DNA of 64,000 nucleotides, from positions 7,077,001-7,141,000 of the forward strand of contig NC_056753.1 of assembly GCF_018687715.1 (NCBI RefSeq), read 5' to 3'. The position numbers were made by a program, and so were the translations under genes. The notes beneath the pieces were generated by a model. It ran no database searches, was not told the origin of the DNA, and worked only from the letters and a program-made list of their open reading frames with translations. Below are positions 1 through 64,000 of the stretch, in pieces. How positions within the stretch are numbered: position 1 is the stretch's first letter; each line of letters begins with the position of its first letter. The stretch is from Carya illinoinensis. Its lineage: Eukaryota > Streptophyta > Magnoliopsida > Fagales > Juglandaceae.

Positions 1-283
1 TGACTAAATTGGCTTGTTATTCTGCTTTAGCTTCTTGGTATAGAGTTTGTTTGTTTGTAGTTTTGCATGGCTATCTGTTTGTATTTTGTAGTTTTGTTTA
101 GATTTTGTTGAGCTTGGCTTTGAATTTTTGTACTCTCAAGCTTTTTGTAACCACACGATATATTAATTTGCCACAACTGCAAATATATCAATAAAATTAA
201 AGTAGAGTCATCTTATGTTAAAAAAAAAGAGGCTAAAATGGTTCAAACCTTTGCTTTTTTGTTTGTTTTGTATAAATCTTTAC
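1..283. other. AT-rich, no gene seen
   Basis: T-rich sequence followed by an A run near 220-229. It could be the 3' end of a transcript or of a non-LTR retroelement on the plus strand, but there is no coding support and no target duplication could be found. Confidence 0.25.
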
Positions 284-583
284 TAGTGGTGAGTTTATAA
301 GTGTGAAGGAAAGTCTCACATCTTGAGTTAGCTTTTAAAGTTGAGAGAAGCTCAAGACCACCCAATACTGGTATCAGAGTCCAAGTTTACCAACAGTCTC
401 AAACCCAACAATCCACGGGAGAAGCAGGTTGTCGTTGCCTCTAACCTAGGGCCCAATGTGTGAGGGGTAGATTATTAAAATTATCCCACATAGGTTGTGG
501 AAGGAGCTGGTGGTCAGTTTATAAGTGTGAGAGAAAGTTTAAGCTAGCTTTCAAGGTTGAGAGAGGCCCAAGACCACCCAACA
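284..583 (+). mobile_element. TRIM-type LTR element remnant
   Basis: Two diverged direct repeats flank a primer-binding-like site. The 3' terminal repeat is about 459-583 (begins TGTGAGGGG, ends CCACCCAACA). A 5'-truncated copy is 284-367, sharing GTTTATAAGTGTGA and CAAGACCACCCAA. Directly after the 5' copy, 369-381 reads TGGTATCAGAGTC, complementary to the 3' end of initiator tRNA-Met. The purine-rich CTAGGGCCCAATG precedes the 3' repeat. The internal region is only about 90 bp with no coding capacity, as in terminal-repeat retrotransposons in miniature. The 5' LTR start is missing, so no target duplication can be shown. Confidence 0.6.
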
Positions 584-914
584 ATTAAGTCTTGATGTAA
601 ACTGTAGAACCAATCGTTTTGGCTATTAAGCTACATAAATACCATCATCTACATTTTATAATGCTGATCCATATAGCATTTTTGAACAGGACAGTAAATG
701 GCGGTTCCAAATCATGAAGAGCTCTCACCGATAGATTTCAAAGTGACCGAAATAAACTGGATGCAATATTCTATTTCGAACCCTACTTTTTACTATAAAT
801 AGTTTTCAAGTCTCCCTATATTTCAGTGCTTGCCAAATTCTTTAAGCCTTGTGATATTTCTCAAACTCCCAAATGCTATGATTGTGCATGCTGTTTAACA
901 TACATATATAATAA

Positions 915-1095
915 CAGAAATGATAGTTACAGTCATGAGTGCATAAGTGCAACATAATCACTTTGAAAAAAGTGAATAAATACGAGATTTACATGAAAAG
1001 AAATTAATTTTAATAGTAGACTCTATTCTTTTTCAAAATGATTGCACGATACTTACACACTTCACAATAGTACGTAACATTACTTATATAATAAA
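915..1095 (+). repeat. MITE hairpin family, copy 1
   Basis: The left half (AAGTGCAACATAATCACTTTGAAAAA) is an imperfect inverted repeat of the right half (TTTTTCAAAATGATTGCACGATACTT). The same sequence recurs in this window near 11285-11430 and 26330-26490, and in reverse orientation near 2085-2195 and 16285-16390, so it is a dispersed small hairpin element. Confidence 0.5.
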
Positions 1096-2084
1096 TTAAT
1101 TAGCACGCTCGCTATCCTCCTTGAGTTAGTTTTAACGGCCACTGAAATCCTCAGAGAGTAGGAGAAGTTTGAGAGAGGCAAATGAGTATGGTAAAGGTGT
1201 ATAAAGTGTCGAGACTCGTGTCCCCAGTTGATTACTAACCAGGTAGAACTAAATTTTTGTAATCTCCCTCAATTTTAGTTTTATGGGCCAGTCACATAAA
1301 TGCTGGTTTTTATCTGGGCCATTAACTACCAATTGGACAAAACCTAGTTTGGGCCACTCGTACAAAGGTAACTTCTTACTAAGACGGCCCACTAATTGGA
1401 TCCTGTCACCTTTTCTGCTTTTTGGACTAATTATACATTACTGTAAAAATAACAAATATTATAGGAATTCGTTAACAAGATTTTCAGTCTTCTTCTTCTT
1501 CTTCTTCTTTTTTTTTTTTTTTTTTTTTTAAATTTATAAAAAAAAAAAACTAGAATTTGCAATCTATAAAAAAAAGGAAAAAAATTGTTAAATTGCAGAA
1601 GTTATGATGATTGAGAAACCCAAAACCATTGCGAGATATTTTATTCTATCTCTCACACAATCAACGATCTCTCTAATCTCTCCAAGTTCATATTATACAG
1701 GCAAATTAGTTATATACACACAACAGTGTACATCAAACAATTTTCCTCCAACAAATAATATTTTTTTCAATCAAACATCATACTTTAAGATTCTAAAGGT
1801 AATATCATTAGAATTTGCATTTAGCAGCATATCATGTACAAAAATTATCCTAAACTTAGTTCAAAGAAATGTAAATAATCTATCTTCGATGCAAAATATA
1901 TGCAGCAGATCATATTTTGGTGAAGATGGTCATGCAAATATTACACAGACCTTATCCTAAAAGAACACTTCAAAGAAAATATCTAAAAATAGCAGCTAGC
2001 TAGCATATTTCAATTCACAGCTTCCTTCTTGTATAGTTGCTATATATATACACTGAGAAATATAATATATGCCTTATTATTATT

Positions 2085-2195
2085 ATTATTTTTAAAATAA
2101 AATTTAATATTAAAAAATTAATTTCTTTTATATAAATCAAATATTTATTCAATTTTTTTTTAAAAATAATTACACAATCACGTGCAAGTATCCTT
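2085..2195 (-). repeat. MITE hairpin family, reversed copy
   Basis: The stretch ATTAATTTCTTTTATATAAATC followed by ATTTATTCAATTTTTTT matches the reverse complement of the core of the element at 915-1095. Degenerate and AT-rich. Confidence 0.35.
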
Positions 2196-3048
2196 TTTCT
2201 TTGCTTTATTTAATAAGGTAGTTTGCATTGCCAGAAAAAAGGAATCAGTCTTCTGTTGTCTACTTGCTCGGCCCCACAAAAGTTAATGCACATGTAATAT
2301 TTGCCTTCCTCGATCTGTCATAATAACTTTCTGGTTTTCTTTGTTTGAAAAAGTTGTCCTGATCAATAACTGAAGATCAGTCAAAATGCATGAGGGCATC
2401 CAACATGAAACCAGGTTTTTAATAACAATTAATAATTATCAGATGTTCAGTTGCAGATACAAGAAATTTCGTTGTAGGTCCATTTAATATGGCTAAAATT
2501 CCAATTCCAGAAAGAGAAATTGATAGAGTATCCAACGTCGTTCTTCTTGCAGAATTAACTGATCTTTCTGACACTGAGCAGCTTGCAAACAACTTTACAG
2601 CTAAATATGTCTTTGTACCTCGCAAGACTAGCTATATATACATGGAATGGCAGGCAGGCTAACTCCAAAAATATGTGATAATCTCCACAAAAATTGAATC
2701 TTGAGTACTTGAATAAGCTGCATTTAGTTTACGTAAGAGTCTCGGCCATGCAAAAAGCAGAAGATCAAGATTAGTCATGAGTTCATAACTAGTAAATTCT
2801 TTCTTTCTTTTCTAGCTAACTTGTTCTTTCTTTCTTTCTTTTCTTCCATAAAAGTTCTTCATAATCAAAGCTGTTGCATTGTTTTGGCTTGAGGTGGTCT
2901 GACACATGCGAGTCTAGCTAGCCATGTGATATTTAACGACAACAAAAAGATCAGAAAAAGTTGGTAGATTCTCGTTATATCGATCAAATAAGCACGCATG
3001 CATCGAGTGCTCTCCAGGCTGCAGCAAGTACTGCTTGTTGCAGGCTAC

Positions 3049-3070
3049 GTGCATGACACATGTCATGCAC
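3049..3070. repeat. Near-perfect palindrome
   Basis: GTGCATGACA and TGTCATGCAC are perfect 10-bp inverted arms separated by 2 bp. A second, looser inverted pair (GCTGCAGCAAG / CTTGTTGCAGGC) lies just upstream. Function unknown. Confidence 0.5.
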
Positions 3071-4317
3071 CCTGACCTGGCCCACGGCCTAAAGCTTAAC
3101 GAAACTGGTTCAGTTAAAAGAAAGCCGTTCTTCCTGTAATGGATCGATATTGCGGGGGCTACAACCTTAATGGTGTTTGTTTCTTATCCTTTTCACGTTG
3201 CATGTCTCTCATGGAAAACCTTGAACGGTTCCTATCATCGAACACTCTCCCCACAACAATAATTGCATGCTCCAATCTCCAGAAGAAACCTCACAAGCAA
3301 TCCGCATCATGATTACAATCGATGGACTGCATGTTGTCAAGTCTAGGGAGATGAGAACGCGCGTGTGGGGATCAAGATATTCTGAAGTGATCATCCTGAT
3401 TAAAATCAATTATCTCTAGCTTTATTTCGTACTAAAAGAGATGTTGGTTGGGAACTTTACACTAATGATTGTGTTTTGCAAACAGAACAGACAAAGCAAA
3501 GACTTTGGACCACAATTTTGGAAGGAAGAAAGCCTAACCACACATGCAAGTGGTCCAGTACTACTACTTGTACTGATTCTGGTGCGTGATGGTCCTTCCA
3601 CCTTTATTTCCCACGTAAAGGCCGTTGTAGTTCGGAATTGAAGAATGACACAAAGACAAAGAAGCCCCCACGTTGATGTGCTGATGATGCAGCACAAAAG
3701 TCTAGCCTGCATGCTTCTGACAGCCGACAGATCTATCTTTGTACGTAGGACCACCTGCATCATCTATCCCAAGTTTTCTTTCGATTTTAGGTTTCAGCTC
3801 ATTTGGACCAAATTAAAGATACCCAATGCACCAAAACTGGCTTAAACCGCACGACCCCTACTTATGTACTCTTTAATATCTCCCACACCCCACTTGCGGC
3901 ACTCCGTACCGTCTTCGGTCGGGGTGCATTGCATGCATGCGTCGTGCCATGCATCCACGCGCATGCATGGTCAAAAGCTTCTTAACCTTTCAACCTTCCC
4001 TATATAATCATTGAGTATAAATATGGATATCTCAAGTGTTGTAAGATCTGATTTTGTTCAGGAAAAAACAACTATATTTGTGCGATCGATGCACATGTTA
4101 ATTTGTTAATGAAAAGCAATAAAAAAAAATTAACTGTCTCATGCACGGTCTAATATAAGTCTGGCTGAGTATTTTTGCATATGTCGTATGAAACCTTCAA
4201 GAATATTGTAAATATAAATTCTTTTTAAAAGACTTTCGACTAAATACGGTCTCAATTAAAAATGATACATAATGTCTCAACTTGATTTGCACAATGTACT
4301 CCCAAACTAGCACATGA

Positions 4318-4608
4318 TGTTTGGTAATTTGTGTAGTTAGGTTTGAGTATTGAGAAGTAGTGTTGAAGTATGTTGTGAATAATAGTAAAAAAGTAGGTGA
4401 AAAGTAATAATAGAATATTGAATAATGGTAAAATGTAATGAATAATAGTAAAAATTAGATGAAAAGTAATAATAGAATATTAAATAATGGTAAAAAGTAA
4501 TGAATAGTAATAAAAAGTAGGTAAAAAGTAATAATAAAGTAATGAATAGTAATAGAGAATGTTGAGAAGTATTGAGATACTCTTGGTACCCAAACATAAT
4601 TCGGCTAT
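4318..4608. repeat. AT-rich MITE-like element
   Basis: The ends are inverted relative to each other: left TTTGAGTATTGAGAAGT, right end the complement of CTCAATACTTCTCAAC, with TTTGGTAA / GGTACCCAAAC outside. The interior consists of degenerate repeats of AATAGTAAAAAGTAGGTGAAAAG-like units. The ends resemble the GTTTGGGTA family seen elsewhere in this window. Confidence 0.4.
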
Positions 4609-4794
4609 CCAAATTAAGGCCCCCACACCTTACACCGATGACGTGAGTCAGCCATGTATTTTATTTTTTTAATAGAAACCAAAATGTACCAAATGCCCCG
4701 ACTAATACCCTTATAACTCAAAATTCTCCCAAAATATCCGCCTGTTGCCTCCTAGCAAAGAGGCATGTGAAAAAGATCGTCCCAACAAATAAAA

Positions 4795-5490
4795 TGATTG
4801 CGTTTGGATAATAAGGTGATTTCAGATATTTTGTAAATAGTAATAAAAAATAATAATAAAACAGAGCCTAAATCTCACCATTACCAACAACCAAATCACC
4901 CTTTTTTCGCAACAAAAACATAACTTAACACAATCCAAATAAAAAGGTAGCAATTCTAACACCCCCAAATCAGAAAAATGGATTGCCGCCCAAACTCATC
5001 AAATATTGTTTTCCAAATCAGTTACTCCATTGTCTCTTCTCAAATCCTTCATTGTATAATAAAAAAATAGTGTGAAACAAAAGAAATAATTGACAAAAAA
5101 TAAATCTACGGTTTTTCTTTCCACCTCAAGCGAATATACAATCCATGGATTCATCAGTATTATATCTGTAAGTAGTAGTAAAATAGTTTGAATTAAAATA
5201 TTTTATTAGGTCTTGAAAAATAAGAGAGAAAAAGTTGAATAAAAATATTATAAAATTAAGTTATTTTAATATAATTTTTGTTTTAAAAATTGAAAACTAG
5301 TATTGTTTTTTATATTTAATTGATAGTTTGAAAAAGTTATAATAATTAGGTAATGATTATATGAAAAATTTAAAAATTTGAAATTAAAAATATTTTGTGT
5401 TTAATTAATGCCTGAGAATAAAATATTTGAAAATATTTAGAATACTTAATAATAATTGTATTGTCAAACATATCTAAGTATCCAAATGGG
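4795..5490. repeat. MITE-family copy split by other sequence
   Basis: The left end GCGTTTGGATAATAAGGTGATTTC and right end TATCTAAGTATCCAAATGG are inverted. The inner parts (GTAGTAAAATAGTTTGAATT, AGAGAGAAAAAGTTGAATA) match the element at 38587-39442. About 290 bp of unrelated sequence (roughly 4870-5160) interrupts it. Confidence 0.4.
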
Positions 5491-5870
5491 CACTTAGTTT
5501 ATCTAAGAATAATGAGAATAGGTAATGACCAATTTATTAGCCCTAGATTTATTTTTATTTATTTTTCTATATATTGCATGGGCTGTAACAGGACATTTAA
5601 ATTTCATTGGTTAATGGGATGTTTAGCCATTTTTACTTATGTATTCTGTAGGAGTAATATTATAGTTATTTTTATGTATTTTTTGTATATTTTATTGATA
5701 TAATTTGTTTGATCAATTATTTTTTAATAGATAATTAATTATTTTAATAAAATACATAAATATATATAAATGACTATTCATGACATTTTTTATTCTTAAT
5801 GTTTTATCATATATACAATAATTGCTTTACAAAGAAAAAGAGAAGAGGGAAGTGATACGTTAGAATTAAA
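5491..5870. other. AT-rich intergenic, nothing recognised
   Basis: Low-complexity AT-rich DNA without gene, RNA or terminal-repeat signals. Confidence 0.3.
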
Positions 5871-5875
5871 TGTTG

Positions 5876-6085
5876 AGGTCCCGTTTGGTTATACAGATAA
5901 GATGAAATATTTTAAATAATAATGAATAAAATATTATTATAATATAATTTTTAAATATTAATTTTATATTAAAATTTGAAAAAATTAAATTATTTATTAT
6001 ATTTTATATTAAAATTTTAAAAAATATAATAATGAATTAAAATAAAATAAAATGAAATTTTAATTTTTGGTTAATCAAACAAATA
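5876..6085. repeat. Short AT-rich MITE
   Basis: Begins GGTCCCGTTTGGTTATACAG and ends TTTGGTTAATCAAACAAA. The ends are roughly inverted. The interior is almost pure A/T with repeated TATATTAAAATTT units. It sits about 270 bp upstream of the start codon of the next gene. Confidence 0.4.
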
Positions 6086-6350
6086 AAGGTACAAGCGTTG
6101 TCAACAATAAGCTTGAGTGGCTGCCGAATGCCGAGCCACGTCTGATGTGCCTAGAGTTGTTAGTTGTAGGGGGTAAATCGAGTTTACTCAAGGAATAAAG
6201 TAAAAGCTAGCTGTGAAGCAGAACGGTCGGAAGTTTTGAGATGCATTTGATTTGAAAAAAAGAAAAGGGTGAAACACGGGTAAAACAGCGAAGCACGCGC
6301 AGATTAAAAATTGAATTGCGAGAGAGAATACGAGGCGGAAGAATACTAAG

Positions 6351-9300
6351 ATGGAAGGCAAAGAAAAAGGTGCGAAGAGAGAAGCCAAAAAGCAGGGATT
6401 GATGGTGAAAAAGTTGAAACGCCGTATGTTGGTAGGGAAAAGAGGAGGCCCTTGTACTCCACCACCCACATGGAGGCTTGAGCTTTCATCTCACGAGAAT
6501 GATGACACCTGTACTAGTAACATACAAGAATTCCTCACCTTTCCCAATAACACTGCAACAGTCTCAGCCAGAAAGCTCGGTGCAAACCTCTGGGACTGGG
6601 AGATACAGCCCCATCAACACGTCCCACTCAGGCTTGCTAAACTGAGTAAGGGTGTTGCTAGGCCCCGTCACCACCACCACAGGCACAAGGGGTTTGAGGT
6701 TTCCCAACACTTGGTTGACCCTCCTGATAGCCCCCCTTACTCGGTACAACTTTACCAGACTTACCCTGCCTTTCTCCTTTTCTGGTTGCTGAATGCCAAC
6801 GTGCTTTTCCTTTTAAAGTTTTGCTAGTTATTTGGGGTTTTTATTTTTGGTTGTTTTCCTGGGAGGGGAACTTACCTGGTTATCCTGTGTTCTTGATTTC
6901 GTTTAGTTTCTGGTTTTTTTGTCCCAAGGGGGATATTTTTGTTAGTTGGCTCATTCAGAAATGTTTTCCCAGCCCAAATAATTTTTCTTTTTGGTTCAAG
7001 CTTACGGCTTTGTGGGATATCACTGGCTTGGTGGTTAAGTGTTCGCTGTCCTCTTCTTCTATTTTTTTTTTCTCCTCTGCTTCATGAATTGTTCAGATCT
7101 CATCTCTGGTTTACTACTATTTCGTTGGTAATTTTTCATGTACATTTGGAGAATTCGGTTTCGGCTGAAATATTGCTTCTTTGGATTCATGTCTTTGGTA
7201 CTAAATACTAAGCGGGCTCTGCTTGGGACCTGTCTTGATGCATTCCCTTGAGATAGAAGGACTTCACCACATCCACCACATCGTTGCTAGTTGTTCAGAC
7301 TATTATCAATTTATCACTTTATATCCATCCAAAGGACATTTAAAAGATATCTTAAAGATCGAGATGGAGTCACTCTTTCAGTAACCTTCTTTCCAGTCCA
7401 TTTAATTTTCCGTAGGAAATTTCCTTGCTGTTTTCCTACCTTGCATCATTCTTTGAGCATTTTTCTTCTTGTTGATATCTTGCTTCCTTGGTTTATAGTA
7501 TCAATAGTTCTGGAAACAGAAATTTGAAATTGCTTCTACCGAGGAAAAAATGCATGCGAAAAGTTTACATGTTACTAGGAATAGAGAGCATTTGCATGGT
7601 TTAAACGAGGGGTCTAATTGGCAAGGGTATTACATCTCGTTTAGCATTATTTTGAAGAAATAATTTTGTGGCAGCAACATGGATGGAATTAGTGTGATCT
7701 AATTGTAGCTGTAAACCTTCTGTCATTTCCTTTTTTTCTTCCTCCTTTTTGAAGTTTTTTTTTAATCTAAATACTGATTTTACCCTTTGCAGCCAGCTAG
7801 TGCAACTCGGTTGAGGAGGCATGTTGCAGCTTCTCCTGTACGACAGCATCGATCACTTCAAAGGAACCATTGTGCCCTGCAGCCTTTATCTTCTGCAAGT
7901 TATGGTAGCTCGTTGGAGGTAAGAATGTAGCCTAACCATCCATAATTCTATCTTCTGCAAGTTAGTCTTTTCTTTCTTTTCCTTTTATTTTTTTCTTCAA
8001 TTATTATTGTGATGTATATGAGATAGCCTGCCCTTATCACCAATTTGCTAAACAACAATAGAGGAGAAATTATATGAAAAATCTTGCCATGGGAAGTTGT
8101 AGATATTAATATGTAATAGCAGAATTTGAAAAATGTTGAGCCTACAACTAAGCACAGAGCTTCCTGGCACAAGTGGCCTTGAGATACAAAATGCGTTGTA
8201 TCGGGACCATGAGAACAACATGCTAGAGGACCTTGAACAAACTATGGAGGAGCTGATCAAGACTTTCCTTTCCAATGCTCTACTCCTTTGGACTACTACA
8301 ATAGACTTTAGTGGGCTGAATTTGCATGTTTTTTCTTGATGCTTTCTTTTTTCTAAATAGGTATTTTTCTTGCATACAACCCGTGTACTTGGAGTAAACA
8401 ATTTGAGAGTTTTAACAAAATTTTTATTACTAAAAAAAGGACCGTGAGAATGAAATTTTATATGGTCAAGTAATGTTTGTCAATGGAACAAGTGAAAAAC
8501 TTACACCTGATACCTTTCAGGTTTATGTTATAATTGCCTCTTCCGATACCATCAATACTCATATTAATCATTTCCTCTAATGCTTGAGAATTATGACAGA
8601 GACCTTATTTTCACAGCTTCTTGAATGTAAGATGCTGATGAAAAGCATGACTGGCATATGTTTGAATCTTTGATTAATTAATCATGAATCGGTGACAAGA
8701 GATGCAACTAAATAACCTGATGACTTGTTAACTTCCTTTATGAAAGTATACTTACAAAAAAAAGCTTCCTTTATGAAACTGCAGTTTCTGTCATAATAAA
8801 AGTCATATCCCCTAAGTTCCTTGTGATAATTTGATTCTTTAACTTCACTGCTGTTACTTTCCTGCTTTTAAATTTCTCCTCGAAAAAATTCTTCAATTTA
8901 AGGGCCATTTCACCCTATTATTTTCACAGGTGGCATGTTATAGCCCTGCTGTCACTCCCACAAGTTCTTTGGACTTGAAGGCTAGAATGGTTGAATCAAG
9001 TTACGGCCTTAAAACATCCACACCGTTACTGAAGGTGCTCAATCGGATCTGGAGTCTTGAAGAAGAAAAAATATCCAATATATCGTTGGTAAAAGCATTG
9101 AAAACGGAACTATGTCGCTCGCAGGCTAGAATTAGAGAATTGCTAGAAGAGAAGCAATCAGATAGGCATGAAATGGATGACCTGATGAATCAAGTTACTG
9201 AGGATAACCTTGTTAGGAAGAATAAGGAGCAAGATCGAATTAAAGCTGCAGTGGGATCTATCAGGAATGAGCTAGAAGGTGAGAAGAAGTTAAGAAAGCA

Positions 9301-10456
9301 CTCAGAAAGCCTGCACCGAAAGCTAACTCGAGAGCTTTCTGAATTGAAATCATCTTTTTCAAATGCTTTGAAAGAACTTGAAAGAGAGAGAAATGGACGG
9401 CTTCTCTTGGAAAACTTGTGTGACGAGTTTGCTGAAGGAATAAGAGATTATGACCAAGAAGTCCGGTCTTTAAAGCACAAGACTGACAAGGATGGGGTTG
9501 GTAGGGAAAACACTGACAGGTTAATTCTCCATATTTCAGAAGCATGGCTTGATGAACGGATGCAAATGAAATTGGTGGAAGCTCAAAATGATCTTGCAGA
9601 AAAGAATACAATCCTGGACAAGTTAGGGTTTGATATAGAAACTTTTCTTCAAGCTAAACAGTCCACTGAATCAAGGAAAAATAGTAACTTGTCACCCCAG
9701 GAGCTAAAGAATGTGGGTCGGCTTTCGCGAGAATCCTTTCCTTTGAATGAGACTGTTAGTGCACCTCAAAGTGCAGCTGATGAAAATTCCTCTACGAATG
9801 GTGATTCATGTTGCTTTGAACTAAACAAGAGTACTGGTGGGAAACGAAGCAAAGGCAGCTCCAAACAGAAGGATAATAATGCTGCAGAGAGCGATCACAA
9901 AGAGATTTTGAAATCAAGTTCGCTTAGAAAAAAGGTAGGATTATGGGAAATCAATGAAGTCTGTAACTCATCTTGTTTGCACGGTCAGTTTGAAGAACAT
10001 AAGATGAAGGCCATGCCATGTAATGGTAGCAGGAGCCAGTTAGCAGTGAGGCAACAGGGTGAGATGCGAGGAGAGCAAGATGTTATAAACTATCTTGAGA
10101 AATCTGTAACGCGTGGGGCTACACAGGAAGATCTACAAGAAGGATGCAGCAGACGAGTTGGAACCAGTGGACTGAAGTCAAGTCATGTGCTTAATAACTC
10201 GATTCGAAGTCATTCCTTGTCATTGGAAGGTCAAAGTAATTGCAGAGAAGATTCTTGGTTTCAGTCTGTATTAACAGATAATGCAACTCCAGCACAACAA
10301 TGGATGTCAAAATTAATGACTCCAGATCCTGGAAAATGTGAATCTTCTCTGAGATGGACGCAGGGCTTGAAGGAGAATACATTGATGGCAAAACTACTTG
10401 AAGCAAGGTTAGAGGGACAGCACTCTCGCTTAAAATCTTCCAGAGGTTCATTTTAA
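6351..10456 (+). CDS. Coiled-coil protein, At5g41620/At3g11590-like
   Basis: Three exons, joined in frame (all junctions phase 0): 6351-6743, 7793-7918 and 8930-10456, giving about 681 residues. Donors are GGTACAA and GGTAAGA; acceptors TTTGCAG and TTCACAG. The start ATG has A at -3 and G at +4. The N-terminus is basic and carries the family signature LVGKRGGPCTPPPTW (about residues 27-42) and SARKLGANLWDWEI (about 73-86). Exon 2 gives PASATRLRRHVAASPV. Exon 3 opens with SLDLKARMVESSYGLKTS, then KVLNRIWSLEE and a long heptad-rich coiled coil (about residues 215-415) with the conserved ERERNGRLLLENLCDEFAEGI block. The last ~260 residues are polar and low in predicted order, closing with a conserved-looking NTLMAKLLEARLEGQ. 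From knowledge of the family, these are plant-specific, mostly uncharacterised proteins, distantly like BRANCHLESS TRICHOME; no enzymatic domain is visible. The function is not known from sequence. Confidence 0.88.
8357..8440 (+). repeat. LINE 3'-end fragment in intron 2
   Basis: TAGGTATTTTTCTTGCATACAACCCGTGTACTTGG followed by an A-rich end resembles the 3' tails of plant L1-type LINEs (GTGTACTTGGGCTATGCC...). Similar tails occur at 37410-37515, 39667-39745, 47636-47739 and 57572-57677. Confidence 0.35.
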
Positions 10457-11284
10457 ATTCAACATGATAATGGTAGATTTGCCTGTGGAAAGAAGTAATT
10501 GATTGAGCAGTGCACTGCTTTGTGAATATCGTGCCTAGATAGGTCCTCTTCCTAAAACGAGTATTTGTAGTAAAGCAATGTATCAGGGTAAAAGGTGGCA
10601 TCCTTATTATAGTCTTGCTATAATAGAGATAATGGTGTACATCAGTACATGGATCAAAACTACTAGGACAATGCTGCCAACCAAGTCTTGTTTAAAATCA
10701 ACTCGACCTATTTTTGCTGTGCGTAACGTGAGTTATAAGTTATAGCTCCCAAATTTATAAGGCTCCCTGTCATAAACTTAAAGCCAGGTTTATGAAAGGA
10801 GAAATGTTGGTATATTGGGTTATGAAGAATTTTAAAAATAATATTTCAGAATTCTCAATTTTTTTTTTTTTTTTTTTTAAAGATTAGAATTCGGGAAAGA
10901 AGAGAAAAATTTTAATAATTTTTTTTTTAAATTTTATCTCTAAAAGTAAGTTTGTATTGGATTTTGTAAAAGTGAATAAGGTGAATTGAAAAAGTTAACT
11001 GATTATAAATTTTTAAAAGCGTTTTTGTTTCAGGGTTTGTAAAAGTATTGATTTTTTATGTCACGGTAATGATTAAATAAAATTAATATTTTCATTTTTA
11101 GATTTAAAGATGTTTAGAAAGAAATTAAAAATTTTATATAACCAAATATTTATACATGTTGCTATATGCGTATATGCAGTGATAGTAAGAATTCATTCAA
11201 GGAGGTCGTTTGTTATGCATGGATAATTATTGATTAGGATTAGTTGAATGAGGGAATAGATCAATATTAGGAGTTTGAAAAATG

Positions 11285-11430
11285 ATATATGCAATGGCAC
11301 AATTCTTTTGAAAAAGTAAGTAAATGCAGAATTCATATGAAAAATTAATTTTTTAATAGTAAAACTTATTCTTTTTTAAAAGGATTGCACAATACTTACT
11401 GCTCAACGATTATATGTAGTATTACATTAA
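11285..11430 (+). repeat. MITE hairpin family, copy
   Basis: Shares GGCACAATTCTTTTGAAAAAGTAAGTAAATG and the inverted right arm TTTTTTAAAAGGATTGCACAATACTTA with the element at 915-1095. Confidence 0.45.
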
Positions 11431-11542
11431 CAATGAACAACATATTCCATCTAGTTGAAGAATTGGGCTAATGTTGAGTACTTCTCCCTCCCCCTTTCTT
11501 TGTTGCAGCGCAAAATGCAAAGTCATTTCTCTAACTCGCCTA

Positions 11543-11830
11543 AGGTCCCGTTTGATTGTTGAACTCAATTGCGTTCAATTTAGTTCCATTTAATTTTAAG
11601 CTGAATCTAACTTCTAAATATCTGACTCTCAAATTACTTAACTTATCTCAATTCAAAATTTTCTTACATGTGGAACTTACAACTTTTTTAATTTAACACA
11701 TCTTTATAGGTGGGGCTCATAACCTTTTTTAATTTTTCATAAATCGTATCAAATTCATCTTAATATTTAAACTCATTTTAGATGAGTTCCACACAAATCA
11801 CTTTACTAACTCAACGATTAAATTAATCAT
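11543..11830. repeat. MITE-like element
   Basis: Starts GGTCCCGTTTGATTGTTGAACTCAA and ends with AACTCAACGATTAAAT. The ends contain inverted GTTGA(A/G)CTCA-type arms. Non-coding, AT-rich interior. Confidence 0.35.
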
Positions 11831-12848
11831 TTTGTTATCTCAAGAGATATTCAAGAGAGAGTGTGTGAGAATATATTTTTCCAATTTTCCACCGTCCCTT
11901 TCCATCTTACGGAGTGACCTTTTATAGGAATTTTAAACTTTATGTTAACTTTGAATCAGTTAGATAGATGGAAATGTATGATTATTCCCAAAAATTAGGG
12001 CTCATGGCCATTGTTTATAAGAAGTGACTAATTTATTTAGTTATTGGCATTTAGTGGTTTTGAGTTATCCCAACGGTAAAAAAAAAAAAATTTGCAGGAA
12101 AGCATAAGATCATCATTTTGACATATATAATATGATGTTTACAATTGTATGACATGCATACATTAATATAATAATTAAGTTGTAGAACATATTGTCAAAA
12201 TATTCATTGATCTAAAAATATGTGATCATGTGCATGACCTAATTATATATATATATATATATAGAAGCAAAATTAATACGATACCAAAACCCAATGCTTT
12301 CATGATTTTGACAAAACCAGCTGCATGCATGTATGATGACTTCGTTCTTGATCATTTTGAGTCGAGAAATACAAGATTGGGTTAAATTTCTCATTTATTT
12401 ATTTTATTTAGGATTTTAACGTTTGTACATTTTGAGGAGTTTATGAGATATTATCCAAATATGAATATTCCTAGTTCCTATTGTATGTCAATCATGTATT
12501 TTAACACAAACATTAATAATCAGATCTTTGATTTTATATATATACACCAATAGAATAATAAACAATTAAAAAAGTATCTTTCTCCATCTTAATTTGATAA
12601 AGAATTTGATCTGGTTATGAGAGAATGATCACCTTAACAACTTAGCCTCCAAATATCTTCTATGGTTAGAAGCACAATAATATTGTAGATGAGAATCATT
12701 AACCCCTTAGTACTATTTATAGACTTCTAGCCATTAAGAAATCTAAAAATTTTATATCTCACTATGATTAGATATAGAGGTACTTTAGTCTCACTATAAT
12801 TCATTAAATTAAATAATAAGATCGATGGAGCTAATCTAAACCCATTAT

Positions 12849-13847
12849 TAGGCCTGCAACCCGATCTGGATAATACGGGTTTACGCCCGATCTGACATGA
12901 ATGGGCACAACCAAGGAGCGAAACCGACCCAATCCAACCCGAACAGAATAGAAACGGGTCGAACCCGTATGACCCGCCCTTTAAGGAGGCGTCTTCCAGA
13001 TTATTCCTCGAGTAGAAAGAAATAGCAAACCATCCATTTTCTTTTCTTTGCCAACACCACACGAGGAATCGGATCATTGCCCCGCGACCAAGGCCAGCCC
13101 CACCCCTGCAAGTTTCTCCGATGGCAAGGCGTCACGACTCTTCACAGTTTACGTCGTCACTGTTAACACCTGCTGATGTCCCGAAAGCCCAAACGATATT
13201 GTTGGAAGTTGGAACAGATTTGTAAGCCTCTGCCTCTCGACTGGAAAAAAGCTCTTCCATTTTTGCTTCTATATTAGCTCAGATGATTGGCTTAATGTTC
13301 CTTTTCTGCTTCTGCATAGCAAACTCCATTTTCTCTCTCTTTGATTGTTTTTTTTTTCACTCTATTATCGTAAGAAGCCTAGTCTACGCTTCAATTTAGT
13401 CCTTCATGGTGAATTACTCACGTTGAAAAAGAAAACCCAAAACTTTTTCTTCACTATTTTTTATTTTGTTGCGTTTTCCTTTTTGTGAATTTCATTGTTC
13501 TGTTCAAGCTTGCCGATGTCGTGTGTGAATTTGGTGCTCATATCAGGCAAGACGGCCTAATCGAGTTCTTTGAACTCGACTGTGCTGTTGCTGTTGGCGT
13601 CCATGTTTGCCAGAAGGATGTGGAGCCGGTCGCCGGAGTGCTTGAGGCTGAGTGAGCAAAGAAATCTGAGTAGCGGCTACTGGCTAGGGTTTGAGACTAA
13701 GTATAAAATGGACGGGTTGACACAAATTATTCAAACTGGTTGTTAGTCAGGCTGGAGACCCGCTCAAATAATAACCCGGTAAAGTTGGGTCGGTTCGGAT
13801 CATACTAATCGGATTGATCGGATGTACAGGTCAGATGCACACCCCTA
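12849..13847. mobile_element. hAT-like non-autonomous transposon
   Basis: Flanked by an exact 8-bp repeat CCCATTAT (12841-12848 and 13848-13855). The termini are TAGGCCTGCAACC at the left and, on the reverse strand, TAGGGGTGTGCATC at the right, matching the TAGGGGTGTGCA type end of many plant hAT elements. Subterminal regions carry several copies of CCCGATCT / ACGGGT / GACCCG motifs on both sides. The central ~700 bp is GC-richer and unlike the ends; it may be captured host sequence, but I could not assign it to a gene. No transposase is encoded. Confidence 0.6.
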
Positions 13848-13855
13848 CCCATTAT

Positions 13856-15120
13856 GATATACTTAAATGTGTGGGATATATAATTTAAATAACACTCTTA
13901 TGGATCATTAATTTTAATTTTATCCAGAAAGAAAAGTGTAAATTAAATTTAGGAGTCAAGGACTAGGAGAGAGCTACTTATGCATAAATATATAGTAAAC
14001 ATGACAAGGCCGGCAGGCGACAAAACCATTCATGGCATGATATATTTTTAGATTCTACGAACTCTGAACATGTTTTGATTCCAAATTAACAGCTAGCATT
14101 CTAGGCCTGAAAAAGATTTACGTCGATCGATACTGGAAAGCTTTTGACCATCCATGTAACCATAATATATGAAGATCATCGAAATGCCCTTCAATATATA
14201 TTTAAGGGTAATGATACACTTATCACTCTTTTATCATTATTTTATTATTTATAATGTATTTATTTTTTTATCATTTTCTTTTAAGTATTTTTTTAACATC
14301 CTTAGCCATTAAGAAAAAATTTTAAAAATATATAATTTTAGTGATAGTTACTTGCTTAATCATTAAGTAAAAAAAAAAAAATTTAAAAATTAAAAAATTA
14401 AAAAAAATGATAAAAGAGTGGTAAGATAGTGGTAAACTTATCATTATTCATATTTCAAATCGTACGTACTTCAGGCATGCAATAGAAAATCCAAAAGCAG
14501 ATAAGAACATGAATAACGTCGTCGTCTCGAATGGCGCGCGTTGAATTGACCCCACCACCAGCACCAGGCTACCATGCATGCATGCATCTGCAAATAAGGT
14601 TGGAAATATGTGTTTAATGAATGGAGATTAATATTAATTTTGTATTAATTTGTCCTTTTAATCCATTATATATTGATCTTTGGCGGTGCATCTACGTACT
14701 TACGTACGCACATTGGTCAAAAATTACCGGCAGCTCACTGCATGGCTAGGCAAGATTAATGGGAAAAACAAACTTTAATTAATATGGGCTTATTAAGCAT
14801 CTTCCATTGGTCTTGGAACATTATATTAGCCGATGATCTTTAATTATAGAAATACCTTCTAGCCGGTCCGGCTGATTTTTTCCAAATAATAGCCTGTCAT
14901 TAAATTTTAAACACGTCAGCTTTTCACTACAATTAGTGTGAACCAGATTACATAGAATCATCCTTCTCGACAGCCCTGCTCGAAATAGGACCCACCCCTC
15001 CCCTTCCCCTGCACGAAACAGAACCCCTCCCCTCCTTTTTCCCTGCGCGAAATCGTATGTGTTCAAATCAACCAAATGAATTATATTGGACTACTACGAC
15101 TTATAGTGCAGATCTGGATT
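13856..15120. other. Intergenic DNA with one MITE, no gene
   Basis: AT-rich sequence apart from a MITE (listed separately). Contains CATGCATGCATG near 14575 and a pyrimidine-rich stretch CCCACCCCTCCCCTTCCCC near 14990. No coding or RNA gene was recognised. Confidence 0.35.
14206..14450. repeat. MITE with long terminal inverted repeats
   Basis: The left arm GGGTAATGATACACTTATCACTCTTTTATCAT is inverted at the right end (ATGATAAAAGAGTGGTAAGATAGTGGTAAACTTATCATTATTC). Central A/T-rich sequence, no coding capacity. Confidence 0.55.
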
Positions 15121-15142
15121 GGCTTGCGCTTAGTCTTCAAGG

Positions 15143-15621
15143 TGTTCTAGCATATTTTGAGTTCAAAGGAAAGTAAGAAATTAAAGTTCTTGGGCTTTAT
15201 GTGGAATCCTCTCTCATGGGTTATGGAAGTTGCTCTAGCCAACGGAGGAGTGAGTGTTATTTTTTCCTCTTCGAGGGGTTTTTCTACCCATTGCTGAAAA
15301 AAGAACCTGAGGAAATGAAAGGAAATTTAACTTTCCAAGCTTAATATTGATGTAAAATTGAGGGTACTATCCTTACAGAAAAAAAGTGCTTATATTGATG
15401 TTCTCTTGGTTTATTAGACCTTTTTTTTAAGGCTTAAATAGGATTTAGTTGATTTAAACGTTTGTTGTCTAGGGAGCCGAATAAAGACCATTTAAGTTCC
15501 TTTTTTTTCCGACCTCTTTCCTGCAACTTGTCTTCGATTAGAGGATTCTTACATTTTAGAATTTCTTACCGGTTGCACATATTGCAGGGAAAACTCCTGA
15601 ATGGCAAGATTTTGTTGAGAT
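15143..15621 (+). pseudogene. Plasma-membrane H+-ATPase gene fragment
   Basis: Translation of 15166-15247 gives [20 protein letters not shown] then MEVALANGG, the characteristic N-terminal segment of plant P-type H+-ATPases (AHA family) around the first membrane helix. About eight residues expected inside that helix are missing. It ends at a GTGAGT donor. After about 340 bp, an acceptor ATTGCAG is followed at 15588 by GG AAA ACT CCT giving KTPEWQDFVEI, matching the next AHA exon (family: KPPDWQDFVGI). The upstream side (from about 15143) reads a degenerate VF-HILS with an in-frame TAG. The reading frame across the junction is off by one base, and nothing ATPase-like follows 15621. This is a genomic gene fragment retaining an intron, so it is not a processed copy; it may have been captured by a transposon. 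Confidence 0.72.
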
Positions 15622-16590
15622 CCCGATTTGCCATGAAAAATCGCACGATTTTGGGAGAGATGGAAAGATTTTCTAAAGATGAGAGTGTCGGCATCAGAAT
15701 GAGAGGTGGCCGTTGAAATGAGACTTCTCGGCATCGGAAAGAGACTGATTGAGGTGTGGGCATCGAAATCGTATAGCTGAGTATCGACTCCGTGGAGAAC
15801 GATTTTGAAATCAAAAGCGCTTCTAATTCTATCTTATTCTGAACATGATGAAGGCTGTGATTCTATGTGGGTGTACCTACTCGCTATTACGTGTAATATT
15901 TGAAGTGGCAAATTATTATGGGAGGGCTGCTTCTAAAGAAAAAACAGCCGAACCGGCTAGAAGCGCGACTCTTAATTATAATCTCTTTGGTCCATTTTCT
16001 CAATATTATAAACTGGTTAGGCACTGTCATATATATCACTTTCAAAATAGTACTAGGCATATAATATATAATATCATGTCTTTATATTATTAAATGTAGT
16101 GGACCACTATGTAAAAAGCAAGTGGCCTGCGTAAGATAATAATTAATTAATACTAATTCTATTTTTTTTATTTCTTTCGCCCATCTTATTGCATGGAGAT
16201 CATCAGCTAGCCTTAATTACTTTTAACTTTAAAAGTATCATTTTTTTATGTGTTATATATATATACACACTTTATAGATAAATATTATTAAAATATTAAT
16301 TTTTTTTATATAAATCTCATATCTATTAATTTTTTTATAATAAAACAATATCAGACGCTCATGTGCTGTACAAATATATTTCTCATACACCAGCCAATAA
16401 TAGCCCAAATACAAAAAGGAAAGGAAAAGATATTGCTCATAAATAAGTAGTACTACCCATATATAGTATCGCAGATAACACGCCCTGCAGATTTTGGACA
16501 TGAAGAAAATCCTCCTCAGATTTTGTGTATAAATATATTACCATCTTTAAAATTGATTAATGGCCCAGATTACATCTAGGCCCCCCTTGT
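15622..16590. other. Intergenic, no gene
   Basis: Contains short repeated GGCATCGAAA / GGCATCAGAA motifs near 15690-15780 and, at 16285-16390, a reversed copy of the MITE family (ATTAATTTTTTTTATATAAATC). The last ~150 bp should contain the distal promoter of the MIR159 locus. Confidence 0.35.
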
Positions 16591-16597
16591 CCTAGCC

Positions 16598-16606
16598 TAT
16601 AAAAGG
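16598..16606 (+). promoter_or_regulatory. TATA box of intact MIR159 locus
   Basis: TATAAAAGG lies in CCTAGCCTATAAAAGGAGAC, about 160 bp upstream of the 5' arm of the microRNA foldback. A transcription start near 16630 is expected by spacing. Plant MIR genes are Pol II genes with TATA boxes; the start itself is inferred. Confidence 0.6.
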
Positions 16607-16756
16607 AGACCCCCTTCTGCTGATTATACTCACAACCTCGAGCTTAATTCTTTGTTTCCCAAGCTAGCTAAAAGATCATGTAGTAGTAACACACACGCAT
16701 GATCATATATAATGTTTTATGGTTTATGAGAGTAGTAGTGCATGGGGGTCGAATGA

Positions 16757-16932
16757 ATGGGGCTCTCTTTACTCCATATTCTGAAAGGAGGTAGAGGGGA
16801 AGCCACGGCTGCTAGTTCATGAGTACCCCCGGCCTGCGCATTAGTATCGATGCTGCACAGTCCAAGGGTTTGCATGAGCTTGGAGACGTGGTTACCTTTA
16901 TCTTTTTGGTATTGGAGTGAAGGGAGCTCCAT
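16757..16932 (+). ncRNA. MIR159: MIR159-type microRNA precursor, intact
   Basis: The 3' arm at 16911-16931 carries a 21-nt miR159 signature beginning ATTGGAGTGAAGGG and ending AGCTCCA. This variant, as I recall, matches soybean miR159 b/c-type sequences. The 5' arm from 16757 (ATGGGGCTCTCTTTACTCCA) pairs with it over 20 of 22 positions, counting three G:U pairs. Above it, GGGAAGCCACGGCTGCTAG (about 16798-16816) pairs with the strand containing CATGAGCTTGGAGACGTGG, giving the long stem typical of MIR159/MIR319 precursors. miR159 guides cleavage of GAMYB-type MYB mRNAs. The mature sequence GGATTG/GGAGTG-GAAGGGAGCTC separates it from miR319 (TTGGACTGAAGGGAGCTCCC). The transcript probably continues into the CT repeat at 16943. 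Confidence 0.88.
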
Positions 16933-16939
16933 ATTTATT

Positions 16940-16942
<3 letters not shown>

Positions 16943-17012
<70 letters not shown>
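16943..17012. repeat. CT and TA microsatellite
   Basis: About 25 CT units (16943-16992) run directly into a TA tract (about 16992-17012), starting 11 bp after the pre-miRNA base, so it is probably part of the primary transcript. Confidence 0.9.
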
Positions 17013-17798
17013 GATGTGCACGAATGCTGATATATATCAACCACAATCATGAGGATCATAAGTATTTATTGATCATATGCTGATTGATTTTTCTTTTTGT
17101 CTCTAATTACCAGTACTACTTGTGCTTATAGTTTTCGTGAATTGATTGTCGTAGTTATTTGAGACGTAGATGCTGGTAATCTCTTCCTTCTTCATGATCA
17201 GTTTCTCTTTTCCTCTATATATTTTTCATAATTAACTTAATCAGAAAAGGGTAGAGGATTAAAGCTAGCTGTTGATAATTCATTGTTATTACTTCTGTTT
17301 CAGGGTTGGATCTGATCGATTCGTGGGTTCCGTTCCTTTGCATGTGAAATATTCATCAAGTCGATCGGGATTCAAAAGCAATTATCAAGGCAATATATAT
17401 GGGGAAAATCCCTCAAAATCATGCAGTAACAGTACCAGTGTCTTCGAATAAGGAGATATTAGAAATGTACTCAATTCCTGCACTAGTTTTATTTTTCGTT
17501 TCTATTGATCATCAGTATATATTTCAAACAGAAAAACAAAAAAACCCTTTTGTTTATACATTTTTATATCCAGATATATTGAAGTTGAGGGCCGCAGCCT
17601 CTACAATCACAACCCCAAATCACTTAGAAATTCATTACAGAATAACCAAAAATAAGACAAATTACAGAAGGCCGGCCAGGATCAGTTAGTACTGTTCCTA
17701 GTCCCATACATATGATCAAGTACTGCTGTGGATGAATATGTGATAAAAACGCAGAGAAGATGATCTGACATGAGAACTCCTGGGAATTATTAAACGGG
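17013..17798. other. Downstream of MIR159; no gene
   Basis: No protein gene is supported. A pyrimidine tract ending TGTTTCAG at about 17304 could be a 3' splice site in the primary microRNA transcript, but this is speculative. Confidence 0.3.
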
Positions 17799-19150
17799 CA
17801 CTACAAGAAAATGTGCTTTTCTCAGCGTTTTTTTTAATTGCTCGGAATAAAATCGCTGATTATTGTTATTATTTATAGCGATTTTTTCATCGCTACAGAT
17901 ATTCAACGCTAATTAAAACGCTTGGCACGGGCATAGCTTAGAAATTTTATTGCAGCGATTTATGCTATAGTCGCGGCAAGAAATAACGCTGCAAATTAAA
18001 AAAGCTTATTACAGCGCTACATGATACGTCGAAATTAATTCAGGCGCCAAGATGAGCTCAGTTTTATTAATTTCCCCCAACACTTTTATCCCAAACAGTA
18101 CCAGAGTTCCCAAATCATTCCCCCGACTCCTCTTCGGCCATACTCCCTACGAAACATCTACAAGTTCTTCGGTAATTACCTACTGCAAATCCCCTACATT
18201 TTCCTTGGTTTAACCACTCGGCTTGAAGATTTCTTCTCAAGCACACGTACACGAAGCGATTTGAATTTTCGGAGTCTCTTATTCCACCCCCTTCTCCCCC
18301 TGGTTAGTGTTTCTTGGTGGCTTTCTCAATTTGCCGAAAGTAGTTCAGACCCATCAGCGAGTTTGGAAGAGAAATTGAGTCTATATTTGGCCTATGTACT
18401 CACTGTGTTGGGTTCATTTTGGGGAATCGACCGATTATTTTCAGGGTAGGTTTTGTTTGAGCTGGTTGAAGTATGGTTTCTTCTCCCTTTAATTTTAATA
18501 GTCGCTCCCCCTTCATGTCTTAATTGTTGTTTTTCACAGCTTGCCTGTTTGTTTGCACACTACATTTTTTCCATGCTCCCCCATCTTCTTCCTTTCGCAC
18601 GAATTTATATTTTTTTTCTGTATGGGTTGTTCTAAGTTTGGAGCTAGTATCATAACACCCACCCATTTGTGTGACCTATGTTTGGAAAAATAGAGCAGGT
18701 TCTAAACAAGCATGGCCCTTTTCCGTTAATGCTGTTATATGTTGTTACTTGATATGTGTATAAAGTACCAATCGTACTTGAAATTAGGAGAAAATTAAAT
18801 CTAGTGCTTAGCCTTACCATTACTTCCTAGCTAACAAGTCTAGTATTTTCAGCGATTTTTGTTTATTCTCAGCTATTATATTACGCTGGAAAATTTATTA
18901 TCAGCGATTAATTCTCAAATGAGAGTTATAACAGCGGCGAAAATAAATTTTTTCCGGGTGGCAAGAAACGCTGGAAATACTGAAGCATTTATAGCGATTT
19001 TCGACTATCGCTAGAGTAATTTATAAGTAAGCATACAACTGCGACTAATGTCCAGCGGTTAGTAAATCGCTGCTTATTATTATTTCCAGCGATTTTATGT
19101 ATTTTTTCCGACTATTTATGGTGCTGAAAAAAGCGCATTTCCTTGTAGTG
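17799..19150. mobile_element. CACTA (EnSpm) non-autonomous transposon
   Basis: Termini are CACTACAAGAAAATGTGC at the left and, as reverse complement, CACTACAAGGAAATGCGC at the right, the canonical CACTA inverted ends. The flanks are GGG on both sides (17796-17798 and 19151-19153), the 3-bp target duplication expected for this superfamily. Subterminal regions at both ends hold many copies of AGCGATTTT / AATCGCT in both orientations, like transposase-binding repeats. The interior (about 18060-18830) is non-repetitive and could be the remains of a 5' leader and first exon; no transposase domain is present. Confidence 0.85.
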
Positions 19151-19218
19151 GGGAGAAAGACACAGATTATAAGGGGACGACTTATATATAGGAGAAATGA
19201 AAAATAAGTACGAGAGGA

Positions 19219-19240
19219 ATTACAAGAAAATGTGCTATAG
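19219..19240 (+). repeat. Orphan CACTA-like terminus
   Basis: ATTACAAGAAAATGTGCTAT matches the terminal inverted repeat of the CACTA element whose right end is only 69 bp away, with the first bases changed. No partner end was found nearby; it is likely a remnant of a second, mostly deleted element. Confidence 0.45.
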
Positions 19241-19683
19241 ATGATTTGTTTTTTTTTTTTTAAAAGAATGTTAAATAACTTAAATTCAATACTGTTCAAG
19301 AAATTCACTTAGTCGGCAATAAATATTATATATGAGTCACTTTATATGTCTATCTCTCCCATACTCCAAGTCCTAGAATAATTCTGGATTAAAATTTAAG
19401 TTAAATTCTAGGGAATCTAAATACATAAATATTATAGATAAGTATGATGTAGAAATTAACAACCTGATCAATGGGCCGGTCATGATTATATATATATATA
19501 AGTAGAGCGGCAATACATGAATCAAATTCACTATTCTTATCATTTCCATTAGAAGTCTCCAATTGTTGCATATACTTCGTTGAATCTTCTTGTATTTCTT
19601 TGTCCCTTTGCTTTCAATACGTAACAAATATTCCTCCTCGTGCTAATGAGGTTGAAACTCAAAATCTCCTAAAAAAAATTGTA

Positions 19684-19720
<37 letters not shown>

Positions 19721-20019
19721 TAGACATGATCATTCACCACAACTTTTATCTGTTTACCATAAGGGAAATTTGATATTTGATTCAATAAGATCTTCACCTG
19801 ATTTAATTCAAAATCCCAATTAAAGTTTCTTTCATGATTAGTTCATCTTATAAGATTCTAAGTTGTGAATATGCATCATTAGAGATTTCGTACACTTGCA
19901 TCCCTTCAATGGCTCCTATGTCGATGAAAGATTGGTAGGTAAGACCGCTAGCTCCTCGGTTCTTTGGATGGTGCCATGTATCTCTTTGTAAGAGTTATGT
20001 ACATATATTATAAGAGTTC
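19241..20019. other. Intergenic, no gene
   Basis: AT-rich with a TA microsatellite at about 19687-19718 and a shorter one near 19486-19500. No gene was recognised. Confidence 0.4.
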
Positions 20020-20816
20020 TGTTATGTTTCAAATCAAGTATACAATAATATCCAATAATCCCCAATACAGAAATCCAAATACAAGAATTCCTCTTTCAGA
20101 GATCCTCCAACAGTATGACAGTATATAGATATGTACACAGATTCAAAACAATATACATATGTACACAGATTCAAAACAGAAGATAACTCAGGAATCTCAA
20201 AATGATAAGATTCTAATCAACACCGAAACTTAGTTGAGATATTCACAAGATATGATAATGATAACAGGATAACAAGAATAAGCTATGAATCAGTAAAGGA
20301 ACAAGAAATATGCACAGAAAATAGAAAGAAAGGGGAAAGAAGAAGATACAAATAGAGATTACGTGGTTCGGCCCTAATGGCCTACATCCACGGCAGGAAC
20401 AGCCTCAGAGATCACTTTATTGATGAATCTTCAAGGCCAAAATGCCATAGTACAAGATCGAACTACAATGGAGTCAAGAAAAGCCACAAAAACATGGCAT
20501 TTCACTTTCCCTCACAAACCCTAGTTCTTTCTTTCTCTCGGACTCACCCAATCTCTCAGACGGCTACAGTACAAATGAAATCACTCTCTCTCTTAACCCT
20601 AGTTCGATAACCACATATATATACATGAAGTAGAGATTGATCGGACGGCTCTCCTTCATCCCAAGCTTTAAGTGAGACGGCACCGTTTAAACCACTGCAG
20701 GTTCTTATTGCTTCATTTATCATATAAGTGTTGTTGCTTATCACGTGAGTTAACAATCTGCATTGAGATGAGTTAGTAACAAATTGAAGATAAAAGTAAT
20801 TGACACATTTATCACA
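20020..20816 (-). repeat. 3' LTR of Copia element
   Basis: 797 bp, nearly identical to the 5' LTR. The flanking AGTTC on the left matches that right of the 5' LTR. Open frames inside it on the plus strand repeat in the other LTR and are not genes. Confidence 0.92.
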
Positions 20817-20832
20817 ATTCTCCACCTTGACA
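20817..20832 (-). other. Copia polypurine tract
   Basis: On the minus strand, CAAGGTGGAGAAT immediately precedes the 3' LTR; purine-rich and typical for Copia plus-strand priming. Confidence 0.6.
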
Positions 20833-20897
20833 ATATTTTATCTTATTCATCATTCCTATTCTACTCTCATCTTGGCTGTTCCTGCTTTGTCCCTCTA

Positions 20898-23800
20898 CTA
20901 AGGGACCCCAACAGTTTTTACATTAATTAAGTTCAAACAGTGTTTGAACTTTGCTAATGGCAAGGACTTAGTCATCATATCTAAGGGATTTTCCTCTGTT
21001 GGAATTTTCTCCACTCCAACTTCTCTAGACTCAATTACATCCCTTACAAAGTGAAGCCTAACATCTATATGCTTAGACCTTTCATGAAATACTTGGTTTT
21101 TAGCCAAGTGTATAGAGCTTTGATTATCACAGTGTACAGTTATATTTCCTTTGAAAATGCCCAATTCATGTGATATCCCATTCAACCATATAGCTTCCTT
21201 TATAGCTTCTGTCAAAGCTATATACTCAGCCTCTGTTGTAGACAGGGCTACAACAGATTGCAAATTAGACTTCCAACTAATAGCCCCCCCAAAAGCAGTA
21301 AAAATATATCCTGTTAGAGACTTTCTAGTATCCACACTACCAGCATAATCAGCATCTACAAACCCTTCCAATTCACATCCTTCTTTAACATTATTTCCAT
21401 ATTTCAAGCCCAAAACAGTAGTTCCTGAAATGTATCTTAAAAGCCACTTAATAGCCTGCCAGTGTGCCTTACCAGGGTTAATCATAAACCTACTAACAAC
21501 ACTGACAGCATAGGTAAGATCAGGTCTTGTACAGACCATTGCATACATCACACTTCCTACCATACTAGCATAAGGTATTTGGTGCATAAACTCCATTTCA
21601 GATTCAGTTTGAGGGGCTTGAGTAATGGACAACTTGAAATGTTGACCTAGAGGTGTGCTTACAGGTTTAACTTGGTTCATACCAAATCTTTTAAGAATTT
21701 TAGATAGATAATTTCTTTGAGATAGAAACAGACATCTCTCTGGTCTATTTCTTATAATATCCATTCCTAAAATTCTACTAGCTGGTCCTAGTTCCTTCAT
21801 ATCAAACTCAGATTTTAACATGCACTTAGACTGTTTAATCAAATTTGGATCTTTACATGCTACCAACATATCATCTACATACAGCAACAAATATATTAAT
21901 ATTCCATTAACATCCTTATAATAAACACAGCTGTCATAGCAGCTTCTTTTAAAATCATTTTCAAGCATGTAAGTATCAAATCTCTTATACCATTGTCTAG
22001 GTGATTGTTTTAAGCCATATAGAGATTTTTTAAGCAAATATACCTGATCAGAGTTAATTTCTTTTGTAAACCCCTCAGGGGGTTGCATGTAAATTACCTC
22101 TTCTAATTCTCCATGTAAAAAAGCAGTTTTTACATCCAATTGTTCTAAGTGCAAATCATTATATGCTATAAAGGATAACAGCAATCTAATGGAGCTATGT
22201 TTAACCACAGGAGAGAATATCTCATTAAAATCTATTCCCTCTCTTTGAGTGAAACCTTTAGCCACTAATCTTGCCTTAAACCTAGTCCCTTCTACCCCTG
22301 GTATGCCTTCTTTCCTTTTAAAGATCCACTTGGATCCCACCAACTTTACCCCAGCAGGCTTTGTAACTAATTCCCAAGTTTTATTTTTATTTAAAGACTC
22401 CATTTCTTCTTGCATAGCAAGTATCCACTTAGTGGCATCTTGGCTTGCAATGGCCTCTTTATAAGTCCTTGGTTCTTGATAAATGACCTCATCAGCAATA
22501 GTCAAAGCAAAAGCAGTAAGCTCTGCATGACCATACCTAATGGGAGGTTTTATAGTCCTTTTCTTCCTGTCTCTTACTAACATGTAAGAGTCAGGACCTG
22601 GTTTATCTAAGTCCTCTGAAATTGGGTCTTCAAAGTTACTGACTTCCCCAGCATTACTACCAGTTGAGGTGTTTCCTCTCTCCACCTCAACCTGTACATT
22701 TCCCTCTGTATTTCCAGGTATTTGTTCTATTTCTGTATTCTGGACCCGAGCCATTTGGGATTCATTAAAGATCACATCCCTGCTAATTATACATTTATTT
22801 CTACTAGGTTTGTCTATCCATAGCTTATACCCCTTCACTCCCTCAGGGTATCCCACAAAAATGCATTTTAGTGCCCTAGGGTCTAACTTATCAGTTTTTG
22901 AATGTGCATAGGCTGTACATCCAAAAATTCTAAGGTAATCATACCTGGGAGGTTTCCCAGTCCACATTTCTTGTGGTGTTTTAAAGTCTATGGCAGAAGA
23001 TGGACACCTATTAATTAAATGGACAGCTGTAGCAGCAGCTTCAGCCCAGAATGTTTTAGGTAACCCAGTATTTGACAACATGCATCTTACCCTCTCTAGA
23101 ATGGTCCTATTCATCCTTTCAGCTAGACCATTCTGTTGAGGTGTTTCCCTAACAGTTTTGTGTCTTAGAATCCCTTCCTTTTGACAGAAATTATTAAACT
23201 CTGTTGACAGAAACTCTAACCCATTGTCAGTTCTTAATATTTTTAATTTTCTGTCTACCTGTTTTTCAACTAAGGATTTCCATTCCTTAAACTTTTCAAA
23301 AGTGTCACTCTTATGTTTAAGTATGTAAATCCACACCTTTCTAGAGTAATCATCAATGATGGAGAGAAAATAATTCCCTCCACCATGAGAACTTACTCTA
23401 GAAGGTCCCCAAAGGTCAGCATGTACATAATCTAGAGTCTGAGTAGTCAGATGAGTTGCCCTTTTAAAACTAACCCTTTTAGCCTTTCCATAGACACAGT
23501 CTTCACAGAAAGGTAAATTGTCCAGGTTTGCCTCTTTCAGCAGACCCTGTTTCTTAAGTTCTAAAAGCCCTCTTTGACTAACATGCCCTAGCCTCCTGTG
23601 CCATAGCACAGATTTTTTCTCAACTTCATTATGTACAGGGGATGCTTCCCCTACAGTTGTTTTCCCAACTAAGGTGTAAAGGCCATTCTTTATAACCCAT
23701 TTCATAATTGTAAGTGAACCTTTAGTAACTCTAAGGACCCCTGATTCAGACTTAAAAGAATAACCTGAGTTATCAAGCATACCAAGAGAAATTAAATTTC

Positions 23801-24140
23801 TCTTTAGGTCAGGTATAAATCTGACCTCCCTCAAAAGTCTCTCCATCCCATCATGTAGTTTTAGTCTTACACACCCAATACCCATGATTTTACAGGATTT
23901 ATTATTCCCTAGAATTACATGCCCACCATCCAATTCAGAAAAGTTTTCAAACCAGTCCCTGTTAGGACACATGTGAAAAGAACAACCTGAATCTAATATC
24001 CACTCACCTTCATGGCCTATATCAGATATATTTAGTACTTCAGCACTATCATACCCATCTAACACCACTGCTGCATCCCCTTCATCTTTGTTCTTGTATC
24101 CTATCTTTGTTTTTCTCTCAGGACAATCTCTCTTGAAATG
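20898..24140 (-). CDS. Copia POL: PR, INT, RT, RNase H
   Basis: In frame with GAG after the TGA; about 1,080 codons with no other stop. Numbering from the GAG start (1,319 codons in all): second half of the zinc knuckle (HFKRDC), aspartic protease WILDSGCSFHMC (~288), GAG-pre-integrase LWHRRLGH (~425), integrase core with DLWGP, IDDYSR and the catalytic glutamate in QQNGLAERMNRT (~480-580), reverse transcriptase with KTAFLHGELEE and LYVDDML (~992), RNase H with ADYAGSVDTRKSLTGY and LSTTEAEY (~1170-1225). All catalytic motifs look unbroken, so the element appears only one mutation away from an open frame. Length is close to tobacco Tnt1-type polyproteins. Confidence 0.92.
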   Translation of the reverse strand, partial: HFKRDCPERKTKIGYKNKDEGDAAVVLDGYDSAEVLNISDIGHEGEWILDSGCSFHMCPNRDWFENFSELDGGHVILGNNKSCKIMGIGCVRLKLHDGMERLLREVRFIPDLKRNLISLGMLDNSGYSFKSESGVLRVTKGSLTIMKWVIKNGLYTLVGKTTVGEASPVHNEVEKKSVLWHRRLGHVSQRGLLELKKQGLLKEANLDNLPFCEDCVYGKAKRVSFKRATHLTTQTLDYVHADLWGPSRVSSHGGGNYFLSIIDDYSRKVWIYILKHKSDTFEKFKEWKSLVEKQVDRKLKILRTDNGLEFLSTEFNNFCQKEGILRHKTVRETPQQNGLAERMNRTILERVRCMLSNTGLPKTFWAEAAATAVHLINRCPSSAIDFKTPQEMWTGKPPRYDYLRIFGCTAYAHSKTDKLDPRALKCIFVGYPEGVKGYKLWIDKPSRNKCIISRDVIFNESQMARVQNTEIEQIPGNTEGNVQVEVERGNTSTGSNAGEVSNFEDPISEDLDKPGPDSYMLVRDRKKRTIKPPIRYGHAELTAFALTIADEVIYQEPRTYKEAIASQDATKWILAMQEEMESLNKNKTWELVTKPAGVKLVGSKWIFKRKEGIPGVEGTRFKARLVAKGFTQREGIDFNEIFSPVVKHSSIRLLLSFIAYNDLHLEQLDVKTAFLHGELEEVIYMQPPEGFTKEINSDQVYLLKKSLYGLKQSPRQWYKRFDTYMLENDFKRSCYDSCVYYKDVNGILIYLLLYVDDMLVACKDPNLIKQSKCMLKSEFDMKELGPASRILGMDIIRNRPERCLFLSQRNYLSKILKRFGMNQVKPVSTPLGQHFKLSITQAPQTESEMEFMHQIPYASMVGSVMYAMVCTRPDLTYAVSVVSRFMINPGKAHWQAIKWLLRYISGTTVLGLKYGNNVKEGCELEGFVDADYAGSVDTRKSLTGYIFTAFGGAISWKSNLQSVVALSTTEAEYIALTEAIKEAIWLNGISHELGIFKGNITVHCDNQSSIHLAKNQVFHERSKHIDVRLHFVRDVIESREVGVEKIPTEENPLDMMTKSLPLAKFKHCLNLINVKTVGVP

Positions 24141-24857
24141 TCATTCTTTGTGACACAGAAAACATTTTAACTGTTTTCCTTTAGACTTAGACCTATATTT
24201 CTTATTTTCTGTTTTGCCTTTCTTGCCTCTCTTTTCTGGTCTTCCCCTAACAGACAAACCCTCACCATGTTCTTGTTTGGTATTTTCTTGATTTTGTAAT
24301 TCTCTAGCATGAAGCACAGATTGCACTTCATCTAGAGATATTGCATCTCTACCATACATCATGGTCTCCTTAAAGTTCTGGTATGAGGAGTCCAAAGAAC
24401 TCAATAAGAGGATTGCTTGATCCTCATCCTCCACCTTAATATCTATATTAGCTAGGTCTAATATAATCTTATTAAAAGTATCCAGATGTTCTCCTATTGA
24501 AGTTCCAGAAGACATCTTAAGAGTATATAACCTAGTCTTTTTATATAGTCTGTTTGCCAGGGATTTAGTCATATAAAGATGTTCAAGCTTTAACCAGATA
24601 CCAGCAGCAGTTTCTTCACTAGCTACTTCCTTTAAGACCTTGTCTCCTAGGGAAAGGATCAGAGCACTATGGGCCTTTTGGAGAATGTCCCTTTGGACCT
24701 TCTCCTTCCCTTCCTCTTTCGAGGAGGAGCCCATTTTATCACTGGTGAGGGCATCCTGCAAGCCCTGTTGGACTAGCAGAGCCCTCATCTTAATCCTCCA
24801 CAAACCAAAATCATTTTCACCCGTGAACTTCTCAACATCAAATTTCGTGGTCCCCAT
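24141..24857 (-). CDS. Copia GAG domain, up to an in-frame TGA
   Basis: Codes 238 residues of the nucleocapsid/capsid polyprotein start: N-terminal KFDVEKFTGENDFGLWRIKM, then the UBN2/Retrotran_gag region (WLKLEHLYMTKSLANRL, LLSSLDSSYQNF), a basic linker (KRGKKGKTENKKYRSKSKGK) and the first half of a CCHC zinc knuckle, CFLC. A TGA at 24141-24143 stops translation inside the knuckle at the position normally held by glycine. The rest of the knuckle and pol continue downstream in the same frame. Either a recent nonsense mutation or, less likely, a read-through codon. Confidence 0.88.
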   Translation of the reverse strand: MGTTKFDVEKFTGENDFGLWRIKMRALLVQQGLQDALTSDKMGSSSKEEGKEKVQRDILQKAHSALILSLGDKVLKEVASEETAAGIWLKLEHLYMTKSLANRLYKKTRLYTLKMSSGTSIGEHLDTFNKIILDLANIDIKVEDEDQAILLLSSLDSSYQNFKETMMYGRDAISLDEVQSVLHARELQNQENTKQEHGEGLSVRGRPEKRGKKGKTENKKYRSKSKGKQLKCFLCHKE

Positions 24858-24868
24858 AGAACCTAAGC

Positions 24869-24881
24869 TCTTGATACCACT
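24869..24881 (-). other. Copia primer-binding site
   Basis: On the minus strand, directly after the 5' LTR, the sequence reads TGGTATCAAGAGC, complementary to the 3' end of initiator tRNA-Met with one added A relative to the usual TGGTATCAGAGC. Confidence 0.75.
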
Positions 24882-25678
24882 TGTTATGTTTCAAATCAAG
24901 TATACAATAATATCCAATAATCCCCAATACAGAAATCCAAATACAAGAATTCCTCTTTCAGAGATCCTCCAACAGTATGACAGTATATAGATATGTACAC
25001 AGATTCAAAACAATATACATATGTACACAGATTCAAAACAGAACATAACTCAGGAATCTCAAAATGATAAGATTATGATCAACACCGAAACTTAGTTGAG
25101 ATATTCACAAGATATGATAATGATAACAGGATAACAAGAATAAGCTATGAATCAGTAAAGGAACAAGAAATATGCACAGAAAATAGAAAGAAAGGGGAAA
25201 GAAGAAGATACAAACAGAGATTACGTGGTTCGGCCCTAATGGCCTACATCCACGACAGGAACAGCCTCAGAGATCACTTTATTGATGAATCTTCAAGGCC
25301 AAAATGCCATAGTACAAGATCGAACTACAATGGAGTCAAGAAAAGCCACAAAAACATGGCATTTCACTTTCCCTCACAAACCCTAGTTCTTTCTTTCTCT
25401 CGGACTCACCCAATCTCTCAGACGGCTACAGTACAAATGAAATCACTCTCTCTCTTAACCCTAGTTCGATAACCACATATATATACATGAAGTAGAGATT
25501 GATCGGACGGCTTTCCTTCATCCCAAGCTTTAAGTGAGACGGCACCGTTTAAACCACTGCAGGTTCTTATTGCTTCATTTATCATATAAGTGCTGTTGCT
25601 TATCACGTGAGTTAACAATCTGCATTGAGATGAGTTAGTAACAAATTGAAGATAAAAGTAATTGACACATTTATCACA
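24882..25678 (-). repeat. 5' LTR of Copia element
   Basis: 797 bp; TG...CA ends on the minus strand. A TATATATATGTGG sequence (reverse strand, about 25480-25493) is a candidate TATA box for element transcription. Same length as the 3' LTR. Confidence 0.92.
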
Positions 25679-25683
25679 AGTTC

Positions 25684-26870
25684 TATTCTCAAGGCGGTAG
25701 GTAGAGCACATTTAGTAAAGTATATATATGGCATAATTTGATTTTGAAGATGCATTTTAAAATGATCTGAATCTTACGACAAATATTTAACTCTCTTAAA
25801 ATTCATGACAATATGATTTATAATCATATGAAAATTATTATAACTTTTTACACTAGATCAAAAACTTGTTTTGCCTCCTACAAATTATCAGATTAATTAT
25901 AAACAATACATCTAAAATAATTAACACATTATCATGATCTTTCTAATTATCCTTATGACAAGAGTTGGTGTACTGATGCTATTTAGAAAGTCTATGGCCG
26001 GATGCTTTGTATTCACATCTCTTCGAAAGGTTAAACAACGCACAGAGCACATATAGATCTTGGTTTAATTGAATAGTTAATAGACTTGATTTCATATTCG
26101 CAATATGCTTATAAGTACTGTGGAATTGAAAATATAGCTAGGTTCCATACAATTTACAATATAGCAATTAAGTACGACATACACATTGAATTGAACTTAG
26201 AAAACAAACATTAAAGCTAACGGATTAAGTTCTATATATATATATATTTATATATATATATATATATATATCTATGTCCAGTAATCAGTTTTTTTTTTTT
26301 ATTAAAAGCTTTAGAAAACGAGAAATGATATTATTTGCAATCATAGAATTAGTATGCAAGTGCCACGCATTAATTTAAAAAAGAAAATGAATAAATATGA
26401 GACCTAAATAAATATAAATAAATTTCTTAATAATGAACCATACTCTTTTTCAAAATAAATGCGCGATACTTATTTAACAATATCTAGAATTATTCTCAGA
26501 AAACCGATTATAATTTCTAAGTGGAAATGGGCATTTCATCCTAAACAAAATTAACTTGGAATATAGTATAATATGGCCAAAAAAAAAAAAAAAAAACGTT
26601 ACAGGAGCATTACTGCTATCTGATATCTAATCCATTTATGGAACAACTTTCTTTTGAAATAACCTTTGTTGGATTTCCATTTTTTCAGAGCCTGAAATTA
26701 AATAATAGAGATGGCCCATTTATGCTATTATGGTTCTTTTTACCCAAAACCATTAATGCCCATTGCCTCTCTGGCCTTTCCCACTTTTTGCTATTAAATC
26801 TCTCTCTTTAAAGAGAAAATCTATCCCATGATTTTGCTTTGGTGTCATATATGATTTAGCCCGTCAGCCT
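25684..26870. other. Intergenic between Copia and the second MIR159
   Basis: AT-rich with a TA microsatellite at about 26234-26272, an A run at 26580-26597 and a copy of the MITE hairpin family at 26330-26490. The last ~150 bp should hold the promoter of the second MIR159 locus. Confidence 0.4.
26330..26490 (+). repeat. MITE hairpin family, copy
   Basis: Contains AATGAATAAATATGAGACC, TACTCTTTTTCAAAATAAATGCGCGATACTTA; matches the element at 915-1095 over its length with substitutions. Confidence 0.45.
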
Positions 26871-26874
26871 TGGT

Positions 26875-26882
26875 TATAAATA
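26875..26882 (+). promoter_or_regulatory. TATA box of interrupted MIR159 locus
   Basis: TATAAATA in TTGGTTATAAATATCCCTG, about 265 bp upstream of the 5' arm. The extra distance compared with the intact locus is partly a 58-bp TA microsatellite at 27020-27077. Confidence 0.5.
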
Positions 26883-27017
26883 TCCCTGTGGCTTGCGCTC
26901 TCTACTGGCTCTCAGAACTACCATGACGGTTTCTGGCATTTGCTAATGTATAGTTCTCTGGGTATAGGCTCTGTACATATATCATCATGCGAAGAGAACC
27001 ATTTCTGGTTCACGCCA

Positions 27018-27019
<2 letters not shown>

Positions 27020-27077
<58 letters not shown>
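27020..27077. repeat. AT microsatellite
   Basis: About 28 uninterrupted AT units between the TATA box and the 5' arm of the split microRNA hairpin. Confidence 0.95.
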
Positions 27078-27079
<2 letters not shown>

Positions 27080-27305
27080 ATTAGCATTGTTTTGGCTAAA
27101 TGATCAAAACTTGTGTGATGCATTCACCAGCCAAATAATTCAGTGGGAGCTCCCTTTGATTCAAAAGCAGGAGGAGAGTGGGGGTTTAGCCGACTGCTGG
27201 TTCATGGATACCTCTGGGCTGCGCTGATTAATCTTAAATTAATTAATAGGGCTTCCTTGCTTTTGCACACCTTAAGGGTTTGCATGACTCAGGAGATCAG
27301 ACGTC

Positions 27306-27669
27306 TGTTGTGCCTCTAACCTGTCCGAAAATCACACAAAACAATTTTAAAGTGGTTCAGCAAATTGCCTATGTCCACTGGAGCCTCTTTTATAGAATTT
27401 GTACAAAATTTACAAAAATCTACAAATTCTCATCTCTCCCTCACGTCCCTCTTTCTCTGTTTTTCTTTCTCCCCCAACGCTGCTGCCGCGCCCCACTCTC
27501 TGCACAATTAAGCTCTCCTATTTATAGGAGAGCAAACCTCTTGGGTACAGCAGATTTCTGCATAATGTTAGGGGGAGGTGCCTAATAAAACAAAGCACCA
27601 AACGGTGCCTAATAAACCAAGAGAGAAAACGATGCATGTGCAGCCCTTCATACTTGGGTTGATTCAACA
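27306..27669 (-). repeat. 3' LTR of the element in the MIR159 hairpin
   Basis: Contains a palindrome GCTCTCCTAT-TT-ATAGGAGAGC (27522-27543) whose minus strand includes TATAAATAGG, the probable TATA box of the LTR. Carries a 27-bp tandem duplication absent from the other LTR. Confidence 0.9.
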
Positions 27670-29354
27670 ATCACCCCCTCCACCCAAGTATGCCATATTA
27701 GGCTGCTTGCAAACTGATTCATTTTTTAAATGAATGCACATCTTTATTTGACATGAGAGATTTCTGCTATCGAATACACTCCAATGCATCTGTAGGTACG
27801 TCTTCAAATGGATGTCCAAATGCTTCTCCAAATGCATCTTCAAATGCATTAGCATCGTTTACATCCACGGAGCTTGTAAGGGATTTTCTTCAGAGGAGAT
27901 TTACAAGTGCTTCACTGCACAATCTCAACTCTCTAGAATTCTTCTTTTACTCGAGTCCATGAGTCCGCACTCATGTACACCTTGAGCAAACCGAGCTTCA
28001 TTCGAGCCACAACCGAGCGAACAATCTACCTAGTACCTTTACAACTTTTAAACCAGGCTCCATAATCCTACAATCACACCAATCTCCTACTTGGAGACTG
28101 ATTCTCAACATGCTAGCCTCTATCTCTAGCATGATCCCTTATCATCTATACAATTTTACAGCTCATGTCTTCATCTTAGAAGACTAACAAAAGTGATGCA
28201 TAACTTTAGTTCTTCACGTACAGTGCCCTTAATCAATACATACATACAGGGCAACACATCTCCTACTGCACTAGGAATCAATGGTCTCACACGGACCTTA
28301 ACACATATCAGAGAACCTGTTGTTGAGGTCTCCATCTCTGACTTGACTGACTCATCATCCTGCTGCTGTCTTCAGTCGCATGTGCCCATCTTGTGTGCAG
28401 TCTCCGACTTGCATAATCTTCCTTCTTGCAAGATTTTTCTTCATACCGTAGTTCACTACCTTCATTCAGCAGGATATAGTTTAAGGTAGTAACCACCATG
28501 AAAGTCTGATCGTCTTGACAGCCATGTGATCATCAATTTTAGGTGTAGATATCCATGGAACATTTGACGTTTTGTTCCCATCTCTCACACCTTTGCTTCA
28601 TGTCGTGGTCTAGGGAGATTTCTTCAGACTTAGATGAGGAAAAATAAAACTGACTTCTTTTTACTTGCTCATCTAATTCACACGACTATTACCACAAGCC
28701 AAGACCAATGAATCATTCGTGACCTTCCATATCTTTTTAAGAAAACACTACCGAATGACTGCTGTCTTCAAGCTGTCTTTAACAGCATTGTGCACTGCAA
28801 GAAATGCAACGCCATGTATTTCTTCAGTCACCATATTCACAGCATCATTCACAATTTTCTCCTGATTTTAGCAGTCTCTTGTGGCCTGTCTTGCCACAAT
28901 TTATAGCGAGTCATCTGTTGTCCAGATCTTGACTTGCCTCTGTCCTTACTATCAATATTCAAGACCAACAACTCGAGATCTTGCCAGAATCTCTTCTGCG
29001 CACCTCCTCATCCAGGATAAGATTTCTTACATTGAGAAACTTCAACTTGACTTCTTTGCAGAATTACTCATAGCCATTCTCATGACCTACCAACCTTTTG
29101 ACCACAACGTCAAATGCTATTGGGCAACAATAGTACCTTCTGCATTTTCTGAAGTTGAACAATTTCTTCATCAGCACTTTGCTATTTGCAACTGACTTTT
29201 CAAAGAAAACCACAATGAGATCTGTTGCGGTTCTCCTCTTAAAATCATTATGCTCCATGAGTTGTCTTACTGCCAAAATCTGCTGATATAACAAGTTAAT
29301 CAGCATCGTCCAATGATCAGAAGTTTGCTCCTCAAACTTCACAATCCCAACTGG

Positions 29355-30125
29355 CTTAAATCAAGCCCCAAAACCAATGAGTCTAGCCCGACTCCAACTG
29401 GTTGCGATCAAGTCCAAAACACATGAGTCCATCATGACTCCAACCGGCTGTGATCAAGCCCAAAACAAATTAAGTCCATCATGACTCCGACTAGCTACGA
29501 TCAAGCCCACAATTGATCTGCAACTATGAATGGTTCAGATCGAAAGTACCGATGGCGAATCTCAACATTCCCACCTTACCGATGAGTCCGGAATGATCCA
29601 AATAGTTTGTCAGCACTATTTGATCATCGCAATGGAACTCCAACTGGTGTGGATCTAGCCCAAAATGATCTGCAACACGTGGACGGTTCAGATCGAATGT
29701 ACGGTTCCTACCGTACGGATGAGTCCGGAATGATCCAAATAGTTTGACATCACCATTTGATCATTGCAATTAGACTCCAACTGGCGTAGATCTAGCCCAA
29801 AATGATTTGCAACACATCGACAGTTCAGATAGACAGTATCGATGGCGAATCTCAACATTCTCACCATACCGATGAGTCCGGAATGATCCAAATAGTTGGA
29901 AAGCACTATTTGATCGTTGAAAGCGGACTCCGAATGGCTTAGATCTAGCCCAATATGATCTACAACTGATGGACGATTCAAATCAAAAGTACCAATGATG
30001 AATCTCAACATTCCAACCATATGGATGAGTCCAGAATGATCCAAATAGTTAGAAACCACTATTTGATCGTTGAAATCGGACTTCGAATGGTTTAGATCTA
30101 GCCCAAAATCGATCTGCAACTTTTG
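29355..30125 (-). repeat. Tandem repeats inside the non-autonomous element
   Basis: From 29520 to 30125 there are about four ~153-bp units, each with GATGAGTCCGGAATGATCCAAATAGTT, GATCTAGCCCAAAATGATCTGCAAC and GGACGGTTCAGATC-like blocks. Upstream (29355-29512) about three ~60-bp units repeat CCATGACTCCAACTGG / GATCAAGCCCAAAAC. Because 153 is a multiple of three, one minus-strand frame stays open over three units with a repeated YLDHSGLI block. I judge this an effect of periodicity and not evidence of a protein. Confidence 0.75.
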
Positions 30126-30465
30126 GACGGTTCAGATCAGCCTTCCGCTACAGTAGCGCGTGGGAGCGCGTGCCTAAGCGTGGGGGCGCGTGGGAGAGTG
30201 TATTCCATGCGTATTCTTCCTCCAGATGCGAGTGGTGGCGCGTGGGAGCGTGTTTCCCACTCGTCTTCTTCCTCTGACGCGATTTAGGCGCGTCTGTGCA
30301 CTCTCCAACTTCCAGGGGCGCGTACGGGCTCCTCCGGCATCCGTTTTTGATGCCGTTTGCGGCAACGGATTCATCTTGATGCGAAGAATATCACTGTATG
30401 GTCAAAATTTGATTTCGATCAACTTGATTTTTTTGGACAGTTCGAACCAGTGTTCTGATACCAGT

Positions 30466-30802
30466 TGTTGTGCCTCTAACCTGTCCGAAAATCACACAAA
30501 ACAATTTTAAAGTGGTTCAGCAAATTGCCTACTTCCACTGGAGCCTCTTTTATAGAATTTGTACAAGATTTACAAAAATCTACAAATTCTCATCTCTCCC
30601 TCACGTCCCTCTTTCTCTGTTTTTCTTTCTCCCCCAACGCTGCTGCCGCGCCCCACTCTCTGCACAATTAAGCTCTCCTATTTATAGGAGAGCAGACCTC
30701 TTGGGTGCAGCAAATTTCTGCATAATGTTAGGGGGAGGTGCCTAATAAACCAAGAGAGAAAACGGTGCATGTGCAGCCCTTCATACTTGAGTTGATTCAA
30801 CA
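30466..30802 (-). repeat. 5' LTR of the element in the MIR159 hairpin
   Basis: 337 bp. The same TATA-containing palindrome lies at 30672-30693. Followed on the minus strand by the tRNA-Met type primer-binding site (30454-30465). Confidence 0.9.
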
Positions 30803-30859
30803 ACGTCTTCCCCACCTCTTTTCCTTTCTTGGATTGAAGGGAGCTCCAACGCTAGCTCT

Positions 30860-32150
30860 CTATCTCTTTATCTCTCCCTCATTGATTTTTTGCTGCAATA
30901 ACCGTATTAATTAATATGCATACGTACGTTGATATATATACTCATAATGATCATGTTTATATAGGCCGGCCGTACGTTTTGGATTGGTTTTTCAAAAGAT
31001 GAAGCGATCAAAATAAAGGTGCAAGCTTGCAGCCAGGTAGAAGAAACCTAAAACATCAACCCCAAAATGCAGCAAGTTTTCTGCTGGAGTACTGGTTACC
31101 TAAGAACCAGATCAGCGTTCCACACCATGCGCCCATGCAGCAGCTTAAGATATCAAATGATCCTATTTTGTATTTTCTGCTAAGATTTTGTTAGAAGTTT
31201 AATTTTGGACTCCTGTTTAATTTTCTTCTTTTGGCCTACCTATGCTCTGTGTATCTGTTTGAATAAACTCCAGTTATATGCATCCTGGGATTTTTTAATG
31301 CAGAGTTTCAGTACCAATGCCAGCCGCTGAAATGGTGCACGCGCGCAGACTTCCCACGCCGTCTCAAACTCTCACATCTCATGTCTGCATGCCTAACGTG
31401 ACGACGTTCATTATATATTGATCTATGGAAGTGATCGGAGGAGGCCGGGAAAACGTTTCACACAGCTCGGCGGTGCGTCCAGAAAGGGTGAAATCGCCGG
31501 CCTCGATTGCCCACACGCTGTATTGGGAGGATCAGGATCTTCCCCATGACTACATACGAATTACGTACGGTCGTGATCAGAAAAGTTGGAATGCAAATTC
31601 GTCGGAACATGATGTATTAATTTATGAATCGTTGACGTCCATTTGTTTCCATCCACTCGACCCTTCTATGGTCATGAATATATAACTAAGTATTTTCTTT
31701 ACGACAATAGGTTTGGTTTAGCACTATTTTGACATTTTGTGTGTGTGTGTATATATATATATTAAATATTTCATGATCTTCCTCTTAAAGCATGAAGCAA
31801 AGGATCAAGTCAAATGATATTGAGTTGTTAGATTATATGTTGATGGTGTTGAAATATCTTGAATTGGCATATCAGCGCAAAGATGTCAATAAACCATGAT
31901 CTTTTTTTAATTGGGGCATTAAGGTGACCTTCTTCCCTTTAATGCTAAGAGAATATGTGTTTTTATGCCTATCTTGAATTACATTTCGATCATACTACCA
32001 CGACTTGTCTAGCAATAAATGGCAAGCATCCATGGATACCATGTCACACCTCGTGGTTGGAATACTTCTGACAAATCGAAAAGGAGACCAATGCAAACAC
32101 TAGTGGTGAACAATGACCTCACTGTCCTTCTTTAGTCATGACAGTTTGTA
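30860..32150. other. Downstream of split MIR159; no gene
   Basis: Includes a short GT/TA microsatellite at about 31739-31762. A small open frame at 31425-31685 (86 codons, plus strand) has no family I recognise and no splice or homology support. The part from about 31790 may already belong to the degraded gypsy element to the right. Confidence 0.35.
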
Positions 32151-32159
32151 CGACTTCAG

Positions 32160-33453
32160 GTGCTGGTTTGTCTTGAGTTACAACTTTTGAACTGCTTCCT
32201 TGGAGATCATGTTCTCACAACTACCATTGTCTCTTATCAGTTTGCACACACTATAAAAAATAATGCAGATCGTGTGAAAGATATTAGTTCTCAACCAGTC
32301 TTTGCCTGAATCCCCATTGGGAGTTCGTAAACTCCTCCTGACGACAAGGGTCTCGTTACCATCTTGGTGCAAGATAACCCCTTCCTTGCCATCTTTGTCA
32401 TAGATCAGTTCTCTCATCCTTTCAACATCCTCCGTGTCATCTTCATTGATCAGGAGGTTTTTCCCTTTATAGATGGGAGAATTTCTGCATTCTGTCGCTC
32501 TATGACTGGGCTTCCTGAATTTGAAGCACTGAATATTAGCGTTGGAACTCTGAACTTGAGTGGGCTGTTGAGTAGGGCAAATCTCCTGTAGACGGACCTT
32601 AGTATGTTTTAATCACCCCTTGGCGCAGGGTCACTTGGTTTGCTGTTTCTCCACGACTAAAGTGTGTTGATAGGCTTCAGAAACAATCCACAGATAGTGG
32701 AGGCTGAGGATGTCTTGTAAGGGTTGTTGCAAGCCACCCAAATGATGTGCTACCAACTGCTCTTCAGTTTCAAAAAGATCATTGTGGGTCACCAACTGAT
32801 AGAACTCCTCGATGTACTCATCAACATATTTCATTCCCTGTCTAAGCGTGTGAAGTCATTGAAACAAGGTCTAAGTATATTCGAAGGGCAAAAAGTGATC
32901 ACCCTATATCTTTTTCTTCATCTTCTCCCAGTTACCAATCTTGGATTTACTCTCTCGCTCTCGAGACCGCTTCAACTGCTCCCACCAGGCAGACGCTCGG
33001 CCCTTTAGTTTGATGGTGACTAGTTTCACCTTCATATGATCTGGGACATCCTTGTATTCAAAAATACATTCCACTTCGTGCAACCAATTGATGAAGCCCT
33101 TCGCCTGTAGAGTACTAGAAAATTCTGGTAGATCCACTCTGAAGCCTAGGTCTCCACCTCACTCCTCCCGACCACAATACTTCTGAAAAGGAGCACGATT
33201 GTGATACAGGTTCTCAAAACTAGATTCTAACTCTTGATCATAAGTTTGACCCTCCAGGTTTTGCACCTCTAGAAATTGGGATAATTATGCTATTTGCCTT
33301 TGCAAATTTGCAACCATCGTATCTTGTATGTTATGATTGCGGGAAGGGACTTCCTCATGTGGAACATGTTCACATTGACCACAACCTCTACCACCAACCA
33401 TGAAAACTGATGATAATTCACCCTAGGAAAACGCTAAAACTCTGATGCCAACT
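32160..33453 (-). mobile_element. Ty3/Gypsy gag-protease remnant
   Basis: Minus-strand fragments in element order. 33137-32904 gives DLPEFSSTLQAKGFINWLHEVECIFEYKDVPD and RASAWWEQLKRSRE, a plant Retrotrans_gag domain. 32834-32631 continues gag (MKYVDEYIEEFYQLV, LGGLQQPLQDIL). 32417-32178 gives ETLVVRRSLRTP, DWLRTNIFHT and NGSCENMISKEAV, the region of the aspartic protease with its Asp replaced by Asn (usual family: DGGSCENV). A PBS-like TGGCATCAGAG (minus strand, 33440-33450) lies upstream of gag. Frames are broken several times and reverse transcriptase and integrase are absent. Confidence 0.75.
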
Positions 33454-34180
33454 GAAACTGGACCAGAATAGGAGATTATTTGGACAATTAGTTAAAAATT
33501 AGAAACTAGAGATTGAGATTGAGAAAAACTGCAAACAAAGATAAACTTTGAGATTAGGGTTTTACTATAAAATAAGTCAATCCTTTTTCTGAAACCCACA
33601 AGTTAGGCTTAAATAGTTAACAAAAAATGGTAAAATTGTAATTATGGCCAAACAATAGAATACGAAATAAGATAACTAAAACTAAAATGTAGCTTAAGAA
33701 TCCGAAATAAAGCCCTTATTAAAGACAAACATTATCATAAAGAAAATTAACTAAGAATGAAAGAGTTAACTAAAAATGACGATTTGGAAAAAAATAGATG
33801 ATCTTGGGGTTGAAAAAGGGCCCACTAGATAGGGCATGGTGACCATGACATGCGTACTGAAGAGAACTTTTCAGATTGGGGTCATATGTGCGATTCTGAT
33901 ACTTGTAGCTAAAATTATAGTTAAAATACTAATGTTGCCAATTCTTCTCGGCCAACCAAGGGATAAGTCTCCTTGCCCAACCGAGGAATAAGTCTACTCT
34001 CTCAAATCTACAGCTTCTCCCCCAAATCCTAGGAATACTTATCTCTTTTTGTCGATTTTGCTCTAGTCTACCTTCTCAAAGTAGCCCATTGCTTTTAATG
34101 TGGCATTTGTCAGCTAAGCCTCCTCAACCTTGAATTCGGACTTAGATCCCCTTGCATCAGAAGCTAGCACTCATGATGCC
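33454..34180 (-). repeat. Probable 5' LTR of the Gypsy remnant
   Basis: Lies directly upstream (minus-strand sense) of the PBS-like site, AT-rich and non-coding. No second LTR was found in the window, so the boundaries are inferred only from position. Confidence 0.35.
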
Positions 34181-36440
34181 CAAGAAAAAAAGAAAAAAGA
34201 AAAAAAAAAAGATAGTGACAGATGGCTGACACACAGACTGACAAACTGATGCAAATTGAGACATATAAACAAACATACTCAGACTGACACACAGACTAAC
34301 AAATTGAGATAGACATATAGAAATGGAAGACAGACACCAATGTTAAATATTTTTATTTAGTGTTTGAATTTTTTTCTAAATGTCTTTGAAGTCATACTTA
34401 CTATTCTTATTAGGCTTCTCAAATTTTCATGGAAAAGTAGCAGCTTGCAATTTTCGTATGAGAGAAAAGTTTAATATAAATAAATAAAACAAAGTGTGTG
34501 GTTTAGAAAAAACAAATAAAACAAAGCGTGTGGATAGTGTTAAGAACTTTCCAGGCAAAGATAGGTGTTTTCTTGTGAAGTTTTAGACTTAATTTATTGT
34601 GTAGAATTTGTATATTTTAATTTTATGATGATGCTGTTATATTTTGGAGAAGATAAGTTAAAAAAAGATCCATTGTAGCAATTTATTTGAGATTTTTTCA
34701 ATCGAGGATGGCTTCAATCTTCCTAAAGAGAGCGAAACTTTCATGCTTAATTTCCTATTTTATCATTTTGTATTTCACCGATATATATATAAATATATAT
34801 ATTGCATTAACTTTGACAATAACAACAACGACAAAATTTTATAAAAGCAAGGAAAAGAATATAACATGACAAGATTAGATTTGTAAAAATATTTAAAGAT
34901 GAGGAGGGTATCTCCTCTAGAACCTCTACACAGGCTTAAAAATGAATATTTTCTTTCTTAAAATATTATCAACGGATGGTTTAGAGATGATAAAGTTGAA
35001 GATGAAGAACATCACTTTTCTATAAACTTAATGTTGAATTTATGACTCGGTAATGGTTATAGAAAAACTCTAATACCTCATTCCATGAATGAATATCCTT
35101 TGTAGGAATCATGTTTTCTGTAAATTACTTTAGTAGTATACATCTATGAGTTTATGGATGGGAAGAAATAATGAAATGATGACTTAGGAAAGATGATTTA
35201 GGAGGAAACCATTGAAGGACTTGAAGAGCTGAACAATTCTTCTCAACTCAAAGAAAGGGGTGAGTTGAATTTTGTCAATCCTATTGCATGAATTTTCCTA
35301 CTGACTACAACGCAGACTGACTTTAACCAACTCTCACTCACAACATCAAGTCTTCACCAAACCAATGCCCAGTCAAAAACGTTTATTTCAGCTACCTCTT
35401 GGTCTTCCTATTGGGTATGCAGAGATTTACATATACAAACTCTGACCATTTATATGAAAAAAAACTAACTTTATTATTTTAATACCATTTCCCATTCTAA
35501 TCATTTAGTTGAACCAAACGTTGGGTTTTCTTGACTTTTTCAAGTTCTAACTTCTAAGAGAGTTTCAAGAACAGGAAACCTTTTTCTTATTCTTTTAATT
35601 AATATCATATTTATATATATAATTAATAATATTTAGGATCATAATTTAATGAATCTTGGGTAAACATTATAAACTTGTTGATGTTCACCTAATTTTGTAA
35701 GAATTTTAATAATATAACATAAAGTAATGAGATGAAAATGCACACTGTTGTTTATACTCGAAACTAATCGGAGTTGGCCTAATTGTACTTTTTTTTTTTT
35801 TGATATATTGGGAGAGATGGTCGAATCTATGATCTCTATTTTGAAGACGTGGGTTTTGTGCCATCTGGCTACTGACCGTTGGCATCTGCACTCATGTTTT
35901 GGTCTAACAAAACATCCACCTAATATGACATTTATCATTAGTTATTTAAACAGGTCATTGTCCCTTTTATTTTTTAATTTTAAACAACAATGGTGATAAA
36001 TTATAAGTTTTGGGATCATTGAACTCACCTGTCTCTTTCTAGAAAATTCAAATAGAGAAAAAATGCAATATATGAGAAGAAAAATTTCTTAATAAAGTAA
36101 TTTATAGTTAAATAAAAAACCCAAAAACAATCAAAGGCCACCTCACTTGACCATGATCAAATGCTTAATCCAAGTCAGAGAAACCAAAACAACAGTTAAA
36201 AAGAAAAACTACATAACAAAACCAAAATTGAAAAGGAAAAAATCATTCATTTATAATAATAATAATAATAATAAATGGTATAAAGCCGACCTTGAATCAG
36301 GCTCCGAAAGGTTTATTTGCTACCTCTGAAACATCATCTCCTCGGACAGTACAGACAGACTCCTCCCAACACCACGCGAGCCTGTCGATACTCCGGCGAT
36401 TGAGTTCGGCACGCTTCGACGTTTTCTGGATCGGTTAGGG
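34181..36440. other. Intergenic; promoter side of POB1/LRB gene
   Basis: No gene was recognised. There are short CAGACTGACACACAGACT repeats near 34220-34300, AT-rich DNA throughout, an ATA microsatellite at about 36255-36275, and the 5' UTR/proximal promoter of the downstream gene in the last few hundred bases. Confidence 0.35.
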
Positions 36441-36458
36441 CTTGTGGGTTCTTGGGGA

Positions 36459-39400
36459 ATGAGGAATTTGGATATGAATACAGATCTTTTCGACCCGAGG
36501 TCGGTGATGGACTCGGATTTCTCGCGGGGTCCATCGGCCGGGGAAGCCGATTTTGGGTTCGCTTTCAACGACAGCAACTTTTCCGACCGGGTGCTCAGGA
36601 TCGAGATCGTGGCTGACCCGGCTGAAAATGGGCACGATTCGGAGGGGTGCACCAGTGTTGCCGATTGGGCCAGGCACCGGAAGCGGAGGCGAGAGGATAT
36701 CAAGAAAGAAACAGGTAAGTATCTTTTTGGTTTCTATGGAAGTTTGAGCTTGTTGAAGGAAATGCTGTGTCTATATTTATCGGAAGAATTGCAACTTGGA
36801 ACAGGTTAAATGGCTAGTTGATTCTATGAGCTTCTGTTTGCTTAAAATAAGTTACTTGTATTCTTTCGTATCTGGATGCGTGAACAAGATATTTGAAAAT
36901 GAAGTCATAAAAGCCTTGGGGTTGGGGAGTGTTCCCCAGGTCTAAGTTTCAAATGGTGAAAACAATCTCTAGGTCCATCGGACTGGTGGATTCTCTGAGA
37001 GGTGCATTTGTGGAAAACTTCATGCTGAGGATCTGTGCACTCCCAGAATTAGTCGGGACGTTGTTTTTAGATACCCGGTGGCAATAAAAAAAAGATATTA
37101 GAAAGCTTAAAGATCTCCGTTTAATTTTCTATGTTTCAGTTTCGTTTGTAAGGAAGTTGTTTTTGTTTTGGTTCGCGGGGCGTGCCGGGGGGTGGGGGGG
37201 ATTTCTACTGTCACGCTTAAAAAAAGAAGAAACTCAGAACAAACTAAATTTATTATTTGAATTTTCTCGTCACACTAAAATGTTAGTCGTTTGATTTTCT
37301 TGGCCGTGCTTACTTTTGTGATAGTATCAAGGAAAAGAAAGAAGAATGAGGGCTAAGATATGTTAAAGCTCAGAACAAACTACTTATAAAAAAGAAGCTC
37401 AGAACAAACTTTTTTTTTTTTTATAAGTAATATGATATTTCATTGATAAAAGGATAGGCATAGCCCAAGTACACTAGAGGTATACAAAAGCATACACCTT
37501 TTTAAGAACTAGTAACCGGTACAAGGAAATCATGAAAACTAAGCCCATTTAAATCCAATGCATAACAAACTAAAATTATCATTTTATTTACTGGGTCTCT
37601 TTTTGGTTTTGTAGAAAGTTTCTCACAAGAAGATATATTGAGATATCAATCTGTTGGGAATGTTGTTTTGGTTCTTGGAATGGAGACCCTTTTATGGTAG
37701 AACTGAATAAAAACTCAAGTCAACTGGCCGAATAACATAGTGTTATAGTGCTAAAGGTTATAGGAAATCATAAAATAATCTAGAACAATCAGTAATGCTT
37801 TTCTTTTCCATCACTTTTGATTCGACCATGGAGCATTACTTTTTTTTATTTTTATTAAACAGTTAAAAGGCACTCAACCAATCCTTAATTCCAACTAATC
37901 GGGGCTGTTCAATTTCAACCTTTCTGCTACTTTGCTCTGCAAATTGTGGTAATGAGGTGTTTCCTTAGGTCTTCCATTGTAGGTTTTTTGAGAAAACAAG
38001 AAAGTTAGACTCTTTGGGTCATATGATTGCACTGAAAGGTACTTGAGAATTGATTTATCTGTAATCCAGGGACTAGAGTTAGGAGAGATATGGCCTTAAT
38101 AGTGTTTTATCCTTGTCATGTGATACAATTGGCCCGCAACTGGACATTGTTATTGCTTTCTGTTCTGTTTGGTGACATATGCATTTTGATATTGTTATGC
38201 TTGAAGTATTGAACATCTGAAAGGAAGTGTGCTGATTGAGCTTGAATAGTTGATTGTGTGACCCGTCTATGGTTAGAGCCCTAGCTCTCAATTTCATATC
38301 CAAATCTGGTCACTGGGTTATCATATTGTGCGGCCACACCTGAACTTCTATACTGAACAGTTTAGTTGTAGGCCTAGGTTGGATGGACTATATTATGATT
38401 TAGAAGGCAGAGGCTATTTGGTTAGAAAGATGGTTTGAGGAAACTGATGTTTTGCAGGTGGTGAAGCCCTATCTGATGACAAGGCTGCGAACACAAATGG
38501 TTAATGTCGTTTTCCCAAGTTGGTTGGGATGTGTGAATGTTTTCCACGACTTTCATGCCAAAGGAAACTTTGAAAGTAGTCTTAGGGGATGCTTGGGTAA
38601 TGAGATGAGATGAAAATTTTGTGAATAGTTGTGAAATATTTTGTAAAAAGTAGTAAAATGGTTTGAGTGAAGATGTTTTATTGGGTTTTGGGAAATAAGG
38701 GAGAAAAAGTTGAATACAAATAATTTTTTTTTTTGATCGGTAACAAATATTATAACGTTAAAATATTATTAGAATATAAAACCCCTAGGGGTTGGCTCAA
38801 GTGGTAATGGCCTTGGGGGTATGCTCTCCCCTAGTCTAAGGTTTAAATCCCCTTAGGTGCAAACAATCACTAGGCGCGATCGGAATGAATGATTTTTCCG
38901 TTGAATTACTTGATTTGCATTTGCGGGAAACTTCTTGTTGAGGGCTAGTGAACCCCCGGGATTCAATGGGATGCTGTTCCTGGACACCTGATGCCAATAA
39001 AAGGAATTGTTAGAATATAATTTTTAATATAATTTTTATTTTGCAATTTGAAAAAGTTGTATTGTTTTTTTTTTGTATTTTGTTTGGAAGTTTTGGAAAG
39101 TAGTAATGATTAGATGAAAAAGTTAAATATTTGAATTTTTTGGTATGATGGGGGAACCACCCCACGACAAATTCCTTAGGACTCACCCATGGAACGTAAA
39201 CCCCCGAAGAGACTCGAACAGCAACCCACTGCCATGGCCTCCCATTTAAATTGCAGTTTGGTCGCAGGGGGAATCGAACCTATGACATGGGGCACATGCA
39301 CACAAGTTCGCCCTTACCACTTGGGCTATCCACCCGTGCCTAGATTTGAAATTGAAAAGTGCTTGTGTTTAAGTGATGATTGGGAAGGAAATTATGAGAA

Positions 39401-42400
39401 ATTTTAAGAAGAGATGAGATCATCTCACTTTCCAAACAAGCCCTTTACGTCATTTCAAAGTGACCATCAAGGATTTTTACCTAATAGTCTCATAAATGGA
39501 GTTGATAAATTATTGTCAAATTTCGTGCTAATAGGTTTAAATTAGTGTTGGCGACGACTATGTTCAAATCCCAAAATGTATTTGTTGAAGAAAGTTGATT
39601 ATTGATTTTGCTTTGACTACTATTGAATGTCTTGATAGCTTGGTGAGACCCGGAGAGCCAGGAGCCCCCTTTTTTCCTTTATCAATAAACCAAATTTCAT
39701 TGATCATAAAAATAAGCAAGAGCCCAAGTATAGCCAGGAGCGCGTTGTAAATTAGATAGAGAAAGGGATGAAGAGCATGCGAATTGTGGTTTCTTGCTCA
39801 ATATGTTGAGGTGTGACTTTGGGGGAGAAATGCTTATTGTATTTCCTCAATGTGTGTCTCATTCTTGGTAAATGGTACTCCCTTGTGGTTCCTTGTTGCA
39901 TTCATGGTGTTGGGCTTCTGTGTGGAGTTTGGTTGTGTTTGGCAGTTTGGTTTGATGACCCAACTAGACAATAACCTGTTGCGGATTTTTGGTGGGTTTT
40001 TAATGAGGCTTGGGCTCTGGAACGGAGGCTTGGGTTCTAGAACGGTGGCTTGGGCAATTCTGGCTCTTGATCCGACCCAACCAGCTTATTAGGGTTTACT
40101 ATATATTGTATAATTCTCTTGTATGACCGCTGCACTATATTTGCTTATCATCTGAAATAAAATCCTTTGCAGCTTCGTGAACGTAGGCATATTGTCGAAC
40201 CACGTAAACCTTGTATCGTGTGTAATTGATTCCAAACAATTGTTATCAAGAGTCGGGTTCTGGTTTGAGTGTGAACAATAGTTGGAGAAGAAGTGAAGGT
40301 GTCTAGAATCGAGAAGTTTGACGGCACATATTTTGGGTATTGGAGGATGCTGATCAAGGTTTATCTCTATGGGAGGAGACTTTGTCTTCCTCTGTTGGGG
40401 AAGAAGCCGGATAACATTGAAGATGCATATTGGAATCTATTAGATTGACAAGTTCTAAGTGTCATTCAATTGACTCTATCAAGGTCAGTTGCACATAACA
40501 TTATCAAGGAAAAGACCACGATCTTATGGTGGCCTTGTTTGGTATGTATGAGAAGCTGTTGGCTAATAACAATGTGTACTTGATGAAGAAGCTATTCAAT
40601 CTAAAAATGGCAGAAGGTATGTTTGTTGTATCACATCTGAATGAGTTTAACACTATTAGAGATCAATTGTCATCTGTTGAGATTAAGTTTGATGATGAGA
40701 ATTAGGCATTGATTTTGTTGGCCTCATTGCCAAATTGTTGAGAGGTCAATGACTGAGTAGTTTTGGTGGAAAATCGAAGCTAAAATATGATGATATCTGA
40801 TATTGATTCTTGTCGAGGAGATGCGCATGAGAGATTTTGGTGAGACTTTGGGTTTGGGTTCTGCCTCTAATATTGACACTTGGGGCAGAAGACATGGCAG
40901 AAACTCAAATAAGGGTAGGTGAAAAGAGAGAAGAAATAAGGACAGGAGCAAGTTAAGGTCTGGGCAATGAAGTACTTGCTGGAGTTGTGGCAAGACGGGT
41001 CACTTCAAAAGAAATTATAAAAGTTTGAAGAAGACTAAGAATGACTCTGCAAATGCGGTGACTTAGGAAGTTCAGGATGCTCTACTTCTTGTGGTTCATA
41101 ATCCGGTTGATGATTTGGTGTTGGTGTCGAGAGCCTCATTTCACACCACTTCACACTGAGAAATCTTGCAGAATTATGTTGCTGTTGACTTTTGTAAGGT
41201 GTATTTGGTTGATAGAGATGCTAGATGTTGTGGGATTGGGAGATGTATGCATTATACTTCCAAATAGAAATGTGTGGACTTTGTAGAAAGTCAGACATGT
41301 TCTTGAGCTGAAGAAAAACCTGATCTTTGTTGGACAACTTGATGATGACGATCATTTAATAGTTATTTTTGGGTGGTATATGGAAGGTTACAAAAAAAGC
41401 GATGGTTTTTGCTCGTGGTTAGAAAGTCAGTACTCTGTATATGACATTGGGATCAAACGATATGATTGCTATTACTGAAGCTGAGAATAATGCAGAGTGT
41501 TGGCACCACAGGCTTGATCATATGGGGAAAGCTAGCAAAACTAAAATCGGTTGATCTTAATATGTGTCAATAGGGACCATCAATGAGCGAGCTAGGAGCA
41601 TGAGGTTACATGCTAGGTTACAACCAACATTTTGGGCAGTTGCAGTTAACACTGTAGTTTTTCTGATTAACCTTGGACTATTAGCTCCTTTAGAGTGCAG
41701 ATTACCTGAGGAGGTTTGGAGCGGGAAGGAGGTGAAACTTTCTCGCTTAAAAGTTTTTGGTTGTGTTTCTTATATTCATATTGATTCTGATGCTTGCAGC
41801 AAGCTTGATGCCAAATCAAGAAAGTATTTCTTCATCGACTATGGAGATGAGTCATTTGGCTATCACTTTTGGAATGACTATAATTGGAAAATCATCAATA
41901 GGAATGTGATTTTTATTTAGAAAGTCATGTACAAGGACAAGTCTAGTGCAACAGCAGATACTGCAGATGTAGCTCCCATTCCTATTGTTCCACAAAGCAG
42001 AACAAAAGTTTGAGGGACATAGAGGGTGAGCCTAGTGCTCCCATTCCTATTGTTCCACAAAGCAGAACAAAAGTTTGAGGGACATAGAGGGTGAGCCTAG
42101 TGCTCCCATTCCTATTGTTCCACAATCAAATGCAGAGTCATGTATTGTTAGCAATGAAAGATGAGATGGACTCTTTGTTAGGGAACCAGAGCTAACTAAA
42201 CTTCCAGCAAGGAAGAAATCTTTGCACATAAAGTGGGTATATCAGTTAAAGACAACGTAATGGCATCAAGAGTTATAAAGCTAGACTTGTTGTGAAAGGG
42301 TTTCAACAGAAGAGAGACATTGATTACTCTGAATGTTTCTGTCCAATTGTGAAAATTACAACAATCTGGTTAGTATTGTGAATGGTGGCTACAGAAAATT

Positions 42401-45400
42401 TACATCTTGAGTAGTTAGATGTGAAAACAACATTTTTTCATGGTGATTTAGAAAACATCTATATGCACCAGCCAAAGGAGTTCACGATAAAAGGAAATGA
42501 GAGTCTCGTTTGCAAATTAAAGAAGAGCTTGTATGGCCGGAAACAAGCTCCAAGGCAGTGGTACCGAAAGTTTGACAACTTCATTCGCAGTTTTGGTTAC
42601 ATCAGATGTTAGGCAGACTGTTATTGTTATTTTAGGCATTTTGACAATTCTTATATTATTCTATTGTTGTAAGTGGATGATATGGTTATTATGGCAAGAT
42701 CCAATAGTGAGGAGACCAACAATTTGAAAAAATATTGTCGAAATAGTTTGCAATCAAGGATTTGGGAGCTACAAAGCAAATCCCTGGCATGAGAATTATC
42801 AGAGACAGAGTCACAGGCACATTGAGACTTTTACAGGCAATGTATGTTAGAAGAGTGCTCAATAGGTTCAATATGGACAAAGCTAAACTAGTGGGCACAG
42901 CTTTGGGAAGTCATTTTAAACTCAGCAAGGATCATCTCCAAACTTTGATAATTTGTATTTACTCATGGGTTTAGTGAAGGCTGTCAATTGATGCTTTTAT
43001 GAGATTTGTCTTTTCATCAAAGGTCATAATTTTAGTTATTAAGAACTCAAAGAGATCACATCAAAGATCATAGAAAGTTTATATTGAAACCAAAAATAGA
43101 AAAATCAATCTGCAAAAGGGACTTATAACTCCTTGTAAAGTGGTAGAGTTTACAGTCTGCAAATCAATGATGTCAAACTCAGTAACAGCAGCGATGTGCT
43201 TTTAATTTGCTAATAGAATTCAATACTTCTCTCTTAGCTAGTCAGCTAGCTCTCTGCTGAAGTCACTGGAAAACTCTAAGATCACATGCATTTTGATTCA
43301 GATACCAGAAAACAAAAATGGAATGTTGATCAGATCACATGGTTTCTGTGAGTTATATATATATATATATATATAAGAGTAATACATTGGAGGTGATCAC
43401 AAAAGAAAGAGGCAGATTTGTTCTATCTCTAATTCATTACTTGTCTAATATTCTCATGCAACAACTTCCCTCTTGAGAAAGACAAATGAATGAATGGAGA
43501 GATAGATTCTTCTGCACACGAAAAGCTAGCAAATAAGATCAAGAATCATGCATATTGATATTAATGCTACAACAACAAAGTAATAGCTCTGTTACTTGAA
43601 ATCTTCTTTCTTTTATATTCAGATATGCACCATGCCAACATATAGCTTAAAACAACTTTTATTCAATGGTGTAGAGTCGAATGCTAGAAAGCTCAAATGA
43701 GTACTACGCCTTGTTTTGCCTTTTGGTTGATATATCCTAAAAGCCATATACTGACGAAAGTATCAGTTTATCAAAGCTTCAAACATCCAAATGACAAACC
43801 CATACACTGACGAAAGTAAGTGAACCCACAAAAGCCGATTGTATCAAGGGTTGACAGCATCCAGGCCTCTGATTTCTAGATGGTGAAAGAAAACCAAGCA
43901 GATTGAAGAAATTACAGAGGATAGATGGTGTGTTTTGACGTGTGTAGATGAAAAGTCAGAACCCGTGAGCCAGGACTGCCACCAGTATCCTTGTCGGCCT
44001 CGACTAGAGCTGCTTTGAGAGCTTCAGGGTGTGCAAACTCACCCGGAGATCCAACGGCAATCTGAGAGGAAATAAGGCAGTGACAAATGGAGGGGAAGGA
44101 ATAAAGCGGTGACAAATGGAGGGGAAGGAATAGGCAGTGACGAACGGAAGGGAACGAAGGTGATGGCAAACGAAGGAGTTGACGAAGAGAAGTGGGGGTT
44201 AGCAGGCTAGGGTTGCGTAGCTTTGATATCAGTTCATTGTGGGATCCTGGAATGGGGATGGGCATGCTATTTCTCTTCTTTTGTCTGCAAATAATCCTTT
44301 AGTATGTTGTCATGCAAACCCGAAATTCATTTTCAGAACTAACATCACTGTTCTTATGTTAGAAGGCAGTATCTGATGGGAAGACAAACTTGGCTAAGTC
44401 TCAATTGCTTCTGGTTTGGTAATTTAAGACTCTTGACAGTTTGACAAATATTCTTGATTTTAGGATTTCTTCTCTACCTAGGTACCCCCCTTTCCCGTAA
44501 GGTTAGGAGTGCTACAAATTCACGTAGTACCAGGTAATGAGAGATCTATAAATCTAAATATCTCAATCATACTATAAATGTGAATACCTCAAACCGTATT
44601 TCATTTTTGAAGTAGTAAAGCAGAATGTAGCAATTTTTAGCAATAGAAAACAAACGATACTTCAGTGCAGAATTTACCTTTGAAAGAATGCTTAATCACT
44701 TTAGTCATTCGTATCATGCCATATCAAATCAATGCTTATCATATTAATTTAGCCTTATTACTGATCTAAAAAAAATCTATACTTGTTTAATGGCCATTCA
44801 CTTTAACCCACTTGTGTGTAAGGTTGTCCACCAAGCTCACCTCCTGTGGTCACAAGGGACACTGCTATACTATTGGATGTTGTCATCCTAGGTGTGCCAC
44901 ACATTTTCAATGTTCTTTAGTGTTGCTTGCACTCCAATTCATAACTTTGCATCAGTATCAAGCATCATTACATGGCCAACATATAAGCCTTCATAACATG
45001 CCTTCATTTATCATTTCTTTTCTCATAACCTTCATATCGCAAGCGTTTTCATAACATTTATAACATGAGCATAATCATAAATCTCTTAGCTTTTATATCA
45101 GAACATTGGTATAATTTCATAACGTAAATATAATCATGGTCATGACATAATAAATAGCACATGCACCATGTCATCATCGAACTTTACTTGCATAACATAT
45201 CATATCATAGGTGCATAAAAAATGGTTTACATGAAATGCTAACGATATCATAGCATATAGCTTAAGAAACACTTCTGCCGACTTCAAAAAAACTTAAATA
45301 ACACTTTTCAATTACAGAACATTTTCCTGTAATAATTAAAGGCATGATCATTTATACTTGCCTCATTTTCTTAGTCCGATAAAAAAAAGGTTGCTCCTGA

Positions 45401-48400
45401 TAATGTCTTTGAGTCTTTTATTCATGCTTTTGTAAGTAGAAACAGATCTGGTTTCTGTTATCTGACGCTTTGATGTCCATAGAAAATAGCTCCTCTGTTA
45501 ATGGATGATCACACATACCGATAAAAAAAGGTAGTGAGCGTCAACTTGCTTTCATGCATCGCAATGTGCTAAGCCTAACACCACTCACCTAAACTATTCT
45601 CCAATTGATAGTTCTCTAAAAAGGTTACTTAGGGTCACTGAATTGCTGCTGTCAATTGCTACACACTTGGTTTCTTGGCTAAATGACAAAGGGGCATGTG
45701 CTGAAATTTCCAGCAAACATAATGGTGACTTTAGGGCCCTCTAATATGTGTCTTGTGGGTGTACTTTCTAGAGTTTGTTACCGCTTTAAGGCCTCATGTT
45801 TGGTCTGAACGTAGGCTCTAACAGTAAATGTGATACTCCATATTGAGTGAATATAGGGTGTAAAATAAGATTCTACATTGCTTGGGAGGGAGAAATTATT
45901 TGAACTATCACCCAGATATGGCTTGGGTTTTCCTAAGGTCATTACAAATGGTATTATAGCCAATCCCAACCAGAAATATGGGACTTTGAGCTGTGCCACC
46001 TATAATACTATGGCCCAACAAGGACATTAGGAATTTGTTGGGGGGAGGGAGATTGCAAGACCATATCGAGTGAATATAGGTAGTGAATGGAATCTCGCAT
46101 TGCTTGGAATGGAAAAGTTCTTGCTCTTTATAACGATTCCAATGGCCTCTATTTGTACCATTGACTAATCTTTTTGGAGTATGACCCAGATGGCCTTAGG
46201 CTTTCTTTGAGGTCTCAAAATGGTGGTGTGTGTGCATGACTGTTCTACAGGTATGTAATTATGGAGTTTTACCTCTATGACACCAAGGTTCTGTCCTAAT
46301 ACCCGAGGGATTTGAGTCACTCCAAGGGTGACTTATTGAGGTCAAAACTTTGGCCTTAAATTCGTATCACAGTTCCTAAAAAGAGTCCAAACAGCAAACA
46401 CTTTGAGGTCTCGTGTTTCAGAATTATCTCCAATGGCTCGATCTTGCCTTTAACTAAATGTATGAAAATTATACCACATATAAACTGCATAGCTCATGAA
46501 GTCTATGATCTGTGTGGTGTGATCATGCTGAGATGTGATTTTTAAACCGTAAACATAAGGAAACCAGCTTATTTCGTTCTTGGACAGCATGTATAAAATT
46601 TAACACCAATAACAAAAATCTTACTTCTATAATGGGTGTATTATACATCTATCATGGTATCACACTTATATATGTTAAAAACCATGCATGAACAAACCTT
46701 TACCTAGCCTCCAAAAGCCTTGAACCATGAATCAAATGATAGAATCTGTCCGCTCGTGTTTCCTAGACAAAACTCTGCCTTTTGCATTATCTAGCCTCAG
46801 GGTTCTGTGTTTCAACATACAAAAACAATGAGGAATAGATTATATGCGTAAAGGATAGGAAATTTCGAGTTCTAGGGTGATTGCTTGAGAAGACTTAAAC
46901 TTGGATCAACTTGGAGATTGCATAAAGAGTTGCAGCCGCTAGAGATTAATAAAACTTGAAAGAGGTGCTGTAGGAGTGCGAAAGAAGCAGAAAACTGAGT
47001 GTTCTCACACTGATTTAGTTGCTGGATGATAGTCTTGGACTTTCTCTAAAGAACTGAAGATGAGAACTCACCTAAATCACCAAAGGGTGCCCAACAGATA
47101 GGATTTTGTTAAGGGGGAAAAGGCTGCGAATTTATGAAATCCTTTGAGTTGTAGGGCTGAAAAGGGACAATATCATAGGGAAAATTATGGCAGAGTTGAA
47201 ATAATGAGGTTAAGGGTCCTCTTTATAAGAAAAAGTTCTGATTTTTTTGGGTTGCATTAAAGCTGAATGGGGTTTTAAGGACTTCTAGGAAGCTTCCTTT
47301 GATGGTGTTTAAGAAGGCATGAGTTCTGGGTTTTAAGAATTCCTATTTGAGTAAGTTTCCTACTCCTATAAGTAACAGTTCAGATAAAAATCAACTCAGT
47401 TTTGGAAAGTTTTACCACTTGCCTATCATAACAATCAGTATGTAATACAACCAACTAATCTTGAAAACGGTCAAGTAGAAGCTAAAATCAGGAAATTTAA
47501 GACAAAATTCGAAATTATTCAAACCAGAAAAATCCCTAATTTCAAAATCATAGGTGCTCGAGTATGACATCCTTTTTGGTAAGTTGACAATCTCTCACTC
47601 TCTCTAGTTTCTAATACCATTATCTTTCTACTGTTAATCTTTCTATTTATCAATAAGGTGTTTCTCTTGTATACGTCTTGTGTACTTGGGCTATGCTTAT
47701 TGTTCAGATCAATAAATTCCCAATTACCTATCAAAAAAATGTTCATATGTATCTCTTCTATACTCTGTATTTAGTAAAAACATCTTCTCAATAGCATGGG
47801 ATTATGATTTATTGATGGCAAAAGATCGATTGTTGGTGTAGCATGCATGCTTATTTTTATATATATTCCATGTAATGTCACCGTGTATGCTTGTTTGCTG
47901 TCTTGCCTAATAAATGCTTGGTGGTTACCATCTGTTTTCCAGTTCTGGATCTCACTGCATGCCCTGAGGAGCAAATTTTGAACTGTAACCAGCCTGATAT
48001 GGATGATGGTGCAGGGTGTGAAAACCCAGATGAGGAAGTAGATGCAATGAGTGAAGAATCACGTTCAGGTAAGTATCAATCTTAAATAGAATGGTCCCCT
48101 TTGGTGTTGTTTTTTATTCAAATAAGTATATATTTCATTTGAATTGAGACCCATCTGTTTATAACTTCACCAACTGCAATATCATCCAAACATAACCTAA
48201 TGGGAAGAGGCGAAGAGTGTTTACGCATAAATTGTTCATTTTCTTCCTAATCTAAGAACTTAATCAGTGGATGTGTTTCAAGCATGCTCATTTTTTCTTG
48301 TAGGTGATGAAGCTGGAAATAGCAATGATTCTAGTTGGATCACGGATTGTCCTGCAGTTTTAAGAGTTAAAACATTACATATTAGCTCTCCTATTTTGGC

Positions 48401-50555
48401 AGCCAAAAGTCCGTTCTTCTATAAGGTATAGGTTAGATATTACCTCAAGTGGTTTTACATACAGTTACTTGTAATGCTTGCTGGATGGTCTTTCATTTCC
48501 TTTTATTTGTTGTAGTTATTCTCAAATGGGATGAGAGAGTCAGAGCAGCGACATGTAACCCTTACCATCAATGCCTCCGGTATAAAGAAATATCATAAAC
48601 TTCCTGTTTTCTCACGAAACCATTACCTTCTTGGTGTGTATGACTAATTTAACTTACAACCCTTTTACTTTTCTGCCCTGGAACAGAAGAAGTTGCCCTC
48701 ATGGAGCTACTGAATTTTATGTACATCAATACCTTATCCGTCACTACAGCTCCTGCTTTGCTGGATGTTCTTATGGCTGCAGACAAATATGAGGTCGCCT
48801 CTTGCATGAGGTATTGCAGTCGACTATTGCGGAATATGCCAATGACACCTGAGTCTGCATTGCATTATCTTGAGCTTCCTTCCAGTGTTTTAATCGGTGA
48901 AGCGGTCCAGCCATTGACTGACACTGCAAAGCAGTACCTTGCTGCCTACTATAAGGACATCACCAAGTAAGTTCTACTTAGTACAACCATACATTGGATT
49001 TTATTTTCCTGTCTTCCCTCTTGTCGGTTCTATTAGGGATTGATAGCATTGGATTTTACTATGAAGAGCTAAAGTAGATCACATGTTACCCTTGCATATG
49101 TCATTATCGACATTCTGAAACATCTTTTGTGCTCAACTATTTTCTTTAGTGATGTCTGTGATTGGGTTTTGCTGCCGTAGTTCAAAATGTGATACTGCTG
49201 TCATGTTGGGATTTTTCTTGTTTGTCTGTCCTTCAAGTTGAATCATGTGAATGAAGATTATGATACCAGCCGAAGACTTTTGAAGCATCCTTTTTCATAA
49301 ATTATCCTCTTATTTCATATGTCATGCGATTCTCTTTTGTTTTTCATGTTGGTTACATGAATAAAATCACACATTTTGCAGTCATTTGTTGGGCCATAAC
49401 CTTATCCTTGGTTTTAACAGTCCACCTTGCAATTTCTACCTATATCTTTGGCTTGATTAAGCAAGAGAAATTGATCCTTTCGTTGTGAAATCATTTAAGA
49501 TGTAATATGGTATTAGGGCAAAGTTGACCCACACAGCCATTGGCAAGGTTAACATGTCATAATGATTAATTAAGCACAACTGTTCTCACCTCAATTCTTT
49601 TTAATTCTCTTTTAATTCCTGCTGCTGTTGTTTCTGCTGCTTCTGTTGTTTGGTGTCTTCATCATTATTCAAATTAAATGTGATTCGTCTTCTGGGAGGC
49701 AGCTTATGAATGAGATTTTCTGATTTTGCTTGTTTGTCCAGGTTCCAGGAAGAGGTGATGGCCTTGCCCCTTGCTGGAGTAGAGGCAGTATTGTCCAGTG
49801 ATGATCTCCAGGTTGCATCAGAGGATACTGTGTATGACTTTGTGTTGAAATGGGCTAGGAATCAGTACCCAAAACTGGAGGAGCGGAGAGAAATCCTTGG
49901 CATGCGCCTGGCACGCTTCATTCGCTTCCCTTTCATGAGCTGCCGGAAGCTTAGGAAGGTTTTAACCTGTAATGATTTTGATAATGATGTGGCATCCAAA
50001 CTCGTAATGGAGGCCCTCTTTTTTAAGGCCGAGGTGCCACACCGCCAACGCATTCTGGTTGCAGAAGAGTCCAACACCCCAGCCCGTCGCTATGTGGAGC
50101 GGGCCTACAAGTACCGCCCTGTCAAGGTGGTAGAATTTGAACTTCCCAGACAGCAGTGCGTGGTTTACCTGGACCTGAAGCGGGAAGAGTGTGCAAATTT
50201 GTTCCCTTCTGGACGGGTGTATTCACAGGCATTCCATCTGGGTGGCCAAGGGTTCTTCCTGTCGGCTCACTGCAACATGGACCAGCAGAACTCTTTCCAC
50301 TGCTTTGGGCTGTTTTTAGGGATGCAGGAAAAGGGGTCAGTGACATTTGCAGTAGACTATGAATTTGCAGCAAGATCAAAACCAACCGAGGAATTTGTCA
50401 GTAAATACAAAGGCAACTACACATTCACCGGGGGCAAGGCAGTCGGCTACCGAAACTTATTTGCTATACCATGGACTTCCTTCATGGCTGATGATAGTCT
50501 CTACTTTATCAATGGAGTCCTCCACCTCAGAGCTGAGCTTACCATCAGGCTCTGA
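36459..50555 (+). CDS. POB1: BTB/POZ-BACK protein POB1/LRB-like
   Basis: Six exons: 36459-36714, 47943-48068, 48304-48425, 48516-48579, 48687-48966, 49742-50555; all introns GT-AG; 553 residues, close to Arabidopsis POB1 (about 560). The start is the first in-frame ATG and gives [19 protein letters not shown], aligned to the family's N-terminus. Residues ~25-85 hold [19 protein letters not shown] and the basic [13 protein letters not shown] nuclear-type motif. The BTB domain (~140-240) includes [20 protein letters not shown] and [24 protein letters not shown] (~283-385) includes [20 protein letters not shown]. The conserved C-terminal domain includes [20 protein letters not shown] and [13 protein letters not shown]. 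From the family, LRB/POB1 proteins are CUL3 substrate adaptors that act in the nucleus in phytochrome B/PIF3 turnover. Sequence alone does not separate LRB1 from LRB2/POB1. Intron 1 is 11,228 bp and full of transposons. Confidence 0.95.
36911..37094 (+). repeat. SINE family A, 5'-degenerate copy in intron 1
   Basis: Contains GTCTAAGTTTCAAATGGTG, CAATCTCTAGGTCCATC, CTCCCAGAATTAGTCGGGACG and ends GGCAATAAAAAAAA, matching the SINE bodies at 38779 and 57771. The tRNA-like head is degraded. Confidence 0.6.
37410..37515 (-). repeat. LINE 3'-end fragment (reverse)
   Basis: Begins with a T run (37410-37422), then ATAAGTAATATGATATTTCATTGAT and GGCATAGCCCAAGTACAC. This is the reverse complement of the L1-type LINE tail seen elsewhere in the window. 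Confidence 0.5.
38779..39009 (+). mobile_element. SINE family A, tRNA-derived
   Basis: Flanked by a 10-bp target duplication TTAGAATATA (38769-38778 and 39010-39019). The head has an A-box-like GGCTCAAGTGGT (38793-38804) and a B-box-like GGTTTAAATCC (38840-38850), internal Pol III promoter elements. The body is shared with 57771-58015. The tail is ATGCCAATAAAAGG. Confidence 0.8.
39142..39342 (-). mobile_element. SINE family B, tRNA-derived
   Basis: On the minus strand, it begins GGCACGGGTGGATAGCCCAAGTGGTAAGG (A box) and continues to GGTTCGATTCCC (B box), about 45 bp apart as in a tRNA. The body differs from family A. ATTTGAA occurs at both flanks as a probable short target duplication. A full cloverleaf is not present, so it is not a tRNA gene. 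Confidence 0.7.
39667..39745 (-). repeat. LINE 3'-end fragment (reverse)
   Basis: CTTTATCAATAAACCAAATTTCATTGATC and AGCCCAAGTATAGCC match the reversed LINE tails at 37410 and 57572. Confidence 0.35.
39804..42975 (+). mobile_element. Degenerate Ty1/Copia element in intron 1
   Basis: Same strand as the host gene. Putative 5' LTR 39804-40238 (TG...CA, ending ATTCCAAACA) is followed by PBS-like TTGTTATCAAGAG. Then gag pieces ([20 protein letters not shown] near 40300), a zinc knuckle [13 protein letters not shown] near 40980, an integrase C-part at 41564-41920 ([32 protein letters not shown]), and RT at 42421-42612 ([29 protein letters not shown]) with VDDM near 42670. Numerous stops and frameshifts. 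It ends near 42975 before RNase H, and no 3' LTR was found. Unrelated to the young element at 20020 except by superfamily. Confidence 0.8.
41972..42120 (+). repeat. 65-bp tandem duplication in the Copia remnant
   Basis: The unit starting GCTCCCATTCCTATTGTTCC occurs at 41972, 42037 and (partial) 42102, period 65 bp and essentially identical, so it arose after the element had begun to decay. Confidence 0.8.
42976..45820. other. Intron 1 sequence, mostly unassigned
   Basis: Contains a TA microsatellite near 43356-43374 and GACAAATGGAGGGGAAGGAAT repeats near 44085-44140. A minus-strand stretch near 43912-44070 reads [20 protein letters not shown] and has a coding look but no family I can name; it ends at a CT-rich acceptor-like sequence, so it may be a captured exon. 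Nothing else was recognised. Confidence 0.35.
45828..46217 (+). mobile_element. TRIM-like element in intron 1
   Basis: Two direct terminal repeats share GAGTGAATATAGG, AT(C/T)C(T/G)..ATTGCTTGG and GACCCAGATGGC-like blocks. The left copy (about 45828-45948) is followed by TGGTATTATAGCCAATCCC (45949-45967), a mutated tRNA-Met primer-binding site. A purine tract TTGTTGGGGGGAGGG (46036-46050) precedes the right copy. The interior is under 100 bp and non-coding. Confidence 0.6.
46218..47942. other. End of intron 1, no gene
   Basis: No coding or RNA gene was recognised. A LINE 3' tail lies at 47636-47739 (plus orientation: GTATACGTCTTGTGTACTTGGGCTATGC). The intron ends TGTTTTCCAG at 47942. Confidence 0.4.
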
Positions 50556-50880
50556 CTCCACGCAATTCCTGTTTCTTAAAGCTGTAGATCGATTTGCCCT
50601 TTTAATTGGTGGGCCTAACCTTTTCTTTTGTTCTGTTTTCCCAGCACCTTTTCTCCCAAATGCTTGTAATAAACCAGGCATTACTCTCCTCTCGAGATAC
50701 TTTCTGTAGCAGATTGTTGAGTGATGATTCCAAATAATTCTCTCGTTCTGAGTCTACTTGTGCGTGGAAGGAACGAGGGTAAAATGTAAATAGGTTTGAG
50801 TAGGTTGCAGAATCAATACCGTTTTCGAGTTCTGTTTTCCTTTCCTTTTCTTTTCTTCTTTATTTTTTCATTTTTTAACT
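50556..50880 (+). other. 3' UTR region of POB1/LRB gene
   Basis: Follows the TGA stop at 50553-50555. AATAAA within TAATAAACC near 50668 is a possible polyadenylation signal. The exact transcript end cannot be read from sequence. Confidence 0.4.
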
Positions 50881-50939
50881 GGAACTGTGTGACAGCGTGA
50901 GCGTTTCATCAAAATTAGCACTTCTGTACTGAGTGGAGC

Positions 50940-51189
50940 ATGGAAAATTCAAGTGCCTCGTCTATGCAGTACAAATCCCGTTTCTGCACACAAGATTTTG
51001 GCTTAACTTCGACCATGTAGGGAAAGCAAATCTAGAATACAACTTCGTCTATTGAGTGAGAGCATGGAAAATTCAAGTGCCTCGTCTATGCAGTACAAAA
51101 ATTCAAGTGCCCCGTCTATGCAGTACAAATCCCGTTTCTGCACACAAGATTTTGGCTTAACTTCGACCATGTTATTACATTAAAGAGAA

Positions 51190-51240
<51 letters not shown>

Positions 51241-51290
51241 GGTGGTGGTGAAGGCGGGGGGGAGGGAAAGCAAATCTAGAATACAACTTC
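50940..51290. repeat. Local duplication interrupted by a 47-nt poly-G run
   Basis: The block CATGGAAAATTCAAGTGCCTCGTC... GACCATGT occurs at about 50939-51018 and again at 51064-51171, with an extra internal repeat of AAAATTCAAGTGCC in the second. AAAGCAAATCTAGAATACAACTTC occurs at about 51027 and again at 51268. Between the copies, 51193-51239 is 47 consecutive G followed by TGGTGGTGGTG. Such a homopolymer is very rare in plant DNA and may be a sequencing or assembly artefact or a G-quadruplex-forming tract. Confidence 0.8.
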
Positions 51291-52850
51291 CTGATAAATT
51301 TATGAGTTTAAATGAATGAATTGATTAATCGGCTAATTTTAATTATAAAACTTGTATAATATAAGGAATGCTGCATCTTATATTCATATGTACTCGAGGA
51401 CTTTGTTCAAGAAGTAAACCACTTCATCCAGCCCCCCCACATTGCAAGCGTGCAGCATGAATAAGCATCATTTGAAACTCTCTGACCTCACTTCTGCCAC
51501 CCCCACATAACCATATACACAACTCCCCAGACTTCAGAAACGCACACCTCCACTTCGTTCCACAATAGTATCCACAAAGCAAGCAATTCAAATAGGCATG
51601 TGCATTTGCGCCATTTTTTTCCAGCCCGGTTTAGAACCTGAAAAATCGGGTTCATCCGGGTGGGTATCTAGATTTCGTATCCGCCCCTATCTAGATGCAG
51701 GCGATGTTATATAATGTGACATCATTTTGATCTTCAAAACTATCTTTTATGTTTGTGACCTTCCTCTTTAAAACGGTTTTTTGGAAATTTTGGATATCTT
51801 ATTACAATTCGGGTAACATATATTCAGAGTTTTATAACCAGGTATCCGCCCAAGTTACAACCATATTAAACCGGGTGGGTACTTGGATTACATTATAAAC
51901 CCGGATGCAGATCTGGATATAACCGAGTACTTAGATCAACATTCGGGTTTACTCTCCTAAATTCAAGGACTTTTTAGAAAAGATTCGAAACTTGCAATAC
52001 AACTTTTCCAATTCGAAGGTGTCACCAGATTGACTCCAACTCCAACTTTATGCTCCGACTCCGATATTATACATATGTTATAAAAATATATATTTATCTA
52101 TATATTGATAATATATAATAGTATAGTTATATGGTTATATAACTATAACTTATATATTTAAATTCAATAATATATTAGTATGAGCTAATTATTATAAAAT
52201 AATATACTTATATTATAATACAAATAGACTAATAATAGTCTAATATATGTAAATATCATAGTATTATTACTCTACATAATATAATAACATATAATTAGAC
52301 ACTAAAAATAATTATAGTATTGAATTAAGTTAGAAATAAGTTAGATACTAGTATAATATAATAATATATAATACTATAGTATAATAACATGTAATTAGAC
52401 ACAGTATAGTATAAGTCTAGTATAAAAATAAGTTAGATATTAGGATAGAGTTTATATAGTTAAGTTCAAGAATAATAATAGACTAATAATCAATGTGATT
52501 ATTGTTAAAGAATAACATTAATAGATTAATAATCAATTATATGTACACACTCACATCATAGTATTACTATCATACATATTAAATATGTTAAGGTAGGTGA
52601 AAATTGACTAACTAATAGTGAATCATGTATCATGTATCATGTATAATGTATATATTGTAGGACTATTAATTTATTATCTAGATTCTAATATAATAGTATG
52701 TAACTAGAAAAATGATGGCGTGTAATTGTATATATAGAACAATTTTTAGTAGTTATAGATTATAAACTACACATAACTTAATACTAGTGAATTAGCACTT
52801 GTTAATTTTTTTATGATTCAATACAAACAATTAATTCAGTGTTTACAAGA
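51291..52850. other. Intergenic repeats, no gene
   Basis: 51600-51960 holds several copies of CCGGGT / ACCCGG motifs in both orientations (CCCGGTTTAGAACC, GGGTTCATCCGGGTGGGTAT, ATAAACCCGGATGC), like the subterminal repeats of a decayed hAT-type element. From 52060 to 52800 the DNA is almost pure A/T with TATAATA-type repeats. Confidence 0.35.
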
Positions 52851-54646
52851 ACTAGAAATTTTTTTAATGAATAAGAAGAGTAGTCTTGTAACCAACCCCC
52901 ATAAAGTATTCATATTCAAGTCTGCACTTCTGGATTCTCCTTGAGTAATGTACCCATACATCTTGTGTTGAACAACAACTCCAGTTGGCATACTCCACAC
53001 TTTCCTCTGTGTTAAGACAGATGGCATAATTTAGGTTGTTAATATTTTTTTCTTATAGAGGTTCAATTTGGTTGGTAGAGCTTCATGACAGGCTCTCCAC
53101 AAGAATGTTTTAATAGCATTTACTTTCTTGAGGCTCCAAATTTTGGACCAAATCTTGTCCTTAGTATCATTGCTCGATGACTGTCCCTCGTGTCTGTCTT
53201 GAGTTTCTCATTGGAGATGATGTACACTTCTTACTAAGAACTTCCCATCTATTGTGCATCTCCACATTAATCTATCAAGGATGTTGCATGTGCTTATAGG
53301 AATCCTGCTTATTCCCTACTCTTCATCCTCTTTGAATATTGTCCTTATCAAAGGAATGTTCCATTGTTTTGTATCACTGTCCATTTGCTCCTTTAACTCG
53401 GCATTTTTGTGAAAAACTTGCATGGATGATTGAGTCCTGAAATATACTAGTCTAGGAAGCCACTTGTCCTTCCAAATTTTTACTGGTCCTTATCTCTAAT
53501 TCTCCAAAGCAAACCTTCTTCAATAAGTGGTTTTGCAGCCATTAGGCTTCTCCACATGTAAAAAGAGTTATAGCCTAACTTAGCCTTAAGAAAATGCCAT
53601 GTTGAATAGTATTTTGCTCTTAAAATCTTGGCTGCTAGTGAGTCTGGGCTTTGCACTAATATCCAACATTGCTTTGCTAGCATAGCAATGTTGAAGTTTT
53701 TAAGATCCTTGAATCCAAGACCACCTTCATTCTTTGCTTTCCCCCTTTTCTTCCACTTAACCAGTGTATGTTATTAGTATCCTCTCTTTGACTCCACTAG
53801 AAGAACTACATAATTCTATTGAGTTCCTTCAACAAACTTTTTGGTAGCTTGAACACTCTCATGCTATAGGCTAGGATGGTTTGAATGATAGACTTAAGGA
53901 GGATTTCCTTACTAGCTTGGGACAAGAACTTCACCTTCCAGTTGCTAATTTTGCTCATGATATTGTCCAAAATATTCTTGAATGCCTTTGATCTCGATTT
54001 ACCCAGGAGAGTAGGTAACCCTATGTATTTTTCATAAAAGAATAAGGCTAAGATTCCTGCAGTTGCCAAAATCATGCCTTGGACTTCTTGCTTTGTGTTT
54101 CTGCTAAAATAGAAGGCTTGTCCTTGTTGAGTCTTTGACTTGAAGTCATCTCATATATTTCCAGTAGCCTTCTTAATATACTCCACTCCAATGAATTGGC
54201 CTTACAAAACAAGAGGCTATCATCTACAAAATAAATAAATAAATAAATGATTAATGTGAATCGTGCCTCAAGATATTAGGATTCTTGTGATATGGCCTTG
54301 TGCCTCAGCATTGTGAAGGATGGAACTTGGCACTTCAGAGCAAATAATGGAAAGGTAGGTTGATAAAGGTCACCTTGTCAATGCCTCTAAAAGGCTTGAA
54401 CTTGTTTTGGGGAACACCATTAATAAGAATGGAATAGGATACAATACCAACACATCTCATAATGATTTCTATCCTACCACCAAAGCCCATTTTATGCATT
54501 GCAGCTCTCAGAAATTCTCATTTAATTATCTTATAGGCCTTACTCATGTCAAGCTTTAGAGCCATGAAATGCATTTTACTCCCTCTTGTTTTGTTATGCA
54601 TGGTGTGCATTGTTTTGTATATCACAATCATGTTGTATGACATTAA
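52850..54646 (-). mobile_element. L1-type LINE ORF2 remnant
   Basis: Minus-strand translation, with frameshifts, gives in order: ALKLDMSKAY...W and KMGFGGRIEIIMRCV...YSILING (RT fingers/palm, about 54565-54400), FVDDSLLFCKANSLEW (RT active-site region, about 54220), GLPTLLGKSRSKAF and LSQASKEILLKSIIQ (54050-53880), LAKQCWILVQSPDSLAAKIL and MWRSLMAAKPLIEEGLLWRI (53680-53490), then the zinc-binding domain KIWSLKKVNAIKTFLWRACH (about 53140) and CHLCLNTEESVEYANWSC (about 53010). The active site reads VDD where A/V-DD is expected. Many stops; inactive. 5' part truncated. Confidence 0.82.
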
Positions 54647-54654
54647 CCTTCCAG

Positions 54655-55114
54655 CAGGGGCGGCTCAATATAAATTGAGGCCTAAGGCGGAATTGAAGTT
54701 AGTCATTCGTAATTATAATACAATAAAATATAAATTATTGTATGAAATATTTTTAAAATTTTCAATAAAATGAGATTTTATTTAAAATCTTTAATTTTTT
54801 TGAATTTATATTGAATACTACAACTTAAAATGAGGTCTCAATGCAAATTTAGCACCTCAATTTAGTAAGATCTTAAAAAATTATTTAAAATATAAATAAT
54901 TCATTACATTAAATATTAAATTTAGTATTATGGGGTCTTGCACATATTGAAAAATAAAAAATTTATTTAAACTTTTATATAATGAAATGGTTTTTTATTT
55001 TTTTTTCAAAAAAAATATTAAGAAAAAAATATCTCATTTTTAATTTTATGGGCCTTACATAAAATGGGGGCCTTAGGCAATGGCCTAACTGGCCTTGCCA
55101 TTGAGTCGGCCCTG
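54655..55114. mobile_element. hAT-type MITE inserted next to the LINE
   Basis: Flanked by an exact 8-bp target duplication CCTTCCAG (54647-54654 and 55115-55122). Ends: CAGGGGCGGCTCAAT at the left and, reversed, CAGGGCCGACTCAAT at the right, the CAGGG(G/C)C ends of hAT elements. 460 bp, AT-rich, no coding capacity. Confidence 0.85.
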
Positions 55115-55191
55115 CCTTCCAGGCACAAAAACACTTTGAGTTGGTGATATGATCTGGATGAACTTTGGCTAGAATTTTTTGAAAAGAAATT

Positions 55192-55194
<3 letters not shown>

Positions 55195-55235
<41 letters not shown>
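55195..55235. repeat. CT microsatellite
   Basis: About 20 CT units directly beside the reversed SINE; possibly grown from the SINE's A/T-rich tail or its neighbour. Confidence 0.9.
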
Positions 55236-55241
<6 letters not shown>

Positions 55242-55410
55242 TTATTTTATTGACATAAGTTGTCTAAGAACAGCGTCCCAACTAATCTTGAGGCTGCATG
55301 GGCCCTTGGCAAAGAGTTTCTCGCAAGTGCATCTTAAGTAATTCAAGAGAAAAATCTTCAAATCTGATAGCTCCTAGAGATTATTTTTATCCAAGGAGAT
55401 TTGAAATTTA
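55236..55410 (-). repeat. SINE family A, truncated copy
   Basis: On the minus strand it reads CAATCTCTAGG-like head remains, TTTTTCTCTTGAATTACTTAAG, GCACTTGCGAGAAACTC, AGATTAGTTGGGACGCTG and ends in GTCAATAAAA, matching the 3' two-thirds of the SINE at 57771. The tRNA-like head is missing. Confidence 0.65.
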
Positions 55411-57571
55411 GACTTATTTAGGATGGCGGGAATGGTGCATCATCACTTGCTAGACAACTCACTTGAATGGAGGCATATGGGATGAGGGAATCGTAGACAT
55501 ATTATTAGTCAAGTTTATAGCCATTCCTTTCTTCTTGGCTACACAATTTGAATTCCTTGATTCTAGCAGAGACTGCTTCCCTTACTTATTGATGGCAGAT
55601 TGTACAAATACATCTGCTTCCTTTCTAGTTGAGATATTCTCATCCTCTTGCCACGACATTTGATCTGAAGGCTTTTCCCCTACTAACTTTTGACTAGCAT
55701 GTTCCCTTTCCATCATCCCTTAGTCTGAAGGCATATGCGGTGTGCTAGGTGTTCTAATCTTTGCTTATCCCCCTATCTAATAACTTAAAAATCAAATTAA
55801 GTGTACCTATTAATTCAGTCATGCACTAATCACATAAGATTATGTTATACGTAGTCTCCATTATAAGAACAAGAATCTATAAAATCTACTTCTAATATAT
55901 TTTCTAGAAATAAAATTACAAGTACTACAAAACAAGTCCATTTTCACTTGAGAAAGATGAGACAACTTTTACCTAGTGAAGACTCATGATCTCTAGTGCA
56001 TATTAATTGACCAAGGAGGCAGATAAAAAAAAAGATCAAAAGATAATCTTAAAAGCAAAGTATATGAGAGTTTAAGAATCGTTCGCACAAAGAATTGACC
56101 AATTAATAATGTGATTTTCAGTTGGCCAATCATGCTAGACAACTTGTGATTTAGCATATGCTCTCCATGAGTTTGAAATGACCAAGTACAGGCGCCTATA
56201 CGAGTAGACACGCAGATTTTCACCCCATCTGGCTCCATTCCTCGCCCTATTCAATTCATTGGCACCCACCCCATGGTCGAGTAGACAAGGGCCAATTCAG
56301 CCGTTATCCCAAACATTTTGCTTGGCCACTCAAAGATGAATAGAAATATTTATTTATAATAGGAATATAAACATAGTTATTTTATGTATTAAATATGGGT
56401 AGACAGGCAGATGAATCACATAATGAATATTAACCCACTCGCCCCTTGCCCATTTGTTTTAAAAACTCAACATCTACGATAGTGGGTCTCCATGCAGAGT
56501 GACCCACAATCACGACCACGGGTCTCCAAGCACAAAGACCCATGGACATATCCAGGGATCTCCATGTGTATAGACCGACTACTGCCACGATCGTGGGTTT
56601 GATTCTGATCTTTGGTTTTGATATGCCGCGTTGATATTCATGGTTTGATATTTGACACTCTGGTTTATTATTTATAGGGTTTGACATCATGGTCGGGGGG
56701 TTCAAAGATATATGATTTGGATTTAGATGGCAACGAGCCAGATGGTGGCCTTAAAAATTCACCCACCATTCTAGCGATTAAGGACATGCAGGGTTTAGAG
56801 TTACGGGTGAGATGGAAAATGGCCACCCCACCCAATCGAGGGTGGGGAAGGTGGCTATCCACTTGTTTAGGACCATTGGCAACCTAGCCCTAACTATAAA
56901 AGTTTCCAAAATAATTTAGAAGACTCCAAATGATTGATGTTTTGCAATTTGACTCTCATATGTTCTAAGAAATAGAGGAGACAATTCAGATTGTTTTACG
57001 ACATCGACATTCGAGCAGTATTGTTTAAACAGGAAATAGTTTCCCTTGATGCTCCTTCAAACCCTGGATTGAGAATAAATGTCCATCACGATGGATTTGA
57101 ACATAATCTAAATACATTGATTTGGAAAAATTTCTAAGTTGAACAAGCCAGACAAAAAAAATAACGTTCTAGATACCAAAAGGCATCGTTCTAAACTCAG
57201 CAAGTTTATTGCATCAGCCCATTAGTGCTTTGCTGCCCACCGGAACCCTTAAACACAGCTTTAAGACTCTACTTGCCCCTTGTGAAACGACTGAAGTTCT
57301 CCAGGCTCACAAACATAGCTCATTCTGCCGCACAAGGGATAGCATTATAAATCATACAAATAGATAGAATACAGCAGATAAACATATAACGAATGTAAGC
57401 ATGTGCCCTTACACAAACGTCTTATTTTGAGTAAAAGGTAATACTTTAGCAAGCAACATGACATGCCCAAGAACCAATTTCGGATGATTTTCATAACACA
57501 ACAACTAAATGAAGCTTTTTGGTTCTCATCTGGCCCAAGACCATCTCAGTTCAACAGCCAATCCAGAAGTA
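55411..57571. other. Intergenic, no gene recognised
   Basis: The first few hundred bases may be the decayed 5' part of the LINE. Around 56480-56620, ACCCA(C/T)..CACGA-type segments repeat (GGGTCTCCATGCAGAGTGACC, GGGTCTCCAAGCACAAAGACC, GGATCTCCATGTGTATAGACC). No protein family, tRNA or other RNA was recognised. Confidence 0.35.
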
Positions 57572-57677
57572 TTTTTATAAGTAAATGGGGATTTTATTAA
57601 TAATAACAATGGGCATAGCCCAAGTACACCAGCCATACGAGAAAAATACCCACTAAGAACTAGAAACCCTTACAAGG
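57572..57677 (-). repeat. LINE 3'-end fragment (reverse)
   Basis: TTTTTATAAGTAAATGGGGATTTTATT then GGGCATAGCCCAAGTACACC. Flanks AGCCAATCCAGAAGTAT and AGCCAATCTGGAAATAT are a diverged target duplication, so the fragment inserted as a 5'-truncated LINE. Confidence 0.55.
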
Positions 57678-57770
57678 AGCCAATCTGGAAATATTAGTCA
57701 CCTAAACAGGAAGTGTTGTTGACGAAAAACAAAAGAAAATAGCAACTATCACATCATAACTCTCTCCTCA

Positions 57771-58015
57771 GCGGAAACCCCTGGGGGTTGGCTCAAGTGG
57801 TAAAGGCCTTGGGCTTGGGGGGTATGCTCTCCTCAGGTTTAAGGTTCAAATCCCCTTCGGTGTAAGCAATCTCTAGGGGCCATTTGATTGGAGGATTTTC
57901 TCCTTGAATTACTCGAGATGTACTTGCGGGAAACTCCTTGCCGAGTGCCTATGCACCCCCAGGATTAGTTGAGACATTGATCCTGGACATCTAGTGCCAA
58001 AAAAAAAAAAAAAAT
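57771..58015 (+). mobile_element. SINE family A, full-length copy
   Basis: Flanked by the 11-bp duplication CTCTCTCCTCA (57760-57770 and 58016-58026). Head: GGGGTTGGCTCAAGTGGTAAAGG (A box) and AAGGTTCAAATCC (B box). Body: TGTAAGCAATCTCTAGGGGCC, TACTTGCGGGAAACTCCTTG, GGATTAGTTGAGAC. Ends in a run of 16 A. The long A tail and exact duplication mark it as the youngest copy in the window. Confidence 0.85.
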
Positions 58016-58064
58016 CTCTCTCCTCATTGGAAATTTCCCTGAACTGATCACTAAAGATTGCAAT

Positions 58065-58330
58065 TGTATAAAAGAATTTGGATTTGGACTTGAATTTTAA
58101 ATCAAGAGATTAAGAATGTCTATTTCAAATTCCTTAAAAAATAAAGGAATTTGAGATTGGAACATTTTGAAGGGTTGAAACCTGGTATGGATTTGGGGCA
58201 AAATCCAAATCAAGATTTTGAAATATGATCCAACACAAGAGACTTGAATCTTGAAGCTCCAAATCCAAGATCCTCCTCCCCAAATCCGGCCATCCAAACC
58301 CACCAAACGTATTTTGATATCATGCAAAAT
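58065..58330. repeat. Inverted-repeat element rich in AATCCAAATC
   Basis: GAATTTGGATTTGGACTTGAATTTT and GGATTTGGGGC at the left face GCTCCAAATCCAAGATCC and CCCCAAATCCGGCC at the right. MITE-like; clear termini were not determined. Confidence 0.35.
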
Positions 58331-58865
58331 ATATAGTGGCAAAGAACAGATAACAACTAACACGAGCCGTCATTAAATAAATAAGGTTGTATTTACGTAC
58401 TTCAATTTGAAATACAGATTGAATCAACATTGGCTCATTTGATGTCAAAGAGAAAACCTCCGATGTCTTTTCCCTCTAAATTATGCTATACTTAATCTTC
58501 AGCTGCTCTGACAACACTAACAAACATACTAAGATAGACATTACTGTTTATCTTGAGCAAACATGTCTTATGTCTAGTGACCGGTCACTGGCCTATAGGT
58601 TATTACGCCAGTTGCTGCTGATGATTCCTTCCAATGGAGAAAAATCGTATAGGTCAATGGCGAACTTCCATTCAAGAATAGGCTATCATTACATTAAATG
58701 ATATGAACCCGCGGATCTTGGTGGCCATCATTAAACTACGCCCAATTCATCTATCACTACTAATAACCAAACCTAGCAAGAAACACAAGCAAATACATAC
58801 TTACAAAACATCTAATGGAAAAAATTATTTATAAAGAAAATGTTTAACCTTGGGGTGTGGGAGTG

Positions 58866-59624
58866 TCATCTGAGCTTCTCCTTCCCGCTACTCTTCTTGG
58901 CCGCTTCTTTGACTTTATCAATGTAACCCTCAATTGGCGGAGTCAAAGTAGCCATGAATCGACTCGCGGGGAAAGGAGTCAGGTCCGGTACCAAAGCGGC
59001 GGTTCTCAAATCCTCCGGTAGGGCCTCGATTGCCTCCTTCTTCAACCTCAAAAGGTTGGACTCGGCGGCCTGCCTGGTCCGGTGGCGCCTCATAAGAACC
59101 CTACTGTACTCCTTGGCCAGTCGCCGCCCATCCTCCACAGTGAGTTCATACTGGGGAAGCTTGTCGGCATCAACCAGTCCCAGCGATATCAGATCCAACC
59201 CAGGAGTCCCAATAATAGTCGGCGTCTCCGGGATACCCAACTTTTGCTTGTAGTCCTTCTTCTTCATCAAATCCAGCTCTCGCTGCCGGTCCTTGTTGAC
59301 AAGCCCCAACTTCTCTCGCTTGGCTTCGCGTGCTCTTTCTCTCGGGTTCAGGTATCGGACGGGAGTGGGAGCATTGAGGCAGAGGTGTTCGAGCCTGTCT
59401 TCTCGTTCGAACGGCTTTTTGGATCCTCCGGCGGTTATAGATTCGGTAGCGCCCTTTTTGGTATTGGTTCTGAATCGCTTTAAGGTTTGGCCGGCTTTGA
59501 TTTTGCCTTTGCCCTTAGCGGTACCACTGACTGAGCATCGTTGGAGGAATTGGTGGTTCCAAGAGGAGGAGGAGGACACCATGGACAACCCTAGAGGCTT
59601 TAGTTTTGCAATTCGGGACAGCAT
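58866..59624 (-). CDS. Probable mitochondrial ribosomal protein mL40
   Basis: Single open frame, 252 residues, no intron needed. The N-terminus (MLSRIAKLKPLGLSMVSSSS) is rich in Ser, Lys and Arg without acidic residues, fitting a mitochondrial presequence. The middle holds RTNTKKGATES and a run of basic helices (RERAREAKREKLGLVNKDRQ). The C-terminal half has RRHRTRQAAESNLLRLKKEA, EALPEDLRTAALVPDLTPFP and ends with TLTPPIEGYIDKVKEAAKKS. The TPPIEGY close resembles the TPPIPGY region of mL40 (MRPL40/Mrpl28 family, large mitoribosomal subunit); the assignment is by motif and general layout, so only moderately sure. It has also been annotated in plants as an uncharacterised or copper-binding-like protein. 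The plus-strand frames over the same bases are shadows. Confidence 0.8.
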   Translation of the reverse strand: MLSRIAKLKPLGLSMVSSSSSWNHQFLQRCSVSGTAKGKGKIKAGQTLKRFRTNTKKGATESITAGGSKKPFEREDRLEHLCLNAPTPVRYLNPRERAREAKREKLGLVNKDRQRELDLMKKKDYKQKLGIPETPTIIGTPGLDLISLGLVDADKLPQYELTVEDGRRLAKEYSRVLMRRHRTRQAAESNLLRLKKEAIEALPEDLRTAALVPDLTPFPASRFMATLTPPIEGYIDKVKEAAKKSSGKEKLR

Positions 59625-59759
59625 TTTCTCGGCAACACCACCACTGACCCAGCCCTGTGATTATCGGCCTCAGACTCTCAGTAGAGTAGAAGAAGAGATC
59701 TACGACGACGACGGGAGGAATGCCACTGAACAGAGAGGAAAGGGTTTTGTGACTATGGC

Positions 59760-62700
59760 CTAAAATGGGGTTTTAAATGAAGGGAACTGCCAAGGCCACC
59801 GATAGCTTTCCGACAGATTTCACCGCTAAGAGTATAACTTTTTATTATTATTATTAAAAAATTATATTCATTATTCTCATTTCACGTATTTTTAGATTAT
59901 GAGTAGAAAATTTTAATTAATTTAAAAATATAAATATTAAAAAAATATAAATAAGTGTAGTGCGTAGGATAATGAATAGCAAAATTTATTTTTATTTTTA
60001 TTTTTTGTGTTTTTTTATGCATTTTTTAAATCTCTTTAATTTTAAAAAATTAAAAAAATCACAAACTCATTAAAATACACTTCTTTAACCATTAAGGTCT
60101 CGTTTATTTTCACAGATGAGATAAGTTGAGATAAAAGTTAAAAATAAAATAAAATAGTGTTAGAATATATATTTTTTTAATATTATTTTTATTTTGTGTT
60201 GTGTATGTTTATGTTTGCTACCGAAGTCTCGATTAGCCTACTTCATTCTATTCAATTATGTTCTCATTTTCCCTAATGATCCAAAGAAGAAGAAATTGGG
60301 AAGCTCCATCAAAATCACCATCATAGATTATTGTAGAGTCCTATTGTGAACTATGACCTCAAATTGCAGCGATGAAATCCACAATTGGACTACATGAAAC
60401 GTTTGCCTTAGACAGTCTCCTCCTTAGTTAGCAAAGAACATGAACTCAGACCAATTTATTTTGTCCATTGTCAACCTTTTTTTATTTTTATTTTTTTTTA
60501 TTTTAATGTCATGTAATGTGTCTACTCTAACTAGGTCTTTTTTAGGGTTCCTCAACCCCGCCTTTTGTGTTCTTGATTTATATTAATGCATCTTTAATTA
60601 CAAAAAGAAAAGAAAAGAAAGAGATATTGGCTCATTTACGAGTGGAAGATGTTCATGATGCTTACATTCGTAGATTCTATTGAACGTATTTTTTTACTTC
60701 CAATCCATTTTTCTATGCGGACAATGTTAGGAAGAAAAGAGTTCTTCTCATTATTTCTTTCAATATTACTTTGCTCTTACTAGAATTGAGATAAGACTAT
60801 GGCTGAAGTCCATCTTGAGGGAACATCTGTAACTCTTTGTCATCTAGGCTCCTTTGAGGGGCTTCTTAGTCAGTATTCACTCTCATTTAGAGACTACCAA
60901 TCTGACCTCTCTCCTAGTCTTTTTTACAGAACATGTTGTGTAAAAATTGGCATTGATTATAGGTTCAAGATGGTTGCAAATGTTGGTTCTTAGAAGGGAT
61001 ACCCAAAATCAATTTTTCTTGCGACAATAAATTTTGAAGTTGCTCTGTATTTGAAGCTATTGTTGTGTTATTTGAATCATTTCAATCTGATTTGAGGTGC
61101 TGTGGATTGGGTGGGTGGTTTGGAGAATTTTAAATGAGATTTGAACTTCCTGAATCAGATCTACAGCCCTTTCTCAACCTCTCTAGCTTCTAGTTCTATA
61201 TTTGGTGTCAGAACAGAGCAAATATGAACCTTAAAGGAGAAAATGGAAGGGTACCAGAGAGAAAACAATAGAATAAATCATTTTGAAATTAAAAAATATT
61301 TGTGTTTAAGTGATGTTTGGAAAGGAAATTTGAGATGAGATGATTTGTGTACCCAAACAAGGGCTTACTCTCATTCTTAGTTTGCAAATTCTGACAACTC
61401 TTTTATGTAGATGATGAGATTCTCGATTGATATGATCTTAAGATGGTGAAGCATTTGTGGCTCTATCATGGAAATTTACTCGAAAGAATTACTTGAAGTC
61501 ATCAGACACTTTTCAACTCTCTTCCAGGTTGACAAACATGATTCCTAATTTCTTGCTTCCCTCCATTTCTCAAGTATAAAGTCCCATGATTCTAAAATGA
61601 AAATTTGCCAAAGAACAAGATACTTGTATTCGGAAATTTTATGTAAAATGTTGGGATCAATTCAAGTTTCACATAATAATTTTACATGCTTAGAAAGAAT
61701 TACCATCATTAAAAGACCAAACAAAGTTTCTTGAGAGAGTAGGACTTCAGACAGTCATGGCCGAAACCCAAGTCAAGACTAAGCAGATCTATCATACCTC
61801 TTGAAAGAAGCACTATTGCAAAATGAGACATCTCAAATCTCCTCAGCATTCTCAGCCAGTTGGCAAACAAGAAATGAGTCCCCATTAAAATTTAGCTAAA
61901 GTCACACCTAAGACTAGGCCTTGTTCACAGTAATGAAGTTTTCCAAAATGCACAAGATCCCTATTCTTACCTCGGTGAAGATTTTTAATCCCAGAGGAAA
62001 AGAATGTAACAAATAAGAATGTAGCAAGAAAATGAAGTCATCGATGCTATCCATGAAATAGTAAAATCTGACAAAATACTATTCATCAACAGTTTGTTGT
62101 CCCATGGTCGAAGTTGCCTCTAGTCTCATAAAATTTATATTTGCAAACTCCAATGTACGTTTCTCTTATATGATTATCTTATTGCGAAGTATGAATTATT
62201 TGTTTACCTACTTTACCTACATGTCTTTATATACTAATTATGGTGAAGATCAATCCGCATAACGACCATCCTGACTTAGAGATTCAATTATTTAAAAAAA
62301 TAATAATTTTGCTTCCTGTCAGAACTGATCAATTCATTTGCATACATCTTTTGTCTTTTAGGGCTGCAATGGTCAACCTTAAAAAGCATTTGGAAGCAAA
62401 ATTCAACATACAGAACTTAGAAGGTAAATCAACAGAGAAAATAATCATGTGGAGTTCCTCCACATTTTCTCCCACATTAAAAGACAACTTCAAACTAAAA
62501 AATCATTGCTCGTCTTAAAAGCATCAATGAGAATCGATGAATTAATCATTTAATTTGTATTCTAATACTCCTCTTTACATGTGAGTTGAAATGAAGTCAA
62601 TACATCAAACTGAACCGTTTTTGTTATAATACCATGCTAAATCATAAATTGTCTCGAATCATTAAGAATAACAAAAATCAGAGAACCGATGATCATGTCT

Positions 62701-62948
62701 TTATCAGCCCCATGTTAAGTATGTAATCCATGCGTAAAGAGCTTATATAGCATAGCGGATGTAAGAGCTGCTACAATTGCATTGATCTAGAGCCGAACAT
62801 AAAGCTGCCCAAGTCTTTCTTGATGAACAAAACATGGTAAACACAAGAGTAATTACGACTGATGGATAAGCTATTCTACAATACAGGATACAATTGCCTC
62901 TTGTACAAGAATTACATGATACCAATAGAAACACCAAACCGTATGAAT
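59760..62948. other. Intergenic; promoter of mL40 gene and MITE remains
   Basis: The first ~150 bp upstream of the mL40 start is the likely promoter and 5' UTR (minus strand). 59830-60100 is A/T-rich. A MITE of the GTTTGGGTA/GAGATGAGATG family appears split: its left end is near 60098-60190 (CTCGTTTATTTTCACAGATGAGATAAG) and its right end near 61275-61365 (GAGATGAGATGATTTGTGTACCCAAACAAGGGC), with about 1.1 kb of other sequence between. No gene was recognised from 61370 to 62948. Confidence 0.4.
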
Positions 62949-63821
62949 TTATTCAGTTCCAGCAATCTTCTTCTTCAATTCTTCAATATCTGTAGCTAGT
63001 TCTTTTCTGCTTGACTGAAGAAAAAGAATGATATCATTTGTCAGCGAGAGGTGATTTTCTGCGCTAATGAAAGATAAAGCCGTTCAACAGCTACAGCATC
63101 ATGAAAAATCACAGGCTTATCTTATATTTTTTATGATGAGGAACACCTGAACCATGTAAATGTAACATGTCTATTATCTGGTTAAACCTTGGATCCGTGT
63201 AGCCTGCTCACTTCACATAAATAAGTAAATTATCGGCTTTTTACCGATAGGACGTGATCCCTAGAAATAAATTGTTTGCACCCAAGGATTCAAACCTTAA
63301 ACTTGGGGAAAACATCCCCCAAGACCAAAACCCTTACAACTTGAGCCAATCCCTAGTGATTGTTTGTCATAAAGAAAACATAAGATGTGCTGATAATAAG
63401 ATGCCACATATTAAGCCCTCAGACAGGTTTTCGCATCCTCTGTATTCTTCTCCTTTGTTAAATTAGTTAAGATTTGAGACTGAGATTTTGTTCACCCAAA
63501 TTAAGAATAAAATGATTAAAGCTCTAATTATTCAAAGGGAAAACAAATCCTGAGCAATAGATAATGGGCTGCATAAGGAATTAAAAAAAGTGCAACAGAG
63601 CCTATCTAATTGGGCCAAAAAGATACCAGAACAATCTGTGCAAATAAAATAAAGCAAGAAAAATGTTGTAGTCAGTTTTACCTTGAAGAGAAGGTAACGG
63701 TAGACAAACCATCCTGTGTATCCTAGTCCTACCAACTCCATAATCTTTGGAAGCTAGAAAAGAGGAGAAAATCATGTCAGGGTTGAATAAAATTTGAAAT
63801 GAGAAAACATTTTTTGTCTTT

Positions 63822-63863
<42 letters not shown>

Positions 63864-64000
63864 GCAAAAATAATTTTTATTTGCTGCAAAATTAATCAGC
63901 AAACTAAGGACCTGAATTGCATGAATCCTCAAGATACAATCCAATTTAAGAAAATGGAAGCACGTGTATCAAAAGAAAGGACCTACCAAAGGGACTGAAT
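62949..64000 (-). CDS. CURT1: CURT1 thylakoid-curvature protein, 3' exons (partial)
   Basis: Three exons of a minus-strand gene cut by the window's right edge: 64000-63987 (ends SVPL), 63753-63682 (LPKIMELVGLGYTGWFVYRY then LLFK), 63014-62949 (SSRKELATDIEELKKKIAGT then E and stop). All junctions are phase 0 with GT-AG. This is the conserved C-terminal half of the CAAD domain: second transmembrane helix followed by the C-terminal amphipathic helix. CURT1 proteins are small chloroplast proteins that oligomerise in thylakoid membranes and bend grana margins. The transit peptide, N-terminal helix and first membrane helix lie outside the window, so the paralogue (A-D) cannot be decided. The stop is 62949-62951. 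Confidence 0.9.
63245..63362 (-). repeat. SINE family A head in CURT1 intron
   Basis: Reverse strand reads CACTAGGGATTGGCTCAAGTTGTAAGG (A box), TTAAGGTTTGAATCC (B box) and GGGTGCAAACAATTT; the 3' body is missing. It lies in the last intron of the CURT1 gene, in the same orientation as the gene. Confidence 0.65.
63826..63860. repeat. GA microsatellite
   Basis: About 17 GA units in the CURT1 intron upstream of the penultimate membrane-helix exon. Confidence 0.9.

Follow-up and report, generated by a model that had tools for sequence, protein, structure and literature searches.

What becomes of a microRNA gene when a retrotransposon comes to lie within its hairpin? The question is raised by a locus in C2:7077001-7141000 of Carya illinoinensis, a stretch of 64,000 nucleotides referred to here as the window, which was analyzed against the whole genome (674 Mb in 17 contigs). 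The window was confirmed to contain a MIR159/319-type hairpin interrupted by an LTR element. As the original prediction had it, the 3' strand of the hairpin is broken 20 nt short of the mature sequence, and this point separates the second conserved duplex from the spacer stem. The parts of the split hairpin and the intact neighboring copy, the presence of which in the same window had also been predicted, are as follows.

27146..27166, plus strand: miRNA* (5') arm of the split hairpin, from its pairing in the fold and a minus-strand match to the mature pattern with 3 mismatches
27169..27184, plus strand: 5' strand of the spacer stem, which pairs with 30809-30825 in the fold
27194..27212, plus strand: 5' strand of the second conserved duplex (miR159.2-like), from the Rfam alignment and an alignment of 13 hairpins
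27276..27297, plus strand: 3' strand of the same duplex, GGGTTTGCATGACTCAGGAGAT, from the same two alignments
30808..30827, plus strand: 3' strand of the 20-nt spacer, from the break to the mature sequence, from the sequence and the fold
30828..30848, plus strand: mature miR159-type sequence CTTGGATTGAAGGGAGCTCCA, from the sequence and a search with the mature pattern
16748..16943, plus strand: intact neighboring MIR159 hairpin (Rfam RF00638, 109.8 bits)

When the flanks of the element are joined with one ACGTC kept, they fold to -90.8 kcal/mol, with 19 consecutive pairs between 27146-27164 and 30829-30847 and a further pair between 27166 and 30827. Two control sets of 300 joins each were made: window segments lying 3.5 kb from one another reached at best -76.5 kcal/mol, and random right halves attached to the true left half at best -75.5 kcal/mol. 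No join in either set is as stable as the split hairpin, so that the structure present before the insertion can still be read, as had been proposed. The pairing of 20 of 22 positions, given in the original prediction, was reproduced for 30827-30848 with the stretch from 27145, and nowhere else in the window pairs as well; because two unrelated sites come close, at 19 of 22 with G-U pairs counted, the number alone is weak evidence. The pattern TTGGANTGAAGGGAGCTCC, with up to three mismatches, matches the window three times, at the two mature arms and the minus-strand star arm, as compared with 0.06 matches expected, and none of 100 shuffles gave three. Chance pairing of unrelated sequence was considered and is ruled out by the control joins together with the Rfam matches. 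In cmscan, the left half matches MIR159 at 27172-27317 (43.7 bits, E 2.4e-7), the last 12 nt of this match being within the LTR, and the right half gives a weak match at 30723-30860 (26.8 bits, E 0.005), most of whose length is LTR; the genome-wide search with the MIR159 model listed the left half again at 43.7 bits and did not list the right half.

The split copy resembles other members of RF00638 in its mature core, its two stacked duplexes, and its long stem: the 3' arm carries the miR159/319-type mature sequence, its star is paired, and the second conserved duplex is present in the upper stem. It differs from them in that the hairpin is interrupted in the DNA by 3.5 kb, comprising the 3,497-bp insert and the duplicated 5 bp, and neither half alone reaches the gathering score of 74 bits. 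Because the hairpin is not continuous, we file it as a disrupted rather than a working member of MIR159. The family relation of the arms, put forward in the original prediction, is borne out by the Rfam matches, the joined fold, the pairing of the mature sequence, and the alignment of 13 hairpins, in which the second duplex of the split copy is common to the paralogues. Its mature arm is paired at 19 of 21 positions; the range in the other 12 hairpins is 15-21, and most of them do not exceed 19. Relative to the intact neighbor, 8 of the 21 mature positions differ in the type of pair, and nt 7 has changed on both strands and is still paired. In the tree of the 13 hairpins the split copy has the longest end branch (0.66) and no resolved placement. 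A shared 20-nt spacing after GACGTG in the intact copy and GACGTC in the split copy, offered earlier as a further likeness, is literally present in both, but MAFFT puts the two words in different columns and the spacing is consequently weak support. Just upstream of the split hairpin, a (TA)n run at 27019-27076 gives weak matches to mir-1277 and mir-297, below their cut-offs; these animal-microRNA matches are low-complexity artefacts.

The two arms had been described as separated by a complete LTR element of 3,497 bp with ACGTC duplicated at the break, and the following parts were found.

27306..30802, minus strand: a complete LTR retrotransposon of 3,497 bp, non-coding and in antisense orientation relative to the MIR gene, from its anatomy and its relatives
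27306..27669, minus strand: LTR of 364 bp (the 3' LTR in the orientation of the element), from repeat detection
30466..30802, minus strand: LTR of 337 bp (the 5' LTR in the orientation of the element), with a 27-nt gap relative to the other LTR
27301..27305: first copy of the target-site duplication ACGTC, from the sequence
30803..30807: second copy of the target-site duplication ACGTC, from the sequence
27670..27682, minus strand: stretch like a polypurine tract, adjoining the 3' LTR, identified by eye
30452..30463, minus strand: TGGTATCAGAAC, like a primer-binding site, 2 nt inside the 5' LTR, identified by eye
29533..30145, minus strand: an internal repeat (family D1) present in four copies at intervals of 137-153 bp

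The element begins with TGTTG and ends with CAACA, and the paired LTRs, the TG...CA ends, and the target duplication identify it as an LTR retrotransposon. The stretches like a primer-binding site and a polypurine tract were read by eye, and the former resembles the site for the plant initiator-Met tRNA. The interior is 2,796 bp long. No gag-pol reading frame was found and the longest stop-free stretch in the whole element, 147 codons, has no Pfam match, so that the element is non-autonomous. By this anatomy it is LARD/TRIM-like; it shares with non-autonomous LTR elements its LTRs, the motifs like a primer-binding site and a polypurine tract, a 5-bp target duplication, multiple copies, and the lack of a long frame, but at about 3.5 kb it lies between the sizes usual for TRIM and LARD. 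These observations support a single clean retrotransposon insertion into the MIR159 hairpin. An assembly error was also considered, and the perfect target duplication and the related copies of the element argue against it.

The element belongs to a multi-copy family. At least 41 genome matches to the 364-bp LTR were found, with 40 of 1,311 first-look candidates scored, and two of the matches are the element's own. In nine copies with paired LTRs that were examined, the interior is common to all (2,469-2,794 of 2,796 nt covered), the longest stop-free stretches are 122-230 codons, with none above 230, and the LTR divergences are 0.014-0.081. A perfect 5-bp repeat is found at the listed ends of four of the nine (L046, L047, L048, and L053), and the other five have none as printed, the listed ends being trimmed or shifted in several. 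One relative, L053 (C9:38123646-38130346), is nearly twice as long at 6.7 kb, with the same LTRs, the target duplication GTAAT, and no stop-free stretch above 145 codons. A Copia-type element is located between the two MIR159 copies of the window (20901-24890, minus strand); its gag (24144-24890) and pol (20901-24140) are in the same frame with one in-frame stop codon between them.

In the alignment of the two LTRs of the inserted element, 8 of 337 positions are different (7 transitions and 1 transversion), corresponding to a K2P divergence of 0.024. The 27-nt gap is probably a deletion in the LTR at 30466-30802, as the full 364 bp is matched by several other copies. At substitution rates of 6.5e-9 and 1.3e-8 per site per year, the age of the insertion would be 1.9 Myr (0.8-3.6) and 0.9 Myr (0.4-1.8), respectively. 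The rate of 1.60e-9 per site per year that a published study gives for C. illinoinensis (PMC9899254) yields 7.6 Myr (3.2-14.6). Depending on the rate chosen, the insertion may thus be about 1-8 million years old. Neutral evolution over this time would give about 2.7 changes in the hairpin, so that its present intactness says little about the period since insertion, and about one in the 84 nt of the surviving stem, which gives no sign of selection.

The insert leaves the miRNA/miRNA* duplex and the overlying spacer stem continuous and severs them from the upper stem and loop. In the minimum-energy fold of the unspliced 3,733-nt stretch, 39 basal pairs are kept (27144-27184 with 30809-30851). 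For a 3,781-nt stretch, pair probabilities were predicted at equilibrium, without proteins or order of transcription: 0.83-1.0 for the 19 pairs of the duplex and, of ten spacer pairs tested, 0.96-1.0 for nine and 0.5 for the other. The possibility of premature polyadenylation was also considered; the four AATAAA in 27100-30870 are close to the window mean of 1.28 per kb and provide no evidence for it.

According to three papers, MIR159/319 precursors are cut stepwise from loop to base (PMC6195573, PMC9893293, PMC9201385). The last of these, citing Bologna 2009, describes the upper stem with the loop as critical for miR319. It also reports that an Arabidopsis construct, mir159a.1-solo, consisting of the basal duplex, part of the stem, and a terminal loop, did not rescue the mutant and that a construct without the miR159a.2 duplex did, and it suggests that processing depends on the length of the stem and not on its sequence and that the flank of the lower stem matters for the first cut (PMC9201385). 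The basal duplex and part of the stem in mir159a.1-solo are what stays continuous in the split copy, but there the loop was short and normal, whereas here about 3.6 kb stands above the stem. As the nearest published analogue of the remaining stem, this construct favors loss of function; in view of the rescue without the miR159a.2 duplex and the emphasis on stem length, partial function or residual processing may persist (PMC9201385).

The reading that we prefer, with a probability of roughly 0.7, is that a non-autonomous LTR retrotransposon inserted into a MIR159 copy, that its mature miRNA was lost or became poorly made, and that the loss was tolerated. The insertion, antisense in the 3' strand of the hairpin, is observed. 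It put about 3.6 kb in place of the continuous upper stem, and the loop end, at which cutting of MIR159/319 precursors starts in the published accounts, is disconnected. From this replacement we infer that production of the mature miRNA has ceased or that the remaining basal stem yields it poorly and imprecisely, and the split copy is likely to be knocked out; the loss would be tolerated through the other MIR159-type hairpins of the genome, the genes and sites of which are described below.

The intact basal stem, which is predicted to pair across the insert, counts against this reading and is the basis of an alternative, in which the 39-pair stem closes over the insert, with entry of DCL1 at the junction on the element side, about one step above the miRNA, and the miRNA is still made by a weakened or re-timed gene. 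The predicted persistence of the 39 pairs, with high probabilities in the duplex and in 9 of 10 spacer pairs, is in its favor, as is the bidirectional processing of precursors with branched loops described for pri-miR166c (PMC9893293). Equilibrium folding, however, leaves out the order of transcription and proteins, and LTR elements are in general methylated and silenced, as the insert is likely to be. The failure of the Arabidopsis construct with only the basal duplex, even with its normal loop, also argues against this alternative (PMC9201385). We consider a weakened or re-timed gene of this kind improbable, and it is slightly more doubtful still that a miRNA is now produced from a stem closed, as modeled, across a 3.6-kb retrotransposon "loop."

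A duplicate that was already decaying and unexpressed when the element arrived, so that the insertion was without effect, is unlikely, if a little less so than a stem closed across the element. The long branch (0.66, the longest end branch of the 13 hairpins) suggests that the split copy may have decayed before the insertion, and no counterpart was found by blastn beyond short matches in 150 kb of the homeologous block on C1. This is opposed by the very stable joined fold, by the retained second duplex, and by a mature arm in which 19 of 21 positions are paired and the nt 7 pair has changed on both sides. Removal of the element by splicing, with the hairpin forming afterward, is highly improbable, even though introns are common in plant pri-miRNAs (PMC3701235). 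By a plain consensus scan, the sole GTRAG between 27184 and 28200 (at 27876) and the YAG closest upstream of the mature arm (at 30774) are both within the element, so that a simple splice junction would not rebuild the stem exactly.

Loss of the split copy as a knock-out, which remains our preferred reading, would probably be buffered by paralogues, and the plant may be little affected. The genome-wide search with the MIR159 model gave at least 25 matches with 34 candidates scored, which correspond, when strands are grouped, to at least 14 places: 12 above the cut-off, C7 below it, and the split copy. By mature sequence the set above the cut-off includes at least five MIR159-type hairpins (C2 intact, C1a, C1b, C15, and C16) and at least seven of MIR319 type. 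One of the five is in the window and two are in the homeologous block on C1. These two, C1a (minus strand, L009) and C1b (plus strand, L010), have very similar hairpins in opposite orientation, 9.5 kb apart (C1:11932633-11942214). They score 77.2 and 86.6 bits, respectively, with the Rfam MIR159 model, cluster with the intact window copy among the 13 hairpins (support 93/90, not starred), and are flanked by the C1 copies of two window genes, which are presumably At5g41620-like and POB1-like. One window protein, 91% identical to a protein of Juglans regia and 65% identical to one of C. illinoinensis, has a copy on C1 with 65% identity; in the C1 stretch no match was found to the window protein at 58866-59660 or, at E 1e-8, to the element. 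The pairing of C1a at 15 of 21 mature positions counts against buffering. In walnut, one study describes MIR159/319 as the largest miRNA family, with nine members, and attributes about 70% of reads to miR159a (PMC6099546); no sequence in the available parts of that study or of a pecan study (PMC11430883) could be tied to the split copy.

Sites of miR159 type are located within long reading frames at five loci (L014-L016, L019, and L020). A Myb domain upstream of the site was confirmed by Pfam for L040, L041, L043, and L044, and L042 has MYB-like text by reading only. Against three GAMYB-type sites, the split mature sequence has mismatches at nt 1 and 7, canonical miR159 has mismatches at nt 1 and 7 plus one G-U pair, the C1a/C1b mature sequence has one mismatch plus a G-U pair, and that of the intact neighbor has no mismatch. 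Because at least five other MIR159-type hairpins suit the same MYB targets, as judged from their sequences, loss of the split copy would probably be tolerated. Private targets of the split miRNA were considered and rejected, since the three GAMYB-type sites match it no worse than they match canonical miR159.

The mobile element at MIR156 in the maize Corngrass1 allele is reportedly a comparable case. A mobile element alters a plant MIR gene there as well, but here the element is within the hairpin itself and is known from the DNA alone. The insertion is a known type of event in an informative position, a datable natural insertion within a hairpin from a plant microRNA family that is among the most conserved; a limited literature search, which does not establish absence from print, found no paper on it. 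Whether a precursor processed from loop to base survives loss of its loop end has previously been asked of engineered constructs (PMC9201385). If the preferred reading is correct, the case shows copy number permitting the loss of a conserved MIR gene; if the stem does close across the insert, MIR159 processing can begin at an arbitrary junction and an LTR element can act as a terminal loop. The mature core TTGGATTGAAGGGAGCTCC of the split copy has one exact place in the genome (1 of 30 matches listed), and as it is unique among those matches, sequencing reads of small RNAs from this species could show whether the gene works.

The split and canonical mature sequences are also almost fully complementary (0-1 mismatch plus G-U pairs) to sites within LINE-like reverse-transcriptase text (ELPSIQE) at L017, L018, and L021-L024, a better fit than that to GAMYB (2 mismatches). 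The pattern GAGCTYCCTTCAATCCAA has 22 exact genome matches (control, 0), three of which are MIR genes; three of the 19 others were read (L017, L023, and L024). In the five loci searched with Pfam, RVT_1 was found at L023 only, and L017, L021, L022, and L024 gave no Pfam match. The LINE-like complementarity is possibly a coincidence of similar peptides (ELPSIQ and ELPSLQ) multiplied by copy number.
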